A stretch of 64,000 bases of DNA from positions 5,828,001-5,892,000 of the forward strand of contig NZ_CP026304.1 in assembly GCF_003054555.1 (NCBI RefSeq), in the 5' to 3' direction. Below, piece after piece: positions 1 through 64,000 of this stretch (its first letter is position 1; every line of letters begins with the position of its first letter). The position numbers were made by a program, and so were the translations under genes. The notes beneath the pieces are model-generated. The model worked only from the letters and a program-made list of their open reading frames with translations, was not told where the DNA came from and made no database searches. The DNA comes from Streptomyces lunaelactis. Lineage in GTDB: Bacteria > Actinomycetota > Actinomycetes > Streptomycetales > Streptomycetaceae.

Positions 1-1
1 C

Positions 2-343
2 CTCTACCCGATCCGCTATGCGAAGCGGGACGTCCCGGTGACCGTGGCTCGGCTTCGTCGCGCAGTCGGCCTCCGCGCCGACCTGATCCGGCGACACGGA
101 CCGGAGCCCATGCAGGGAGAGTTGGATCTGGGGCTGGAGGAACTGCAAGAGCAGGAGTTCCACAACGACCTGAACCAGCTCGACCCAAACGCGGGCCTGG
201 TGCTCTTGGCCTACGCGTGCGCAATGGAAAAGGGTGTCATGCGACTTGAGTGGGGAGACGCCGAACTGCGTCGTGGCGACCGCCATCTGCTGTGGCACCA
301 CCACGAAGGGCTGGACCTACCCGGCAAACGGCAGTCCGCGTGA
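2..343 (+). CDS. Hypothetical protein, 5' end outside window
   Basis: The frame is open from base 2 to the TGA at 341-343, so the gene starts left of the window; about 113 residues are visible. There is no signal peptide, membrane segment or motif I recognise. The product is acidic in the middle (GELDLGLEELQEQEF) and ends with His/Arg-rich sequence. Base composition is visibly less GC-rich than the genes after 700, and the gene sits on the 3' side of a tRNA-Arg gene. That placement fits cargo of an element integrated into the tRNA (inference). No function can be given. Confidence 0.5.
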   Translation, partial: LYPIRYAKRDVPVTVARLRRAVGLRADLIRRHGPEPMQGELDLGLEELQEQEFHNDLNQLDPNAGLVLLAYACAMEKGVMRLEWGDAELRRGDRHLLWHHHEGLDLPGKRQSA

Positions 344-363
344 CCTCGAAGTACGGAGACACG

Positions 364-420
364 ATGACGGACCCGGACAACGGCGACGACGCCTATCGGG
401 TTCTCAAAGAAAGGCTCTGA
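364..420 (+). CDS. Possible tiny ORF (18 aa)
   Basis: An ATG at 364 follows GGAGA by a short spacer and reads MTDPDNGDDAYRVLKERL before a TGA that lies inside the hairpin at 411-446. It starts 20 bp after the preceding gene. It may be a real short peptide, or the front of a gene cut off at an integration boundary. Nothing beyond the SD-like sequence supports translation. Confidence 0.2.
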   Translation: MTDPDNGDDAYRVLKERL

Positions 421-446
421 CCTGCATTTCTGCTGGTCAGAGCCTT
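411..446. terminator. Bidirectional intrinsic terminator
   Basis: AAGGCTCTGACC (411-422) pairs perfectly with GGTCAGAGCCTT (435-446) around a 12-nt loop. It lies between the rightward hypothetical gene and the 3' end of the leftward tRNA, so it could end both transcripts. Confidence 0.65.
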
Positions 447-456
447 GATCCGGAAG

Positions 457-528
457 TGCCCCCGGCAGGATTCGAACCTGCGCACCCGGCTCCGGAGGCC
501 GATGCTCTATCCCCTGAGCTACGGGGGC
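457..528 (-). tRNA. tRNA-Arg (anticodon CCG)
   Basis: On the minus strand the sequence folds as a full 72-nt cloverleaf. Acceptor arms are GCCCCCG (528-522) and CGGGGGC plus discriminator A (464-457), the T-loop region reads GGTTCGAATCC, and the anticodon loop is CTCCGGA with CCG in the middle, so it decodes CGG arginine codons. No CCA is encoded. The 3' half of tRNA-Arg genes is a common target for actinomycete integrative elements, and the DNA on that side (left) looks foreign. Confidence 0.95.
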
Positions 529-558
529 GTATCGCCCTGTTGCGCGGCGACGAACAGA

Positions 559-589
559 ACACTACCAGCTCCCACAGGGCTCCCGTGAA
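559..589 (-). promoter_or_regulatory. Candidate tRNA-Arg promoter
   Basis: Reading leftwards, TTCACG (589-584) and TAGTGT (564-559) are separated by 19 bp and lie about 30 bp upstream of the tRNA 5' end. The match to the vegetative consensus is moderate. Confidence 0.35.
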
Positions 590-710
590 CAGGTATTTCG
601 GTGTCCCGCCCCAGCCTCCCGGCCGGCCTCCCCCCGCCTCCTCAGGTCGCCCGCACGGGGTGGAAGTGGGCAAAACCCGGACGCAGCCCTGCCCGCCGAC
701 CTACTCTCGA

Positions 711-1148
711 GTGGTGTCAGGCGCGTCCGGCCGAGTGCTCGTTGTCGACGACAACCGGGTCATTCGGCAGCTGATCAGGGTCAACCTTGAGCTGGAGGGC
801 TTCGAGGTCGTGACCGCGGCCGATGGTGCCGAGTGTCTGGATGTCGTGCATCGCGTCCGCCCCGATGTGGTCACCCTCGATGTCGTGATGCCCCGCCTCG
901 ACGGGCTCCGCACCGCCGCCCGGCTGAGAGCCGATCCCCGGACCAGTCATCTGCCCGTCGCGATCATCAGTGCCTGTACGCAGTACGAGGTGGACAGCGG
1001 CCTCGCCGCCGGTGTCGACGCCTTTCTCGCGAAGCCCTTCGAGCCGGCCGAGCTGGTCCGTCTCGTACGGCAGTTGATGCATCGGGAGGGCCCGCCGTCC
1101 GTCGACGGCAGGCATGGTGCCGGGCGGGCGGGAAGCGCACGGGGCTGA
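711..1148 (+). CDS. Single-domain response regulator (CheY-like)
   Basis: A receiver domain fills the 145-residue protein. The acidic pair is in VLVVDDN near residues 10-16, the phosphoacceptor Asp is in TLDVVMPRLDG, the conserved Ser is in AIISACT, and the Lys is in FLAKPFEP. There is no DNA-binding output domain, so it likely acts by protein-protein contact or as a phosphate sink. No histidine kinase gene is adjacent, making it an orphan. The GTG at 711 gives MVSGASGRVLVVDD; GTG 714 is a near-equal alternative. The frame is open far upstream, across the tRNA, but codons before 711 are not protein-like. Confidence 0.85.
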   Translation: MVSGASGRVLVVDDNRVIRQLIRVNLELEGFEVVTAADGAECLDVVHRVRPDVVTLDVVMPRLDGLRTAARLRADPRTSHLPVAIISACTQYEVDSGLAAGVDAFLAKPFEPAELVRLVRQLMHREGPPSVDGRHGAGRAGSARG

Positions 1149-1153
1149 CCGCA

Positions 1154-1172
1154 TCGCGAAACCGGTTCGCGA
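1154..1172. repeat. Near-palindrome upstream of the ArgS-like gene
   Basis: TCGCGAA (1154-1160) and TTCGCGA (1166-1172) are inverted 7-bp arms around ACCGG. It lies in the 55-bp gap between the response regulator and the ArgS-like gene, just before a TACGCT -10-like box at 1192-1197. It could be an operator or a weak terminator. Confidence 0.3.
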
Positions 1173-1203
1173 AGGGCCCCCCTCCCTCCCATACGCTTGT
1201 CCC

Positions 1204-2184
1204 GTGACCCCCGCCGAGCTCTCCCGAACCGTGCTGCACGCCGTGTGCCGCGCGGTGGAGGACGGTGTGCTGCGGGTGCCCGTGCCCGTGCCCGAGAGCG
1301 TCAGGGTTGAGCGGCCGCGGCCCGGGGGGTCCGGGGACTACGCCACCAATGTCGCGCTGCGTCTGGCGGGGCCGGCCGGGCGGCAGCCCCGCGAGGTGGC
1401 CGAGATTCTGCGGTCCCGGGTGGCCGGCACGCGCGGGATCGAGCGGGTCGAGATCACCGGACCCGGGTTTCTGAACTTCACCCTCGGCGAGGGTGCTCAG
1501 CAGGCGCTCGTACGGGATGTGCTGTGGTGCGGCAGGGAGTACGGGCACGGGACCGCCCTCGAAGGGGTACGGATCATGTTCGTGCCCGTCGAGGAGCTTC
1601 GGGCCGGGATCCTCACGCACACCGTCGTACAGCTGCTGCGTACCCAGGGCGCCGCTGCCGGTGTCCAGCCCGACGCGCGGGAGATGCTCCGCCCGGTTCC
1701 CGCCCCGTCCCGGGACCTGTTCGAGAGGCTCGGGCCCGACGCCGCCCGCTGGGCCCTCCTCTCCGTCGCCGCGCACGACCACCCCTTGGCCGGGGACGAG
1801 CTGCTCACGCAGCACGAGGCCAATCCCCTCTTCCGGGTCCGGTACGCGTACTCACGTACCCGCGCCCTCACACGCAACGCCGCCCAGCTCGGCTTCGACA
1901 GCGATCCGCGGCAGCACGTCGACGCCCCCGCCCTCACCACCGCCATCGGCGACTACCCCGCCGTCCTCGCCTCCGCCGCACGCCTCCGCGCGCCCGACCG
2001 GCTCGCCCGGCATCTGGAGAGCACCGCCGACGCGCTCCTCGGCTTCCAGCACACCGTGCTGCCGTTCGGCGACGAGAAACCCTCGGCCGCCCACCGTTCC
2101 CGCCTCGCGCTCGCCGAAGCCGCCGGGACGGTGCTCGCCGGTGGCCTGTCCCTGCTCGGCATCGGCGCACCTGACTACCTGTGA
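1204..2184 (+). CDS. ArgS-like protein lacking the synthetase catalytic core
   Basis: The 326-aa product has both ends of arginyl-tRNA synthetase but not the middle. Residues 1-95 match the N-terminal Arg-tRNA-binding domain (GDYATNVALRLA at 45-56, then VEITGPGFLNFTL). At 125-150 the segment expected to hold the HIGH motif reads VEELRAGILTHTVV, so HIGH is lost. The sequence then jumps to the end of the catalytic domain (LGPDAARWALLSVAAHDHP) and a DALR-type anticodon-binding domain (NPLFRVRYAYSRTRAL). Genuine ArgS is about 550-590 aa, so this protein cannot charge tRNA alone. It precedes lysA by 25 bp, matching the actinobacterial argS-lysA arrangement. GTG 1204 follows a TACGCT box so closely that the mRNA may be leaderless. 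It could be a regulator, a tRNA-Arg binding protein or a relic. Confidence 0.8.
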   Translation: MTPAELSRTVLHAVCRAVEDGVLRVPVPVPESVRVERPRPGGSGDYATNVALRLAGPAGRQPREVAEILRSRVAGTRGIERVEITGPGFLNFTLGEGAQQALVRDVLWCGREYGHGTALEGVRIMFVPVEELRAGILTHTVVQLLRTQGAAAGVQPDAREMLRPVPAPSRDLFERLGPDAARWALLSVAAHDHPLAGDELLTQHEANPLFRVRYAYSRTRALTRNAAQLGFDSDPRQHVDAPALTTAIGDYPAVLASAARLRAPDRLARHLESTADALLGFQHTVLPFGDEKPSAAHRSRLALAEAAGTVLAGGLSLLGIGAPDYL

Positions 2185-2209
2185 CAGAGAGACAGAAGAG
2201 ACCAAAGAC

Positions 2210-3601
2210 ATGAGCCGTTCCGCACACCCCGCCGGGCCCCGTCACGCCGATGTCATGCCCGAGGGGCACTACTCCGCCCCGCCCACCGATCTCAACGTCC
2301 TCGACGAGAAGGTCTGGGCGAAGACCGTCACCAGGAACGACGACGGCGTCGTCTCCGTCGGCGGGATCGAAGTCCCCAGGCTCGCCGAGGAGTTCGGCAC
2401 CCCCGCCTACTTCCTCGACGAGGCCGACTTCCGTGCCCGCTGCCGCGCCTGGGCCGACGCCTTCGGCAAGGATGCGGACGTGTTCTACGCCGGGAAGGCG
2501 TTCCTCTCCCGGGCGGTAGTGAAGTGGCTCTACGAAGAAGGACTCAACCTCGACGTCTGCTCCGGCGGCGAGCTCACCACCGCCCTCGACGCCGGTATGC
2601 CCGCCGAGCGCATCGCCTTCCACGGGAACAACAAGTCGACCGAGGAGATCGAAAGGGCCGTCGACGCCGGCGTCGGGCGCATCGTTCTCGACTCCTTCCA
2701 GGAGATCGTCCGCGTCGCGCACATCGCCCAGAGCCGCGGTAAGCGCCAGCGCGTCCAGATCCGCGTGACCGTAGGGGTGGAAGCGCACACGCACGAGTTC
2801 ATCGCCACCGCGCACGAGGACCAGAAGTTCGGCATCCCGCTCGCGGGCGGGCAGGCCGCCGAAGCCGTACGGCGTGCCCTCAAGCTCGACGGGCTCGAGC
2901 TCATCGGCATCCACTCGCACATCGGCTCGCAGATCTTCGACACCTCCGGCTTCGAGGTGGCCGCCCATCGCGTCGTCCGCCTCCTGGCGGACATCAGGGA
3001 CGAGCACGGGATCGAGCTGCCCGAGATCGACCTCGGCGGCGGCCTCGGTATCGCGTACACCTCCGACGACGACCCCCGCGAGCCGCACGACATCGCCAAG
3101 GCCCTCAACGAGATCGTCACCCGCGAGTGCGACGCCTCCAGGCTGCGCACCCCCCGGATCTCCGTCGAGCCCGGCCGCGCCATCGTCGGGCCCACCGCGT
3201 TCACGCTGTACGAGGTCGGCACCGTCAAGCCGCTCGAGGGCCTGCGGACGTACGTCTCCGTCGACGGCGGCATGTCGGACAACATCCGTACCGCCTTGTA
3301 CGACGCCGAGTACAGCGTCGCGCTCGTCTCCCGCCGCTCCGACGCCCAGCCGATGCTGGCCCGCGTCGTCGGCAAGCACTGCGAGAGCGGCGACATCGTC
3401 GTCAAGGACGCCTTCCTGCCCGCCGACCTGGCGCCCGGCGACCTCATCGCCGTGCCCGCCACCGGCGCGTACTGCCGTTCCATGGCCAGCAACTACAACC
3501 ACGCGCTGCGTCCGCCCGTCGTCGCCGTCAAGGGCGGCGAGGCGCGCGTGATCGTCCGGCGTGAGACGGAGGAAGATCTCCTGCGTCTCGACGTCGGATA
3601 G
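2210..3601 (+). CDS. lysA: Diaminopimelate decarboxylase
   Basis: PLP enzyme of fold III that decarboxylates meso-diaminopimelate to L-lysine, the last step of lysine synthesis. The 463-aa protein has the PLP lysine in FYAGKAF (K96), the phosphate-binding GGGLGI loop, the HIGSQIFD motif, EPGR, and the C-terminal CESGD and YCRSMASNYN active-site segments. It starts 25 bp after the ArgS-like gene and is probably cotranscribed with it. A hairpin separates it from hom. Confidence 0.97.
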   Translation: MSRSAHPAGPRHADVMPEGHYSAPPTDLNVLDEKVWAKTVTRNDDGVVSVGGIEVPRLAEEFGTPAYFLDEADFRARCRAWADAFGKDADVFYAGKAFLSRAVVKWLYEEGLNLDVCSGGELTTALDAGMPAERIAFHGNNKSTEEIERAVDAGVGRIVLDSFQEIVRVAHIAQSRGKRQRVQIRVTVGVEAHTHEFIATAHEDQKFGIPLAGGQAAEAVRRALKLDGLELIGIHSHIGSQIFDTSGFEVAAHRVVRLLADIRDEHGIELPEIDLGGGLGIAYTSDDDPREPHDIAKALNEIVTRECDASRLRTPRISVEPGRAIVGPTAFTLYEVGTVKPLEGLRTYVSVDGGMSDNIRTALYDAEYSVALVSRRSDAQPMLARVVGKHCESGDIVVKDAFLPADLAPGDLIAVPATGAYCRSMASNYNHALRPPVVAVKGGEARVIVRRETEEDLLRLDVG

Positions 3602-3622
3602 TTGAGATAGATGTCTCGCATG

Positions 3623-3651
3623 CCGGACGGGGGATAGAAACTCCCGTCCGG
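3623..3651 (+). terminator. Hairpin between lysA and hom
   Basis: CCGGACGGG (3623-3631) pairs with CCCGTCCGG (3643-3651) over an 11-nt loop. There is no T-run, so it may be a weak terminator or an attenuator partly separating lysA from the threonine genes. Confidence 0.5.
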
Positions 3652-3696
3652 TGAGTGAGACTGGTCCACACCGTTGATGTACAGAAACGAGGTCGG

Positions 3697-4998
3697 ATGA
3701 TGCGTACGCGTCCGCTGAAGGTGGCGCTGCTGGGCTGTGGAGTGGTCGGCTCAGAGGTGGCGCGCATCATGACGACGCACGCCGACGACCTCGCCGCGCG
3801 CATCGGAGCCCCCGTCGAGCTCGCCGGGGTCGCCGTCCGCCGGCCCTCCAAGGTGCGGGAAGGCATTGACCCGGGCCTCATCACCACGGACGCGACAGCC
3901 CTGGTCAAACGCGGCGACATCGACGTCGTCATCGAGGTCATCGGCGGTATCGAGCCCGCCCGCTCCCTCATCACCGCCGCCTTCGAGCACGGCGCGTCCG
4001 TCGTCTCCGCCAACAAGGCGCTGCTCGCCGAGGACGGTGCGACCCTCTACGCCGCCGCCGAGGAGCACGGCAAGGACCTCTACTTCGAGGCAGCGGTCGC
4101 CGGTGCGATTCCGCTGATCAGGCCGCTGCGCGAGTCCCTCGCCGGCGACAAGGTCAACCGGGTGCTCGGCATCGTCAACGGCACGACCAACTTCATCCTC
4201 GACAAGATGGACAGCTCAGGGGCGGGGTATTCCGAGGCCCTCGACGAAGCCACCGCCCTGGGGTACGCGGAAGCCGACCCGACCGCCGACGTCGAGGGCT
4301 TCGACGCCGCCGCCAAGGCCGCCATCCTCGCCGGGATCGCCTTCCACACCCGCGTACGCCTCGACGACGTCTACCGCGAGGGCCTGACCGAGGTCACCGC
4401 CTCCGACATCGCCTCCGCCAGGCGCATGGGCTGCACCGTCAAGCTCCTCGCCATCTGCGAGCGCGCGTCCGACGGCAAGTCCGTCACCGCCCGCGTCCAC
4501 CCGGCGATGATTCCGCTCAGCCACCCGCTCGCCTCCGTCCGCGAGGCGTACAACGCCGTCTTCGTCGAGGCCGAGGCCGCCGGGCAGCTGATGTTCTACG
4601 GTCCGGGCGCCGGCGGTTCGCCGACCGCGTCCGCGGTGCTCGGCGACCTCGTCGCCGTCTGCCGCAACAAGCTCGCCGAGTCCACCGGACCCGGCGAGTC
4701 CGCGTACACCCAGCTGCCCGTGAGCCCCATGGGCGACGTGGTGACGCGGTACCACATCAGCCTCGACGTGGCCGACAAGCCTGGCGTACTCGCCCAGGTC
4801 GCGACGGTCTTCGCCGAGCACGGCGTATCCATCGATACGGTACGTCAGCAAGGTCGACAGGACGGAAGCGGCGAGGCCTCCCTCGTCGTCGTCACCCACC
4901 GCGCGCCCGACGCCGCCCTCTCCGGGACCGTCGAGGCGCTGCGCAAGCTCGACACCGTGCGCGGTGTCGCCAGCATCATGCGTGTTGAAGGGGAGTAA
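3697..4998 (+). CDS. hom: Homoserine dehydrogenase
   Basis: Reduces aspartate semialdehyde to homoserine, the branch point to threonine and methionine. The 433-aa protein opens with a Rossmann NAD(P)-binding loop ([15 protein letters not shown]), has the [11 protein letters not shown] substrate-site motif near residues 155-165, and ends with an ACT domain ([21 protein letters not shown] onward, last 85 residues), the usual site of threonine feedback. Two adjacent ATGs (3697 and 3700) follow a GAGG sequence; either may start translation. thrC follows after 7 bp. Confidence 0.96.
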
Positions 4999-5005
4999 GG
5001 GGCCC

Positions 5006-6076
5006 ATGACGACCAACGGCACCCACCAGTGGCGCGGCATCATCGAGGAGTACCGGGACCGTCTCCCGGTGACGGACACGACGCCTGTCGTCACGCTGGG
5101 TGAGGGCGGCACGCCGCTCGTCCCGGCGCAGGTCCTCTCCGAGCGCACGGGCTGCGAGGTGCGCCTCAAGGTTGAGGGCGCCAACCCCACCGGGTCCTTC
5201 AAGGACCGCGGTATGACCATGGCCATCACCCGGGCCAAGGAGGAGGGCGCGCAGGCGGTCATCTGCGCCTCCACCGGCAACACGTCCGCCTCCGCGGCCG
5301 CCTATGCCGTACGGGCCGGAATGGTCTGCGCCGTCCTGGTGCCCCAGGGCAAGATCGCGCTGGGCAAGATGGGCCAGGCCCTGGTCTACGGCTCGCGGAT
5401 CCTTCAGGTCGACGGGAACTTCGACGACTGCCTGAACCTGGCCCGCCGGCTGTCCGAGAACTACCCGGTGGCGCTGGTCAATTCGGTCAATCCGTACCGC
5501 ATCGAGGGCCAGAAGACCGCGGCCTTCGAAATCGTCGACGCGCTCGGCGACGCCCCCGACATCCATGTGCTGCCCGTCGGCAACGCCGGCAACATCACGG
5601 CGTACTGGAAGGGGTACAAGGAGTACGCGGCGGACAAGATGTCCACGCACACCCCCCGAATGTGGGGTTTCCAGGCCTCCGGCTCGGCGCCCATCGTGCG
5701 CGGCGAGATCGTCAAGGACCCGTCGACCATCGCCACCGCGATCCGGATCGGCAATCCGGCCTCCTGGCAGCAAGCGCTCGCCGCGCGTGACGAGTCGGGC
5801 GGCTTCATCGACGAGGTGACGGATCGTGAGATCCTGCGCGCCTACCGGCTGTTGGCCGCACAGGAGGGCGTCTTCGTGGAGCCCGCGTCGGCGGCGTCCG
5901 TGGCCGGTCTGCTCAAGGCGGCCGAGCAGGGCAAGGTCGACCCGGGCCAGAGAATCGTCTGCACTGTCACCGGCAACGGACTGAAGGACCCGGACTGGGC
6001 CGTCGCCGGAGCGCCCCAGCCCGTCACCGTCCCGGTCGACGCGGTGGCCGCCGCCGAGCAGCTCGGGCTCGCGTAG
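5006..6076 (+). CDS. thrC: Threonine synthase
   Basis: PLP-dependent lyase converting O-phosphohomoserine to threonine. The 356-aa length and sequence fit the short actinobacterial class. The PLP lysine is K66 in [25 protein letters not shown] and [14 protein letters not shown] are the substrate and phosphate loops. The ATG lies 7 bp after the hom stop with AAGGGG as ribosome-binding site, so the two are translated from one message. Confidence 0.96.
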
Positions 6077-6091
6077 GCCGTGTCTGAGCCC

Positions 6092-6130
6092 TGTCCGGGT
6101 TCCCAGGCTGGAAGCGTGGCAACCCGGACA
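6092..6130 (+). terminator. Hairpin after thrC
   Basis: TGTCCGGGTT (6092-6101) pairs perfectly with AACCCGGACA (6121-6130) across a 19-nt loop. It probably ends hom-thrC transcription and leaves thrB with its own promoter. Confidence 0.55.
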
Positions 6131-6191
6131 ACGGCGTACGTAGGGGCACAGGAAGCTTGCGACACGCATCGTGCGCCTCCCGTGCGCCCTG

Positions 6192-6221
6192 TGTCGCCGG
6201 TGAACCTTCCTTCGATAGGCT
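6192..6221 (+). promoter_or_regulatory. Candidate thrB promoter
   Basis: TAGGCT at 6216-6221 is a typical Streptomyces -10 box, with a weak TGTCGC -35 at 6192-6197 (18-bp spacer). It lies in the 273-bp gap between thrC and thrB and downstream of the hairpin, giving a leader of about 120 nt. Confidence 0.4.
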
Positions 6222-6349
6222 GTACCTGATCCCGCCCCGCCGCATATGCCGCGGTGTTGTTGCCGTTACGGCCCACGGGTGTTCGTATCTCTCGAAGAAA
6301 TCTCGTAGTCAGAACCCCCGCAGTCAGAACCAAGGAGAGTCATCGAGCG

Positions 6350-7270
6350 ATGGCCGGTCCAGCGTTCCGCGCCGCCGCCGTCCGAGTGCGCGTCCCCGCC
6401 ACCAGCGCCAACCTCGGTCCGGGCTTCGATGCCCTCGGGCTGTCCCTCGCGCTGTACGACGACGTGGTCGTCCGGGTCGCGGACTCCGGTCTGCACATCG
6501 ACATCGCAGGTGAGGGCGCCACGACGCTTCCCCGCGATGAGAGCCATCTGCTCGTACGTTCCCTGCGTACGGCCTTCGACCTGCTCGGCGGGCAGCCGCG
6601 CGGCCTCGAGGTCGTCTGTGCCAACCGCATCCCGCACGGGCGCGGCCTGGGCTCGTCGTCGGCGGCCATCTGCGCCGGCATCGTCGCCGCCCGCGCGGTG
6701 ACCATAGGCGGCGACGCCAGGCTCGACGACGCGGCGGTGCTCGAGCTCGCCACCGAGATCGAGGGGCACCCCGACAATGTCGCCGCCTGTCTGCTCGGCG
6801 GTTTCACGCTCGCCTGGACCGACGGGGGAGCGGCGCGCGCCATCAGGATGGATCCCTCGGGTTCTGTCGTCCCGGTGGTTTTCGTGCCCAGCAAGCCGGT
6901 GCTCACCGAGACGGCACGCGGACTGCTTCCGCGCACCGTCCCCCATGTGGACGCAGCGGCCAACGCGGGCCGGGCCGCCCTGCTCGTCGAGGCGCTGACC
7001 AGGCGCCCCGAGCTGCTGCTGCCCGCCACGGAGGACCGGCTCCACCAGGAGTACCGCGCCCCGGCGATGCCGGAGAGCGTGGCCCTGGTCAACCGGCTGC
7101 GCGCCGACGGCGTCCCAGCAGTCATCTCCGGTGCGGGCCCCACGGTGCTCGCGCTGGCCGAGGACGGTGTGGCCGACAAGGTCGCACGGCTGGCGGGCGA
7201 GGGGTGGGCGGCCAACCGGCTCACCTTCGACGCGGCGGGAGCGAGTGTCCTGCCGCTCGCCCCGCAGTGA
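6350..7270 (+). CDS. thrB: Homoserine kinase
   Basis: Phosphorylates homoserine with ATP to feed ThrC. The 306-aa GHMP-family kinase carries the N-terminal VRVPATSANLGPGFDALG motif, the glycine/serine-rich phosphate loop IPHGRGLGSSSAAICAG, and the third GHMP motif VISGAGPTVLALAE near the C-terminus. AAGGAGAG at 6332-6339 supports ATG 6350. Unlike many operons, thrB is separated from thrC by a hairpin and its own promoter-like sequence. Confidence 0.96.
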   Translation: MAGPAFRAAAVRVRVPATSANLGPGFDALGLSLALYDDVVVRVADSGLHIDIAGEGATTLPRDESHLLVRSLRTAFDLLGGQPRGLEVVCANRIPHGRGLGSSSAAICAGIVAARAVTIGGDARLDDAAVLELATEIEGHPDNVAACLLGGFTLAWTDGGAARAIRMDPSGSVVPVVFVPSKPVLTETARGLLPRTVPHVDAAANAGRAALLVEALTRRPELLLPATEDRLHQEYRAPAMPESVALVNRLRADGVPAVISGAGPTVLALAEDGVADKVARLAGEGWAANRLTFDAAGASVLPLAPQ

Positions 7271-7655
7271 GATCAAGATTGCCGGTGATGGAGAGGGGGA
7301 ATGTTTGTTGGAGCCGGTAGTGTTAACCTCAAGTCTGCACCCGACGTCTTTGTGGCGCGGTGCTTCGTGTCCCCATTCGGGACCAACATTCTTCCGGGAG
7401 CCTCCCCAACTGCCTGAGCAGCCTGCCTGAGCAGTTTCGAGCACGCTCCGGAAACGGCACGACATCCCTCGCTTTTCACAGGAGTGGGCCGAGCAGGGGG
7501 AACCTCGGGCCGGAATTTGTATACCTATATCTCTCCGCCGTTAATTGCCGGCGGGACCACCGCCCCGACCCGGTCCGCAAGCCAGGACCGCAGTCGGACA
7601 GCACAACCGGTCGCCGAGCCAGAAGGCCGACGTCCGCTCCAGGGAAGGACCCTTC
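7271..7655 (+). other. Long noncoding leader of rho
   Basis: This 385-bp gap holds no convincing gene. It contains a TAACCT -10-like box near 7324, an 11-bp direct repeat TGCCTGAGCAG (7411-7421 and 7424-7434), and a 21-codon frame from GTG 7352 to TGA 7417 without a ribosome-binding site. Rho genes are commonly autoregulated through long unstructured leaders, which would suit this gap (inference). Confidence 0.35.
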
Positions 7656-9719
<2,064 letters not shown>

Positions 9720-9742
9720 TTCTGGACAACTCTCCACAATTG

Positions 9743-9787
9743 AGGGCCCGTTCCGTTACGCAAGTGACGGAGCGGGCCCTCTGTTTG
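9743..9787 (+). terminator. rho terminator
   Basis: AGGGCCCG (9743-9750) pairs with CGGGCCCT (9773-9780); the inner TCCGT/ACGGA extends the stem. A T-rich tail CTGTTTG follows directly. Confidence 0.85.
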
Positions 9788-9890
9788 TAGTATCGGTCAG
9801 CCGTTCCCCACTAGCGGCCACTCTCACTTCACTTGCCGTTCCCCCACGCGGCCTCCGTTGCCGGATTTACCCATACCCATGGAGACACGC

Positions 9891-11618
9891 GTGCGCGTTT
9901 CGCGCCATCGCAGACCCTTTCGCCGGGTCCGCACACTCATAGCGGCCGGTGTGGCCGCACTCTCCCTCGCCGCGGGAGCCTTCGCGTTCACCGCCCAGGC
10001 CGACGATCCGGGCCCGCAGTTCCTGGCCCCGAAGGGCTACAAGGTCGCGGACGCCTCGCCGACGTCCGGGGAGCCGTCGCCGCGCATCATCGGCGGCACG
10101 ACCACTTCGTTCAGCAGCGCGCCGTACATGGTGCAGCTGCTGTTCAACCACCACAACGACGGCTACCTCTACTTCACCTGCGGCGGCACGCTGGTGGCCC
10201 CCAACAAGGTCCTCACCGCCGCGCACTGCGTCACCGACGAGTTCGGCGGTCCGCTCAACTACGCGACTGACGGTCTGGTTCTCGCCGGTACGTCCAAGCT
10301 CGTCGGCGGCGGCGGTTCGACCCCCGAGGGCACTGACGTCAAGGTCAGGAGCCAGTGGGTCCACCCCGGCTACAGCACCGAGACGTTCAGCAACGACATC
10401 GCGGTTCTGACGCTCGCCAAGCCGCTGCCGTACAAGCCGCTCCAGCTCGCCGGGCCCGATGACCTCGCGTCGTACAACGCGGGCACCAACAGCATCACGC
10501 TGGGCTGGGGACTGACGTCCTCGGACGCCGATACCGCCACCCTCGCGTCGACGCTCCAGCAGGTCGTGCTGCCGCTGCACTCGAACCAGGAGTGCGTGGA
10601 GAACCTCAACCCGTTCTTCCAGGACAACGGCACGATGTTCTGCGCCGGCCAGCCGGGCACGGGCAGCGACGCGACCGGAAAGACCCCCTGCCCGGGCGAC
10701 TCCGGTGGTCCGGTGCTGGTGAAGGGCAAGGTTGTCGGTGTCGTCTCCTGGGGCATCAACTCGGCGGACGGCCAGCAGCTGTGCAACGTGGCCGGTGCCT
10801 ACGAGGCGTTCGCCCACGTCGCCAACCTGAAGTCCGCCGCCCAGCCGCGGATCGACAACACCGACCTCACCCGTGACGGCCGGGCGGACCTGTTCGCCCG
10901 TACGTCCGCCGGGGCGGACTACAGCTTCACGTCCAACGGCGTCGGCTTCTCCACCAAGACCGCGTTCTCGGGCACGTACTCGGGCTACAACATCGTGGCG
11001 CAGACCGACCTCAACCGGGACGGCTACCAGGACTTCGTGGTCCGCCAGACCTCCACCGGCGAGCTCCGCTGGGTCCGTCGCAGCGCCACCTCGTCGACGT
11101 ACGTCTCCGGTCGCATCGCCTCCGGATTCGGCACGTACCGCGCGATCCTCGCCCCCGGCGACGTGACCGGCGACGCCAACCCCGACGTGGTCGGAGTCTC
11201 CTCGTCCGGCGCGCTCGTGGTCCTGCCGGGCAACGGCGCCGGCGGCGTCGGCACCCTCAAGGTCATCGGCTCCGGCTACCAGAAGTACAACGCGGTCCGG
11301 GGCCACGGTGACTTCAACGGCGACAGCCGCACCGACCTGATCGTCCGCAACAGCAGCAGCACCGCGCTGTACCTGATCCCGGGCACCGGCAACGCCTCAG
11401 CCCCGTTCGGGGCGCCGGTCCTGCAGGCCTCGTCGTGGGGTACGTACAACGCCATCATCACGCCCGGCGATGTCTCCGGCGACGGCAAGCCCGACGTGGT
11501 GACCCGCACCTCCAGCGGCGCACTCCAGCTCCACCGGGGCAACGGCACCACCACGGGGACGCTGCGTGCGCCGGTCCAGGCCGGCACCGGCTTCGCCGGC
11601 TACAACCTCTTCGGCTGA
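9891..11618 (+). CDS. Secreted trypsin-like serine protease with C-terminal VCBS/FG-GAP repeats
   Basis: The 575-aa protein begins with an Arg-rich signal peptide and hydrophobic core (about residues 1-37, cleavage after AQA), then a short pro-region ending at RIIGG (65-69), the usual trypsin activation site. The S1 domain holds the triad H112 (TAAHCV), D169 (NDIAVL) and S271 (GDSGGP). From about residue 325 there are five repeats with calcium-binding-like cores (DLTRDGRADL, DLNRDGYQDF, DVTGDANPDV, DFNGDSRTDL, DVSGDGKPDV), probably a beta-propeller blade set for binding or stability. GTG 9891 is chosen because GGAGA lies 5-6 bp upstream; ATG 9879 is in frame but lacks a good site. Bordered by terminators, it is likely monocistronic. 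Confidence 0.9.
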   Translation: MRVSRHRRPFRRVRTLIAAGVAALSLAAGAFAFTAQADDPGPQFLAPKGYKVADASPTSGEPSPRIIGGTTTSFSSAPYMVQLLFNHHNDGYLYFTCGGTLVAPNKVLTAAHCVTDEFGGPLNYATDGLVLAGTSKLVGGGGSTPEGTDVKVRSQWVHPGYSTETFSNDIAVLTLAKPLPYKPLQLAGPDDLASYNAGTNSITLGWGLTSSDADTATLASTLQQVVLPLHSNQECVENLNPFFQDNGTMFCAGQPGTGSDATGKTPCPGDSGGPVLVKGKVVGVVSWGINSADGQQLCNVAGAYEAFAHVANLKSAAQPRIDNTDLTRDGRADLFARTSAGADYSFTSNGVGFSTKTAFSGTYSGYNIVAQTDLNRDGYQDFVVRQTSTGELRWVRRSATSSTYVSGRIASGFGTYRAILAPGDVTGDANPDVVGVSSSGALVVLPGNGAGGVGTLKVIGSGYQKYNAVRGHGDFNGDSRTDLIVRNSSSTALYLIPGTGNASAPFGAPVLQASSWGTYNAIITPGDVSGDGKPDVVTRTSSGALQLHRGNGTTTGTLRAPVQAGTGFAGYNLFG

Positions 11619-11703
11619 TCCAGGAGATCCGCGAGAGATCTCGCTCACAGTCCGGGCCCGGCAGGGCAAGGCGGCGGCCGAGACGAAACAGCAGGTGAAC
11701 CAG

Positions 11704-11749
11704 GGCTCGTGCCCACCGTGTCCGACACGGTGGGCACGAGCCTTCTCTC
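11704..11749 (+). terminator. Strong intrinsic terminator after the protease gene
   Basis: An 18-bp perfect stem (11704-11721 with 11725-11742, arms starting GGCTCGTGCCC) closes on a 3-nt CCG loop and is followed by TTCTCTC. Confidence 0.9.
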
Positions 11750-11891
11750 ACTGAGTTCTCACGACCCTGTGCAACCCTTCTGGGCACTCCGCCGTCTCAC
11801 AAGTGGCATATCAAAGCTTGACAGAGCGGACAAACCGTGCCCGAGCGCTACGGCCGGGGGGTAAGCAGGACCTACGAGGGCTTGAGGAGAT

Positions 11892-12998
11892 ATGGCCGAG
11901 CAGAGCAGCAGCGACAGTCGAATACGCAGCCGGGGCAAGCGCCGTAAGCAGCCCACCAAGGGCCGCCGGGCGATGACGATCGCCGCGTGGTCCGCGGCAG
12001 GTCTGGTGCTCGTCGGCGGATCCGGCCTCGGTTACGTCTACTTCAAGCTCAACGGCAACATCAAGGGCGTCGACATCAACGCCGCACTCGGCACCGACCG
12101 CCCCGAGAACGTCGACAACGGCTCCATGGACATTCTGGTCCTGGGCTCCGACTCCCGCTCCGGCGCGAACTCCGAGTACGGCACGGACGAGGGCGCAGCC
12201 CGCTCCGACACCGCGATGATCGTGCACGTCTACGAGGGCCACAAGAAGGCCAGTGTCGTCTCCGTGCCGCGTGACACCCTCGTCGACCGCCCGCAGTGCG
12301 CCGACCCGAAGGGCAAGACCGTCTCCGGCGAGACGCGCGCCATGTTCAACACGGCGTACGAGGTCGGCGGACCGGCCTGTGCGGTGAAGACCGTCGAGAA
12401 GATGTCCGGCATCCGCATGGACCACTACATCGAGGTCGACTTCACCGGCTTCAAGACGCTCATCGACAAGCTGGGCGGTGTGGAGATCACCACCACCAAG
12501 CGCATCGACGACTCAAAGAGCCATCTGAGCCTGGAGCCCGGCACGCACACCCTCGACGGGGAGCAGTCGCTCGGTCTCGTACGGACCCGCAAGAGCGTCG
12601 GCGACGGCAGTGACCTCGGCCGAATACAGCTCCAGCAGGCCTTTATGAAGGCGTTCATCAACCAGGTCAAGAACGTCGGGGTCTTCACCAACCCGAAGAA
12701 GCTGTTCGACGTCGCCGACACCGCCACCAAGGCGATCACGCCCGACTCCGAGCTCGACTCGGCCAACGAGTTGATGACCTTCGCCAGGGGGCTGAGCGGT
12801 CTCGGCGCCGAGGACGTACAGATGATCACGCTGCCGGTGGAGTACGACCCGGCCGACCCCAACCGTGTGGTCCCGCTGAAGGCCGCATCTCTGCAGGTCT
12901 GGACGGCGCTCAAGCAGGACAAGCCGATTCCCGCGTCCGCCGTCAAGGATTCCGCGGGCGACAAGGGCGCCGCCGGGTCCCTGGTGAACAGCAACTAG
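11892..12998 (+). CDS. LytR-CpsA-Psr (LCP) family cell-wall polymer ligase
   Basis: LCP proteins attach teichoic acids and other glycopolymers to peptidoglycan outside the cell. The 368-aa protein has a basic cytoplasmic N-terminus (GKRRKQPTKGRR), one membrane segment at about residues 30-52, and an extracellular LCP domain with MDILVLGSDSRSG, SVPRDTLVD and a conserved Arg in GLVRTRKS. A GAGGAG site at 11885-11890 supports ATG 11892. A TTGACA hexamer at 11818-11823 lies upstream but has no matching -10. The exact polymer cannot be told from sequence. Confidence 0.9.
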   Translation: MAEQSSSDSRIRSRGKRRKQPTKGRRAMTIAAWSAAGLVLVGGSGLGYVYFKLNGNIKGVDINAALGTDRPENVDNGSMDILVLGSDSRSGANSEYGTDEGAARSDTAMIVHVYEGHKKASVVSVPRDTLVDRPQCADPKGKTVSGETRAMFNTAYEVGGPACAVKTVEKMSGIRMDHYIEVDFTGFKTLIDKLGGVEITTTKRIDDSKSHLSLEPGTHTLDGEQSLGLVRTRKSVGDGSDLGRIQLQQAFMKAFINQVKNVGVFTNPKKLFDVADTATKAITPDSELDSANELMTFARGLSGLGAEDVQMITLPVEYDPADPNRVVPLKAASLQVWTALKQDKPIPASAVKDSAGDKGAAGSLVNSN

Positions 12999-13015
12999 CA
13001 CTCTTAGTAGCGTTT

Positions 13016-13042
13016 GGGAATAGTTCCGGCTCGACCCCGGTT
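13016..13042 (+). promoter_or_regulatory. Sigma-R type promoter of rpmE
   Basis: GGGAAT (13016-13021) and GTT (13040-13042) are separated by exactly 18 bp, the consensus of the thiol-oxidative-stress factor sigma-R. Start of transcription would fall near 13050, about 95 nt before rpmE. Zinc-binding L31 is a known sigma-R target in S. coelicolor. Confidence 0.8.
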
Positions 13043-13145
13043 TTGGGAGATGCGGCCGGTCCTGGCAGACTGGTACGTCGGCCCCGGTTCACGTACGAGC
13101 AATCCGCACGTACGACCCGGTGCCCTCCCGAAACTAGGAGACACC

Positions 13146-13370
13146 TTGAAGCGCGAGATCCACCCCGAGTACGTCGAGACCCAGGTCAGCTGTACCTGTG
13201 GCGCGTCGTTCACCACCCGTAGCACCATCACGTCCGGCTCCGTCCGGGCCGAGGTCTGCTCCGCGTGCCACCCGTTCTACACGGGCAAGCAGAAGATCCT
13301 CGACACCGGTGGCCGTGTGGCCCGCTTCGAGGCCCGCTTCGGCAAGGCTGCCGGCTCCGCCAAGAAGTAG
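13146..13370 (+). CDS. rpmE: Ribosomal protein L31, zinc-binding form
   Basis: The 74-aa large-subunit protein keeps the four zinc cysteines of the C+ form, C16/C18 (CTCG) and C38/C41 (CSAC). Start is TTG 13146, with TAGGAGA just upstream; the sequence [16 protein letters not shown] matches the L31 N-terminus, so the rare TTG is secure. The zinc-binding form can be released under zinc or disulfide stress, which matches the sigma-R promoter upstream. Confidence 0.96.
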
Positions 13371-13379
13371 CGAGCCACT

Positions 13380-13424
13380 GCGCCGGTCCTCGGCTGCCCC
13401 TGTCCGGGCGGCCGGGGCCGGCGC
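13380..13424 (+). terminator. Hairpin between rpmE and prfA
   Basis: GCGCCGG (13380-13386) pairs with CCGGCGC (13418-13424), extended inward by GC-rich pairs, and is followed by TTTGTC. It may reduce read-through from the stress-inducible rpmE into prfA. Confidence 0.5.
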
Positions 13425-13473
13425 TTTGTCCGTTCTGAGCAGCCCCCTTCGTGTACGAAACCAGGAGCCCCCG

Positions 13474-14553
13474 ATGTTCGAGGCGGTCGAGGAATTGATC
13501 GGCGAACACGCCGATCTCGAGAAGAAGCTCGCCGACCCTTCGGTCCACGCCGACCAGGCGAACGCGCGCAGGCTGGGCAAGCGTTACGCCGAGCTGACCC
13601 CGATCATCGGCACGTACCTCTCCTGGAAGCAGACCGGGGAGGACATCCAGACCGCGCGTGAACTGGGCGCCGACGACCCGGAGTTCGCGGCGGAGGTCAA
13701 GGTGCTGGAGAAGCAGCGCGAGGAGCTCACCGAGAAGCTGCGGCTGCTGCTCGTACCGCGCGACCCCAGTGACGACAAGGACGTCATCCTCGAGGTCAAG
13801 GCGGGCGCGGGCGGCGACGAGTCCGCCCTGTTCGCCGGTGATCTGCTGCGGATGTATCTGCGCTACGCCGAGCGCGTCGGCTGGAAGACCGAGATCATCG
13901 ACGCCACCGAGTCCGAGCTGGGCGGCTACAAGGACGTCCAGGTCGCGGTGAAGACCAAGGGCGGCCAGGGTGCCACCGAGCCCGGCCAGGGCGTCTGGGC
14001 GCGGCTGAAGTACGAGGGCGGGGTGCACCGCGTGCAGCGCGTGCCCGCCACCGAGTCCCAGGGCCGTATCCACACCTCCGCGGCCGGCGTGCTGGTCACG
14101 CCCGAGGCCGAGGAGATCGACGTCGAGATCCACGCCAACGACCTGCGGATCGACGTCTACCGCTCGTCGGGCCCCGGCGGCCAGTCCGTCAACACCACGG
14201 ACTCCGCGGTGCGCATCACGCATCTGCCGACCGGCATCGTCGCTTCCTGCCAGAACGAGAAGAGCCAGCTCCAGAACAAGGAGCAGGCGATGCGTATCCT
14301 GCGCTCCAGGCTGCTCGCCGCGGCGCAGGAGGAGGCCGAGAGCAAGGCGGCGGACGCGCGTCGCAGCCAGGTCCGTACCGTGGACCGCTCCGAGAAGATC
14401 CGGACGTACAACTTCCCCGAAAACCGCATCTCCGACCACCGCGTCGGCTTCAAGGCGTACAACTTGGATCAGGTCCTCGACGGGGATCTGGACGCGATGA
14501 TCCAGGCCTGTGTCGATGCCGACTCCGCCGCCAAGCTCGCCGCCGCCCAGTAA
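13474..14553 (+). CDS. prfA: Peptide chain release factor 1
   Basis: Reads UAA and UAG stop codons and triggers peptide release. The 359-aa length is standard. The catalytic GGQ is at residues 235-237 in [16 protein letters not shown], and an N-terminal helical domain starts [12 protein letters not shown]. The ATG follows CCAGGAG. prmC, whose product methylates the GGQ glutamine, follows after 34 bp. Confidence 0.97.
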
Positions 14554-14587
14554 GCCCAGCACACCGCCCCAGCCCCGGAGGACCAGC

Positions 14588-15469
14588 GTGCAGCTATCTC
14601 CCGGGGGACGACCCCCGTCCCCCCGATCTGTGCTGCTTGCCGAGGTGGCCCAGGCCACCCAGCGGCTGGCCGACGCCGGCGTACCCTCACCGCGCTTCGA
14701 CGCGGAGGAGCTCGCGGCGTTCGTGCACGGCGTGAAGCGGGGAGAGCTGCACAACGTGCCGGACGGCGACTTCGACGCCCGCTACTGGGAGACCGTCGCC
14801 CGCCGCGAGGCCCGTGAGCCGCTCCAGCACATCACCGGACGCGCCTTCTTCCGCTATCTGGAGCTGCAGGTCGGCCCCGGCGTCTTCGTGCCCCGCCCGG
14901 AGACCGAGTCGGTCGTCGGCTGGGCCATAGACGCCGTACGGGCCATGGATGTCGTCGAGCCCCTGATCGTCGATCTGTGCACGGGCTCCGGGGCCATCGC
15001 GCTCGCCATGGCGCAGGAGGTGCCGCGCTCGCGGGTGCACGGCGTGGAGCTCTCCGAGGACGCGCTGAGGTGGACCCGCAAGAACGCCGAGGGCTCGCGG
15101 GTCACCGTCCACCAGGGCGACGCGCTGAGCGCCCTGCCGGAGCTGGACGGCCAGGTCGACCTGGTCATCTCCAACCCGCCGTACATCCCGCTCACCGAGT
15201 GGGAGTACGTCGCGCCCGAGGCACGTGACCACGACCCGGACATGGCGCTCTTCTCCGGCGAGGACGGCCTGGACACCATCCGCGGCATCGAGCGCACCGC
15301 GCACCGGCTGTTGCGGCCGGGCGGCCTAGTCGTCATCGAGCACGCCGACACCCAGGGCGGCCAGGTGCCGTGGATCTTCAGCGAAGAGGCCGGCTGGGCC
15401 GACGCGGCCGACCACCCCGACCTGAACAAGCGGCCGCGTTTCGCGACCGCGCGCAAGGCCATGCCGTGA
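14588..15469 (+). CDS. prmC: Release factor glutamine methyltransferase
   Basis: SAM-dependent N5-glutamine methyltransferase that modifies the GGQ motif of release factors. The 293-aa protein has the SAM loop VDLCTGSGAIALAMA, an acidic SAM contact (VHGVELSEDAL), and the diagnostic NPPY (VISNPPYIPL). GTG 14588 is selected by GGAGG at 14577-14581. It follows prfA directly, the classical arrangement. Confidence 0.96.
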   Translation: MQLSPGGRPPSPRSVLLAEVAQATQRLADAGVPSPRFDAEELAAFVHGVKRGELHNVPDGDFDARYWETVARREAREPLQHITGRAFFRYLELQVGPGVFVPRPETESVVGWAIDAVRAMDVVEPLIVDLCTGSGAIALAMAQEVPRSRVHGVELSEDALRWTRKNAEGSRVTVHQGDALSALPELDGQVDLVISNPPYIPLTEWEYVAPEARDHDPDMALFSGEDGLDTIRGIERTAHRLLRPGGLVVIEHADTQGGQVPWIFSEEAGWADAADHPDLNKRPRFATARKAMP

Positions 15470-15534
15470 CCGGCGATCCTGAATCGCAGCATCAACTCCA
15501 GACTCTGCAGACCCAGTTCGAGGAGGGCCGTTAA

Positions 15535-16182
15535 ATGGCACGGCGATACGACTGCAACGACGCGACCGACCGTACGACTGGTCTGCGGGAAGCCGCGTCG
15601 GCCGTCCGCCGCGGCGAGCTGGTCGTGCTGCCCACCGACACCGTGTACGGGATCGGTGCGGACGCCTTCGGCTCCGAGGCGGTCGCCGACCTGCTGGAGG
15701 CCAAGGGTCGCGGCCGCAATATGCCCACCCCTGTCCTGATCGGATCCCCGAACACCCTGCACGGCCTGGTCACCGACTTCTCCGAGCAGGCCTGGGAGCT
15801 GGTCGACGCCTTCTGGCCCGGCGCGCTGACGCTGGTCGCCAAGCACCAGCCCTCGCTCCAGTGGGACCTGGGTGACACCCGGGGCACCGTCGCGATCCGG
15901 ATGCCGCTGCACCCGGTCGCGATCGAGCTGCTCACCGAGGTCGGCCCGATGGCGGTCTCCAGTGCGAACCTCACCGGGCACCCGGCGCCCGAGGACTGCG
16001 ACGCCGCGCAGGAGATGCTCGGCGACGCGGTCTCGGTCTATCTGGACGGCGGCCCCACGCCGGGCATCGTGCCGTCCTCGATCGTCGACGTCACGGGCAA
16101 GGTCCCGGTGCTGCTGCGTGAGGGAGCGCTCTCACCGGATGAACTGCGCAAGGTCGTACCCGACCTCGAGGTGGCCAATTGA
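15535..16182 (+). CDS. tsaC: L-threonylcarbamoyladenylate synthase (TsaC/Sua5 family)
   Basis: Makes threonylcarbamoyl-AMP from threonine, bicarbonate and ATP for the t6A37 modification of ANN-decoding tRNAs. The 215-aa YrdC domain protein shows VVLPTDTVYGIGADA, the nucleotide-binding FWPGALTLVAK and VAIRMPLHP, and SSANLTGHP. It lacks the extra C-terminal Sua5 domain. GAGGAGG lies upstream of the ATG. The stop overlaps the next start by 4 bp. Confidence 0.93.
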   Translation: MARRYDCNDATDRTTGLREAASAVRRGELVVLPTDTVYGIGADAFGSEAVADLLEAKGRGRNMPTPVLIGSPNTLHGLVTDFSEQAWELVDAFWPGALTLVAKHQPSLQWDLGDTRGTVAIRMPLHPVAIELLTEVGPMAVSSANLTGHPAPEDCDAAQEMLGDAVSVYLDGGPTPGIVPSSIVDVTGKVPVLLREGALSPDELRKVVPDLEVAN

Positions 16183-16853
16183 CCGCCCCTGAGGGGCGTG
16201 GCATAGCGGAATCCTGGGGGTCCTCCCGGACGGACTCTGGGGGAATCACCTCCACTTTCCGCATCCTCCACGTCAGCACCGGCAACGTCTGCCGCTCGCC
16301 GATCACCGAGCGGCTGACCCGGCATGCCCTGAGCGACCGCCTCGGCGATCCGCTCACGCGCGGCCTGATCGTGGAGAGTGCGGGCACCTGGGGCCATGAG
16401 GGCGCCCCGATGGAGGCCAACGCCGAGATCGTCCTCGCGGACTTCGGCGCGGACGCGACGGGGTTCGTCGGCCGTGAACTGCTCGACGAGCATGTGATCC
16501 GGGCGGATCTGGTGCTCACGGCGACGCGGGACCATCGCGCGCAGGTGATCTCGATGGGCCACTCGGCGGGCCTGCGGACCTTCACGCTCAAGGAGTTCAC
16601 CCGGCTCGTACGGGCCATAGACCCGGCGACGCTGCCGGATGCACGGGACGAGGGCGTGGTGGAACGCGCCCGCGCGCTGGTGCGCGCGGCGGCGGCACTG
16701 CGTGGCTGGCTGCTGGCGCCGAGCCCGGACGCGGATGAGGTGTACGACCCGTACGGGGCGCCGATCACGTTTTTCCGCTCGATCGGGGATGAGATCAACC
16801 AGGCGCTGGACCCGGTGGTGACCGCCCTGACGGGCGTCTCCGCGCGTCACTGA
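16179..16853 (+). CDS. Low-molecular-weight phosphatase homologue with Ser in place of the catalytic Cys
   Basis: The fold is recognisable from HVSTGNVCRSPITERL at residues 31-46, the P-loop of LMW protein-tyrosine phosphatases, and from a DPYG segment near the C-terminus that supplies the general acid. In active enzymes the loop is C-x-G-N-x-C-R-S; here the first Cys codon is AGC (Ser33), while Cys38 and Arg39 remain. Loss of the nucleophile predicts no classical phosphatase activity; phosphate or phosphoprotein binding is possible (inference). Start is TTG 16179, overlapping the tsaC stop as TTGA; I see no other in-frame start before the P-loop. The 25-residue N-terminal extension is Gly/Ser-rich. 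Confidence 0.8.
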   Translation: MTAPEGRGIAESWGSSRTDSGGITSTFRILHVSTGNVCRSPITERLTRHALSDRLGDPLTRGLIVESAGTWGHEGAPMEANAEIVLADFGADATGFVGRELLDEHVIRADLVLTATRDHRAQVISMGHSAGLRTFTLKEFTRLVRAIDPATLPDARDEGVVERARALVRAAAALRGWLLAPSPDADEVYDPYGAPITFFRSIGDEINQALDPVVTALTGVSARH

Positions 16854-16992
16854 GACCTTGAGCCCCGCCGGCGATCGAGGCGCGGGCTCGGGGCGGAGCC
16901 CCGAAGAAAGATCCCCCGGACACCAGGCAGCCCCACACGCCCAGGCCTACATTGGAATCGCCGCCACTCCACCGCGAGGCCCGGAGCCCAAG

Positions 16993-18264
16993 ATGTCGGT
17001 CACCGCCGCACCAGACGCCGTCCGAATGACCCACCACGGCGCGGACTTCGACGCGCTGCGCCGGCAGGATCCCCAGATCGCCGAAGTGCTCCTGGGCGAG
17101 CTGGAGCGGCAGAGCGACAGCCTTCAGCTCATCGCCGCCGAGAACTTCACCTCGCCCGCCGTCCTCGCCGCCCTGGGCTCCCCGCTCGCCAACAAGTACG
17201 CCGAGGGCTACCCCGGCGCCCGCCACCACGGCGGCTGCGAGCTCGTCGACACCGCCGAGCGGATCGCCGTCGAGCGCGCCACCGCCCTCTTCGGTGCCGA
17301 GCACGCCAATGTGCAGCCGCACTCCGGCTCCTCCGCCGTACTCGCGGCCTACGCGGCGCTGCTCAAGCCCGGCGACTCGGTGCTCGCCATGGGCCTGCCG
17401 TACGGCGGTCACCTCACCCACGGCTCGCCCGCGAACTTCTCCGGGCGCTGGTTCGACTTCGTCGGGTACGGCGTCGACGCCGAGAGCGGACTTATCGACT
17501 ACGACCAGGTGCGCACCCTCGCGCGAACGCACCGGCCCAAGGCCATCGTCTGCGGTTCCATCTCCTATCCGCGCCATCCCGACTACGCCGCCTTCCGGGT
17601 GATCGCGGACGAGGTGGGGGCGTATCTGATCGCCGATGCCGCGCACCCCATGGGCCTCATCGCCGGCGGCGCGGCCCCCAGCCCCGTCCCGTACGCCGAT
17701 GTGGTGTGCGCCACCACCCACAAGGTCCTGCGCGGACCGCGCGGCGGAATGATCCTGTGCGGGTCCGAGCTCGCCGAGCGCATCGACCGGGCGGTCTTCC
17801 CGTTCACCCAGGGCGGTGCCCAGATGCACACGATCGCCGCCAAGGCCGTCGCCTTCGGTGAGGCGTCGACGCCGGCCTTCACGGCGTACGCCCATCAGGT
17901 CGTCGCCAACGCCCGCGTACTTGCCGACGGGCTCGAGGCGGAGGGCTTCGCGGTGCTCACGGGCGGCACCGACACCCATCTGATCAGCGCGGATCCGGCT
18001 CCGCTGGGCGTGGACGGCAGGAAGGCCCGCGGCCGGCTCGCCGCGGCGGGCATGGTCCTCGACACCTGTGCACTGCCGTACGGGGACGGGAGAGGCATCC
18101 GCCTGGGTACCGCTGCCGTCACCACCCAGGGCATGCGCGAGACGGAGATGGAGCGGATCACGGCCCTGTTCACTGCGGCGATGCGTGAAGAGGGCGAGGA
18201 GACGCGGAAGGTGCGTACGGAAGTACGCGAGCTGGCCGGTAGATTTCCGCCCTATCAGGGGTAG
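16993..18264 (+). CDS. glyA: Serine hydroxymethyltransferase (divergent paralogue)
   Basis: PLP enzyme interconverting serine and glycine with tetrahydrofolate. The 423-aa protein has the N-terminal LIAAENFTSPAV, KYAEGYPGARHHGGCE, and the PLP lysine K244 in TTHKVLRGPRGG. The canonical DMAHIAGLVAAG is altered to DAAHPMGLIAGG, so it belongs to a divergent branch; many actinomycetes carry more than one SHMT. ATG 16993 is 139 bp from the phosphatase homologue. Confidence 0.88.
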   Translation: MSVTAAPDAVRMTHHGADFDALRRQDPQIAEVLLGELERQSDSLQLIAAENFTSPAVLAALGSPLANKYAEGYPGARHHGGCELVDTAERIAVERATALFGAEHANVQPHSGSSAVLAAYAALLKPGDSVLAMGLPYGGHLTHGSPANFSGRWFDFVGYGVDAESGLIDYDQVRTLARTHRPKAIVCGSISYPRHPDYAAFRVIADEVGAYLIADAAHPMGLIAGGAAPSPVPYADVVCATTHKVLRGPRGGMILCGSELAERIDRAVFPFTQGGAQMHTIAAKAVAFGEASTPAFTAYAHQVVANARVLADGLEAEGFAVLTGGTDTHLISADPAPLGVDGRKARGRLAAAGMVLDTCALPYGDGRGIRLGTAAVTTQGMRETEMERITALFTAAMREEGEETRKVRTEVRELAGRFPPYQG

Positions 18265-18370
18265 CCGGAACGTCGTGCAACCATCGCCGGCCCCCGTATG
18301 TCCTCAAGCATGTGGCTACCAGAGCTAGGGTGTGGGGCTGAGATGGCCAGCGATTCCTGTGGGGCAGCCC

Positions 18371-19741
18371 GTGCGTGATTACCTCCTGACGCTCTGTGTC
18401 ACGGCTGCGGTGACGTATCTGCTGACCGGGCCGGTGCGGAAGTTCGCCATCGCGACCGGTGCGATGCCGGAGATCCGTGCCCGTGACGTACACCGAGAGC
18501 CGACACCGCGACTCGGCGGTATCGCCATGTTCTTCGGTCTGTGCGCGGGTCTGCTGGTCGCCGACCATCTGCAGAACCTCAACAGCGTCTTCGAGCTGTC
18601 CAACGAACCGCGCGCGCTGCTCTCCGGCGCGGCCCTGATCTGGATCATCGGTGTCCTCGACGACAAGTTCGAGATCGACGCACTGATCAAGCTGGGCGGC
18701 CAGATGATCGCCGCGGGCGTGATGGTCATGCAGGGTCTGACGATCCTGTGGATCCCCGTCCCCGGCGTGGGCACCGTCTCGCTGACCCAGTGGCAGGGCA
18801 CCCTGCTGACCGTCGCCCTCGTGGTCATCACCATCAACGCGGTGAACTTCGTGGACGGTCTGGACGGTCTGGCCGCCGGCATGGTCTGCATCGCCGCCGC
18901 GGCCTTCTTCCTGTACGCGTACCGGATCTGGTTCAGCTACGGCATCGAGGCGGCCGCCCCCGCCAGCCTGTTCACCGCGATCCTGATGGGCATGTGCCTC
19001 GGCTTCCTGCCGCACAACATGCACCCCGCGCGCGTCTTCATGGGCGACTCGGGCTCGATGCTGATCGGCCTGGTGCTCGCGGCGGCCGCGATCTCGGTCA
19101 CGGGTCAGGTGGACCCGGACGCCCTGAAGATCTTCGAGGGCGGTACGCGTGAGGCCACGCATGCCGCGCTGCCGGTCTTCATCCCGCTGCTGCTGCCGCT
19201 GACGATCATCGCGATCCCTGTCGCGGACCTGGTGCTCGCGATCGTCCGTCGTACGTGGAACGGACAGTCGCCGTTCGCCGCCGACCGCGGCCATCTCCAC
19301 CACCGGCTGCTGGAGATCGGGCATTCGCACAGCCGCGCAGTGCTGATCATGTACTTCTGGTCGGCGCTGATCGCCTTCGGTGTCGTCGCGTACTCGGTGC
19401 ACTCGGCGTCGATGTGGAGCGTGATGCTCATCGTGGCGCTGAGCGCGGTCGGCCTGGTGCTTCTGCTGCTGCCGCGGTTCACGCCACGGGCCCCACGCTG
19501 GGCGGAGGCCTTTGTGCCGCCGCGTTACCGGCGCCGCAAGGTCCGTAGCGAGTTGGAGACGCTGCCGTCGCTCTCGTACGAGAGAGGCGAGCGCACCGAG
19601 GTCCTGGCCGGGATGGAGCCGGTGGCGGCCGAGGCAGAGCCCGAGGAGCGGACTCCGGTCCCGGCGGGCGTCAACGGCGCTACCGCGATCGGACCCCGTT
19701 CGCGCTTCCCGGACCGGCGGAAGGCCGGCACCCGCGGGTGA
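18371..19741 (+). CDS. MraY/WecA-family UDP-sugar:polyprenyl-phosphate transferase
   Basis: Integral membrane enzyme with about ten or eleven helices that moves a sugar-1-phosphate from a UDP-sugar to undecaprenyl phosphate, starting a cell-envelope glycan. Family motifs are HREPTPRLGGIAMF (near 45-58), VLDDKFEID, NAVNFVDGLDGLAAG and HPARVFMGDSGSM, with HLHHRL in the last cytoplasmic loop; these fit WecA/TagO rather than MraY. A basic cytoplasmic tail of about 80 residues ends the protein. GTG 18371 gives MRDYLLTLCV; GTG 18332 is in frame but adds non-membrane sequence. A TAGGGT box lies at 18326-18331. Confidence 0.87.
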   Translation: MRDYLLTLCVTAAVTYLLTGPVRKFAIATGAMPEIRARDVHREPTPRLGGIAMFFGLCAGLLVADHLQNLNSVFELSNEPRALLSGAALIWIIGVLDDKFEIDALIKLGGQMIAAGVMVMQGLTILWIPVPGVGTVSLTQWQGTLLTVALVVITINAVNFVDGLDGLAAGMVCIAAAAFFLYAYRIWFSYGIEAAAPASLFTAILMGMCLGFLPHNMHPARVFMGDSGSMLIGLVLAAAAISVTGQVDPDALKIFEGGTREATHAALPVFIPLLLPLTIIAIPVADLVLAIVRRTWNGQSPFAADRGHLHHRLLEIGHSHSRAVLIMYFWSALIAFGVVAYSVHSASMWSVMLIVALSAVGLVLLLLPRFTPRAPRWAEAFVPPRYRRRKVRSELETLPSLSYERGERTEVLAGMEPVAAEAEPEERTPVPAGVNGATAIGPRSRFPDRRKAGTRG

Positions 19742-20006
19742 CGAGTCATCGTTTGTGCCGCCAATAGCAGACATAGGGCCCACTTTTCTTGCACACACGC
19801 GCGCGGTCACTCTCATGTGTGACAGTCAGCACACTTCTCAGGTAAAGACCTCATCAAATAGTTTGTGATACCGTTCACGAGACCCGGAGACAGAGCCGAA
19901 AGACCGTAGTGCGACGGTCCTTTGGCCCCGAGGACCCAACTCGGACCGGGCTTACGCTCGTCCATGACGACACCACTGCCCCCACCGAGCAAGCGGAGCT
20001 GCCGCC

Positions 20007-20444
20007 ATGCCGTCCAACGACGTCCGGACTCTCCTTCGAACCGCCGTACCCACCGCTGCCGCCGGCGCTGTCGCCGTCGCGATCAGCGCGTTGGTTGCCG
20101 GTGGCAAGGGAGCTCTCGGCGCTGTCGTCGCGACGCTGATTGTGATCCTCTTCATGGGGATCGGGCTGCTGGTCCTGGAGCGGACGGCCAAGTCGCTTCC
20201 GCATCTCTTCCAGGCCATGGGGCTCATGCTCTATACGGCGCAGATTCTGCTGCTGTTCATCTTCGTGGCCGCATTCAAGAACACCACGCTGTTCAACCCG
20301 AAGGCCTTCGCCATCACGCTGGTCGCAGCGACCCTCGTATGGATCGCCGCGCAGACCCGTGCGCACATGAAAGCCAAGATTCTTTATGTCGAACCGGACT
20401 CCTCCGAGGGCAAGAAGCCCGAGAACAAGGGGTCTTCGTCGTGA
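20007..20444 (+). CDS. atpI: ATP synthase protein I-like membrane protein
   Basis: First gene of the ATP synthase operon. The 145-aa product has four hydrophobic helices (about 12-30, 38-57, 68-90, 97-114) and a charged C-terminal tail. AtpI homologues assist c-ring assembly and are poorly conserved, so the name rests mainly on position and topology. A 225-bp gap before atpB could hold a second promoter. Confidence 0.82.
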   Translation: MPSNDVRTLLRTAVPTAAAGAVAVAISALVAGGKGALGAVVATLIVILFMGIGLLVLERTAKSLPHLFQAMGLMLYTAQILLLFIFVAAFKNTTLFNPKAFAITLVAATLVWIAAQTRAHMKAKILYVEPDSSEGKKPENKGSSS

Positions 20445-20669
20445 GGGGTAGGGCCGGGATAAGGAGCAGTTCGAGACCCTGCTATCGTCCGGTGCCAACT
20501 GCGGCACTGCGGGCGCGGGCATCTGAGCTGACGCCTGTCCCATCGCGAGGCTCCATGCCTGACAGCCGCCCCCACATCCGTAACACCAGTCCAGTGCCGA
20601 TCAGCGGCTGTGCGCCGCGCCGACACAACGAGGTTGCCGTACCTATGCGCCACGCTGAAGGAGCCCGCG

Positions 20670-21491
20670 GTGAGTGCTGACCCGACGACGGTGCTCGCCT
20701 TCGAGACCGACTGCCACATCTTCGACGGTTGTGGTTTCCAGGCTCCCGGCCTGCACTCGTTCCTGTTCGAGCCGATCTTCGGCGACGCGGACAGCAACAT
20801 CTACTTCAACAAGACGATGCTGCTGGCCCTGCTCGGCACCGTCATCATCGTCGGCTTCTTCTGGGCGGCCTTCCGTAAGCCGAAGGTTGTTCCCGGCAAG
20901 CTGCAGATGGTCGCCGAGGCCGGCTACGACTTCGTACGCCGCGGAATCGTCTACGAGATCATCGGCAAGAAGGACGGCGAGAAGTACGTCCCGCTGATGG
21001 TGTCGCTGTTCTTCTTCGTCTGGATGATGAACCTCTGGTCGATCATTCCGATCGCCCAGTTCCCGGTGACGTCGATCATCGCCTACCCGGCGGCTCTCGC
21101 GATCATCGTCTACATCGTCTGGATGAGCCTGACCTTCAGGACCCACGGTTTTGTCGGCGGCTTCAAGAACCTGACCGGCTACGACAAGTCGCTCGGCGCG
21201 GTTCTGCCGATGGTCATGGTCATCGAGTTCTTCTCGAACGTGCTGGTCCGCCCCTTCACGCACGCGGTCCGACTCTTCGCGAACATGTTCGCGGGACACA
21301 CCCTGCTGCTGCTCTTCACGATCGCCAGCTGGTACCTGCTGAACGGAATCGGCATCGCCTACGCGGGTGTCTCGTTCGTGATGGTCCTGGTCATGACCGT
21401 CTTCGAGCTGTTCATCCAAGCGGTTCAGGCCTACGTCTTCGTGCTCCTGGCCTGCAGCTTCATCCAGGGCGCACTCGCCAAGCACCACTGA
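20670..21491 (+). CDS. atpB: ATP synthase Fo subunit a
   Basis: Forms the proton half-channels against the c-ring. The 273-aa protein has five to six membrane helices, and the essential arginine is R201 in HAVRLFANMFAGHTLL. GTG 20670 is preceded by AAGGAG (20658-20663), and the start sequence MSADPTTVLAFETDCHIF is characteristic of streptomycete AtpB. Confidence 0.96.
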   Translation: MSADPTTVLAFETDCHIFDGCGFQAPGLHSFLFEPIFGDADSNIYFNKTMLLALLGTVIIVGFFWAAFRKPKVVPGKLQMVAEAGYDFVRRGIVYEIIGKKDGEKYVPLMVSLFFFVWMMNLWSIIPIAQFPVTSIIAYPAALAIIVYIVWMSLTFRTHGFVGGFKNLTGYDKSLGAVLPMVMVIEFFSNVLVRPFTHAVRLFANMFAGHTLLLLFTIASWYLLNGIGIAYAGVSFVMVLVMTVFELFIQAVQAYVFVLLACSFIQGALAKHH

Positions 21492-21511
21492 CCGCCCACC
21501 CGAACCCATAG

Positions 21512-21793
<282 letters not shown>

Positions 21794-21835
21794 TCTTCGG
21801 ATCCACGACCAGCCAACTAGACGAAAGGCACTGAT

Positions 21836-22390
21836 GTGAACCCTCTGGTTCAGTTCGCGGCCGAGGAGGCGGAGAACCCCCTCATTCCGCCGTGGCCCGA
21901 GGTAGTCATCGGCCTGCTCGCCTTTGTCATCGTCTTCGGTTTCCTCACCAAGAAGCTCCTCCCGAACATCAACAAGGTTCTGGAGCAGCGCCGAGAGGCC
22001 ATCGAAGGTGGCATCGAGCAGGCCGACGCGGCCAAGATCGAAGCCGAGAGCGTGCTCGAGCAGTACAAGGCTCAGCTCGCCGAGGCCCGCCACGAGGCCG
22101 CTCGCCTGCGCCAGGAGGCGACCGAGCAGGGCACCGCGATCATCCAGGAGATGAAGGCGGAAGGCCAGCGGCAGCGTGAGGAGATCATCGCTGCCGGTCA
22201 CGCTCAGATCGAGGCCGACCGCAAGGCCGCGGCCGCTGCGCTGCGTCAGGACGTGGGCAAGCTCGCCACCGATCTGGCCGGCAAGCTCGTCGGTGAGTCC
22301 CTCGAGGACCACGCCCGGCAGAGCCGCACCATCGACCGCTTCCTCGAAGGACTCGAGGACAGCGCTTCGAAGGCCGAGGCGACCCGATGA
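21836..22390 (+). CDS. atpF: ATP synthase Fo subunit b
   Basis: Peripheral stalk protein of 184 aa with one N-terminal membrane helix (about 22-42) and a long Glu/Ala/Arg-rich coiled coil. The start is GTG 21836; an overlapping ATG at 21834 is out of frame and immediately followed by TGA. Its stop overlaps the atpH ATG as ATGA. Confidence 0.96.
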   Translation: MNPLVQFAAEEAENPLIPPWPEVVIGLLAFVIVFGFLTKKLLPNINKVLEQRREAIEGGIEQADAAKIEAESVLEQYKAQLAEARHEAARLRQEATEQGTAIIQEMKAEGQRQREEIIAAGHAQIEADRKAAAAALRQDVGKLATDLAGKLVGESLEDHARQSRTIDRFLEGLEDSASKAEATR

Positions 22391-23208
22391 CCATGCACGG
22401 AGCGAGCCGCGAGGCACTGGCTGCCGCACGCGAGTCTCTCGACGCGCTGACCGACAACACGTCGGTCGACGTGGCGAAGCTCGCCGAGGAGCTGGCCGCC
22501 GTCACCGTGCTGCTCGACCGTGAGGTGTCGTTGCGTCGGGTCCTGACCGACCCGGCGCAGGCCGGCGAGGCCAAGGCCGAGCTGGCAGGGCGACTGCTGC
22601 GCGGTCAGGTGGGCGGCGAGACCGTCGACCTGATCTCCGGCACGGTCCGTTCCCGCTGGTCGCAGTCGCGCGACCTGGTCGACTCGGTCGAGGAGCTGGC
22701 GGCCACCGCCGACCTCACCGCGGCCCAGCGGGCCGGCGCGCTCGACGACGTCGAGGACGAGCTGTTCCGGTTCGGCCGGATCGTCACGTCCAGCACCGAG
22801 CTGCGCTCCGCGCTGACCGACAAGTCGGCGCCGGCGTCCGCCAAGGGTGAGCTGCTGCGCAGCCTGCTCGGCGGCAAGGCCAATCCGGCCACCGAGCGTC
22901 TGGTCGTCCGTCTTGTGACCCAGCCCCGGGGACGTAGCCTGGAGGCGGGACTCGAGTCCCTGTCCAAGCTCGCCGCGGCGCGCAGGGACCGGATGGTCGC
23001 GGTCGTCACCTCGGCGGTACCGCTGACCGATGAGCAGAAGCAGCGCCTCGGCGCCGGTCTGGCTCGGATCTACGGCCGAGAGATGCACCTCAACCTCGAC
23101 GTGGACCCCGCGGTCCTCGGCGGGATCCAGGTGCGCGTCGGCGACGAGCTGATCAACGGCACCATCGCGGAGCGCCTCGACGAGGCAAGCCGTCGCATGG
23201 CCGGCTGA
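22387..23208 (+). CDS. atpH: ATP synthase F1 subunit delta
   Basis: Links the b stalk to the top of the alpha/beta hexamer. At 273 aa it is about 90 residues longer than E. coli delta, with extra N-terminal helical sequence as seen in actinobacteria, but it is not the b-delta fusion of mycobacteria. The C-terminal part ([19 protein letters not shown] through [16 protein letters not shown]) is the conserved OSCP/delta signature. It overlaps atpF by 4 bp. Confidence 0.95.
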
Positions 23209-23353
23209 TCAGCCACCAATTGAACAAGCAGTACGAGCAGTAGCAGTACGAGCGGCCCGGTTGGGCCGTGCAGAGATTGCAGAAGATTCCTGGGGGTCGG
23301 CCCCCAGACCCCTTAAGAAACTTCGGGCCCAACAAGGAGAGCAGGGAACCCAG

Positions 23354-24946
23354 ATGGCGGAGCTCACGATCCGGCCGGAGGAGATCCGGGACGCGCTGGA
23401 GAACTTTGTCCAGTCGTACCAGCCGGACGCGGCCTCGCGCGAGGAGGTCGGTACGGTCAGCGTTGCCGGTGACGGCATCGCAAAGGTCGAGGGCCTGCCC
23501 TCGGCCATGGCGAACGAGCTGCTGAAGTTCGAGGACGGCACCCTTGGTCTCGCCCTCAACCTCGAGGAGCGCGAGATCGGTGCGATCGTCCTCGGTGAGT
23601 TCAGCGGAATCGAGGAGGGCCAGCCGGTGCAGCGCACCGGTGAGGTGCTCTCCGTCGGCGTCGGCGAGGGCTACCTCGGCCGCGTTGTCGACCCGCTCGG
23701 CAACCCGATCGACGGCCTCGGCGAGATCGCGACCGACGGTCGCCGCGCCCTCGAGCTGCAGGCCCCGGGCGTCATGGTCCGTAAGTCGGTGCACGAGCCG
23801 ATGCAGACCGGCTACAAGGCCGTCGACGCCATGGTGCCGATCGGCCGCGGCCAGCGTCAGCTGATCATTGGTGACCGTCAGACCGGCAAGACCGCTCTGG
23901 CCGTCGACACGATCATCAACCAGCGCGACAACTGGCGCTCGGGCGACGTGAAGAAGCAGGTTCGCTGCATCTACGTCGCCATCGGCCAGAAGGGCTCCAC
24001 CATCGCGTCCGTGCGCGGTGCGCTGGAGGAGGCCGGCGCCCTCGAGTACACGACGATCGTCGCGGCTCCGGCGTCCGACCCGGCCGGCTTCAAGTACCTC
24101 GCCCCGTACACCGGTTCGGCCATCGGCCAGCACTGGATGTACCAGGGCAAGCACGTCCTGATCATCTTCGACGACCTGTCGAAGCAGGCCGACGCCTACC
24201 GCGCCGTATCGCTGCTGCTGCGCCGCCCGCCGGGCCGTGAGGCCTACCCGGGTGACGTCTTCTACTTGCACTCGCGTCTCCTCGAGCGCTGCGCCAAGCT
24301 GTCGGACGATATGGGCGCGGGTTCGATGACCGGTCTGCCGATCGTCGAGACCAAGGCGAACGACGTGTCGGCGTTCATCCCGACCAACGTCATCTCCATC
24401 ACCGACGGTCAGTGCTTCCTGGAGTCGGACCTCTTCAACGCCGGTCAGCGCCCCGCGCTGAACGTCGGTATCTCGGTCTCCCGAGTCGGTGGTTCCGCGC
24501 AGCACAAGGCGATGAAGCAGGTCTCCGGCCGGCTTCGCGTCGACCTCGCCCAGTTCCGTGAGCTCGAGGCGTTCGCGTCGTTCGGCTCCGACCTGGACGC
24601 GGCCTCGAAGGCCTCGCTGGAGCGCGGTAAGCGCATGGTCGAGCTGCTGAAGCAGGGCCAGTACCAGCCGATGCCCGTCGAGGAGCAGGTCGTCTCCGTC
24701 TGGGCCGGCACCACCGGCAAGATGGACGAGGTTCCGGTCGCCGACATCCGCCGCTTCGAGAGCGAGCTGCTCGAGTACCTGCGCCGCGAGCGCAAGGAGC
24801 TCCTGACCAGCATCGCCGAGGGCGGCAAGATGTCCGACGACACGCTGCAGTCGATCGCTGACGCGATCACCGCCTTCAAGCAGCAGTTCGAGACCTCGGA
24901 CGGCAAGCTTCTGGGCGAAGACGCGCCGGTCAGCACGGCCAAGTGA
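23354..24946 (+). CDS. atpA: ATP synthase F1 subunit alpha
   Basis: The 530-aa non-catalytic nucleotide-binding subunit. Walker A is GDRQTGKT with K179, and the arginine finger region is in [18 protein letters not shown] 145-bp gap separates it from atpH. The gap contains a short direct repeat (GCAGTACGAGC at 23228 and 23243) and a hairpin CTGGGGG-TCGG-CCCCCAG, unusual inside this tightly packed operon. Confidence 0.97.
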
Positions 24947-24966
24947 CGACGGAAGGGACCTGACTC

Positions 24967-27326
<2,360 letters not shown>

Positions 27327-27340
27327 GTCCCATGACTCGT

Positions 27341-27371
27341 GAAGGGGGGCGGGTGCGTCCCGCCCCCCTTC
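27341..27371 (+). terminator. Strong hairpin inside the atp operon (atpD-atpC)
   Basis: GAAGGGGGGCGGG (27341-27353) pairs perfectly with CCCGCCCCCCTTC (27359-27371) on a 5-nt loop. No T-run follows, and atpC starts 65 bp later, so it more likely acts as an attenuator or 3' mRNA stabiliser than a full stop. Confidence 0.6.
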
Positions 27372-27436
27372 GTACGCCCATTAGAATTGACCCAACACCC
27401 GGCAGAACCGCCGGGTGGTGACCCGAGGAGCCACCC

Positions 27437-27811
27437 TTGGCTGCTGAGCTGCACGTCGAGCTGGTCGCCGCTGACCGGCAGGTCTGGTCCGGCGAGGCCA
27501 CCCTGGTCGTCGCGCGCACCACGTCCGGCGACATCGGCGTCATGCCCGGTCACCAGCCGCTGCTCGGTGTGCTGGAGTCGGGCCCGGTGACGATCCGTAC
27601 GAGCGAGGGCGGGACTGTCATCGCCGCTGTTCACGGCGGTTTCATCTCGTTCGCGGACAACAAGCTGTCGCTGCTGGCGGAGATCGCCGAGCTGGCCGAC
27701 GAAATCGATGCCCAGCGTGCCGAGCGTGCGCTGGAGCGCGCAAAGTCGGGCGACGACGACGCCGCCGAGCGTCGCGCCGACGTCCGGCTGCGTGCGGTGG
27801 CGGTGCACTAG
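27437..27811 (+). CDS. atpC: ATP synthase F1 subunit epsilon
   Basis: The 124-aa subunit couples rotor to c-ring and can inhibit hydrolysis. It shows the beta-sandwich start AAELHVELVAADRQVWSGEA, the GDIGVMPGHQPLLGVLESG motif, and a C-terminal helix. TTG 27437 is supported by GAGGAG at 27425-27430. It is separated from atpD by a 110-bp gap with a strong hairpin. Confidence 0.95.
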   Translation: MAAELHVELVAADRQVWSGEATLVVARTTSGDIGVMPGHQPLLGVLESGPVTIRTSEGGTVIAAVHGGFISFADNKLSLLAEIAELADEIDAQRAERALERAKSGDDDAAERRADVRLRAVAVH

Positions 27812-27981
27812 ACACCCTGCCGACAGTCCCTTCGGGGGTCTGGGGGTCGCTCCCCAGAGAGGAACAGTCGCGTCAGCCGCGGCCCGGGCTGGAATTCTCC
27901 AGACCGTGCCGCGGCTGAGGCAGTGCAGGTGAAGGTAATAGTGGGATCCCGTTACTGGACGATGCGAGGAGGTCGGTGGAG

Positions 27982-28428
27982 ATGTTCCTCGCTCTTCTTG
28001 TGGGCGGCCTGGTCGTCGCACTGGTGGTGGGTGCGCTTTTCGTCTTCGGACTGCGCAGACGGCTGATCCAGCGCTCCGGCGGCACTTTCGACTGCAGCCT
28101 CCGCTGGAACATCCCGGAGGAGACCGATCTCTCCGGCAAGGGATGGGTGTACGGCGTCGCCCGCTACAACAGTGACCGGATCATGTGGTTCCGGGTCTTC
28201 TCGTACGCACTCCGGCCGCGCCGCGTCCTGGAGCGCTCGTCGATCGAGGTCGTCGCGCGCCGCACCCCCGAGGGCGAGGAGGAGCTGGCGCTGCTCTCCG
28301 ACGCGGTGGTGCTCGGCTGTCTGCACCGCGGGACGCGCCTGGAGCTGGCGATGAGCGAGGACGCGCTCACCGGATTCCTCGCCTGGCTGGAGGCGGCACC
28401 GCCCGGCCAGCGCGTGAACGTCGCCTGA
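27982..28428 (+). CDS. DUF2550 membrane-anchored protein
   Basis: The 148-aa protein has one N-terminal membrane helix (about residues 2-24, FLALLVGGLVVALVVGALFVFG) and a cytoplasmic beta-rich domain (GGTFDCSLRW, GWVYGVARYNSDRIMWFRVFSY). This family regularly follows the atp operon in actinobacteria and its function is unknown. ATG 27982 is preferred because GAGGAGG at 27966-27972 lies 9 bp away; GTG 27976 would leave only 3 bp. The stop codon lies in a 13-bp tandem repeat. Confidence 0.8.
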   Translation: MFLALLVGGLVVALVVGALFVFGLRRRLIQRSGGTFDCSLRWNIPEETDLSGKGWVYGVARYNSDRIMWFRVFSYALRPRRVLERSSIEVVARRTPEGEEELALLSDAVVLGCLHRGTRLELAMSEDALTGFLAWLEAAPPGQRVNVA

Positions 28429-28476
28429 GAACCAGACCTGAGAACCAGACCTGAGAACCAGACCTGAGAACGTGAC
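28425..28476. repeat. 13-bp tandem repeat, four copies
   Basis: CTGAGAACCAGAC occurs three times in exact tandem (28425, 28438, 28451) and once degenerate (CTGAGAACGTGAC at 28464). The first copy contains the TGA of the DUF2550 gene and the array ends at the terminator. Confidence 0.85.
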
Positions 28477-28477
28477 A

Positions 28478-28506
28478 AAGCCCGGGAGCGCGAGTCTCCC
28501 GGGCTT
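28478..28506. terminator. Bidirectional terminator
   Basis: AAGCCCGGGAG (28478-28488) pairs with CTCCCGGGCTT (28496-28506) between the convergent DUF2550 and chitinase genes. Confidence 0.75.
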
Positions 28507-28520
28507 CGCTGTACGCAGTG

Positions 28521-30365
28521 CTAGTTCAGGCCGCTGTTGATCGCGCCGACCAGCTCTCCGTTCGTCGTGTCACCGCTGAACTCCCAGAAGAACGCGCCTC
28601 CCAGGCCCTGGCTCTTCGCCCAGCTCATCTTCGAGTTGACGGTGGCCGGGGTGTCGTAGCTCCACCAGTTGCTGCCGCACTTCGCGTACGCCGTGCCGGC
28701 GATCGTCCCGGTGGCCGGGCAGCTGCTCTTGAGGACCTTGTAGTCCTCGATGCCCTGCTCGTACGTGCCGGGGGCGGGCCCTGTCGCGGTACCGCCCGGC
28801 GTCGCCTGGGTCACTCCGGTCCAGCCGCGCCCGTAGAAGCCGATGCCGAGGAGCAGCTTGGCCGATGGCACGCCCTTCGCCTTGAACTTGGCGATCGCCT
28901 CGGCGGAGTTGAAGCCCGCCTGCGGGATGCCCGGGTACGAGGTGAGCGGGGAGTGCGGGGCGGTCGGGCCCTGTGCGGCCCACGCGCCGAAGAAGTCGTA
29001 CGTCATCACGTTGTACCAGTTGAGGTACTGCGCCGCGCCGCCGTAGTCGGCCGCGTCGATCTTGCCGCCGGACGAGGCGTCCGCCGTGACGGCCGCGGTG
29101 ACCAGGTTGTTCGTACCGAACTTGGCGCGCATCGCCTGCATCAGGTTCTTGAACGCGGCGGGTCCGCTGGTGTCACAGGACAGACCGCAGGCGTTCGGGT
29201 ACTCCCAGTCCAGGTCGATGCCGTCGAAGACATCGGCCCAGCGCGGGTCCTCCACCAGGTCGTAGCAGGACTGGGCGAAGGCCGCCGGGTTGGCCGCGGC
29301 CTGGCCGAAGCCGCCGGACCAGGTCCAGCCGCCGAACGACCACAGCACCTTGATGTGCGGGTGCTGCGCCTTGAGCTTGCGCAGCTGGTTGAAGTTGCCG
29401 CGCAGCGGCTGGTCCCAGGTGTCGGCGACGCCGTCGACGGCCTGGTCGGCGGTGTACGCCTTGTCGTAGTCGGCGTAGGCGTCACCGATGGTGCAGCGGC
29501 CGCCGGAGACATTGCCGAAGGCGTAGTTGATGTGCGTGATCTTGGAGGCCGAGCCGGAGGTCACCAGGTTCTTCACGTGGTAGTTGCGCTGGTAGACGCC
29601 CCACTCGGTGAAGTAGCCCAGCTTGACCGCGGAGCCCGGGCCCGGGCCGCCGCCACCGCCGGTCGTGCGCACCGCGCGGGCGCCGCTGACCGGTCCTGTC
29701 TGGTCTGCGGTGTCCCGCGCCTGGACGGTGTACGAGTAGTCGGTGCCGGCGGTGAGTCCGGTGTTCGTGTACGTCGTGCCGGTCACCGTCGCGACCTTGG
29801 CGCCGTCGCGCAGGACGTCGTAGTTCTTGATGCCCTTGTCGTCGGTGGCGGCGGTCCAGCTCAATGCCACCGAGGTGTCGGTGATGTTGCTCGCGGACGG
29901 GGTGCCGGGGGCGGAGGGCGGGTTGTCGCCGGGGACACTGCCGCCGTCACAGGAGCCGCCGTTGAGCTTGCAGCCGGAGGGGGCGCCGGGGCCCGCGCCG
30001 TTGAAGCCGAAGGAGACGGATGCGCCGGGGGCGAGGGTGCCGTTCCAGCTCTTGTTCTTGGCGGTCCAGTGGGTGCCGGAGCTCGTGACGTCGGCGTCCC
30101 AGGCGGAGGTGACGGACGTGCCGGAGGGGAAGTCCCACTCGACGGTCCAGGAGGCGAGGGAGGTGGTGCCGGTGTTCTTCACCGTCCACTTGCCCTCGAA
30201 GCCGGTTCCCCAGTCGGAGACCTTGGCGTAGGTGGCGGTCGCCGATGTGGCGGCTTCGGCGGGGGAGGCGAGGCCGACCATGGCGGCGAGAGGGAGCAGC
30301 AGCGCGGTCAGGCCCGCGACAGCTCTGGAGCTGAATCTTCGGTGCAGGGGGATTCGGGTTCTCAA
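28521..30365 (-). CDS. Secreted GH18 chitinase (CBM2 - FnIII - GH18)
   Basis: The 614-aa protein has a signal peptide (about 1-38, RR near the start, cleavage after AEA), a type-2 carbohydrate-binding module (about 40-140, with WTVKNTGTTSLASWTVEW and an SCDGGS end), a fibronectin III linker (about 150-235), a Gly/Pro hinge, and a GH18 catalytic domain (about 247-614). The catalytic DGIDLDWEYP has acid/base E388. It resembles the chitinase 63/ChiC type of S. plicatus and S. lividans. TTG 30365 is chosen because GAGGAG lies 5 bp upstream; longer frames lack a site. Upstream dre-like boxes and a good promoter suggest DasR control. Confidence 0.94.
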   Translation of the reverse strand: MRTRIPLHRRFSSRAVAGLTALLLPLAAMVGLASPAEAATSATATYAKVSDWGTGFEGKWTVKNTGTTSLASWTVEWDFPSGTSVTSAWDADVTSSGTHWTAKNKSWNGTLAPGASVSFGFNGAGPGAPSGCKLNGGSCDGGSVPGDNPPSAPGTPSASNITDTSVALSWTAATDDKGIKNYDVLRDGAKVATVTGTTYTNTGLTAGTDYSYTVQARDTADQTGPVSGARAVRTTGGGGGPGPGSAVKLGYFTEWGVYQRNYHVKNLVTSGSASKITHINYAFGNVSGGRCTIGDAYADYDKAYTADQAVDGVADTWDQPLRGNFNQLRKLKAQHPHIKVLWSFGGWTWSGGFGQAAANPAAFAQSCYDLVEDPRWADVFDGIDLDWEYPNACGLSCDTSGPAAFKNLMQAMRAKFGTNNLVTAAVTADASSGGKIDAADYGGAAQYLNWYNVMTYDFFGAWAAQGPTAPHSPLTSYPGIPQAGFNSAEAIAKFKAKGVPSAKLLLGIGFYGRGWTGVTQATPGGTATGPAPGTYEQGIEDYKVLKSSCPATGTIAGTAYAKCGSNWWSYDTPATVNSKMSWAKSQGLGGAFFWEFSGDTTNGELVGAINSGLN

Positions 30366-30429
30366 GGGTGCTCCTCGAGTTGCGGACGGACAATAGGGGG
30401 TGGTCCGTGAAGTGCGCACGCTGCGGCAG

Positions 30430-30452
30430 CTCACCGCAGCGTGTGCGGTGAG
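30430..30452 (-). repeat. Inverted repeat in the chitinase 5' leader
   Basis: CTCACCGCA (30430-30438) and TGCGGTGAG (30444-30452) form a 9-bp hairpin with a 5-nt loop, right at and after the presumed transcription start. It may be an operator or an mRNA-stabilising 5' hairpin. Confidence 0.5.
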
Positions 30453-30479
30453 AGTAGGAAGGTCTGGACCAATCGTCAA
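30451..30479 (-). promoter_or_regulatory. Chitinase promoter
   Basis: On the minus strand, TTGACG (30479-30474) and TACTCT (30456-30451) are spaced by 17 bp, a good vegetative-type promoter. The leader is roughly 80 nt. Confidence 0.75.
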
Positions 30480-30492
30480 TAGGTCCAGACCA
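30460..30492 (-). promoter_or_regulatory. Pair of 12-bp dre-like direct repeats
   Basis: Minus-strand TGGTCTGGACCT (30492-30481) and TGGTCCAGACCT (30471-30460) are direct repeats 21 bp apart, two helical turns, flanking and overlapping the -35 region. They match both the classical streptomycete chitinase repeats and the core of DasR boxes, so GlcNAc-responsive repression is expected. Confidence 0.75.
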
Positions 30493-30543
30493 AAGCTGTG
30501 ACGAGAGGGGGCGGGGTGGGTAGGGTGTGGCTCTGATGCCGGC

Positions 30544-31194
30544 TCAGACGCCCAACTCCTGTGCCAGTACGGCCGCTTGAACCCGGCTGCGCAGCTCCAG
30601 CTTGGCCAGCAGCCGGCTCACATGCGTCTTCACCGTCGCCTCCGCCATATCGAGCCGGACCGCGATGTCCGCGTTCGGCATCCCCTCGCCGAGGCACGAG
30701 AGCACCTCGCGCTCGCGCCTGGTGAGCGCGTCGAGGACCGAAGGATCGGGCGCGTTCGCGGACCGTACCGGCTTCGGCGCCGCGAACTCCGCGATGAGCC
30801 GGCGGGTGACGGCCGGGGCGATCAGTCCCTCGCCGCGCGCCACCGTCCGTACCGCTTCCAGCAGATCGCCTGCTTCGGTGTTCTTCAGGAGGAAGCCCGC
30901 GGCTCCCGCCCTCAGCGCCCCGAAGACGTACTCGTCCAGATCGAAGGTGGTCAGTACGAGAACGTCGGCGAGCCGCTCCGCGACGACCTGCCGGGTCGCC
31001 GACACCCCGTCGAGACGCGGCATCTGGACATCCATCAGCACGACGTCCGGGCGCAGCTCGCGGGCGAGCCGTACCGCTTCCTCGCCGTCCGCCGCCTCGC
31101 CGACGACCTCGATCTCCGGCGCGCTGCGCAGAATCAGGACGAGACCGGCGCGTACGGCGCTCTGGTCCTCCGCGACCAGTACCCGGATCGTCAT
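30544..31194 (-). CDS. NarL/LuxR-family response regulator
   Basis: The 216-aa protein has a receiver domain (DD-equivalent AED at 8-10, phosphoacceptor D55 in VVLMDVQMP, K in FLLKNTE) and a C-terminal LuxR-type HTH (LTRREREVLSCLGEGMPNADIAVRLDMAEATVKTHVSRLLAKLELRSR). Its start overlaps the kinase stop as ATGA, so kinase and regulator are coupled. The targets are unknown; the neighbouring chitinase is one candidate by position only. Confidence 0.92.
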   Translation of the reverse strand: MTIRVLVAEDQSAVRAGLVLILRSAPEIEVVGEAADGEEAVRLARELRPDVVLMDVQMPRLDGVSATRQVVAERLADVLVLTTFDLDEYVFGALRAGAAGFLLKNTEAGDLLEAVRTVARGEGLIAPAVTRRLIAEFAAPKPVRSANAPDPSVLDALTRREREVLSCLGEGMPNADIAVRLDMAEATVKTHVSRLLAKLELRSRVQAAVLAQELGV

Positions 31195-32435
31195 GCCTTC
31201 CCGTTCCCTTCGTCGCCTTCGTCGAGGGGCAGCTCTGCCCGCACCTGCCAGTTCTTGCCGCCGTCGCCGGTGCTGACCGGGCCCGACCGGAACTCCCCGT
31301 CCAGCAGCGCCACCCGCTCGCGCATACCGACCAGACCCGCCCCGGAGCCGGGGGCGCGCGGCCCCGGCCGGTCCCCGTACGGGCTGGTGATCCGTACCGT
31401 CAGCAGCCGCTTGTCCCGGCCGAGTGCGACCCTGACCTCGCCGGGCGACGCGTGCTTGAGGGCATTGGTCAGTGACTCCTGGATGATGCGGTACGCCGCG
31501 AGCTCGACGGGCGCGGGCAGTCGCAGGTCCGTATCGCGGGTGTCGGTGAGGGTGAACTCCAGGCCGCTGGAGGCGCCGTTCGTCCGTGCCTGATCGAGCA
31601 GCGCGTCCACGCCGGCCAGGGTGGGCGCGGCCGCGGGCTCCGCGTCGTCGCCGCGCTCCCGCAGCAGTCCGATCAGCCGGCGCATCTCGGCGAGGCCCTC
31701 GACGCTGTTCTCGCGGATGACGCCGAGCGCGTCGCGGGAAGTCTTCGGATCGTCGATGGAGAGCGCGGCCGTGGAGTGGATCGCGATCGCCGAGAGATGG
31801 CCCGCGACCAGGTCGTGCAGCTCGCGCGCCATCCGGGCACGCTCTGCGGTCACGGCCTGCGTACGGTCGACCTCGGCGAGCAGCGCGGTCTGCTCGGCGC
31901 GCAGATGGGCCGCCTCGGCGGCGTCACGGTGGGTGCGTACGCTCACGCCGGTCCAGGCGGGGGCCACCGTCAGCACGCCGAAGAACAGACCGAAGAGTAC
32001 GGCCTCCGCGTCCTGGAAGATCACCAGCAGGGTGACCGTGACGGCGGCGGTGGCCACCATGGACACGGCCGGGACGCGGCGTGCGGCGGCGGGTGTGCCG
32101 TAGAGGACAGCCGCGTACACCAGGTCCGTGAACATCGCGATCGTGGCGATGTTTCCGGGGGTGAACTCGTCGGCGAGGATCGTCAGACAGCCGATCGTGA
32201 GCGCGGTGTTCGGCATTGTCCGGCGCAGCAGCTCCGCCCCACTCATCACCGCGAGGGGCAGCAGCGCGAGCGTGCGCGGTCCGGAGCTCTGGCCGTCGTG
32301 GGTGTCCAGACCCAGCGACCACAGCAGCAGGCCCCCGAGGAATCCGGCCACGGCGATGAGCACATCGTCGCGGTGGGGGCGGGGGATAGCGGTCACAGAT
32401 CCATCAAACACGGCGGGCGGCGGGCGGGCCTCCAC
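31191..32435 (-). CDS. Sensor histidine kinase (HisKA_3 type)
   Basis: The 414-aa protein has five or six membrane helices within residues 25-165, little extracellular sequence, the dimerisation/phosphoacceptor box RARMARELHDLVAGHLSAIAIH with H207, and an HATPase domain with GSGAGLVGMRERV near the end. It resembles membrane-sensing DesK/LiaS-like kinases. The start is uncertain: GTG 32435 is the longest, while GTG 32396 (MTAIPRPHRDD) also fits; neither has a strong ribosome site. Confidence 0.88.
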   Translation of the reverse strand: MEARPPPAVFDGSVTAIPRPHRDDVLIAVAGFLGGLLLWSLGLDTHDGQSSGPRTLALLPLAVMSGAELLRRTMPNTALTIGCLTILADEFTPGNIATIAMFTDLVYAAVLYGTPAAARRVPAVSMVATAAVTVTLLVIFQDAEAVLFGLFFGVLTVAPAWTGVSVRTHRDAAEAAHLRAEQTALLAEVDRTQAVTAERARMARELHDLVAGHLSAIAIHSTAALSIDDPKTSRDALGVIRENSVEGLAEMRRLIGLLRERGDDAEPAAAPTLAGVDALLDQARTNGASSGLEFTLTDTRDTDLRLPAPVELAAYRIIQESLTNALKHASPGEVRVALGRDKRLLTVRITSPYGDRPGPRAPGSGAGLVGMRERVALLDGEFRSGPVSTGDGGKNWQVRAELPLDEGDEGNGKA

Positions 32436-32547
32436 GTCCCGGGTGAGGACCGGCTACATCGAAGGATGCAGTGCCACTTCGTCACTGCCGACGACGATTC
32501 ACGGCCGCGCGGCCGGGAGGCTTGAGGAGGAACGAAGGGAGAGTGCC

Positions 32548-33114
32548 GTGATCGTCACGCTGATCGTGATCTGTGAGGTCGCCTTCTGGGTGCTGCTGGT
32601 CGGTGGACTGGCCTTGCGCTACCTGGCGAAGATGCCGCGCCTGGGGGCGGGTGTCCTGCTCTGCGAGCCGCTGCTGGAGGTCATCCTGCTGGTCGTGACG
32701 GCGATCGACCTCAAGAACGGCGCCGAGCCGGACTGGAAGCACGGTCTCGCGGCGGTCTACATCGGCTTCACCGTGGGCCTGGGCCACCAGACGATCACGT
32801 GGGTCGACGCGAGGTTCGCGCACCGCTTCGCGGGCGGCCCGCCGCCCGTCAGGCCGCCGAAGTACGGCACGGCCCGCATGCTCCACGAGTGGAGGACGGC
32901 CGCCCGCTGGATCACCGCCGCGGTGGTCGCCATCGGCCTGCTCCAGGCCGCGATCTGGTACGTCGGAGGCGACGGCGACGTCGGCTCGCTGCGCAGTTGG
33001 CAGGAGAAGATGCTCTTCCTCATCGGCATCAACGTGATCATCGCGGGTTCGTACACGCTCTTCCCGAAGAAGGCGCCGGTGGCGGAGCGCGAACCGGTCC
33101 GGGTCAAGCGCTAG
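32548..33114 (+). CDS. Integral membrane protein, unknown
   Basis: The 188-aa protein has about five hydrophobic segments (residues 2-23, 33-50, 66-80, 126-145, 158-172) and a basic tail (PKKAPVAEREPVRVKR). I do not recognise a family. GTG 32548 has AAGGGAGAG upstream. It is transcribed divergently from the kinase gene and could belong to the same signalling unit, but only position suggests this. Confidence 0.65.
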   Translation: MIVTLIVICEVAFWVLLVGGLALRYLAKMPRLGAGVLLCEPLLEVILLVVTAIDLKNGAEPDWKHGLAAVYIGFTVGLGHQTITWVDARFAHRFAGGPPPVRPPKYGTARMLHEWRTAARWITAAVVAIGLLQAAIWYVGGDGDVGSLRSWQEKMLFLIGINVIIAGSYTLFPKKAPVAEREPVRVKR

Positions 33115-33158
33115 AGCGCGTCCGCCGGGAGGGGCTGAAAGGGGGCGGAGCCCTTTGG

Positions 33159-33731
33159 TCAGCGCTCGCCGCCCGGTACCCAGAGCACGTCTCCGACCTC
33201 CTTGTTGGCCGTACGCGCCAGAATGAACAGGAGGTCGGAGAGGCGGTTGAGATATGTGGCGGTGAGCGGGTTCATCGTCTCCCCGTGCACCTCCAGCGCC
33301 GCCCAGGTCGAGCGCTCCGCGCGCCGTACGACCGTGCAGGCCTGGTGCAGCAGCGCCGCCCCCGGCGTACCGCCCGGCAGGATGAAGCTGCGCAGCTTCT
33401 CCAGCTCCTCGTTGAAGCGGTCGCAGTCCGCCTCCAGCTTGTCGACGTAGAACTGCTCGACCCGCAGCGGCGGGTACTTGGGATCCTCGATCACGGGGGT
33501 GCACAGATCCGCGCCCACGTCGAACAGGTCGTTCTGGACGCGGACCAGGACCCGCACGACCTCCGCGTCGAGCTGCCCGAGCGCGATGGCCGTGCCGATG
33601 GCGGCATTGGCCTCATTGGCGTCGGCGTACGCGGCGATCCGCAGATCGGTCTTGGCGGTCCGGCTCATGTCGCCGAGCGCCGTCGTGCCCTGGTCGCCGG
33701 TACGGGTGTAGATGCGTGTCAGATTGACCAT
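33159..33731 (-). CDS. Cob(I)yrinic acid a,c-diamide / cobalamin adenosyltransferase, PduO type
   Basis: Transfers the adenosyl group of ATP to cob(I)alamin to make coenzyme B12. The 190-aa protein starts MVNLTRIYTRTGDQGTTALGD, the nucleotide-binding signature of the PduO/MMAB family, and has FILPGGTPGAALLHQACTVVRRAER-like sequence with the conserved active-site Arg region, then LNRLSDLLFILAR. It may supply cofactor for the IcmA mutase encoded at 59.9 kb. It converges with the membrane protein gene. Confidence 0.92.
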   Translation of the reverse strand: MVNLTRIYTRTGDQGTTALGDMSRTAKTDLRIAAYADANEANAAIGTAIALGQLDAEVVRVLVRVQNDLFDVGADLCTPVIEDPKYPPLRVEQFYVDKLEADCDRFNEELEKLRSFILPGGTPGAALLHQACTVVRRAERSTWAALEVHGETMNPLTATYLNRLSDLLFILARTANKEVGDVLWVPGGER

Positions 33732-33918
33732 GGGTCCAGCGTAGTTAGGCACCGGCCCGAGGAACACTCGAGTCCCTCCGCGACGGCCGATGGGCCGCAC
33801 CAGTGTGATGTCCGTCATCTGCGACGTGACGCGCATCTCTTCACCGCCACACGGCCCCTCACGGACGCTAATCTCCGCCGGAGAGCCGAAATGTAAACAG
33901 GTGTTAAGGGGTGCCGCA

Positions 33919-34767
33919 GTGGCCAGGAAGCTCGCCGTCATCGGGGCCGGACTCATGGGGTCCGGTATCGCGCAGGTCTCGGCCCAGGCGGGCTGGGAGG
34001 TCGTGCTGCGTGATGTCACCGACGCGGCCCTGACCCGTGGCACGGACGGCATCAAGGCCTCGTACGACAAGTTCGTGTCCAAGGGCAGGCTCGAAGCGGC
34101 CGACGCCGAAGCGGCGTTGGCGCGCATCACCACCACCACCGACCTGGACGCCGCCGCCGACGCGGACATCGTGGTCGAGGCGGTCTTCGAGAAGCTCGAG
34201 GTCAAGCACGAGATCTTCCGTACGCTCGACAAGCTCGTACGGGACGACGCCGTACTCGCCTCCAACACGTCCGCCATCCCGATCACAAAGATCGCGGCGG
34301 TGACGGAACGTCCGGAGCGGGTCGTCGGCGCGCACTTCTTCTCGCCCGTCCCGATGATGCAGCTGTGCGAGCTGGTGCGCGGCTACAAGACCAGTGACGA
34401 AACGCTCGCCACCACGCGGGAGTTCGCCGAGTCCGTCGGCAAGACCTGCATCGTCGTCAACCGGGACGTCGCCGGCTTTGTCACCACCCGCCTCATCTCG
34501 GCGCTCGTCGTCGAGGCCGCCAAGCTGTACGAATCGGGCGTGGCGTCCGCCGAGGACATCGACATCGCCTGCAAGTTGGGCTTCGGCCACGCCATGGGGC
34601 CGCTCGCCACCGCCGACCTGACGGGCGTGGACATCCTGCTGCACGCCACCAGCAACATCTACACCGAGTCCCAGGACGAGAAGTTCGCGCCGCCGGAGCT
34701 GATGCGCCGGATGGTGGACGCCGGTGACATCGGCCGCAAGAGCGGGCAGGGCTTCTACAAGCACTGA
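33919..34767 (+). CDS. 3-hydroxybutyryl-CoA dehydrogenase
   Basis: NAD(P)-dependent oxidation or reduction of 3-hydroxyacyl-CoA. The 282-aa length is that of single-function Hbd enzymes. The Rossmann loop is GAGLMGSGIAQVSAQAGWEV; VLASNTSAIPITKIA and GAHFFSPVPMMQLCELV hold the catalytic His and substrate contacts, and the C-terminal domain ends DIGRKSGQGFYKH. GTG 33919 follows AAGGGG at 33906-33911. It may act in butyrate-type acyl-CoA metabolism feeding isobutyryl/butyryl-CoA interconversion. Confidence 0.9.
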   Translation: MARKLAVIGAGLMGSGIAQVSAQAGWEVVLRDVTDAALTRGTDGIKASYDKFVSKGRLEAADAEAALARITTTTDLDAAADADIVVEAVFEKLEVKHEIFRTLDKLVRDDAVLASNTSAIPITKIAAVTERPERVVGAHFFSPVPMMQLCELVRGYKTSDETLATTREFAESVGKTCIVVNRDVAGFVTTRLISALVVEAAKLYESGVASAEDIDIACKLGFGHAMGPLATADLTGVDILLHATSNIYTESQDEKFAPPELMRRMVDAGDIGRKSGQGFYKH

Positions 34768-34788
34768 CCCTCATCGACCGGTTTGGTG

Positions 34789-34804
34789 TCACCCCATGGG
34801 GTGA
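34789..34804. promoter_or_regulatory. 16-bp perfect palindrome upstream of STAS gene
   Basis: TCACCCCATGGGGTGA is self-complementary and sits 21 bp after the dehydrogenase gene, about 135 bp before the STAS start. It could be a terminator stem without a loop or a repressor site; the zero-length loop favours a protein-binding site. Confidence 0.35.
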
Positions 34805-34939
34805 ATTCGGTATCGGTTCGCTTACAGACGGCAACTTCCTTGCTCAGGCGGCAGTCAGTTGTTGCAAGAACCGAATGAAGACAGAAGACAGAGAACAGAC
34901 CTCAGACACAGGGCACTGAAGCACTCTCGGGGAGCGCAT

Positions 34940-35263
34940 ATGCACATCAGGGGCGACCACGCCGAGCTGGTCGTCGGGGGCCGCCTCGACGTCCGCAGCG
35001 CCGCGGACGCCCGTACGGTCCTGCATTCGGCCGTCGACGACGGAGTCGGCGACCTGGTGCTCGACCTGACCGATCTCGACTCCTGGGACGCCACCGGGCT
35101 CGGGGTCATCATGGGCGCACACCGCCGGGCCGGCCGGTGCGGCCGCCGGCTGGTGCTGCGCGGCGTACCGCCACAGATGCAGCGACTGCTGGTGGCCACC
35201 CGGCTGCATCGCATTCTTGCCATCGAAGGCGGCATCGCTGCCGAATCGCTCCCTCGGGTGTGA
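34940..35263 (+). CDS. STAS-domain protein (anti-sigma factor antagonist family)
   Basis: The 107-aa protein is a single STAS domain of the SpoIIAA/BldG type: AELVVGGRLDVRSAADAR, DLVLDLTDLDSWDATGLGVIMGAHRRA and LVLRGVPPQMQRLL. The segment DSWDATGLGV carries a Thr at the position usually holding the phosphorylatable Ser (DSSGLG), so kinase control is possible but altered. ATG 34940 has GGGGAG upstream. No anti-sigma kinase or sigma gene is adjacent. Confidence 0.85.
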   Translation: MHIRGDHAELVVGGRLDVRSAADARTVLHSAVDDGVGDLVLDLTDLDSWDATGLGVIMGAHRRAGRCGRRLVLRGVPPQMQRLLVATRLHRILAIEGGIAAESLPRV

Positions 35264-35520
35264 ACCGTACGACGCTCGCAATCCTCACGAGACTGTGACG
35301 TCACGGGCGGGGCGGCACCCCGCGCGTGCGGAGATACTGAGCGAAGGTCTATGGTTCGGTCGCCTCCCGATTCGACATACCCAAGCGGTGGGCACCGGAC
35401 CGAAGCGACAGCGGGGCGTGCAGAAAGGCCGGGAGGGACATCCGCACGCGGCTCCGCCACCAGGAATCAACGATCTTGGCGGGGACGAAGCTCAGCGAAG
35501 CGCATCTGGGGGGCACTGAC

Positions 35521-38004
35521 ATGGACAACGACACCTTCGGCGATGACGCGGGACAGCCGCGCCCGCCGCGCGACGCCGCCGCCTCGGCGCCGGACTACGG
35601 ACAGTCCACGCCGGCGCTCGCCCGTACCGTCCAGCTCGTCTCGGGCGACTTCCTGCTCACGGTCAATCCCGTCGACGGCAGCGAGATAGAACCCTGCCCG
35701 CCGGGGGAGCGGCCCGCGCCACCCGCACGGCACAGCGCCGAGGAGCGCACCGAGCTGCTGCGCGCGGCGCAGCCGCCGCTGCCGGCCGGGCCTCCCGCGC
35801 CGCCGCTCCCGCTGCTGGAGCGCGACGAGGAGCGCCAGCGGCTCGTACGGCTGCTGGGCCGCGGCCGCTCCGTACGGCTCACCGGCCCCGCCGGCTCCGG
35901 GCGCAGCGCCCTGCTCGACGCCGTCGCCGAGGAGTGCGCGAATCTCGCGCCCGACGGTGTCGTACGTCTCAACGGCCATCACCGCACCCCCACCGAGCTG
36001 CTCCACAACCTCTTCGCCGTCGTCCACAAGGCGCCGCGGTACAGGCAGGACCGGGCCGGGCTGCTCGAGCTCGTACGCGGCATCGGCGCGATCGTCGTCC
36101 TCGACGACCTGGAGTTCGGCGGCAGCGCCCTCGGCGAGCTGCTGGACGCCGCGCCCGAGTGCGCCTTCCTGGTCGCCGCCACCCCCGACATCGCCGCGCC
36201 CGCCGCGGACTCGCACCTCGAAGAGGTCTTCCTCGGCGGTCTCGGCCGCAGCGCCTCGCTGGAGCTGCTGCAGCGCACCGTGGACCGGCCGCTCACCGAG
36301 GACGAGACGAACTGGGCGGGCGACCTCTGGTTCGAGTCCGAGGGCCTGCCGCTGCGCTTCATACAAGCGGGCGCGCTGCTGCGGCAGGGCGACGCCCTGC
36401 GCAGCGACCCGGAGGACCTCGAGTCGTACAACGCCTTCGGCGCCGCAGAGGGCGCCGACATACCACTGCCGACGCTGGGAGAGGGTGCCGCGCCCGCAGC
36501 GCTGCTCGCCTCCCGCCTCGGCGAGTCCGCCCGCGAGACCCTGCGCTTCGCCGTCGCGCTCGGCGGCGAGGTGCCGCATCAGGCGCATCTGCCGGCGCTC
36601 GTCGGCGACACCCACGCGGACGCGGCCCTCGGCGAGCTGATGAACTGCGGGCTGCTCTCCCCGGCCGGCACGCGCTACCGGCTCGCGGCCGGGGTGATCG
36701 CCCAGCTGGCGGAGAAGGGGTACGCCGATGAAGCGGCGGCCCACGCCCACACCGCCGCCCAGCACTACGCCTGGTGGGCCGGGCACCCCTCGGTCACGCC
36801 CGAGCGGGCCGTGGCCGAGGCGGACGCCGTACTGGCGGCCCTCACCGCGCTCGTGCAGGGGCAGGGGGCGCCTCCCGGGGGCGGCGCCGGGGGAGAGGCC
36901 GGGCACTCCAGCGCGGCCGTACTGCTCGCCCGCAGCGCCGCGCCCGCCTTCGCGGCGGGGCAGCACTGGAGCGCCTGGGAGCGGGTCCTGCGGGTCGGCT
37001 CCGAAGCGGCCCGCATAGCGGGTGAAGTGGCCGAAGAGGCGTATTTCCACCACGAGTTGGGCGTCCTCGCCCTCTGCACCGGCAACCTGGACCGGGCACG
37101 GGCCGAGCTGGAGGCCTCGATCGGCATGCGCGGAGCGCTCGCCGACAAGGCCGGCACCGTCGCGGGACGCAGGGCGCTGGCGCTCGTCGCGGACCGTGCA
37201 GGCGGCCCGGTGCTCGGCGGACGCACCCCGGCGGGCGAGGAGGTGCCGGCCGCGCGCTACGAGGAGTCGGCGTCGCCGCCCGGAGGCGTACCGGCAGCGG
37301 TGCCGCTCGCCGAACTGGGGCAGGTATCGGGACCGGGTTCGGTGGGACGGTCGAAGACCCCGGACGAGCCCGCGACGCTCGTGTCGCGTCGGCAGACGCC
37401 GGGGGACGGCACGCGGCCGAGCCGCCGTCTTTCGTTCATCGGCGGCGCCCGGCGCAACCTGGTCGCCGCGGGCGCGGGCGCGCTGCTCGCCGCGGTGCTG
37501 GGCACGGTGGTGACGCTGGGGGCGACCTCGGACAAGCAGGACCCGCCGGCCGGGCAGGTCAGAAACGGCCAGACCGCGAACGAGGACGACGCACAGGACG
37601 GCCTGAACGCGGACGAGCCGGGCGGCGGTTCGACCAAGAGCCCGGGCGACGGCCCTAAGAACCCGGACCCGGTGACGCCGGGGGCGAGCACGTCGTCGGG
37701 GGATGCGTCGACGCCGGGCGGGAGGCCGTCGCCGAGTTCGTCGCGGCCGGGTGGTGAGCCGTCGACGCCGAGTAAGCCGCCGACGAAGCCGACCCCGACC
37801 ACGTCGGGTAGGCCGACGCCGTCCAACACGCCCTCGGGGTCGCCGACGCCGTCCAGCACGTCGTCCACCGGCAGCCCCTCGCCGTCGACCTCTACGTCCA
37901 CTCCCAGCAGCGGCGGCGGCGGTGCACCCGGGACCTCGGCCAGCGCTCCGATCACGACCGGCGGCGCGCCGTCGGGCTCCAGCAGCAGCGCGTCGGTCAT
38001 CTGA
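35521..38004 (+). CDS. Membrane-anchored P-loop (STAND-like) protein with mucin-like tail
   Basis: The 827-aa protein has an N-terminal disordered stretch (1-95), a P-loop ATPase-like domain (about 100-420: LTGPAGSGRSALLDAV at 120-135, IVVLDDLEF, LVAATPDIA), a helical repeat region with TPR-like character (about 430-570), one transmembrane helix (about 646-668, LVAAGAGALLAAVLGTVVTL), and about 155 residues of Pro/Ser/Thr/Gly-rich sequence. Orientation is presumably P-loop inside, tail outside. Walker A ends G-R-S, so the Lys is Arg128. The layout suggests a signal or stress sensor. ATG 35521 has a G-rich site (35508-35513). I know no assigned function. Confidence 0.75.
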   Translation: MDNDTFGDDAGQPRPPRDAAASAPDYGQSTPALARTVQLVSGDFLLTVNPVDGSEIEPCPPGERPAPPARHSAEERTELLRAAQPPLPAGPPAPPLPLLERDEERQRLVRLLGRGRSVRLTGPAGSGRSALLDAVAEECANLAPDGVVRLNGHHRTPTELLHNLFAVVHKAPRYRQDRAGLLELVRGIGAIVVLDDLEFGGSALGELLDAAPECAFLVAATPDIAAPAADSHLEEVFLGGLGRSASLELLQRTVDRPLTEDETNWAGDLWFESEGLPLRFIQAGALLRQGDALRSDPEDLESYNAFGAAEGADIPLPTLGEGAAPAALLASRLGESARETLRFAVALGGEVPHQAHLPALVGDTHADAALGELMNCGLLSPAGTRYRLAAGVIAQLAEKGYADEAAAHAHTAAQHYAWWAGHPSVTPERAVAEADAVLAALTALVQGQGAPPGGGAGGEAGHSSAAVLLARSAAPAFAAGQHWSAWERVLRVGSEAARIAGEVAEEAYFHHELGVLALCTGNLDRARAELEASIGMRGALADKAGTVAGRRALALVADRAGGPVLGGRTPAGEEVPAARYEESASPPGGVPAAVPLAELGQVSGPGSVGRSKTPDEPATLVSRRQTPGDGTRPSRRLSFIGGARRNLVAAGAGALLAAVLGTVVTLGATSDKQDPPAGQVRNGQTANEDDAQDGLNADEPGGGSTKSPGDGPKNPDPVTPGASTSSGDASTPGGRPSPSSSRPGGEPSTPSKPPTKPTPTTSGRPTPSNTPSGSPTPSSTSSTGSPSPSTSTSTPSSGGGGAPGTSASAPITTGGAPSGSSSSASVI

Positions 38005-38051
38005 CGGACGCGGGGCGCGGGCTCTTGCGGGGCTCCGCCCCGGACCCCGCG

Positions 38052-38073
38052 CCTCAAACGCCGGCGGGGCTGG
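38052..38073. repeat. Dispersed palindromic repeat, partial copy
   Basis: CCTCAAACGCCGGCGGGGCT with its GC-rich left flank (CTCCGCCCCGGACCCCGCG) matches the repeats at 47.2 kb and 61.6 kb. Here only one arm is kept. Confidence 0.6.
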
Positions 38074-38121
38074 AGCAGCCGAAGTCAGTACGGGGATCCG
38101 GGCCCCCGGATCAGCGCCGGT

Positions 38122-38784
38122 TCAGAACAGCCGCAGCTTGTCGTCCTCGATGCCCCGCAGCGCGTCGTAGTCCAGCACCACGCACCCGATCCCGCGGTCC
38201 GTCGCCAGCACCCGGGCCTGCGGCTTGATCTCCTGTGCCGCGAACACGCCCTTCACCGGCGCCAGATGCGGGTCCCTGTTCAGCAGCTCCAGATAGCGCG
38301 TGAGCTGCTCCACGCCGTCGATCTCGCCGCGTCGCTTGATCTCCACCGCCACCGTCGCGCCGTCCGAGTCCCGGCACAGGATGTCCACCGGGCCGATGGC
38401 CGTGGGGTATTCGCGCCGGATCAGGCTGTATCCCTGGCCGAGTGTCTCGATCCGGTCGGCGAGGAGCTCCTGGAGGTGCGCTTCCACGCCGTCCTTGATG
38501 AGGCCGGGGTCCACACCGAGCTCGTGCGACGAGTCATGGAGGATTTCCTCCATCGTAATGATCAGTTTCTCGCCCGCTTTGTTCACGACGGTCCACACAC
38601 TGCCGTCGCCCTCCTTCAGAGTGCAGGGAGGGGACATCCAGTTCAGTGGTTTGTACGCCCTGTCATCCGCGTGGATGGAGACGCTGCCGTCTGCCTTGAC
38701 CAGGATGAGACGGGGGGCGGAGGGCAGGTGGGCGGTGAGCCGGCCCGCGTAGTCCACGGAGCAGCGGGCGATGACAAGACGCAT
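38122..38784 (-). CDS. nucS: Endonuclease NucS/EndoMS (non-canonical mismatch repair)
   Basis: Cuts both strands at mismatches; it is the main mismatch-repair nuclease in MutS-less actinobacteria. The 220-aa protein begins [16 protein letters not shown] and has an N-terminal beta domain and a RecB-like nuclease domain with D134 (GPVDILCRD), E148 and K150 (AVEIKRRG). The last residues DDKLRLF form the clamp-binding tail known in this family. No upstream ribosome site is obvious at ATG 38784, but the conserved N-terminus fixes the start. Confidence 0.95.
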
Positions 38785-39027
38785 GGTCGGCAACGCTACT
38801 CGACGGAAGCAGTTGCGCGCGATTCGCCCCGGAAGCCCCCTTCGTTATTTGGCCGGTTGTGCTCCCAATCTCCTGGTGCCGCCCGGACAGCGCACTTAAC
38901 GTGGAAGCAGGAGGTTGTCGGTCGTGCACTCTGCGTCGTCATACGTCGTTCGTATGCCCTCGTCGTCCGTCGTCCTCCTTCCCTGCCCGTAAGGCCCCGT
39001 TCACCCGGGGCCGCGAGAGGAGAACCC

Positions 39028-39420
39028 ATGTCGCTCGACGTCTCACCGGCGCTGTTGGATCAGGCCGAGCGAGGCGAGGTCGATGAAGCTGCTTTCGTCG
39101 ACTGCGTCCGGACCTCCCTGCCCTTCGCGTGGGAGATGATCAGTTCTCTGGTGGCTCAGCTGAAGGTGGACGGCGGCGACTTCGCCGACAACCAGACGCC
39201 TCCGCCGGACGAGCAGGCACGTGGTCAGCTGCTGCGCGCGCTCGCGAGTGACGCCATTCGCGGCGCGCTGCAGCGGCACTTCGGAGTGCGTCTGGCATTC
39301 CAGAACTGCCACCGCGTAGCGGTGTTCCCGCTGGATTCCTCGGTCGACGAGCGGCTGGCCCGCTTCACGTCCGTACGGGCCCAGTTGCTCAATCAGTCGC
39401 CCGAAATGCGCGACTGCTGA
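39028..39420 (+). CDS. SCO5389-family protein, unknown function
   Basis: The 130-aa soluble protein (MSLDVSPALLDQAERGEVDEAAFVDCVRTSLP) is conserved among streptomycetes and next to nucS in this order; I recognise the family name but no biochemical role. It has a helical N-terminal half, an acidic QTPPPDEQ linker and an FGVRLAFQNCHRVAVFPLD beta segment. GAGAGGAG lies upstream of ATG 39028. A terminator follows. Confidence 0.8.
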   Translation: MSLDVSPALLDQAERGEVDEAAFVDCVRTSLPFAWEMISSLVAQLKVDGGDFADNQTPPPDEQARGQLLRALASDAIRGALQRHFGVRLAFQNCHRVAVFPLDSSVDERLARFTSVRAQLLNQSPEMRDC

Positions 39421-39428
39421 AGTCTTTT

Positions 39429-39476
39429 GCTGCCGCTCCGCATCGCGGGAGGTGCTACTGGTGTCGGAGCGGCAGC
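39429..39476. terminator. Terminator between convergent genes
   Basis: GCTGCCGCTCCG (39429-39440) pairs with CGGAGCGGCAGC (39465-39476) around a 24-nt loop. Confidence 0.65.
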
Positions 39477-39496
39477 ACCTCCGTGCGGTTGTCGGT

Positions 39497-40537
39497 TCAG
39501 ACCAGCAGCGGCAGCACTTCGGTGCCGAGCCGCCGTACGTTCTCCTCCGTGGCCGCCAGATCGCCCGAGCCCTCGGCGAGCAGCGCGAAGCGCGTGATGC
39601 CGGTACGTTCGGCGGTGGCCGCGATCCGGTCCGCGGCGAGCCGCGGTGGGCCCACCGGGTGCATCCCGCACAGCAGTTCCGTGTACGCCACGGGGTCCCG
39701 CATCGCGCGGGGCCGGCCGTCGATGGTGACATGGGCGTCCAGCCCCTGTTTCAGCCAGCCCGGCATGGCCTTCACCAGAGTCTCCGTCGCATCGGCCCGG
39801 CGGTCCGCGACCTGGGCGACCCCGGCCGATACGTGGCCGGCGGCGTCCAGCACCTCGGGCGCATGTCCCGCGCCGAGCGCGTACGTACGCCACAGGGCGA
39901 CCATCTCCGCCTTCTCCTCGTCGCCGCAGTGCATCCCGAGGAGCATCGGAAGTCCGCGCTCGGCGGCGAGCCGCACGCTCTTCGGAGACGTACAGGCGAC
40001 GATCACCTCGGGTCCCTGGGATCCGCAGCCGTCCGGCTCGTCCAGTTCGTCCGGCCTTGGTACGACCGGGACTTCACGGAAGGTGAATCGGTCCCCCCGG
40101 GTGGCGACGCGGGGTTCGCGCAGCCAGCGCATCAACAGGTCGAGGGACTCGGGAAAGCCCCTCTCGTACGCGTCGAGGCCCGAGCCGAAGACCTCCAGAT
40201 CGACCCAGGGGCCGCCGCGCCCGACACCGAGGGAGAATCTCCCTCCGGTGGTGAGATGCAGCAGCGCCGCCTGCTCGCCCAGGGCCACAGGATGGGCGCT
40301 CGGCAGCACGCTCACCGCGGTGCCCACCCGGATCCGGCGGGTGCGGCCGAGCAGCAGCGCTGCGAGTGTCACGGCCGACGGGCACACGCCGTACGGCACG
40401 AAGTGGTGCTCTGCCAACCAGACGGAATCCAGCCCGGATTCCTCCGCGACCTCGGCGGACCGCACCGCCCGGTGCAGCGCCTCCCCCTGCCCCTGGCCCG
40501 GGAATTGGGCTGCGAGTACGAACGTTCCCACGCGCAT
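39497..40537 (-). CDS. LLM-class (luciferase-like) flavin or F420-dependent oxidoreductase
   Basis: The 346-aa TIM-barrel protein shows the family pattern: AEESGLDSVWLAEHHFVPYGVCPSAVTLAALLLGRT, RIRVGTAVSVLPSAHPVALGEQAALL, GGRFSLGVGRGGPWVDLEVFG. F420 and FMN members cannot be separated from sequence alone. ATG 40537 is preceded by AAGGAGG; longer reading upstream lacks a site and is not protein-like. The substrate is unknown. Confidence 0.85.
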   Translation of the reverse strand: MRVGTFVLAAQFPGQGQGEALHRAVRSAEVAEESGLDSVWLAEHHFVPYGVCPSAVTLAALLLGRTRRIRVGTAVSVLPSAHPVALGEQAALLHLTTGGRFSLGVGRGGPWVDLEVFGSGLDAYERGFPESLDLLMRWLREPRVATRGDRFTFREVPVVPRPDELDEPDGCGSQGPEVIVACTSPKSVRLAAERGLPMLLGMHCGDEEKAEMVALWRTYALGAGHAPEVLDAAGHVSAGVAQVADRRADATETLVKAMPGWLKQGLDAHVTIDGRPRAMRDPVAYTELLCGMHPVGPPRLAADRIAATAERTGITRFALLAEGSGDLAATEENVRRLGTEVLPLLV

Positions 40538-40751
40538 CGCCTTCTGCCTCCTTGCGGCCGACGCGTCACTCCCCCTACTGGCAACAACGTCTGACACGTG
40601 CCAAAGGCACGGCCGAACGTGAAGTTGTTGCGATTTTCCGGTAACTGGCCCTTGCGGGTGCCACGGTCTCACGCCGTGCAAGGACGTGTACCCCCGACTG
40701 CGGCCCGTAGGCTGGAGAGGAACTGTCCGGACTTGCCCCGTGAGGTGTCAC

Positions 40752-41081
40752 GTGTCCCCGCGCCGCAACCGCCCCCGAGGCGGCGAGAAGCCCACCGAGC
40801 CGCCCGCCGAGCCCGGAGAGAGGTACGGGGGCTTCGGCCGGAGTGAGTCCTGGCAGGGCGAGGAGTGGTTGGTCCGCCATGTCGCCGGCGCAAGTGCCGC
40901 AGGCAAGCGGTACCGCTGCCCGGGCTGCGACCAGGAGATCCCGTCCGGGGTGCCGCATGTGGTCGCCTGGCCCGAGCACGGCGGCGTCGACGACCGGCGG
41001 CACTGGCACAAGGCGTGCTGGAACGCGAAGGACCGCCGCACCACACGGGTGCAGCGGTCCCGAAACGCGCCGAAGTACTGA
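40752..41081 (+). CDS. Small zinc-binding-like protein
   Basis: The 109-aa basic protein has a central CPGCDQEIPSG...H...WHKACW pattern that can bind one zinc (two Cys, His, His/Cys). Its N-terminus is Arg/Pro-rich and its C-terminus basic (RRTTRVQRSRN). Homologues are often labelled ATP/GTP-binding, but I see no P-loop. GTG 40752 follows a TAGGCT -10 box at 40708-40713 and a GAGG site. It may be nucleic-acid binding (inference). Confidence 0.7.
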   Translation: MSPRRNRPRGGEKPTEPPAEPGERYGGFGRSESWQGEEWLVRHVAGASAAGKRYRCPGCDQEIPSGVPHVVAWPEHGGVDDRRHWHKACWNAKDRRTTRVQRSRNAPKY

Positions 41082-41086
41082 GGCCG

Positions 41087-41929
41087 CTATACGTCGCGGG
41101 TGCGGAGCGATGCGTAGGCGCCGGCCAGCGCGACGGCCGTCACGCCCAGCATGATCCACAGCGGGTCCCAGCCGGCCGGGCCGGACTCGGTCACGGCGGT
41201 GTCGTAGAGCACGCCGATCTGGTTGGGGATCGAGTACTCGAAGAGGGCCTGCTGCAGGTCCCGCAGCGACTCCGAGAACATGAACATGGCCAGCACCAGC
41301 GGCAGCAGCACCACGCCGATCATGATGGTGATCGCGCCCGCGGAGTGCCGGATCAGCGTGCCGACGGCGAGCGAGAGCAGGCCGAGCGTCGCGACGTAGA
41401 GGGCCACGCCGACCGTCGCGCGGAACCACTCCTCGCCGGTGGACGAGCCCTGGTCCACGATCGAGATCTGCAGCCCGCCCACGATCCCGGTGATCACCGT
41501 GGTGAGGGTGAAGACGAGCAGGAAGAAGACGATCGCCTTGGCCGTCAGCACCCGGGCCCGGCTGGGGCATGCCGTCAGCGTGGTCCTGATCATCCCCGTG
41601 CCGAACTCGGAGGCGATGGTCAGCACGCCGAGCGTCATCACGCAGATGCTGCCGAGCAGTACGCCGAAGAAGCCGAGCGAGAGGACGGACTGACCGTCCA
41701 GATCGGCGTCCGATGCGGAGACCGCCACCGCGGAGAGGACGCCGATGCCGACCATCAGCGTGATCATGACGCCGAGCGTCCACATCGTGGAGCGCACGGA
41801 GCGGATCTTGGTCCACTCGGAGGCGAGGGCGTCGCCGAGGTGGGCGCTGCGTACCGGAATGGGCGAGGAGTACAGGGTGCCGGGCGCGCCCTGCTGCTGG
41901 TAACCCTGCTGCTGGTAGGGGGTGCTCAT
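41087..41929 (-). CDS. ABC-2 type transporter permease
   Basis: The 280-aa protein has a Gln/Gly/Pro-rich cytoplasmic start (YQQQGYQQQGAPG) and six hydrophobic helices, with the DALASEWTKIRSVRSTMWTL motif typical of streptomycete ABC-2 permeases. It lies 19 bp after its ATPase gene and forms an exporter with it. The 45.3-kb permease is a paralogue. Confidence 0.88.
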   Translation of the reverse strand: MSTPYQQQGYQQQGAPGTLYSSPIPVRSAHLGDALASEWTKIRSVRSTMWTLGVMITLMVGIGVLSAVAVSASDADLDGQSVLSLGFFGVLLGSICVMTLGVLTIASEFGTGMIRTTLTACPSRARVLTAKAIVFFLLVFTLTTVITGIVGGLQISIVDQGSSTGEEWFRATVGVALYVATLGLLSLAVGTLIRHSAGAITIMIGVVLLPLVLAMFMFSESLRDLQQALFEYSIPNQIGVLYDTAVTESGPAGWDPLWIMLGVTAVALAGAYASLRTRDV

Positions 41930-41948
41930 CGGGCGTCCTCGGGCTTGG

Positions 41949-43049
41949 TCAGGTCGGCGGGGGCGGCGGCCGGGGCATCACGGGCGGGCCGGCGGGCGCG
42001 GCGGCGTACGGGTTCTGGCCGGGCTGGGGCGGCGGCGGGGCGTACCAGCCCTCCTGCGGCACCTGGGGGATCTGCTGCTGCGGCGGTACGTAGCCCATCG
42101 GCGGCTGCTGCATCAGACCCGACTTCTGGTCGGTCGTCGAGCGGTAGTCGACCGCGCCCTGCGTCATCCGCATGTACGCCTCTTCCAGCGAGGCCTGGTG
42201 CGGCGAGAGCTCCCACAGCCGGACCTCGGCGGAGTACGCCAGATCGCTGATCTGCGGCAGTGCGAGACCGGTGACCCGCAGCGCGCCGTCCGGCTCCGGC
42301 ATGACCTGCCCGCCCGCCTCGGTGAGCGCGGCCGAGAGCTTCTCACGCTGCTGCGGCTCGGTGTGCGGGGCCCGCACCCGCGCGAAGTCGGCGGAGTTGT
42401 GCGAGATGAAGTCCTTGACGCTCATGTCCGCGAGCAGCTGCCCGCGACCGATCACGATCAAGTGATCGGCGGTGAGCGCCATTTCGCTCATCAGGTGCGA
42501 GGAGACGAGGACGGTACGGCCCTCGGCGGCCAGCTGCTTCATCAGATTCCGGACCCAGAGGATGCCCTCCGGGTCCAGGCCGTTGACCGGCTCGTCGAAG
42601 AGGAGCACCTGCGGGTCGCCGAGCAGCGCCGCCGCGATGCCGAGCCGCTGCCCCATACCGAGCGAGAAGCCGTTGGAGCGCTTCTTCGCAACGTCCTGCA
42701 GACCGACGACACCGAGCACCTCGTCGACCCGGCGGGCCGGGATGCCCGACAGCTGTGCCAGCGACAGCAGGTGATTGCGCGCGCTGCGGCCACCGTGCAC
42801 GGCCTTGGCATCGAGAAGCGCGCCGACCTGGCGGGGCGCGTTCGGCAGCTGCCGGAAGGTACGGCCGCCGATCGTCACATGACCCTGGGTCGGCTGGTCG
42901 AGCCCGAGAATCATCCGCATCGTCGTCGACTTGCCCGCGCCGTTGGGGCCGAGGAACCCGGTGACGGCTCCGGGCCGCACCTGGAAGGAAAGGTTGTACA
43001 CGGCCGTCTTGGCGCCGTAACGCTTGGTCAGGCCGACTGCCTCGATCAT
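41949..43049 (-). CDS. ABC transporter ATP-binding protein (DrrA/BcrA type)
   Basis: The 366-aa ATPase has Walker A GPNGAGKST (K40), a signature SLGMGQRLGIA and Walker B VLLFDEPVNGLDPEG. Beyond the ~300-residue core it has a Pro/Gln-rich tail (last ~65 residues), echoing the Gln-rich start of its permease. ATG 43049 has GGGGCTGGAGA just upstream. The substrate is unknown; a lipid, drug or peptide is typical. Confidence 0.9.
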   Translation of the reverse strand: MIEAVGLTKRYGAKTAVYNLSFQVRPGAVTGFLGPNGAGKSTTMRMILGLDQPTQGHVTIGGRTFRQLPNAPRQVGALLDAKAVHGGRSARNHLLSLAQLSGIPARRVDEVLGVVGLQDVAKKRSNGFSLGMGQRLGIAAALLGDPQVLLFDEPVNGLDPEGILWVRNLMKQLAAEGRTVLVSSHLMSEMALTADHLIVIGRGQLLADMSVKDFISHNSADFARVRAPHTEPQQREKLSAALTEAGGQVMPEPDGALRVTGLALPQISDLAYSAEVRLWELSPHQASLEEAYMRMTQGAVDYRSTTDQKSGLMQQPPMGYVPPQQQIPQVPQEGWYAPPPPQPGQNPYAAAPAGPPVMPRPPPPPT

Positions 43050-43160
43050 TCTCCAGCCCCATCGACTTTCGGGTCGTCGGGGCACAGGCCGACCGGCCGC
43101 ACGCCCCCGTAAGAGTTAGGAGGATAGCCGCGCCTTGACGGTTCCGGCCAAGCCGTAACG

Positions 43161-44042
43161 CTATGGCATCGGTGGGAGGGAGTCGCCGACCGGCGGCAGA
43201 TCGTCATAGAGCCGCAGCTCGGCGGAGTCGTCGAGGTACGGCAAGAAGTCCGTCTGCGGCAGCACCCAGCCCTCCTCGCCGAAGATCTGCGTACCCCGCT
43301 CGCGCAGCGCGCGGTCCGCGCCCGCCTCCTTCACCCAGGCCGCCGGATCCGGTCCGAGCAGCTCCCGCAGCCGCGGCGAGGCGTCGAGCAGGGCCGCGAG
43401 CAGCGCGGACTGGTCGCCGCCGCCGGGACGGGGCCTGCCGTCGGGGCCCGCGAGTACCCCGTGCGCGCTGAAGTAGATGTACGCCCCGCCGAGCCGCTCC
43501 CCGGACGGCATCGTCATCGGGAACTCGTCGCCGGGCAGTATCGCCCGGCGGTAGTCGGGGAACTCCGTGTCGTCGACGGCCTTGAGCTGATTCGAATCCA
43601 GCCATGCGACGACGAGAACCGCTTCCGCGTCCCGGTCGACATACGGCGTGCCCGCGACATAGCCGGCCGGGCTGATGTGGCCGGAGCAGCCGACGCCGAT
43701 GCCGCCCACCCGCACCGGCACCATCGGAACGGTCGCGGGGATGCCGAGCCGGCTGAGTTTGTGGCTGACCTGACCCGGCGAGGCGTTGGAGCCGACCGCG
43801 ATGACCGGGTGGCGGCGGCCCGTCACGACCTGGCCGAGACCGGACAGCGCCTCGTCGAGCCGCTGCTGCTGCGCCTGCTCCTCCACATACCAGTCGCCGA
43901 GCCGCAGCGGCCGTACATCCAGCTGCAGCAGTTCGTCGCCGGTGAGCAGCGACGGCTCGGTGGTGGGGCGGCCCGGATAGGTCAGCGGCTCCTTGGCCGG
44001 CACGTCGTCCAGGCCCAGCGCTTCGAGGCTTCGGTCCTTCAC
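43161..44042 (-). CDS. Conserved hypothetical protein, possible GGCT-like fold
   Basis: The 293-aa soluble protein has VIAVGSNASPGQVSHKLSRLG near residues 75-95, resembling the substrate loop (GSN) of gamma-glutamyl cyclotransferase-like proteins, and YIYFSAHGVLAG later. The rest is unfamiliar. GTG 44042 starts VKDRSLEALGLDDVPAKEPLTYPG; the frame stays open far upstream but enters sequence coding on the other strand. Divergent from the Kir-like gene. Function is not assigned. Confidence 0.6.
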   Translation of the reverse strand: MKDRSLEALGLDDVPAKEPLTYPGRPTTEPSLLTGDELLQLDVRPLRLGDWYVEEQAQQQRLDEALSGLGQVVTGRRHPVIAVGSNASPGQVSHKLSRLGIPATVPMVPVRVGGIGVGCSGHISPAGYVAGTPYVDRDAEAVLVVAWLDSNQLKAVDDTEFPDYRRAILPGDEFPMTMPSGERLGGAYIYFSAHGVLAGPDGRPRPGGGDQSALLAALLDASPRLRELLGPDPAAWVKEAGADRALRERGTQIFGEEGWVLPQTDFLPYLDDSAELRLYDDLPPVGDSLPPMP

Positions 44043-44204
44043 GGGTGACGCCCTTCGGGGTTGGTCGCGCGTACGGGCAGAGCCTTCCATGGCAGGTCTA
44101 CCCGTGCCGAGCCTACGGGACCCCCCTGTGTATTGCGGTTGGCGCGAACGGCAGCGGGGCAGGAGGATCTCCCATGGTATGAACTCACGGTGGGGAGGCG
44201 GGAG

Positions 44205-45173
44205 TTGAACTGGTTGCCCGGGTGGCTCGGACGGCGCAGGCCGCACCCCCGATATCGGACGTCGGTTCGCTGGTGGATCGCGGGACACTCGGTCCACGTC
44301 CTGATCCTGATGGCCCTGACCGCGCTGACCGCCCTCGCTGTGGTCATCTCGGTCGCGTGGACGCTCTCCGAGGACTCGAAGCGCAGCATGGGGGAGCGCC
44401 TGCGGGACGGTGAGGGGCTGCTGAACCTGGCGCTGGGAGCCCTGCGGGCCTGTGTCGGGACCGACAGCCTCAGCCCCGAGCCGGACAGCCTGGTCCATCA
44501 GCTGCTGGCCACGCTCGCCTCGCTGACCGGTGCGCTGGCGCCCGCGGTGCTGCTCGGCATCGTACTGATCAAGATGTTCGCACTGCGGCCGTTCATCTGG
44601 CGGCGGCGGGCGAGCGTCTCGCACGCCTGGGCCGCGGACTTTCCGGGCTATGCGCGGCTCCACGCGGAGAGCGAGGACGCGATCATCGCGGTGCGCTTCT
44701 ACAACCACCTCGACAATCTCTCCGTCGTCGATCTGCGGGCCAGGGTCCATCTGCGGTATCTCGAGCGCTCGCCGCACGACGGCAGCCTGGTCATCTACAA
44801 GAAGTGGCTCAGTGTGCTGGACGAGAAGGGCGAGCCGGCCGACGAGCGCTCCTGGCTGGCGGTGGAGCGCGGGGCACCCTTCACTGTATGGATACCGGTC
44901 GACGCCCCGGTGCCCGCGCTGCCCGTCACCCGGATCCAGGGCAAGGACCTCGCCCAGTCGCACGGCGCGAAGCTGCTGGTCCGGCTGACCGCGCGAACGG
45001 TCGGCATGGGGACCGAGGTGGTCGACGAGCGCTGGTTCGACCTGGGCGGCGACGACTTCGAGACCGGCCGCTTCGTGCCGCTGGAGCCGAATCTGGCCAA
45101 GGACGTCTGGACGTGGCGGGGCTGGAGGGACTTCGACGAACTGCTGCCGGATGAGGGGGACCCCGCCCCCTAG
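44205..45173 (+). CDS. Two-TM membrane protein with Kir-like cytoplasmic domain
   Basis: The 322-aa protein has a basic start, TM1 (about 28-50, HVLILMALTALTALAVVISVAW), a 60-residue loop, TM2 (about 105-130) and a ~190-residue cytoplasmic beta-rich domain. That domain follows the plan of inward-rectifier K+ channels: DAIIAVRFYNHLDNLSVVDLRARVHL, a PFTVWIPVDAPVPALPVTRI segment, then AKLLVRLTARTVGMGTEVVDERWFDL. The TVGYG filter is absent from the loop. TTG 44205 follows GGGGAGG. The TAG stop lies in the CTAG flanking a MITE-like element, so the original C-terminus may be lost. The Kir link is an inference from pattern. Confidence 0.6.
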   Translation: MNWLPGWLGRRRPHPRYRTSVRWWIAGHSVHVLILMALTALTALAVVISVAWTLSEDSKRSMGERLRDGEGLLNLALGALRACVGTDSLSPEPDSLVHQLLATLASLTGALAPAVLLGIVLIKMFALRPFIWRRRASVSHAWAADFPGYARLHAESEDAIIAVRFYNHLDNLSVVDLRARVHLRYLERSPHDGSLVIYKKWLSVLDEKGEPADERSWLAVERGAPFTVWIPVDAPVPALPVTRIQGKDLAQSHGAKLLVRLTARTVGMGTEVVDERWFDLGGDDFETGRFVPLEPNLAKDVWTWRGWRDFDELLPDEGDPAP

Positions 45174-45350
45174 GGCGCGTTTTAGAAGTAGCGCCGTCCG
45201 CCCGCAGGGCGGGCCCTGCGGCGTCTGGTGCGTGCAATCGCAAGGCGGAGGATCGCCCTCGTACTGGACGTACTTGGGCGACTCCGACAACATCGCGAGT
45301 GCGCGTGCCAGGCGTCGCGGGGCAGGCGGGACTTCTAAAACACGCCCTAG
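45170..45350. mobile_element. MITE-like element with 16-bp TIRs and CTAG duplication
   Basis: GGCGCGTTTTAGAAGT (45174-45189) and its near-perfect inverse ACTTCTAAAACACGCC (45331-45346) bound a 173-bp noncoding segment. CTAG at 45170-45173 and 45347-45350 is the probable target duplication, as made by some IS5-family transposases. The interior is GC-rich with imperfect palindromes and has no ORF. Both flanking convergent genes stop at the TAG of these CTAG ends. Confidence 0.75.
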
Positions 45351-46126
45351 GCGTCCCGCTTCTTGAGGACCAGGTAGCCGCCGATCAGCGCCGCGATCAC
45401 CCACAGGACCATGATGCCGAGCCCGCCCCACGGGCCGTACGGAGCCCTGTCGCTGTCCAGCGCGTCCGGGACCACCTGCATGATCTTGGAGCCGGCCTGG
45501 TCGGGGAAGTAGAGGGCGACCGTCTTCGCCTTCGGGACGGACGCGAGGATCTGCGAGACCAGGAAGAAGAACGGCATCAGGATGCCGAGCGAGAGCATCG
45601 AGCTGCGCAGCATCACCGCCACGGCCATCGAGAAGAGCGCGATCAGGCCCATATAGAGGCCGCCGCCGATGACCGCGCGCAGGACGTGGTCCGCGCCGAT
45701 GGTCGTGCGGTACTCACCCAGCAGCGCCTGGCCGAGGAAGAAGGAGAGAAAGCTGGTCACCATCCCGACGGCCAGCGCCAGACCCGTGGCCACCGCGATC
45801 TTGCTGAACATGAACGTGGCGCGCTGCGGTACGGCGGCCAGCGAGGTGCGGATCATGCCGGAGCTGTACTCCGTGCCGACCACCAGCACTCCGAACACCA
45901 CCATCGCCAGCTGGCCCAGGATCATCCCGGAGAAACTGATGAAGGTCGGGTCGAAGGTGAGCTGCTCCTCCCGCGACAGGTCGTCGAACGTCGACTTCAG
46001 CAGTGCGCTGAGCGCGGCTCCCATCGCGACGGTGACGACCAGCGCGCTCACCAGCGTCCAGATGGTGGAGGAGACCGTACGGATCTTGGTCCACTCGGAC
46101 TGCAGGACGGCGGGTACCGAGGCCAT
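45347..46126 (-). CDS. ABC-2 type transporter permease (second system)
   Basis: The 259-aa protein has six helices and the LQSEWTKIRTVSSTIWTL and EYSSGMIRTSLAAVPQRATF motifs shared with the 41-kb permease, but not its Gln-rich start. ATG 46126 is 3 bp from the ATPase stop. Its own stop, TAG at 45349-45347, falls in the CTAG flank of the MITE-like element. Confidence 0.88.
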   Translation of the reverse strand: MASVPAVLQSEWTKIRTVSSTIWTLVSALVVTVAMGAALSALLKSTFDDLSREEQLTFDPTFISFSGMILGQLAMVVFGVLVVGTEYSSGMIRTSLAAVPQRATFMFSKIAVATGLALAVGMVTSFLSFFLGQALLGEYRTTIGADHVLRAVIGGGLYMGLIALFSMAVAVMLRSSMLSLGILMPFFFLVSQILASVPKAKTVALYFPDQAGSKIMQVVPDALDSDRAPYGPWGGLGIMVLWVIAALIGGYLVLKKRDA

Positions 46127-46129
46127 GGG

Positions 46130-47113
46130 TCAGGCTCCCTTGCTGCTCTGGTAGCTCTGGCCCCACTGGGGACCCGGTGGCTGGGTCGGCGGCAGCGCGT
46201 CCTCGCCGGCGTTGTGCGCGTGGTATTCGACCGAGCCGGCCGTCATCTGCATGAAGGCCTCCTCCAGCGAGGCGCGCTGGGAGCTCAGTTCGTGCAGCAC
46301 GAGCTGGTGCTGGGCGGCGAGCTCGCCGAGCTGCTCGGTGGTGGCGTGGTCGACCTCGATCACGCCGTTGCCCGACTCGACGGGGACGAACCCCTCGCCG
46401 TGCAGTACATCGCGCAGCCGCTCCTGCTGCGGCGAGCGCAACCGTACAAAACTGCGGGAGTTCTCGTGGATGAAATCGGCCATCGAGGTATCGGCCAGAA
46501 GTCGCCCCTGCCCGATCACGATCAAGTGGTCGGCGGTGAGGGCCATTTCACTCATCAGGTGGGAGGAGACGAAGATCGTGCGCCCTTCCGACGCGAGAGT
46601 CTTCATAAGATTGCGGATCCAGTGAATTCCCTCGGGGTCCAGACCATTGACCGGCTCGTCGAACATCAGGATCTCCGGATCGCCGAGCAGCGCGGAGGCG
46701 ATTCCGAGCCGCTGGCCCATACCGAGCGAGAAGCCCTTGGACTTCTTCTTCGCCACCGGGGTCAGACCGACGGTGTCCAGAACCTCGGTGACCCGGGAGG
46801 CGGGGATGCGGTTGGACTGAGCCAGGCAGAGGAGGTTGTTGTACGCGCTCCGCCCGCCGTGCATGGCCTTGGCGTCCAGCAGCGCACCGATGTACTTCAG
46901 CGGTTCCTCGAGCTCGCGGTAGTGCTTGCCGTCGATCCGCACCGAACCACTGGTCGGGTTGTCGAGATCGAGCATCATCCGCATCGTCGTCGACTTGCCC
47001 GCGCCGTTGGGGCCGAGGAAGCCGGTCACCACGCCTGGCCGTACCTGAAAGGACAGATGGTCGACCGCCGTCTTGCTGCCGAAGCGCTTGGTGAGGCCCT
47101 CGAGCTCAATCAT
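46130..47113 (-). CDS. ABC transporter ATP-binding protein (second system)
   Basis: The 327-aa ATPase has Walker A GPNGAGKST (K40), SLGMGQRLGIA and LMFDEPVNGLDPEG. It is a close paralogue of the 43-kb ATPase through the whole nucleotide-binding domain (LTKR-G-KTAV, LSFQVRPG-VTGFLGP), differing most in the C-terminal third and tail. The pair with the next permease is a complete exporter. Confidence 0.92.
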   Translation of the reverse strand: MIELEGLTKRFGSKTAVDHLSFQVRPGVVTGFLGPNGAGKSTTMRMMLDLDNPTSGSVRIDGKHYRELEEPLKYIGALLDAKAMHGGRSAYNNLLCLAQSNRIPASRVTEVLDTVGLTPVAKKKSKGFSLGMGQRLGIASALLGDPEILMFDEPVNGLDPEGIHWIRNLMKTLASEGRTIFVSSHLMSEMALTADHLIVIGQGRLLADTSMADFIHENSRSFVRLRSPQQERLRDVLHGEGFVPVESGNGVIEVDHATTEQLGELAAQHQLVLHELSSQRASLEEAFMQMTAGSVEYHAHNAGEDALPPTQPPGPQWGQSYQSSKGA

Positions 47114-47214
47114 GCGGCCACGCTAAGCGGGCGGGGTGCCGCACGCAATCCTGGACGCCGGGGCTCCGGCCCGGACCCCGGTCATCAAACGCCGGACGGG
47201 CTGCTGGGCTTTGT

Positions 47215-47258
47215 CCTCAAACGCCGGACGGGCTGCAAAGCCCGCCCGGCGTTTGAGG
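47215..47258. repeat. Dispersed palindromic repeat, full hairpin copy
   Basis: CCTCAAACGCCGG (47215-47227) pairs with CCGGCGTTTGAGG (47246-47258); inner CGGGCT/AGCCCG extends the stem to a GCAA tetraloop. A further single arm (CAAACGCCGGACGGGCT) lies at 47187-47203. It sits between filP and the second exporter and can terminate filP transcription. Confidence 0.75.
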
Positions 47259-47279
47259 GCGTACGAACAAGCGGAGCAA

Positions 47280-48218
47280 TCAGCGGGACTGCTGCGCCGG
47301 GACGCCGCGCGAGATCGGCTCGTCGTCGGCAGGGGTGCTGGTGGCGGCCACAGCCGCACCGGTCAGCGTGGCCAGCATCTCGCGGACGTTGGTCAGCTGC
47401 GCGTTGATCGAGTCGCGGCGGTTGGTGAGCGCCGCCAGCTCGCGCTCCGATTCGCTGCGGATCCGGTCGGCCTTGGCGTTCGCGTCGGCCACGATGTCCT
47501 CGGCCTGGCGCTGCGCGGTCTCCACCGTCTGACGGGCGCGACGCTCCGCGTCCGTACGCAGCTTCTCGGCCTCCAGGCGCAGCTGCTCCGCGCGGTGCTC
47601 GATCTCCGCCAGGCGCTTCTCCGCCTTCGCCTGACGCGAAGCCAGGTCACGCTCGGACTGCTCGCGGCGCTTGGCGAGGTTCGTCTCGAAGTCCGCGGCG
47701 GCCTGGGCGGCCTTGGCGCGGGTCTCCTCGAAGAGCGCGTCCGCCTCCTCGCGCTTCGACTGCGCGTCCTTCTGGGCCTCGCCCCGCAGTGTAGAGGCCT
47801 CGCTCTTCGCCTTCTCGACGATGCGGACGCCCTCGTCCTCGGCCTTCGCCTTGCGCTCGGACGCGAACGACTCGGCGTCGTTGCGCACCTGCTGCGCGGC
47901 GGACTCGGCGAGCTCACGGTGCTGCTCGGCCGCGCGACGGGCCTCCTCGCGCAGGTCCTTCGCCTCCTCCTCGGCGAGGCGGAGGATCTTCTCGACGCGC
48001 GCACCGAGCCCGGCGTACGACGGCTCCGCGTCGCTGACCTGGGCCTGGGCGTTCTGCGTCTCGAGGTGGAGCTCCTCGATGCGCTTTTCCAGTGCGGTGA
48101 TCCGTGCCAGGGCACTGTCACGGTCGGCGACGAGTTTGGTAATGCGGTCATCCACCTGACCGCGGTCGTAACCACGCCGCACGAGCTCGAAGCCGAAGGG
48201 GGAGGAAGTGTCGCTCAT
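47280..48218 (-). CDS. filP: FilP, intermediate-filament-like coiled-coil protein
   Basis: Cytoskeletal protein giving stiffness to hyphae and working with DivIVA and Scy at growing tips. The 312-aa protein begins with a DivIVA-like segment (FGFELVRRGYDRGQVDDRITKL) and continues as Ala/Glu/Arg-rich coiled coil (about 25-275), ending in a short disordered tail. It lies 114 bp downstream of scy, the conserved Streptomyces order. Confidence 0.93.
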   Translation of the reverse strand: MSDTSSPFGFELVRRGYDRGQVDDRITKLVADRDSALARITALEKRIEELHLETQNAQAQVSDAEPSYAGLGARVEKILRLAEEEAKDLREEARRAAEQHRELAESAAQQVRNDAESFASERKAKAEDEGVRIVEKAKSEASTLRGEAQKDAQSKREEADALFEETRAKAAQAAADFETNLAKRREQSERDLASRQAKAEKRLAEIEHRAEQLRLEAEKLRTDAERRARQTVETAQRQAEDIVADANAKADRIRSESERELAALTNRRDSINAQLTNVREMLATLTGAAVAATSTPADDEPISRGVPAQQSR

Positions 48219-48332
48219 GGGGTTCCTGTCGAATGAGACCGGTGAGGTGATAGGGGGAATCCTAGGGGCCGAAGCGGCGTGTCATCGAGCGTATGCCCGT
48301 TTGATCTGGAGAATGTCCAGCCTTTTGAGTGG

Positions 48333-51300
48333 CTAGCTCTCGGATGACTTGCCACTCGAACGTGTAACCCCCGCTGTTGCGCCCGCTTTGACGCCGCTCT
48401 CCTTGCTACCCCCGGACGGTGCCTCGAAAGACTCCAACGCCTCAAGTACATCCTGGACACGGGAGATCTCGGCCTGGATGTCCTCCCGGCGGCGCACCAG
48501 CACATCCAGCTCCCGCTTGCCCTCGGCGACCGTGCGCTCGGCCTCGTCGTCGGACTCCGCCTTGACCCGCTCCGCCTCCCGGACCAGCTCGGCCTTCTTC
48601 TGCGCGGCCTCCTTGAGGAGCCCCTCAGCCTTGCGCACGGCGGCGATCCGGACCTTGCTCGCCTCCGAATTGGCGTCGGACAGCAACTCCTTGGCCTTCG
48701 CCTCGGCCTCGGCCCGCTGCTCGGTGGCGGCCTTCACGAGATTGTCGACGCGCTCGCCCGCCGACCTCAGCTGCTCGGAGGTCTCCCGGCGGGCGCGCTC
48801 GTGCAGCTCCTCGACCTCGGCCTCGATCCGGGTCCGCAGCTCCTCGCCGCGCTCCCTGATGGCGGTGGAGTCCCGGCGCGCGCCGACAAGCAGCTCGTCG
48901 GCGTCCGTACGGGCCTTCTCGACCCGGGTGTTGCCCTCGACCGTCGCCTCGGCGACCAGCCGGTCGGCCTCCTTGCGGGCCGCGCCCACCATCGTGTCGG
49001 CCTGCTCCTCGGCCTCGGTGGCCGCGCGCAGCGCCTCCTCCTGAGCCTTGTTGATGAGCTGGTCGGCCTGCTCGGCGGCGTCCGCGCGGCGCTTGGCCGC
49101 GGCCTCGCGCGCCTCGTCCACCGTACGCTCGGCCTCCTGCCTGGCCTCCGCCCGCATCCGCTCGGCCGCGTCCTCGGCCTCCGCCTTGACCTTCTGGGCC
49201 TCGGACTTGATGCGCTCGGCGGCCTGCTGGGCGGAGCCCACCGTCTCCGCTGCCTCGGCGCGCAGGCGCTCCGCCTCACCGCTCGCCTCGGAGATCAGCT
49301 GGTCGGCCTGGGCGGCCGCGTCGCCGCGGCGCTTGTCGGCGGCCTGGCGCGCTTCGTCGAGGATCTGCTCGCCGTCGGCCCGGATCCCGGCGTGCAGCCG
49401 CTCGGCGTCGGCCTCGGCCTCCACCTTGGCCTGCTCGGCGGTGGCCAGCGCCTCGGCCGCTTCCGTACGCAGTCGCTCGCTCTCGCCCGACGCCTCGCCG
49501 ATGAGCCGGTCGGCCTGGGCGGCGGCGTCGGAACGGATGCGGTTGGCGTCCTCGCGGGCCTCCGCGCGGGCGCGCGAGGCGTCCTGCTCGGCGGACGCGC
49601 GGGCGTCCGCCGCCTCCGTACGTACCCGCTGGGCGTACTCGGCGGTGTCGGCGCGCAGCCGCTCGGACTCGGTGATCGCTTCCCCGAGGGTCCGCTCGGC
49701 GAGCGCGTTGGCCGCGTCGGTCTCCTCCTGGGCCCTGGCGCGCAGCCGGCTCGCGTCCTCGGTGGCCCGCTCCCGCTCGGCGTACGCGTCGGCGCGGACC
49801 CGGTCCGCCTCCTCCTGCGCCTCGGTCCTGGTGCGGTCGGCGGCGTGCTCGGCGGCGGAGCGCAGCCCGGCGATGTCCTGCTCGGCCTGCTCATGGAGGC
49901 CGTTGACGGAGTCCCGTACCTGCTGGGCGGTCTGCTCGGCGGCGGAGACCATCTCGGTGGCACGGCGGTCGGCCTCCTCGACCAGCCGCTGCGCCTCGGT
50001 CTGTGCCTCCTCGACCCGGTTGCGGGCGGAGGCCAGCAGCTCCTCGCTCTGCTCGCGGGCCCGCTCGCGCTCCTGATTCGCCTCGCTGCGCGCGGAGTCG
50101 AGGGTCTCCTCGGCCTCCCGGCGGCGGCGGTTGGCCTCCTCCTGGGCGGCGGCGAGCGCCTCGGCGGCCTCCGCGCCGACCCGGTCGGCGGCGGCCGCGG
50201 CCTCCGCCCGCATCCGGTCGGCGCTCTCCTGCGCCTCGCTCTTGAGCCGCTCCGCCTCGGCGGCGGCGTCGCTGCGCAGCCGTACCGCGACGGTCTCGGC
50301 CTCGGCGCGGGTGGTCGAGGCGTCGGCCGCGGCATCGTCGCGCAGCCGCTCGGCCTCCTGCTCGGCCTGCGCCTGGAGTGTACGGATCCGCTCGGCGGCC
50401 TCGCCGCGCAGCCGCTCCGTCTCCTCGGCGGCCTCGCGGCGGATCCGCTCACCCTCGGCGCGGGAGTCGGTGAGTCCCTGCTCGGCGGCGGTGAGACGCG
50501 ACTCGGCCTCGGTGTGCAGCCGGGTCAGTTCGTCAGCGGCCTCGGCCTGCCGGGCCGCGACACCGCGCTCGGTCTCCTCGCGCAGTGCGGCCGCGGCCTC
50601 CTCGGCCGCGGTCTTGACGGCCTCGCCCTGCTCCTCGGCCTCACCGCGCAGCCGCTCGGCCTCGGCACGGGTGCGCTCCAGCGTCTCCTCGGCCTGCTTG
50701 CGCAGCGTCGTGGCCCGCTCGATCGCCTCCGTACGGACACGCTGGCTGTCGGTGGTCGCGGCCGAACGCATCTCGTCGGCGTTCGTGCGCGCCTTGGTCA
50801 GCAGCTCCTCGGCGGTGCTTGCCGCCTCCTCGATCTGCTGGACGGCCTCGCGGCGGGCCTCGCCGCGGATCCGCTCGCCCTCGGCGACCGCCTCGGCGCG
50901 CAGCTGCTCGGCCTCGCCGCGCAGCCGGCGCGCCTCCTCCTGCAGCTCGACGGTCTTGGCGCGGTACTCCTCGGTGTCGTCCTTGGCCGCGCCCTTGAGC
51001 TGGTCGGCCTGCTCGGCGGCCTCGCCACGCAGCCGGTCCGCCTCGGCCTCGGCCTCGCGGCGGATCCGCTCGGCCTCCTCGCTCGCCGCGCGGGTGGTGC
51101 CCTTGGCGTCCTCGGAGGCCCTGGTCAGGACGTCCTCGGCGGTACGGGCAGCCTTGGCGAGGTGCGCCGCGGAGTCCTCGGCCGCGACCGTCTTGGCCGT
51201 CTCGGTCGCGGCGGCGACCAGCTTCTCCGCCTCGGCGCGGGCCTCGCGGATCTTCTCCTCGGCCTCCGCCTTGAGCGCCTCGGACTCCTTGGTGGCCTCG

Positions 51301-52256
51301 CCGACCAGCCTGGCGATCTCCGCCTTGGCGGTACGGGTGCGCTGCTCATTGACGGATTCGGCGGACGCGACCTGCTTGGACGCCGACTCCTTGGCCTCGG
51401 TGAGCAGCTTCTCGGATTCCGCGCGGGCCTCGCGCAGCTTCTCCTCGGCCTGCTGGATCCGCTGCTCGGCCGCCCGGCTCAGTTCGGCGGCCTGCTGGCG
51501 GGCCTGGTCGGACTCGGCGGAGGTGGAGGAGCGCAGCTGCTCGGCGTGGGAGGTGGCCTCGTGCGCCTGGTTGGACGCGGCGTTCAGCAGGCGCTCGGCG
51601 TCCTTGCGGGCGCGCAGCAGGGTCGCTTCGGCTTCGGAGCGGGCGGCCTGGGCCTCGGAACCGAGCCGCTGACGGGCCTCCTCGGCGACGCGGGTGGCCT
51701 CGGCGCGGGCGGCGGCCAGCGCCTGCTCGGCCTCGGCGCGGGACTCGTCGAGCAGCCGGCGGGCCTGCGATTCGGTGCGGGCGCGCAGCTGCTCCGCCCA
51801 GGCGACGTTCTCGTTGACGTGCGACTCGACGGTCTGCCGGCGCTCGGCCAGCTCCTGGTCGAGGCGCTGGCGGCGCTGGTTCGCCTCGGAGTGCAGCTCG
51901 GCCTGGAGCCGGGCCTGGTGCTCGGCGTGCTCCTGGAGGATGCGCTGCGTCTGCGCGCGGGCGTCGCGCAGCTCGCGCTCGGCGTCGGTGCGCAGCTGGT
52001 CGGCCTGGATCTGGGCATTGCGGAGCAGCTGTTCGGCCTGGTAGCCGATGTCGGCGCTGTCGTAGGCAGGACGAGAGGCGAGGTTGCGGCGCGCCTCGTG
52101 GAGCTTGGCGCGCAATACCTCGACCTGGTAGCCGAGGTCCTCGGCATGCTGGACGGCCTTCTCCCGCTCGGTCTTCAGCCGGTCCATCTCGGCTTCGAAC
52201 CGCGAGAGGTGGTCGTCGTCAGCTCGGTGGCTCTCCTGGCGTTCGTAGCCCCGCAC
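48333..52256 (-). CDS. scy: Scy, polarisome coiled-coil scaffold
   Basis: A ~1307-aa protein made almost entirely of coiled coil with repeating Ala/Glu/Arg blocks (RAEAEERI-type) typical of the 51-residue hendecad repeat of Scy. It organises the tip-growth complex with DivIVA and FilP in Streptomyces. The conserved start region RGYERQESH...DHLSRFEAEMDRLKTEREKAVQHAEDLG indicates GTG 52256. The opposite strand is almost entirely open here, a codon-bias shadow. Confidence 0.92.
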   Translation of the reverse strand: MRGYERQESHRADDDHLSRFEAEMDRLKTEREKAVQHAEDLGYQVEVLRAKLHEARRNLASRPAYDSADIGYQAEQLLRNAQIQADQLRTDAERELRDARAQTQRILQEHAEHQARLQAELHSEANQRRQRLDQELAERRQTVESHVNENVAWAEQLRARTESQARRLLDESRAEAEQALAAARAEATRVAEEARQRLGSEAQAARSEAEATLLRARKDAERLLNAASNQAHEATSHAEQLRSSTSAESDQARQQAAELSRAAEQRIQQAEEKLREARAESEKLLTEAKESASKQVASAESVNEQRTRTAKAEIARLVGEATKESEALKAEAEEKIREARAEAEKLVAAATETAKTVAAEDSAAHLAKAARTAEDVLTRASEDAKGTTRAASEEAERIRREAEAEADRLRGEAAEQADQLKGAAKDDTEEYRAKTVELQEEARRLRGEAEQLRAEAVAEGERIRGEARREAVQQIEEAASTAEELLTKARTNADEMRSAATTDSQRVRTEAIERATTLRKQAEETLERTRAEAERLRGEAEEQGEAVKTAAEEAAAALREETERGVAARQAEAADELTRLHTEAESRLTAAEQGLTDSRAEGERIRREAAEETERLRGEAAERIRTLQAQAEQEAERLRDDAAADASTTRAEAETVAVRLRSDAAAEAERLKSEAQESADRMRAEAAAAADRVGAEAAEALAAAQEEANRRRREAEETLDSARSEANQERERAREQSEELLASARNRVEEAQTEAQRLVEEADRRATEMVSAAEQTAQQVRDSVNGLHEQAEQDIAGLRSAAEHAADRTRTEAQEEADRVRADAYAERERATEDASRLRARAQEETDAANALAERTLGEAITESERLRADTAEYAQRVRTEAADARASAEQDASRARAEAREDANRIRSDAAAQADRLIGEASGESERLRTEAAEALATAEQAKVEAEADAERLHAGIRADGEQILDEARQAADKRRGDAAAQADQLISEASGEAERLRAEAAETVGSAQQAAERIKSEAQKVKAEAEDAAERMRAEARQEAERTVDEAREAAAKRRADAAEQADQLINKAQEEALRAATEAEEQADTMVGAARKEADRLVAEATVEGNTRVEKARTDADELLVGARRDSTAIRERGEELRTRIEAEVEELHERARRETSEQLRSAGERVDNLVKAATEQRAEAEAKAKELLSDANSEASKVRIAAVRKAEGLLKEAAQKKAELVREAERVKAESDDEAERTVAEGKRELDVLVRRREDIQAEISRVQDVLEALESFEAPSGGSKESGVKAGATAGVTRSSGKSSES

Positions 52257-52422
52257 TGCGCGGTCCCATCCGTCCCCTGGTCGCAACTGTCTCCGTACGA
52301 GCACCGTTCGCCGGCGAACGGCCCCCCGGGGAATGGTGACAGATCAGCGGAGGGGACGCGGCGCGACCCCGACCCGGCCCCGGCCCGGAACGGCTCACTC
52401 TACCGGGCCGGGAATCCTGAGG

Positions 52423-52851
52423 TCAGTGCTCCGTTGCAGAGGTGACGAGTTCGGTGAGAACGCCGTGGCAGTCCTTGGGGTGGAGAAACGTGATACGGGA
52501 ACCCATGGAACCGATACGCGGCTCGTCGTACAGGACACGTACGCCCTTGTCCCGGATCGACTGCGCTTCCCCGTCCACATCGGCGGTGCCGAAGGCGATG
52601 TGGTGGACCCCCTCACCGTTCTTGGCCAGCCACTTCCCGACGGCCGAGTCCTCGCGGGTGGGCTCCAGGAGCTGCAGGTAGGAGGCGCCGCCGTCGGACG
52701 TCTCATTGATCTTGAGCATGGCTTCGCGTACGCCCTGCTCCTCGTTGACCTCGGTGTGGAAGACCTCGAAGCCGTACGTGGCCCGGTAGAACTCCACCGT
52801 CTTGTCAAGGTCGGTACAGGCGATCCCGATGTGGTCGATTCGCGTCAGCAT
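52423..52851 (-). CDS. mce: Methylmalonyl-CoA epimerase
   Basis: Interconverts the 2R and 2S forms of methylmalonyl-CoA. The 142-aa vicinal-oxygen-chelate protein has metal ligands in MLTRIDHIGIAC (His), EGVHHIAFGT (His) and GVLTELV (Glu), plus EPRIGSMGSRITFLHPKDCHG. It is divergent from the thiolase gene; both belong to propionate/acetoacetyl-CoA metabolism. Confidence 0.94.
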   Translation of the reverse strand: MLTRIDHIGIACTDLDKTVEFYRATYGFEVFHTEVNEEQGVREAMLKINETSDGGASYLQLLEPTREDSAVGKWLAKNGEGVHHIAFGTADVDGEAQSIRDKGVRVLYDEPRIGSMGSRITFLHPKDCHGVLTELVTSATEH

Positions 52852-52996
52852 GCCCCCAGTGCAGCGCGCCGGACGGTGGTTACGCAACGTGCGCGCGATC
52901 ACACCGGCTGCCCGGTGACCGGGGACCGTACCGCTCAGTACATTTGAGTAAACCCTCGTTCACTCCTCAGCTGCGGCTGAAAGGGGATCGCGCCTC

Positions 52997-54205
52997 ATGT
53001 CTGGAACGACCGGTACCACCTCAGTGATTGTTGCGGGCGCTCGTACGCCCATGGGCAGGCTGCTCGGCTCGCTCAAGTCCTTCTCCGGTGCCGACCTCGG
53101 CGGCTTCGCCATCAAGGCGGCCCTGGACCGGGCCGGTATCGGCGGTGATCAGGTGCAGTACGTGATCATGGGCCAGGTGCTGCAGGCCGGCGCGGGGCAG
53201 ATCCCGGCCCGCCAGGCCGCCGTCAAGGGCGGCATCCCGATGAGCGTCCCCGCGCTCACCGTCAACAAGGTCTGTCTCTCGGGGCTCGACGCGATCGCGC
53301 TGGCCGACCAGCTGATCCGCGCCGGTGAGTTCGATGTGATCGTCGCGGGCGGTCAGGAGTCGATGACCAACGCGCCGCATCTGCTGCCGAAGTCCCGCGA
53401 GGGCTACAAGTACGGCGCGATCGAGATGCTCGACGCGATGGCGTACGACGGTCTGACCGACGCCTTCGAGAACGTCGCCATGGGCGAGTCCACGGAGAAG
53501 CACAACACCCGGCTCGGCATCGCCCGTCCGGCGCAGGACGAGATCGCGGCGCTCTCCCACCAGCGGGCCGCGGCCGCGCAGAAGAACGGCGTCTTCGAGG
53601 CGGAGATCACGCCCATCGAGATCCCGCAGCGCAAGGGCGATCCGGTGATCTTCGCCAAGGACGAGGGCATCCGCGCCGAGACGACGGTGGAGTCGCTCGG
53701 CAGGCTGCGTCCCGCGTTCGCCAAGGACGGCACCATCACGGCCGGTACCGCCTCGCAGATCTCCGACGGAGCCGCCGCGGTCGTGGTGATGAGCAAGGCC
53801 AAGGCCGAGGAGCTGGGCCTGGAGTGGATCGCGGAGATCGGCGCCCACGGCAACGTGGCCGGCCCGGACAACTCCCTCCAGTCGCAGCCCTCCAACGCCA
53901 TCCAGCACGCGCTCCGCAAGGAGGGCATCGGCGTCGAGGACCTCGACCTCATCGAGATCAACGAGGCGTTCGCCGCGGTCGCCGTGCAGTCAATGAAGGA
54001 TCTCGGGGTATCCCCGGAAAAGGTGAATGTCAACGGCGGGGCGATCGCCCTCGGACACCCGATCGGCATGTCCGGCGCGCGGGTGGTCCTGCACCTGGCG
54101 CTGGAGCTGAAGCGCCGGGGCGGCGGCACCGGGGCGGCGGCGCTGTGCGGCGGTGGCGGCCAGGGTGACGCTCTGATCGTCCGCGTTCCGGGCAACGGCA
54201 AGTAA
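52997..54205 (+). CDS. Acetyl-CoA acetyltransferase (thiolase II)
   Basis: Condenses two acetyl-CoA to acetoacetyl-CoA or the reverse. The 402-aa protein has the nucleophile C93 ([10 protein letters not shown]), H354 ([16 protein letters not shown]) and C384 ([11 protein letters not shown]). AAGGGGA lies upstream of ATG 52997. meaB follows after 11 bp, so the two are probably cotranscribed. Confidence 0.95.
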
Positions 54206-54216
54206 GGAGCACGTAC

Positions 54217-55173
54217 ATGGTGGACGTCCCCCAGCTGGTTGCCCAGGCGAGAGAGGGCCGGCCGAGGGCCGTGGCCCGGCTGATCTCACTCGTCGAGGGG
54301 GCGTCCCCGCAGCTGCGCGAGGTGATGGCGGCGCTGGCTCCGCTGGCGGGCGGGGCGTACGTCGTCGGTCTGACCGGTTCGCCGGGTGTCGGCAAGTCGA
54401 CTTCGACGTCGGGCCTGGTGTCGGCGTACCGGCGGGCCGGGAAGCGGGTCGGCGTCCTGGCCGTCGACCCGTCCTCGCCCTTCTCGGGCGGGGCGCTGCT
54501 CGGCGACCGGGTCCGGATGTCGGACCATGCGTCCGACCCCGGTGTCTACATCCGCTCGATGGCCACGCGTGGGCATCTGGGCGGTCTGGCGTGGGCCGCC
54601 CCGCAGGCGATCCGTGTGCTGGACGCGGCCGGCTGCGACGTGATCCTCGTCGAGACGGTGGGCGTGGGTCAGTCGGAGGTGGAGATCGCCTCCCAGGCGG
54701 ACACCTCGGTGGTGCTGCTGGCGCCCGGCATGGGTGACGGCATCCAGGCGGCGAAGGCGGGCATCCTCGAGATCGGCGATGTGTACGTCGTCAACAAGGC
54801 GGACCGGGACGGTGCGGATGCCACGGCCCGCGAGCTGAACCACATGCTGGGCCTGGGCGAGTCCCGCGGCCCCGGCGACTGGCGGCCGCCGATCGTGAAG
54901 ACGGTCGCCGCTCGGGGCGAGGGCATCGACGAGGTCGTCGAGGCGCTGGAGAAGCACCGGGCCTGGATGGAGGAGCACGGTGTCCTCGCCGAACGCCGGG
55001 CCCGCCGCGCGGCCGGCGAGGTGGAGACGATCGCGGTGACGGCGCTGCGCTCCCGCATCGGCGATCTGCACGGTGACCGGCGCCTGGGGGCGCTGGCGGA
55101 GCGGATCGTGGCGGGGGAGCTGGACCCGTACACGGCGGCGGACGAGCTGGTGGCGGGCATCACGCAGGCCTGA
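54217..55173 (+). CDS. meaB: MeaB-family GTPase, acyl-CoA mutase chaperone
   Basis: G3E-type GTPase that protects and reloads B12-dependent mutases. The 318-aa protein has the P-loop GSPGVGKSTS (near 53-62), the DPSSPFSGGALLGDRVRM switch, VETVGVGQSEVEIA and the base-recognition VVNKADRDG. Likely clients are IcmA (59.9 kb) and any methylmalonyl-CoA mutase elsewhere. A 20-bp tandem duplication spans its stop. Confidence 0.95.
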   Translation: MVDVPQLVAQAREGRPRAVARLISLVEGASPQLREVMAALAPLAGGAYVVGLTGSPGVGKSTSTSGLVSAYRRAGKRVGVLAVDPSSPFSGGALLGDRVRMSDHASDPGVYIRSMATRGHLGGLAWAAPQAIRVLDAAGCDVILVETVGVGQSEVEIASQADTSVVLLAPGMGDGIQAAKAGILEIGDVYVVNKADRDGADATARELNHMLGLGESRGPGDWRPPIVKTVAARGEGIDEVVEALEKHRAWMEEHGVLAERRARRAAGEVETIAVTALRSRIGDLHGDRRLGALAERIVAGELDPYTAADELVAGITQA

Positions 55174-55196
55174 CGCGCATCACGCAGGCCCGACGC
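55157..55196. repeat. 20-bp tandem duplication at the meaB stop
   Basis: GCATCACGCAGGCCTGACGC (55157-55176) is followed directly by a copy with one change (55177-55196). The TGA of meaB is in the first unit. Confidence 0.8.
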
Positions 55197-55233
55197 GAAG
55201 GGGCGGGTGCCGGTTTCCCGGCCCCGCCCCTTC
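55197..55233. terminator. Terminator between meaB and the MarR gene
   Basis: GAAGGGGCGGG (55197-55207) pairs with CCCGCCCCTTC (55223-55233), with an inner CCGG/CCGG pair, between convergent genes. Confidence 0.7.
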
Positions 55234-55260
55234 CCGACGGGGGGAGAGCCCCCGGCGTAC

Positions 55261-55737
55261 TTACAACTTGCCGCGCTGCCCGCGCAGATGCTCCGCGACC
55301 GGACCCAGTGACTCGCGTAGATCCGCCAGCGCCTCCGGCGTCAACATGTCGATGAAGTGCTTGCGTACGGACGCGACATGGTGTGGCGCGACCTTCTGCA
55401 TCGTCTCCGTGCCCCCGTCGGTCAGGACCGCGTACAGACCGCGCCGGTCCGACTCGCAGTTCTCCCGGCGGACCAGCCCGGCGTTCTCCATGCGGGTGAT
55501 CTGGTGGGAGAGCCGGCTCTTGGACTGGAGCGTCGCAGTGGCGAGGTCGCTCATCCGCATCCGCCGGTCCGGCGACTCGGAGAGGTTGACCAGGATCTCG
55601 TAGTCGTTGTTCGTCAGGCCGAACGGCTGGAGATCCTTCTCCAACTGGTACGTCAGCAGTCGGTTGACGTCCAGATAGGTGCGCCAGGCGCACTGCTCTG
55701 CATCGGTAAGCCAGCGGGTGGCCGTCTCGGTCTCCAT
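55261..55737 (-). CDS. MarR-family transcriptional regulator
   Basis: The 158-aa protein has the winged-helix pattern LTNNDYEILVNLSESPDRRMRMSDLATATLQSKSRLSHQITRMENAGLVRRENCESDRRGLYAVLTDGG, split by the usual dimerisation helices. The palindrome CCATATATGG overlaps its ATG (55734-55743) and may be part of an autoregulatory site. The AIM24 genes upstream run in the same direction, 129 bp away. Confidence 0.9.
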   Translation of the reverse strand: METETATRWLTDAEQCAWRTYLDVNRLLTYQLEKDLQPFGLTNNDYEILVNLSESPDRRMRMSDLATATLQSKSRLSHQITRMENAGLVRRENCESDRRGLYAVLTDGGTETMQKVAPHHVASVRKHFIDMLTPEALADLRESLGPVAEHLRGQRGKL

Positions 55738-55866
55738 ATATGGATTCTACCTAAGAAGTTGAAAGACGGACGAAGTTGGTGAGTGTGACGCACGGCACCC
55801 GGCGCGCGACAGATGTCGCACGCACAGGGGTGCACACGTTCGACGTCACACTCCGCAGACTACCGC

Positions 55867-56649
55867 TCACAGGCCGAAGCGACGCTGGAGGTCCCCAAGC
55901 TGGCCGGGAAGACGCGGTGTGGCCCCGGGTTGACCAGGGGCTCCGGCCCCGCCGTGGCCCCCGGGCACGCCCGCCTGCGCCGGGACCGCGCCCGTCGCCT
56001 GCTCGGCCATCAGCACCTCTGTCGACTGCAGCAGTACGGTGCCGGCCCCGACGAACTCGAACTGGTGCTCCTCGCCCGACGCCCCGCCGATCCCGGTCAT
56101 CGCGCGCAGCCCGCCCATCAGGCCGGTCATATAGCCGTGGTCGTAGTGGTGGCAGGGCGAAGGGCAGTCCGCCCAGCCCACCAGCGCCTGCGGATCCACC
56201 CGGATCGGCGGCTCCATGAAGACGACGGGACCGTTGGACGCGGCGACGAACTTCCCCGTACCGATCAGGGTCAGAAAGCCCGGCACGATCGACTGCTTCA
56301 GCGCCAGTGTCGGCTGGTAGGCCAGCAGATTCCCGGAGCGGATCGTCAGATTGCCGTTGTCCAGGTCGTACGAGTTCACATCGAAGGCGCGGTCGGCGAG
56401 CAGCATCTTGCCGCTGCCCTCCGCCACCACCCAGTCGCTCGCGTGCAGCGGCGAGTGGAAGGAGGTCCGCAGCAGCCGGTCGAGCCGGCCGTGGCCGATG
56501 CCGTTGAAGTCGATGCGCCCGTAGTAGGCGATCATCTTCCCCTTCTGCAGGAACCACTGGCTGGATTTGAGCTCCACGCAGAAGGTGTACGCATTGACAC
56601 TGTCGTCGCTCGGCAGCGTCATCGGGTCGAAGATCACGGGCCCGCTCAC
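55867..56649 (-). CDS. AIM24-family protein, third of three
   Basis: The 260-aa protein is beta-rich, with the AIM24/TIGR00266 pattern FLQKGKMIAYYGRIDF, LTIRSGNLLAYQPTL and VGWADCPSPCHHYDHG. It is longer than the other two by a Pro/Gly-rich C-terminal tail (VPAQAGVPGGHGGAGAPG). Start is GTG 56649, overlapping the upstream stop as GTGA. The bacterial role of the family is unknown. Confidence 0.8.
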   Translation of the reverse strand: MSGPVIFDPMTLPSDDSVNAYTFCVELKSSQWFLQKGKMIAYYGRIDFNGIGHGRLDRLLRTSFHSPLHASDWVVAEGSGKMLLADRAFDVNSYDLDNGNLTIRSGNLLAYQPTLALKQSIVPGFLTLIGTGKFVAASNGPVVFMEPPIRVDPQALVGWADCPSPCHHYDHGYMTGLMGGLRAMTGIGGASGEEHQFEFVGAGTVLLQSTEVLMAEQATGAVPAQAGVPGGHGGAGAPGQPGATPRLPGQLGDLQRRFGL

Positions 56650-57296
56650 AGCTTCTCCTCCGACGCCTGGACGTACACCGCACCGTTGCCGCTGAGCTCC
56701 AGCTGGAAGGCCTCGCCCGAGCCGCGCCCCACCATGTCGCGCCAGCCCAGCGCGGTGGAGAGCTTGTTGCGTACGTCGCCGTGGTGCGCGACATACGCCT
56801 GGGGGTCCACGTGGACCGCCCGGCCGGGAGTGATCGGCAGCTCGATCACACCGCCGTGCGCCATCACAGCGACCGCGCCCTGGCCCTTGAGTGTCGTGGT
56901 GAACAGGCCCTGGCCGGTCACCTGGCCGCGCACCATGCCCATGACCCCGCCCTGCGAGCCCATGAACATCGTGCCCTGCTGCAGCGTCCCGTCGAAGGCG
57001 AGCAGCCGGTCGGCCTCGACGTACAGGGTGTCACCGCTGAGGTTGATGACCTGGATGTGATGGCCGCCGTGGCCGAACATCACCGTGCCGTTGCCCTCGA
57101 CCGTCATCAGCGGCGTCGCCTCGTTGGCCACCCGCCGCCCGATCATGGACGCCAGGCCGCCCTGGCCGCCCTGCATGTTCGGGGTGAAGGAGACGTCGCC
57201 TTTGTAGGCGAGCATCGCGCCGCGCTGGCTGAACATCTTCTGGCCGGGAACGACCGTCGCCTCGACCATCCTCGCGTTGACCTCACGGAACGGCAT
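56646..57296 (-). CDS. AIM24-family protein, second of three
   Basis: The 216-aa paralogue has VPGQKMFSQRGAMLAYKGDVSF, GNGTVMFGHGGHHIQVINLSGDTLYVEADRLLAF, GQGLFTTTLKGQGAVAVMAHG and VDPQAYVAHHGDV. It overlaps the first gene by one base and the third by four, so all three are translated as one unit and may form a hetero-oligomer (inference). Confidence 0.82.
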   Translation of the reverse strand: MPFREVNARMVEATVVPGQKMFSQRGAMLAYKGDVSFTPNMQGGQGGLASMIGRRVANEATPLMTVEGNGTVMFGHGGHHIQVINLSGDTLYVEADRLLAFDGTLQQGTMFMGSQGGVMGMVRGQVTGQGLFTTTLKGQGAVAVMAHGGVIELPITPGRAVHVDPQAYVAHHGDVRNKLSTALGWRDMVGRGSGEAFQLELSGNGAVYVQASEEKL

Positions 57297-57928
57297 CAGA
57301 CCTCGCCCCCGATGGTGTTGCGTTCGCTCGGCTGGACGTAGACGAGTCCGTCGCCCTCGAAGCGGATCTGGAACGCCTCGCCGGAGCCCTCGCCCATGAA
57401 GGTGCGGAAGGTCACCCCGGACTGGAATTGCTGCTGCAGATTGCCCTGGTGCGCGATGTAGGCGCCGGGGTCGACGGAGAGCGGGTACTGGGGCGTCACC
57501 CGCAGCACCACGGCCGAGCCGTCGGACATGATCGCCGCCTGGCCGGTGCCCTCGACGGTGGTGGTGAACAGCCCGTTGCCGCTCGCCCCGCCGCGCAGTC
57601 CGGTGAAGGTCGTCCCGGTGCGCAGCCCGGCGTCGGTGCAGAGCAGATTGCTCGACTCGACATAGAGCTTGTCGCCGTGCAGGTTGACCAGATTGATCTC
57701 GGACGCGCGATCGGCGAAATAGCAGGTGCCCTGCCCCCTCACCTCCATCATCACCATCTGCTCGCCGGTCAGCCGGCGAGTGACCATCCCGCGGATGCCC
57801 TCACCGCCGCCGGACATCTTCTTGAAGGCCATCTGGCCGTCGTAGGCGACCATCGAGCCGTTCTTCGCTTTGACGGCGTCGCCGGTCATGTCGACGGCGA
57901 GCACCTTGCTGCCTTGGAGTCGGAACAT
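57296..57928 (-). CDS. AIM24-family protein, first of three
   Basis: The 210-aa protein has MFRLQGSKVLAVDMTGDAVKAKNGSMVAYDG, EVRGQGTCYFADRASEINLVNLHGDKLYVESSNLL, GNGLFTTTVEGTGQAAIMSDG and VDPGAYIAHQGNL. ATG 57928 is chosen; a GTG at 57934 is in frame. It heads a tight three-gene unit divergent from the DUF3817 genes across a gap with direct repeats. Confidence 0.82.
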   Translation of the reverse strand: MFRLQGSKVLAVDMTGDAVKAKNGSMVAYDGQMAFKKMSGGGEGIRGMVTRRLTGEQMVMMEVRGQGTCYFADRASEINLVNLHGDKLYVESSNLLCTDAGLRTGTTFTGLRGGASGNGLFTTTVEGTGQAAIMSDGSAVVLRVTPQYPLSVDPGAYIAHQGNLQQQFQSGVTFRTFMGEGSGEAFQIRFEGDGLVYVQPSERNTIGGEV

Positions 57929-57976
57929 TGCCACGGGGTGACGTTACTGGCCGGGCAGGTCGTCCGAACAGAGCCC

Positions 57977-58015
57977 CAGGGAGGATCCCGACATAGCCTC
58001 AGGGAGGATCCCGAC
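57977..58015. repeat. 16-bp direct repeat in a divergent promoter region
   Basis: CAGGGAGGATCCCGAC occurs at 57977-57992 and 58000-58015, start to start 23 bp, between the AIM24 and DUF3817 operons. Each copy contains GGGAGGATCCC-like inverted symmetry. Confidence 0.65.
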
Positions 58016-58099
58016 CCTGACAAAGGTGCGGCAGAACCCGGCTGCCACAATGAGGGCGCCCTTGTGCATCCATTCACAAGATCGACCAAAGGTGCCCCC

Positions 58100-58444
58100 G
58101 TGGACATCAAGACCGCCTCGTCCCTCCACCGCCTCCGTCTGGTCTCCGCGCCGGAGGCCGTCTCCTTCCTTCTGCTGCTCGTCTGCTCCGTGCTCAAGCG
58201 CACCACGGAGTTCAACGCGGTCCCGGTCATGGGCGCGGTCCACGGCGTGCTCTTCATCCTGTACGTGATCTTCTGGCTTGACGCCTGGAACCGCACCAAG
58301 TGGAACGCGAAGACCGCGGCCCTCTACTTCGTGCTCTCCGTGCTCCCCTTCGGCGGCTTCTTCGCCGAGCGCAAGCTCAAGCGCGCGGCCGACGACGAGG
58401 TCATCGCCTCCCGCGCCCACCGCGAGGGCAAGGTCAGCGCATGA
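58100..58444 (+). CDS. DUF3817 membrane protein
   Basis: The 114-aa protein has three hydrophobic segments (about 18-34, 44-60, 72-86) and the family core [20 protein letters not shown] followed by [11 protein letters not shown] 58100 starts it. Its stop overlaps the next start as ATGA. A second DUF3817 gene lies 1.0 kb downstream. Function unknown. Confidence 0.82.
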
Positions 58445-58734
58445 TCGTCGCCTTCTCCGTCACTCCTCTGGGTGTCGGCGAGGACGTCGGTGAATACGTC
58501 GCCGACGCCGTTCGTGTCGTCCGCGAGTCCGGTCTGCCCAACCGCACGGACGCGATGTTCACCTCCGTCGAGGGCGACTGGGACGAGGTGATGGACGTGG
58601 TCAAACGTGCCGTTGCGGCGGTCGAGGCCCGTGCGCCGCGCGTCTCCGTCGTCCTGAAGGCCGACATCAGACCCGGCGTCACCGACGGACTCAGCTCCAA
58701 GGTCGAGACCGTCGAGCGGCATCTGTCGGCCTGA
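58441..58734 (+). CDS. MTH1187-family thiamine-binding-type protein
   Basis: The 97-aa ferredoxin-like protein starts [31 protein letters not shown] and has [22 protein letters not shown], matching the MTH1187/YkoF-related family; some members bind thiamine or related pyrimidines. It is coupled to the DUF3817 membrane protein by a 4-bp overlap, so the pair may work together in uptake or sensing (inference). Confidence 0.85.
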
Positions 58735-58836
58735 CCGGCCGGGCAGGTAGCGGTCACAGCGCGTCCGGCCGCGGCACCGTCAGCGCGATCCCGAGCGGCC
58801 CTCCGCTCGTGCAGCGACCGAAGTGCGAGACGGGGC

Positions 58837-58865
58837 TGACCGGCATATGACCAGTCGGTAGGGTC
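58837..58865 (+). promoter_or_regulatory. Promoter of the second MarR gene, likely leaderless
   Basis: CTGACC (58837-58842) and TAGGGT (58860-58865) are spaced by 17 bp. Transcription should begin 6-7 bases later, at or next to the GTG start (58872). Confidence 0.65.
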
Positions 58866-58871
58866 GGTGCC

Positions 58872-59381
58872 GTGCCGAAGCCGCTCAGTCTCCCCTTCGA
58901 TCCCATCGCCCGAGCCGACGAGCTCTGGCAGCAGCGATGGGGTCCCGTGCCCTCGATGGCCGCGATCACCTCGATCATGCGCGCGCACCAGATCCTGCTC
59001 GCCGAGGTCGACGCGGTCGTCAGGCCGTACGGACTGACCTTCGCGCGGTACGAAGCGCTGGTGCTGCTCACCTTCTCCAAGGCCGGTGAGCTGCCGATGT
59101 CCAAGATCGGCGAGCGGCTGATGGTCCACCCGACCTCGGTGACCAACACCGTGGACCGGCTGGTCAGGTCCGGTCTGGTCGACAAGCGGCCCAATCCCAA
59201 CGACGGGCGCGGCACGCTCGCCTCCATCACGGACAAGGGCCGGGAGGTCGTCGAGGCGGCCACCCGCGCGCTGATGGAGATGGACTTCGGGCTCGGTGCC
59301 TATGACGAGGAGGAGTGCGCGGAGATCTTCGCGATGCTCCGCCCGCTGCGGGTCTCGGCGCACGACTTCGACGAGCAGTAG
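58872..59381 (+). CDS. MarR-family transcriptional regulator
   Basis: The 169-aa protein has an N-terminal dimer helix (ITSIMRAHQILLAEVDAVV) and the winged helix LTFARYEALVLLTFSKAGELPMSKIGERLMVHPTSVTNTVDRLVRSGLVDKRPNPNDGRG. It lies between two DUF3817 genes and upstream of icmA, any of which could be targets. GTG 58872 probably starts a leaderless message. Confidence 0.9.
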   Translation: MPKPLSLPFDPIARADELWQQRWGPVPSMAAITSIMRAHQILLAEVDAVVRPYGLTFARYEALVLLTFSKAGELPMSKIGERLMVHPTSVTNTVDRLVRSGLVDKRPNPNDGRGTLASITDKGREVVEAATRALMEMDFGLGAYDEEECAEIFAMLRPLRVSAHDFDEQ

Positions 59382-59457
59382 CCGGGGAGCGGAGGCCCCG
59401 GCCCGAGGCCCCGACCCACGCGAAGATCGCCCATTGCGTCCGGTTACGCTCGTGGCC

Positions 59458-59784
59458 ATGAAGTCGAATGTGCTGTCCCGTTACCGGGTGATGGCGTACG
59501 TCACCGCCGTATGGCTGCTGGTCTTCACCGTGGCGATCATCGCGAAGTACGCCTTCGAGGCCGGCGACACCATGCTGATCTCGCAGATCCACGGTGTGCT
59601 GTTCATCATCTACGTGATTTTCGCCTTCGATCTCGGCTCCAAGGCGAAGTGGCCCTTCCCGAAGCTGCTGTGGGTGCTGGCCGCCGGCTGCATCCCTGTG
59701 GCCTCGTTCTTTGTCGAGCCGAAGATCACCCGCGAGATCCGGCCGCTGATCACGGACGGCAGCGCGGCGACCGCCGAGGCGTAG
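59458..59784 (+). CDS. DUF3817 membrane protein, second copy
   Basis: The 108-aa protein has three helices (about 8-28, 38-55, 66-82) and the core QIHGVLFIIYVIFAFDLGSKAKW, ending with FVEPKITREI. It shares the HGVLF-I-YVIF core with the 58.1-kb copy but is otherwise diverged. ATG 59458 starts it; a terminator follows. Confidence 0.8.
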   Translation: MKSNVLSRYRVMAYVTAVWLLVFTVAIIAKYAFEAGDTMLISQIHGVLFIIYVIFAFDLGSKAKWPFPKLLWVLAAGCIPVASFFVEPKITREIRPLITDGSAATAEA

Positions 59785-59800
59785 GGCCCCTGGCCTCCCC

Positions 59801-59828
59801 GAAGCCCCGTACGCATGTGCGGGGCTTC
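59801..59828 (+). terminator. Terminator after the second DUF3817 gene
   Basis: GAAGCCCCG (59801-59809) pairs with CGGGGCTTC (59820-59828), followed by TCCC. Confidence 0.65.
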
Positions 59829-59838
59829 TCCCATCGAC

Positions 59839-59862
59839 ATTTACTAGGACGTCCTAGTAAAT
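59839..59862. promoter_or_regulatory. Perfect 24-bp palindromic operator upstream of icmA
   Basis: The half-site ATTTACTAGGAC (59839-59850) is followed immediately by its exact reverse complement GTCCTAGTAAAT (59851-59862). It ends 8 bp before the icmA ATG and covers a TAGTAA -10-like hexamer, so a bound TetR- or MarR-type protein would block transcription. Confidence 0.75.
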
Positions 59863-59870
59863 TCAAGGGT

Positions 59871-61571
59871 ATGGACGCTGACGCCATCGAGGAAGGCCGC
59901 CAACGCTGGCAGGCCCGTTACGACAAGGCCCGCAAGCGGGACGCGGACTTCACCACGCTCTCCGGGGATCCGGTCGAGCCCGCCTACGGGCCCCGGCCCG
60001 GGGACACCTACGACGGCTTCGAGCGGATCGGCTGGCCGGGGGAGTACCCCTTCACCCGCGGTCTGTACCCGACCGGCTACCGCGGCCGCACCTGGACCAT
60101 CCGCCAGTTCGCCGGCTTCGGCAACGCCGAGCAGACCAACGAGCGCTACAAGATGATCCTGGCGAACGGCGGCGGCGGGCTCTCCGTCGCCTTCGACATG
60201 CCGACGCTCATGGGCCGCGACTCCGACGACCCGCGCTCGCTCGGCGAGGTCGGCCACTGCGGTGTCGCCATCGACTCGGCCGCCGACATGGAGGTCCTGT
60301 TCAAGGACATCCCGCTCGGTGATGTCACCACCTCGATGACGATCAGCGGCCCGGCCGTCCCGGTCTTCTGCATGTATCTGGTCGCGGCCGAGCGCCAGGG
60401 CATCGACCCGGCCTTGCTCAACGGCACGCTGCAGACCGACATCTTCAAGGAGTACATCGCGCAGAAGGAGTGGCTCTTCCAGCCCGAGCCGCATCTGCGT
60501 CTGATCGGCGACCTGATGGAGCACTGCGCGCGGAGCATCCCCGCGTACAAGCCTCTCTCCGTCTCCGGTTACCACATCCGCGAGGCGGGCGCGACTGCCG
60601 CGCAGGAGCTCGCGTACACGCTGGCCGACGGCTTCGGCTATGTCGAGCTGGGGCTGAGCCGCGGTATGGACGTGGACCACTTCGCGCCCGGCCTCTCCTT
60701 CTTCTTCGACGCGCACCTCGACTTCTTCGAGGAGATCGCCAAGTTCCGGGCGGCACGACGGATCTGGGCGCGCTGGATGAAGGAGGTGTACGGCGCCGAG
60801 ACCGACAAGGCGCAGTGGCTCCGCTTCCACACCCAGACCGCGGGCGTCTCGCTCACCGCCCAGCAGCCGTACAACAACGTCGTACGGACGGCGGTCGAGG
60901 CGCTCTCCGCGATCCTCGGCGGCACCAACTCCCTGCACACCAACGCCCTGGACGAGACCCTCGCCCTGCCGAGCGAGCAGGCCGCCGAGATCGCGCTCCG
61001 TACCCAGCAGGTGCTGATGGAGGAGACCGGCGTCGCCAATGTCGCCGACCCGCTGGGCGGCTCCTGGTACGTGGAGCAGCTCACCGACCGGATCGAGGCC
61101 GACGCCGAGAAGATCTTCGACCAGATCAGGGAGCGCGGCCGGCGGGCGCACCCGGACGGCAAGCACCCCATCGGCCCGATCACCTCGGGCATCCTGCGCG
61201 GTATCGAGGACGGCTGGTTCACCGGCGAGATCGCCGAGTCCGCCTTCCAGTACCAGCGGTCCCTGGAGAAGGGTGACAAGCGGGTCGTCGGCGTCAATGT
61301 GCACCACGGCTCGGTCACCGGCGACCTGGAGATCCTGCGGGTCAGCCACGAGGTCGAGCGCGAGCAGGTGCGGGTCCTGGCGGGCCGCAAGTCGGGCCGT
61401 GACGACGCTCGTGTACGGGTCTCGCTGAACGCGATGCTGGCCGCCGCGCGGGACGGCTCCAACATGATCGCGCCGATGCTGGACGCGGTCCGGGCCGAGG
61501 CGACCCTGGGCGAGATCTGCGATGTGCTCCGGGACGAGTGGGGAACGTACACCGAGCCCCCCGGCTTCTGA
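59871..61571 (+). CDS. icmA: Isobutyryl-CoA mutase large subunit
   Basis: B12-dependent rearrangement of isobutyryl-CoA to n-butyryl-CoA. The 566-aa length equals known IcmA and lacks the C-terminal B12-binding domain of methylmalonyl-CoA mutase, which must come from a separate IcmB not in this window. Specificity residues are F80 (TIRQFAGFG) and Q198 (KEYIAQKEW), where methylmalonyl-CoA mutases have Tyr and Arg. LGGTNSLHTNALDE and GGSWYVE are family motifs. The ATG lies just after an AAGGG and a perfect 24-bp palindrome; the short leader suggests a nearly leaderless message. Confidence 0.93.
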   Translation: MDADAIEEGRQRWQARYDKARKRDADFTTLSGDPVEPAYGPRPGDTYDGFERIGWPGEYPFTRGLYPTGYRGRTWTIRQFAGFGNAEQTNERYKMILANGGGGLSVAFDMPTLMGRDSDDPRSLGEVGHCGVAIDSAADMEVLFKDIPLGDVTTSMTISGPAVPVFCMYLVAAERQGIDPALLNGTLQTDIFKEYIAQKEWLFQPEPHLRLIGDLMEHCARSIPAYKPLSVSGYHIREAGATAAQELAYTLADGFGYVELGLSRGMDVDHFAPGLSFFFDAHLDFFEEIAKFRAARRIWARWMKEVYGAETDKAQWLRFHTQTAGVSLTAQQPYNNVVRTAVEALSAILGGTNSLHTNALDETLALPSEQAAEIALRTQQVLMEETGVANVADPLGGSWYVEQLTDRIEADAEKIFDQIRERGRRAHPDGKHPIGPITSGILRGIEDGWFTGEIAESAFQYQRSLEKGDKRVVGVNVHHGSVTGDLEILRVSHEVEREQVRVLAGRKSGRDDARVRVSLNAMLAAARDGSNMIAPMLDAVRAEATLGEICDVLRDEWGTYTEPPGF

Positions 61572-61602
61572 CGTAACCCGGAGCTCCGCCCCGGACCCCG
61601 CG

Positions 61603-61651
61603 CCTCAATCGCCGGCGAGGCTGACAAAGTCAGCCCGTCCGGCGTTTGAGG
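61603..61651. repeat. Dispersed palindromic repeat overlapping a kinase gene end
   Basis: CCTCAATCGCCGG (61603-61615) pairs, with one mismatch, with CCGGCGTTTGAGG (61639-61651); inner GGCTGAC/GTCAGCC flanks an AAA loop. The left flank also matches the 38.0-kb copy. It lies between convergent icmA and the kinase gene and encodes the kinase tail. Confidence 0.8.
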
Positions 61652-63026
61652 GGAACGTCAGCCGGAACACCGCCCCGCCCCCCGCCCCCTCCTCCGCCGT
61701 CAGTTCCGCGCCGTGCGCGCGTGCGATCTGGCGGGCCATCGCCAGGCCCAGGCCCGAACCCGGCAGCGCGCGCGCCGTCTCCGCCCGGTAGAAGCGGTCG
61801 AAGACGTACGGGAGGTCCTCCGGCGCGATACCCGGACCATGGTCCCGCACCGTCAACTCCCTCGTACTGAGCGCGACATCGACCGCCGACCCGGCCGGGC
61901 TGAACTTGGCCGCGTTGTCCAGCAGATTCGTCAGCAGCCGCGACAGCCGCGACGGCACCCCGGGCAGCCCCAGCCCCGCCGCCGCATCGTCGATGTACAG
62001 CGTGAACGCGACCTCCGGCCAGTGCGCGCGGGCCATCTCGACCGAGTGCTCGGCGAGCGCCGCGATGCGGACCGTCTCCAGGAGCGGCTGCGGCTCCTCG
62101 TCCCTGGCGAGTTCGATCAAGTCGTTGACCAGACCGGTGACTTCACGCAGCTGGCGCGTAAGTGCGGCGGACGCGCGCGCACGCTGCGCCTCGCTGAGGC
62201 GGTCCGCCCGCGCCAGCAGCTCCGCATTGGTGCGCAGCGCCGTCAGCGGCGTCCGGAGCTCGTGCGACGCGTCCGCCACCAGGCGGCGCTGCGCCGTGAC
62301 CGACTGCTCCAGCTCCCCGAGCATCGTGTTGAACGACCCGGCCAGCCGCGTCACCTCGTCCTCCCGGCCCGGCGGACCCGCCGGGAGCTCGATGCGGTGG
62401 CGCGGATCGCGGGTCGCAGCGATGTGCTCGGCGGTCGCGGTGAGCCGGGCCACGGGAGCAAGGCCCGTACGGGACACCCAGTACCCCAGCAGGCCCGCGA
62501 GCAGCACACCCGCCGCGCCCGCCCCCGCGAGCAGCCAGGCCGCCTGACGTACGCCCTTCTCCACCGTGTCCGCGCGCAGCGCGACCTGGAGCGCCTCGCC
62601 CCGGCCGAACGTGGTCGTCAGCATCCGCGCCGGATGCCCGAAGAGGGTGACATTGCTGAAGTACGGGGCCCGTTCCCCGGCGGCGACCTCGCGCACGGGC
62701 ACAACTACCGGGAGGAGATAGGGCTCCGCGGGGTCCTGCGCCGGCGCCGCGGGGACGATCTGCGCGCAGGCCGGAGCCGACAGAAAGCGGCACTCGCCCG
62801 CCACCATCCCCGGACCCTCGTCCCGGTTCTGCTGGGTGACCAGCGTCGCCGACTGCGTCAGATTCAGATCGAGCTGGTGGTTCAGCTCGTACCGGATCAC
62901 GAAGAACGCGGCCGTGCAGATGCCCACCGCGACCAGGGCGACGGCCGCCGACGCGGCGAGGGCCAGTCGCGTACGCAGCGGCCGGTGCCGGCGCCAGCGA
63001 GCGCCCAGCCGGCGCCGGGCGCTCAT
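61605..63026 (-). CDS. Sensor histidine kinase (HAMP, HisKA)
   Basis: The 473-aa protein has TM1 (about 20-45), an extracytoplasmic sensor region (46-161), TM2 (about 163-186), HAMP (187-240), a HisKA box with H255 (DASHELRTPLTALRTNAELL) and an HATPase domain (NLLDNAAKFSPAGS, DHGPGIAPEDLPYVFDRFYR, GSGLGLAMARQIA). The last 14 residues (SNAGRADFVSLAGD) come from a dispersed palindromic repeat and replace or extend the normal tail. ATG 63026 overlaps the regulator stop as ATGA. Confidence 0.93.
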   Translation of the reverse strand: MSARRRLGARWRRHRPLRTRLALAASAAVALVAVGICTAAFFVIRYELNHQLDLNLTQSATLVTQQNRDEGPGMVAGECRFLSAPACAQIVPAAPAQDPAEPYLLPVVVPVREVAAGERAPYFSNVTLFGHPARMLTTTFGRGEALQVALRADTVEKGVRQAAWLLAGAGAAGVLLAGLLGYWVSRTGLAPVARLTATAEHIAATRDPRHRIELPAGPPGREDEVTRLAGSFNTMLGELEQSVTAQRRLVADASHELRTPLTALRTNAELLARADRLSEAQRARASAALTRQLREVTGLVNDLIELARDEEPQPLLETVRIAALAEHSVEMARAHWPEVAFTLYIDDAAAGLGLPGVPSRLSRLLTNLLDNAAKFSPAGSAVDVALSTRELTVRDHGPGIAPEDLPYVFDRFYRAETARALPGSGLGLAMARQIARAHGAELTAEEGAGGGAVFRLTFPSNAGRADFVSLAGD

Positions 63027-63703
63027 GACAGGTCCAGCCGGTAGCCGACCCCGTGCACCGTATGGACCAGGCGCGGCTCACCGCCCGCCTCCAGCTTGCG
63101 GCGCAGATAACCGACGTACACGGCAAGGGAGTTGGAGGCGGGGCCGAAGTCCCGTCCCCACACCAGCTCCAGGATCAGCTCGCGGGGGAGCACCTGCCCG
63201 GGATGGCGCAGCAGCAGTTCGAGCAGCGTGAACTCGGTACGGCTGAACTCCAGTGACCGGCCGCCCCGACTGCCCGTGCGCGTGTCGGGGTCCACCGTCA
63301 GACCGGCGAAGGACAGCCCGCCCGACTCCTCGGGCAGGGGAGCGGCGCGTCGCAGCAACGCCCGTACGCGCGCGGTCAGTTCGTCCAGCGCGAAGGGCTT
63401 CACCAGATAGTCGTCGGCGCCCGCGTCCAGGCCGTCGACACGCTCGCTGACCGAGTCCAGCGCGGTCAGTACGAGCACCGGCGTATGGTCCTCCATCGCC
63501 CGCAGCCGACGGCAGAAGCCGAGCCCGTCGAGCACCGGCATCATCACATCGAGGACGATCGCGTCCGGCTGCCACGACGCCACGGCCGAGAGCGCGGCGA
63601 GACCGTCGCCCACGCCGCGCACCTCATAGCCATCGAGGGCCAGTCCGTCCTCGACCGCGGCGCGTACTTCGGGCTCGTCGTCGACAACCAGGATCTTCGT
63701 CAT
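63023..63703 (-). CDS. OmpR-family response regulator
   Basis: The 226-aa protein has a receiver domain (DDE at 8-10, D52 in AIVLDVMMP, K in YLVKPFALDE) and a winged-helix output domain (LEFSRTEFTLLELLLRHPGQVLPRELILELVWG, VYVGYLRRKLE, VHTVHGVGYRL). It is coupled to the downstream kinase. ATG 63703 has no clear ribosome site; TTG 63709 is an alternative. Divergent from the murG-like gene. Confidence 0.93.
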   Translation of the reverse strand: MTKILVVDDEPEVRAAVEDGLALDGYEVRGVGDGLAALSAVASWQPDAIVLDVMMPVLDGLGFCRRLRAMEDHTPVLVLTALDSVSERVDGLDAGADDYLVKPFALDELTARVRALLRRAAPLPEESGGLSFAGLTVDPDTRTGSRGGRSLEFSRTEFTLLELLLRHPGQVLPRELILELVWGRDFGPASNSLAVYVGYLRRKLEAGGEPRLVHTVHGVGYRLDLS

Positions 63704-63766
63704 GGGCAAAGACTGCCAAAGCGTGGTCTTAGAACCCTCTTAAGGGGTTTCGCGAGCGTGGCCGCC

Positions 63767-64000
63767 ATGCGCACACCACTGGGCTCTCCGGGCTCTCCAC
63801 CGGGCACACCACTTCGCACACCACTCTCCGTCGTGATCGGTGCGGGCGGCACCGGCGGCCACATCTACCCCGGGCTCGCGCTCGCCGACGCACTGCGCCG
63901 GGCCGCCCCCGACGCGGTGATCTCCTTCGTCGGTACGACGCGCGGCCTGGAGACCGAGCTGATCCCGGCCGCCGGGCACCGCCTCCACACCGTTGACATG
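63767..64000 (+). CDS. MurG-like glycosyltransferase, 3' end outside window
   Basis: Only 78 codons are visible. After a repetitive Pro/Ser/Thr/Gly start (MRTPLGSPGSPPGTPLRTPL) comes VVIGAGGTGGHIYPGLALADALRR, the N-terminal UDP-sugar/lipid loop signature of MurG, then ISFVGTTRGLETELIPAAGH. MurG adds GlcNAc to lipid I in peptidoglycan synthesis. No division-wall cluster genes are visible, so this may be a second MurG-type enzyme. GTG 63758 is an in-frame alternative start. Confidence 0.8.
   Translation, partial: MRTPLGSPGSPPGTPLRTPLSVVIGAGGTGGHIYPGLALADALRRAAPDAVISFVGTTRGLETELIPAAGHRLHTVDM

Follow-up and report, generated by a model that had tools for sequence, protein, structure and literature searches.

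A gene of Streptomyces lunaelactis that follows tsaC is probably an orthologue of the YwlE-like LMW phosphatases which has lost its thiolate nucleophile and been kept as a predicted phosphate-binding pseudophosphatase. The gene lies in a window of 64,000 nucleotides, the whole stretch of DNA that was analyzed, and positions are counted from its first letter. The substitution of serine for the catalytic cysteine, its fixation in our sample, its independent recurrence, the purifying selection on the gene, its fold and its synteny were all computed. That the same swap was made independently in a second bacterial family, with the rest of the active site kept, suggests a conserved Streptomyces phosphate-binding protein that is no longer workable as an ordinary phosphatase.

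The gene, its active site and its neighbors

The gene occupies positions 16179..16853 of the forward strand and encodes 224 amino acids from a TTG start, the sole ATG, GTG or TTG codon ahead of the domain in the open frame. Its product belongs to the LMW-PTP family by the Pfam LMWPc profile (residues 29–149, 59.6 bits against a cut-off of 23.2) and by its AlphaFold2 model. Translation gives the phosphate-binding loop (P-loop) as V32-S33-T34-G35-N36-V37-C38-R39-S40-P41, with S33 to S40 encoded at 16275..16298 and also covered by the Pfam match, and the acid loop as D190-P191-Y192-G193 (16746..16757). Codon 33 (16275..16277) is AGC, which places serine at the position of the catalytic cysteine. 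Measured against the signature of active LMW-PTPs, C-x5-R-[ST], the protein lacks the Cys nucleophile and has both the P-loop Arg (Arg39) and the acid-loop Asp (Asp190). A sequence-only reading of this DNA had described the same combination, a serine at the nucleophile position beside a retained Arg39 and DPYG loop, and the translation confirms it. R39 and the entire acid loop, D190 to G193, are invariant across 28 Ser and 30 Cys genes. Exchange of cysteine for serine abolishes turnover in LMW-PTPs, and the usual two-step reaction should fail once the thiolate is gone. We infer that ordinary phosphatase activity has been lost and that phosphate binding has been retained.

Upstream lies a tsaC-type gene for L-threonylcarbamoyladenylate synthase (15535..16182, forward strand; TIGR00057, 192.2 bits against a cut-off of 123.2), and downstream a glyA-type gene for serine hydroxymethyltransferase (16993..18264, forward strand, ATG start taken; NF000586, 493.3 bits against 335), both assignments being backed by synteny. 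Further neighbors above their model cut-offs are prfA (TIGR00019) and prmC (TIGR03534), and the gene next after glyA encodes a Glycos_transf_4 protein that is nearest to wecA and scores below the cut-off of the wecA model. The order prmC-tsaC-gene is found at all 28 Ser loci of the genus, all 23 Cys loci of the family and all of the best 80 named loci of the search described below, as well as at the 10 Ser loci of the five Sporichthya-family genomes. Among 28 more distant loci of the class, 13 are beside tsaC and 15 are not, so that not every homologue in our trees is an orthologue by position.

The stop codon of tsaC overlaps the start of the phosphatase homologue in the letters TTGA (16179..16182, forward strand). 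This overlap, through which the sequence-only reading had coupled the putative pseudophosphatase to tsaC, is present but is not special to the Ser form. Among loci with a located tsaC stop, 68 of the 86 with Ser and 29 of the 36 with Cys have TTGA, and 3 and 1 more have GTGA (71 of 86 and 30 of 36 together); the count is crude, since stops were placed by motif, the stop of at least one locus (L012) is misplaced and 9 further loci had no located stop. Being common to the Cys orthologues, the overlap is not tied to the Ser change. One study names TsaD of B. subtilis, which like TsaC is an enzyme of the t6A pathway, as a target of McsB/YwlE (PMC7546277). A link between a YwlE-type phosphatase and t6A synthesis is imaginable by this analogy, which draws on B. 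subtilis and on no evidence from Streptomyces.

Distribution and origin of the serine

A protein search found STGNVCRSP in the window protein and in all of the best 120 of 1138 homologues, some of them metagenome proteins (121 of 121), and Asp190 is retained in each of those 120. Ser33, within an identical P-loop, also occurs in every one of the 28 genomes sampled in the window's genus, where it is encoded by AGY in 25 and by TCN in 3; the check proposed earlier, on whether serine is fixed across Streptomyces, thus came out in its favor. A third search started from a Cys orthologue, and in the 80 best named loci out of at least 593 stretches (548 relatives) serine was read at 64 (AGC 55, TCC 9) and cysteine at 16. 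The Cys loci fall in Actinacidiphila (5), Streptantibioticus (2), Wenjunlia (1), Kitasatospora (1) and seven records named Streptomyces (DvalAA-14, CBMA29, PH10-H1, SPB162, SCUT-3, NRRL F-5123 and S. acidipaludis). These seven are taken to lie outside the window's genus in the genome taxonomy, for which there is direct support in the case of SCUT-3 only.

Cysteine was read in all 30 orthologues from 16 other genera sampled in the family. Protein searches supplied 23 of them and a Ser-or-Cys pattern search the other 7, all of genus g96, where another letter was hardly possible. The sequence-only reading had named mostly cysteine-bearing orthologues as the outcome that would point to a strain-specific error or mutation: this is true outside the genus and false inside it. 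Serine throughout the sampled genus and cysteine outside argue for a clade-wide substitution rather than a strain mutation.

The Cys orthologues hold some P-loop variants of their own. A sister-genus orthologue (L087, genome G205) reads CTGNICRGP, with Gly for Ser40, a position that aids turnover in LMW-PTPs, and CTGS[VI]CRSP, with Ser for Asn36, occurs in several sister genera (L076, L077, L080-L083, L085, L090, L091, L094, L095). One orthologue (G258:C4:7825574-7826172) is divided between two open frames, probably through a sequencing error; the genome that carries it is 76% complete.

No close Cys copy that could take over the function was seen in the window's own genome. Two more LMWPc matches there, G000:C1:5958741-5959103 (L002) and 6446313-6446507 (L004), are presumably ArsC-like by motif; L004 matches positions 24–91 of the profile only, has no P-loop in the matched frame and looks N-terminally truncated or broken.

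Trees were built with the Ser/Cys letter masked, from 111 rows and then, more carefully, from 82. Two of 113 rows (L087 and L134, both Cys) were missed by the motif pattern and left out of the first tree, and 29 of the 111 were dropped from the second for long branches or as near copies. Both trees need three Ser/Cys changes, and the number is 3 throughout the 5–95% bootstrap range of the 82-row tree. On that tree, all 13 Streptomyces-type Ser proteins group in a single clade (100/98) nested among Cys Streptomycetaceae. Another 24 Ser proteins make up a second clade (100/100) together with 2 Cys proteins; Sporichthya and related metagenome sequences are among its members. A single Ser clade, as would follow from one Ser gene spread to both lineages, was rejected (168.5 log units, p-AU 5.6e-65). 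Judged by these trees, serine arose separately in Sporichthyaceae-type Actinomycetes. The preferred explanation places the change from Cys33 to Ser at the base of the genus Streptomyces or close to it.

The two Cys sequences inside the Sporichthyaceae-type Ser clade, P0158 and P0159, look like Ser-to-Cys reversions. The support around them is starred, and a Ser clade without them is only weakly rejected (p 0.04) for a group that was chosen after the tree was seen. Their nesting suggests that the Ser state is not irreversible.

A scan of 296 genomes of the class with Ser-specific patterns (STGN[IMV]CR with its Arg encoded as CGN, then a WSN codon and a Pro; Ser variants of another form escape it) gave AGY matches in 25 genomes, every one of them from the window's genus, and TCN matches in 8, of which 3 are of the window's genus and 5 of the Sporichthya family. 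That family consists of five genomes in all, and each of the five has the TCN serine. A more distant Cys-type copy is also present in all five (L064-L069), and within the DNA available none of these six loci has tsaC beside it. Inside the window's genus, AGY and TCN serines are interleaved on a 36-strain tree, with 3 codon-set changes where the minimum possible is 2, which can mean either codon switches under selection for serine or a change from Cys to Ser that happened there more than once.

Conservation of the Ser protein and what it may reflect

As judged from codon substitutions, the Ser genes remain under purifying selection. Among the 28 Ser genes (378 pairs) the median of the pairwise dN/dS values is 0.17, compared with 0.19 in the Cys sister genus g96 (45 pairs from 10 genes) and 0.32 across the complete set of 30 Cys genes (435 pairs). 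On a 28-strain tree built from upstream DNA, codon 33 went through 2, 2 and 1 changes at its three positions with the amino acid the same throughout, against an average of 7.0 changes at conserved four-fold sites. No amino-acid change was seen in 132 of 194 codons, which indicates that the protein is conserved as a whole and not at one special codon. The chance that the serine is a sequencing error, a strain mutation or the mark of a decaying gene is practically nil: we found nothing in favor of it, and it is ruled out by the serine in 121 of 121 sequences and 28 of 28 genomes together with the dN/dS of the Ser genes.

A catalytic residue that is lost, fixed in a lineage and carried by a gene under selection is what a pseudophosphatase should display, and all three features were found. 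The natural pseudophosphatase put forward by the sequence-only reading therefore stands as the best reading, given the genus-fixed change of the nucleophile, the purifying selection and the intact phosphate cradle. In such a protein the unchanged P-loop, through its backbone amides and Arg39, and the Asp190 loop would still bind the phosphoryl group of a protein or small-molecule ligand, and the thiophosphate intermediate of ordinary turnover could not form without Cys33. With no such intermediate, the pseudophosphatase would read, shield or sequester its phosphorylated ligand. The unchanged cradle suggests that phosphate binding is still selected. Conservation of the P-loop could also reflect structure rather than binding, since the Cys orthologues show no variation at C38 and R39 either and unchanged codons are spread so widely through the gene. 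Furthermore, Cys-to-Ser does not always make a trap: according to one report, it weakens the binding of CNNM by PRL phosphatases more than 100-fold (PMC12192612), which speaks against a simple trap reading.

Continued phosphatase activity, with either Ser33 or Cys38 taking over as the nucleophile, is very improbable. Cys38 is indeed present in 121 of 121 sequences, but it is equally retained in the 30 Cys orthologues, and the loss of turnover that the exchange brings about in LMW-PTPs argues against Ser33.

Conservation extends well past the active site. An alignment of 185 Ser sequences (the window protein, the best 120 of 1138 homologues and the Ser loci, 64 in number) has 112 unvarying columns among the 197 of the domain, including N36, V37, S40, T43, E44 and D190–G193. 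For the 64 loci, and not for the other 121 sequences, the letters S33, T34, G35, C38, R39 and P41 had been preset. Many invariant columns lie outside the active-site loops, and these, with the conserved gene order and the stop-start overlap, would suit a fold kept as scaffold or chaperone for a partner, such as a product of the tsaC neighborhood, with phosphate binding irrelevant. A role of this kind is quite improbable, because it predicts drift of Arg39, Asp190 and the P-loop: the P-loop has drifted in 0 of 121 freely read sequences, Asp190 is constant in the best 120 homologues, and the Asp-Pro of the acid loop is retained in 69 Sporichthyaceae-type Ser sequences (P-loop letters partly preset).

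Two further positions separate the Ser genes from their Cys relatives. Thr43 (16305..16307, forward strand) and Ser129 (16563-16565) are fixed in the 28 Ser genes, and the Cys relatives have Ala in 30 of 30 and 27 of 30; both are possible compensating changes. Among the best 80 named loci, Thr43 goes with Ser33 in 64 of 64 and Ala43 with Cys33 in 16 of 16. The Ser rows from the Sporichthya search have Ala43 in 68 and Thr43 in 2, so that Thr43 is no requirement of the Ser state.

Relation to known phosphatases and pseudophosphatases

The AlphaFold2 model (pLDDT 88.7, pTM 0.84) has the LMW-PTP fold, and its residues 27–221 align with YwlE chains over 149 residues. YwlE, the arginine phosphatase of Bacillus/Geobacillus (PDB 4kk3, 4pic), has a Cys nucleophile where the Streptomyces protein has Ser. 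Compared with the YwlE chains, the Streptomyces protein also has an extra disordered N-terminus and an insert of about 42 residues (145–186; 16611..16736, forward strand) that forms two helices in the secondary structure of the model, its bounds being approximate because they come from alignment to chains of about 150 residues. The insert is found in Ser and Cys orthologues, is absent from the aligned YwlE chains and is a possible partner surface. At the variable position of the P-loop motif GNxCR, the Streptomyces protein has Val37, as against Thr in 4pic and 4egs. This Thr is held to select phosphoarginine in YwlE, and if that role holds, Val37 speaks against a phosphoarginine ligand. Two family searches for a McsB-type arginine kinase gave no match in the window's own genome, and none in control genomes either. 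In M. smegmatis arginine phosphorylation has been reported, yet according to the same source no arginine kinase or phosphatase is known there (PMC9604228). The two active-site cysteines of YwlE form an inhibitory disulfide under oxidative stress, as described in another report (PMC6429109); with Ser33 in place of one of them, a switch of this type would be gone too.

A closer parallel is PDB entry 4kk4, titled 'YwlE arginine phosphatase - C7S mutant with phosphorylated active site serine', in which the serine takes the same structural position as Ser33. That substitution was engineered in the laboratory, whereas the Streptomyces serine is natural and fixed in the genus. The phosphoserine of 4kk4 means that Ser33 may be more than inert and could receive phosphate. 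It is possible, if on the unlikely side, that Ser33 accepts a phosphoryl group from an energy-rich donor (phosphoarginine, another P-N bond or an acyl phosphate) and that the resulting phosphoserine is hydrolysed slowly or not at all, which would make the protein a single-turnover sink or a phosphorylation switch. Asp190, Arg39 and Ser40 are all retained, and Ser or Cys alone occupies position 33 wherever the P-loop was read without a preset letter, so that a hydroxyl or thiol may matter. However, the phosphoserine of 4kk4 is known from a title that gives no route of phosphorylation, residue 37 is not the Thr of YwlE, and the kinase searches came back empty, with the same result in the controls. 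More doubtful is the full scenario, in which a YwlE-like gene was converted in place at least two times into a covalent phosphoryl acceptor, with Ser33 receiving phosphate from an energy-rich phosphoprotein (a P-N or acyl phosphate) and keeping it as phosphoserine. To our knowledge, no natural protein of the LMW-PTP fold is a covalent phosphoryl receiver of this kind; if the acceptor reading were true, a former phosphatase would have become a phosphorylation-state sensor or phosphate sink in a quality-control or translation pathway of Streptomyces.

The labels given to named homologues are protein-tyrosine phosphatase, LMW phosphatase or arsenate reductase, and databases call the family 'arsenate reductase/protein-tyrosine-phosphatase'. 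The nucleophile Cys of the thioredoxin-type arsenate reductase ArsC is missing in the Streptomyces protein, and the NCBIfam ArsC models score 17 and 14.4 bits against cut-offs of 215 and 174.3. PtpA-type LMW-PTPs (M. tuberculosis 1u2p; own-genome copy G000:C1:4319292) share its family and fold but have a Cys nucleophile, and the own-genome copy is a separate gene. If the Ser protein is the pseudoenzyme that we favor, its current names mislead phosphatase counts and the interpretation of knock-outs.

Among the papers listed by our literature searches, at most 20 for each, there was none on a Ser-type LMW-PTP in Streptomyces, nor on a natural, lineage-fixed Cys-to-Ser LMW-PTP in bacteria, with most subscription papers outside their reach. 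A genus-wide substitution of the substrate-trapping type, with a second origin and an apparent reversion, offers a rare comparative test of selection on a bacterial pseudophosphatase. The Cys relatives in genus g96, with 74–83% identity, can serve as controls that nature has already supplied, and a natural trap could itself be the bait with which its ligand is caught. In animals pseudophosphatases are already familiar, with dual-specificity or classical PTP folds and not the LMW-PTP fold. Like STYX/MK-STYX, PTPRU and other animal pseudophosphatases, the Streptomyces protein has kept a phosphatase fold and lost a catalytic feature.
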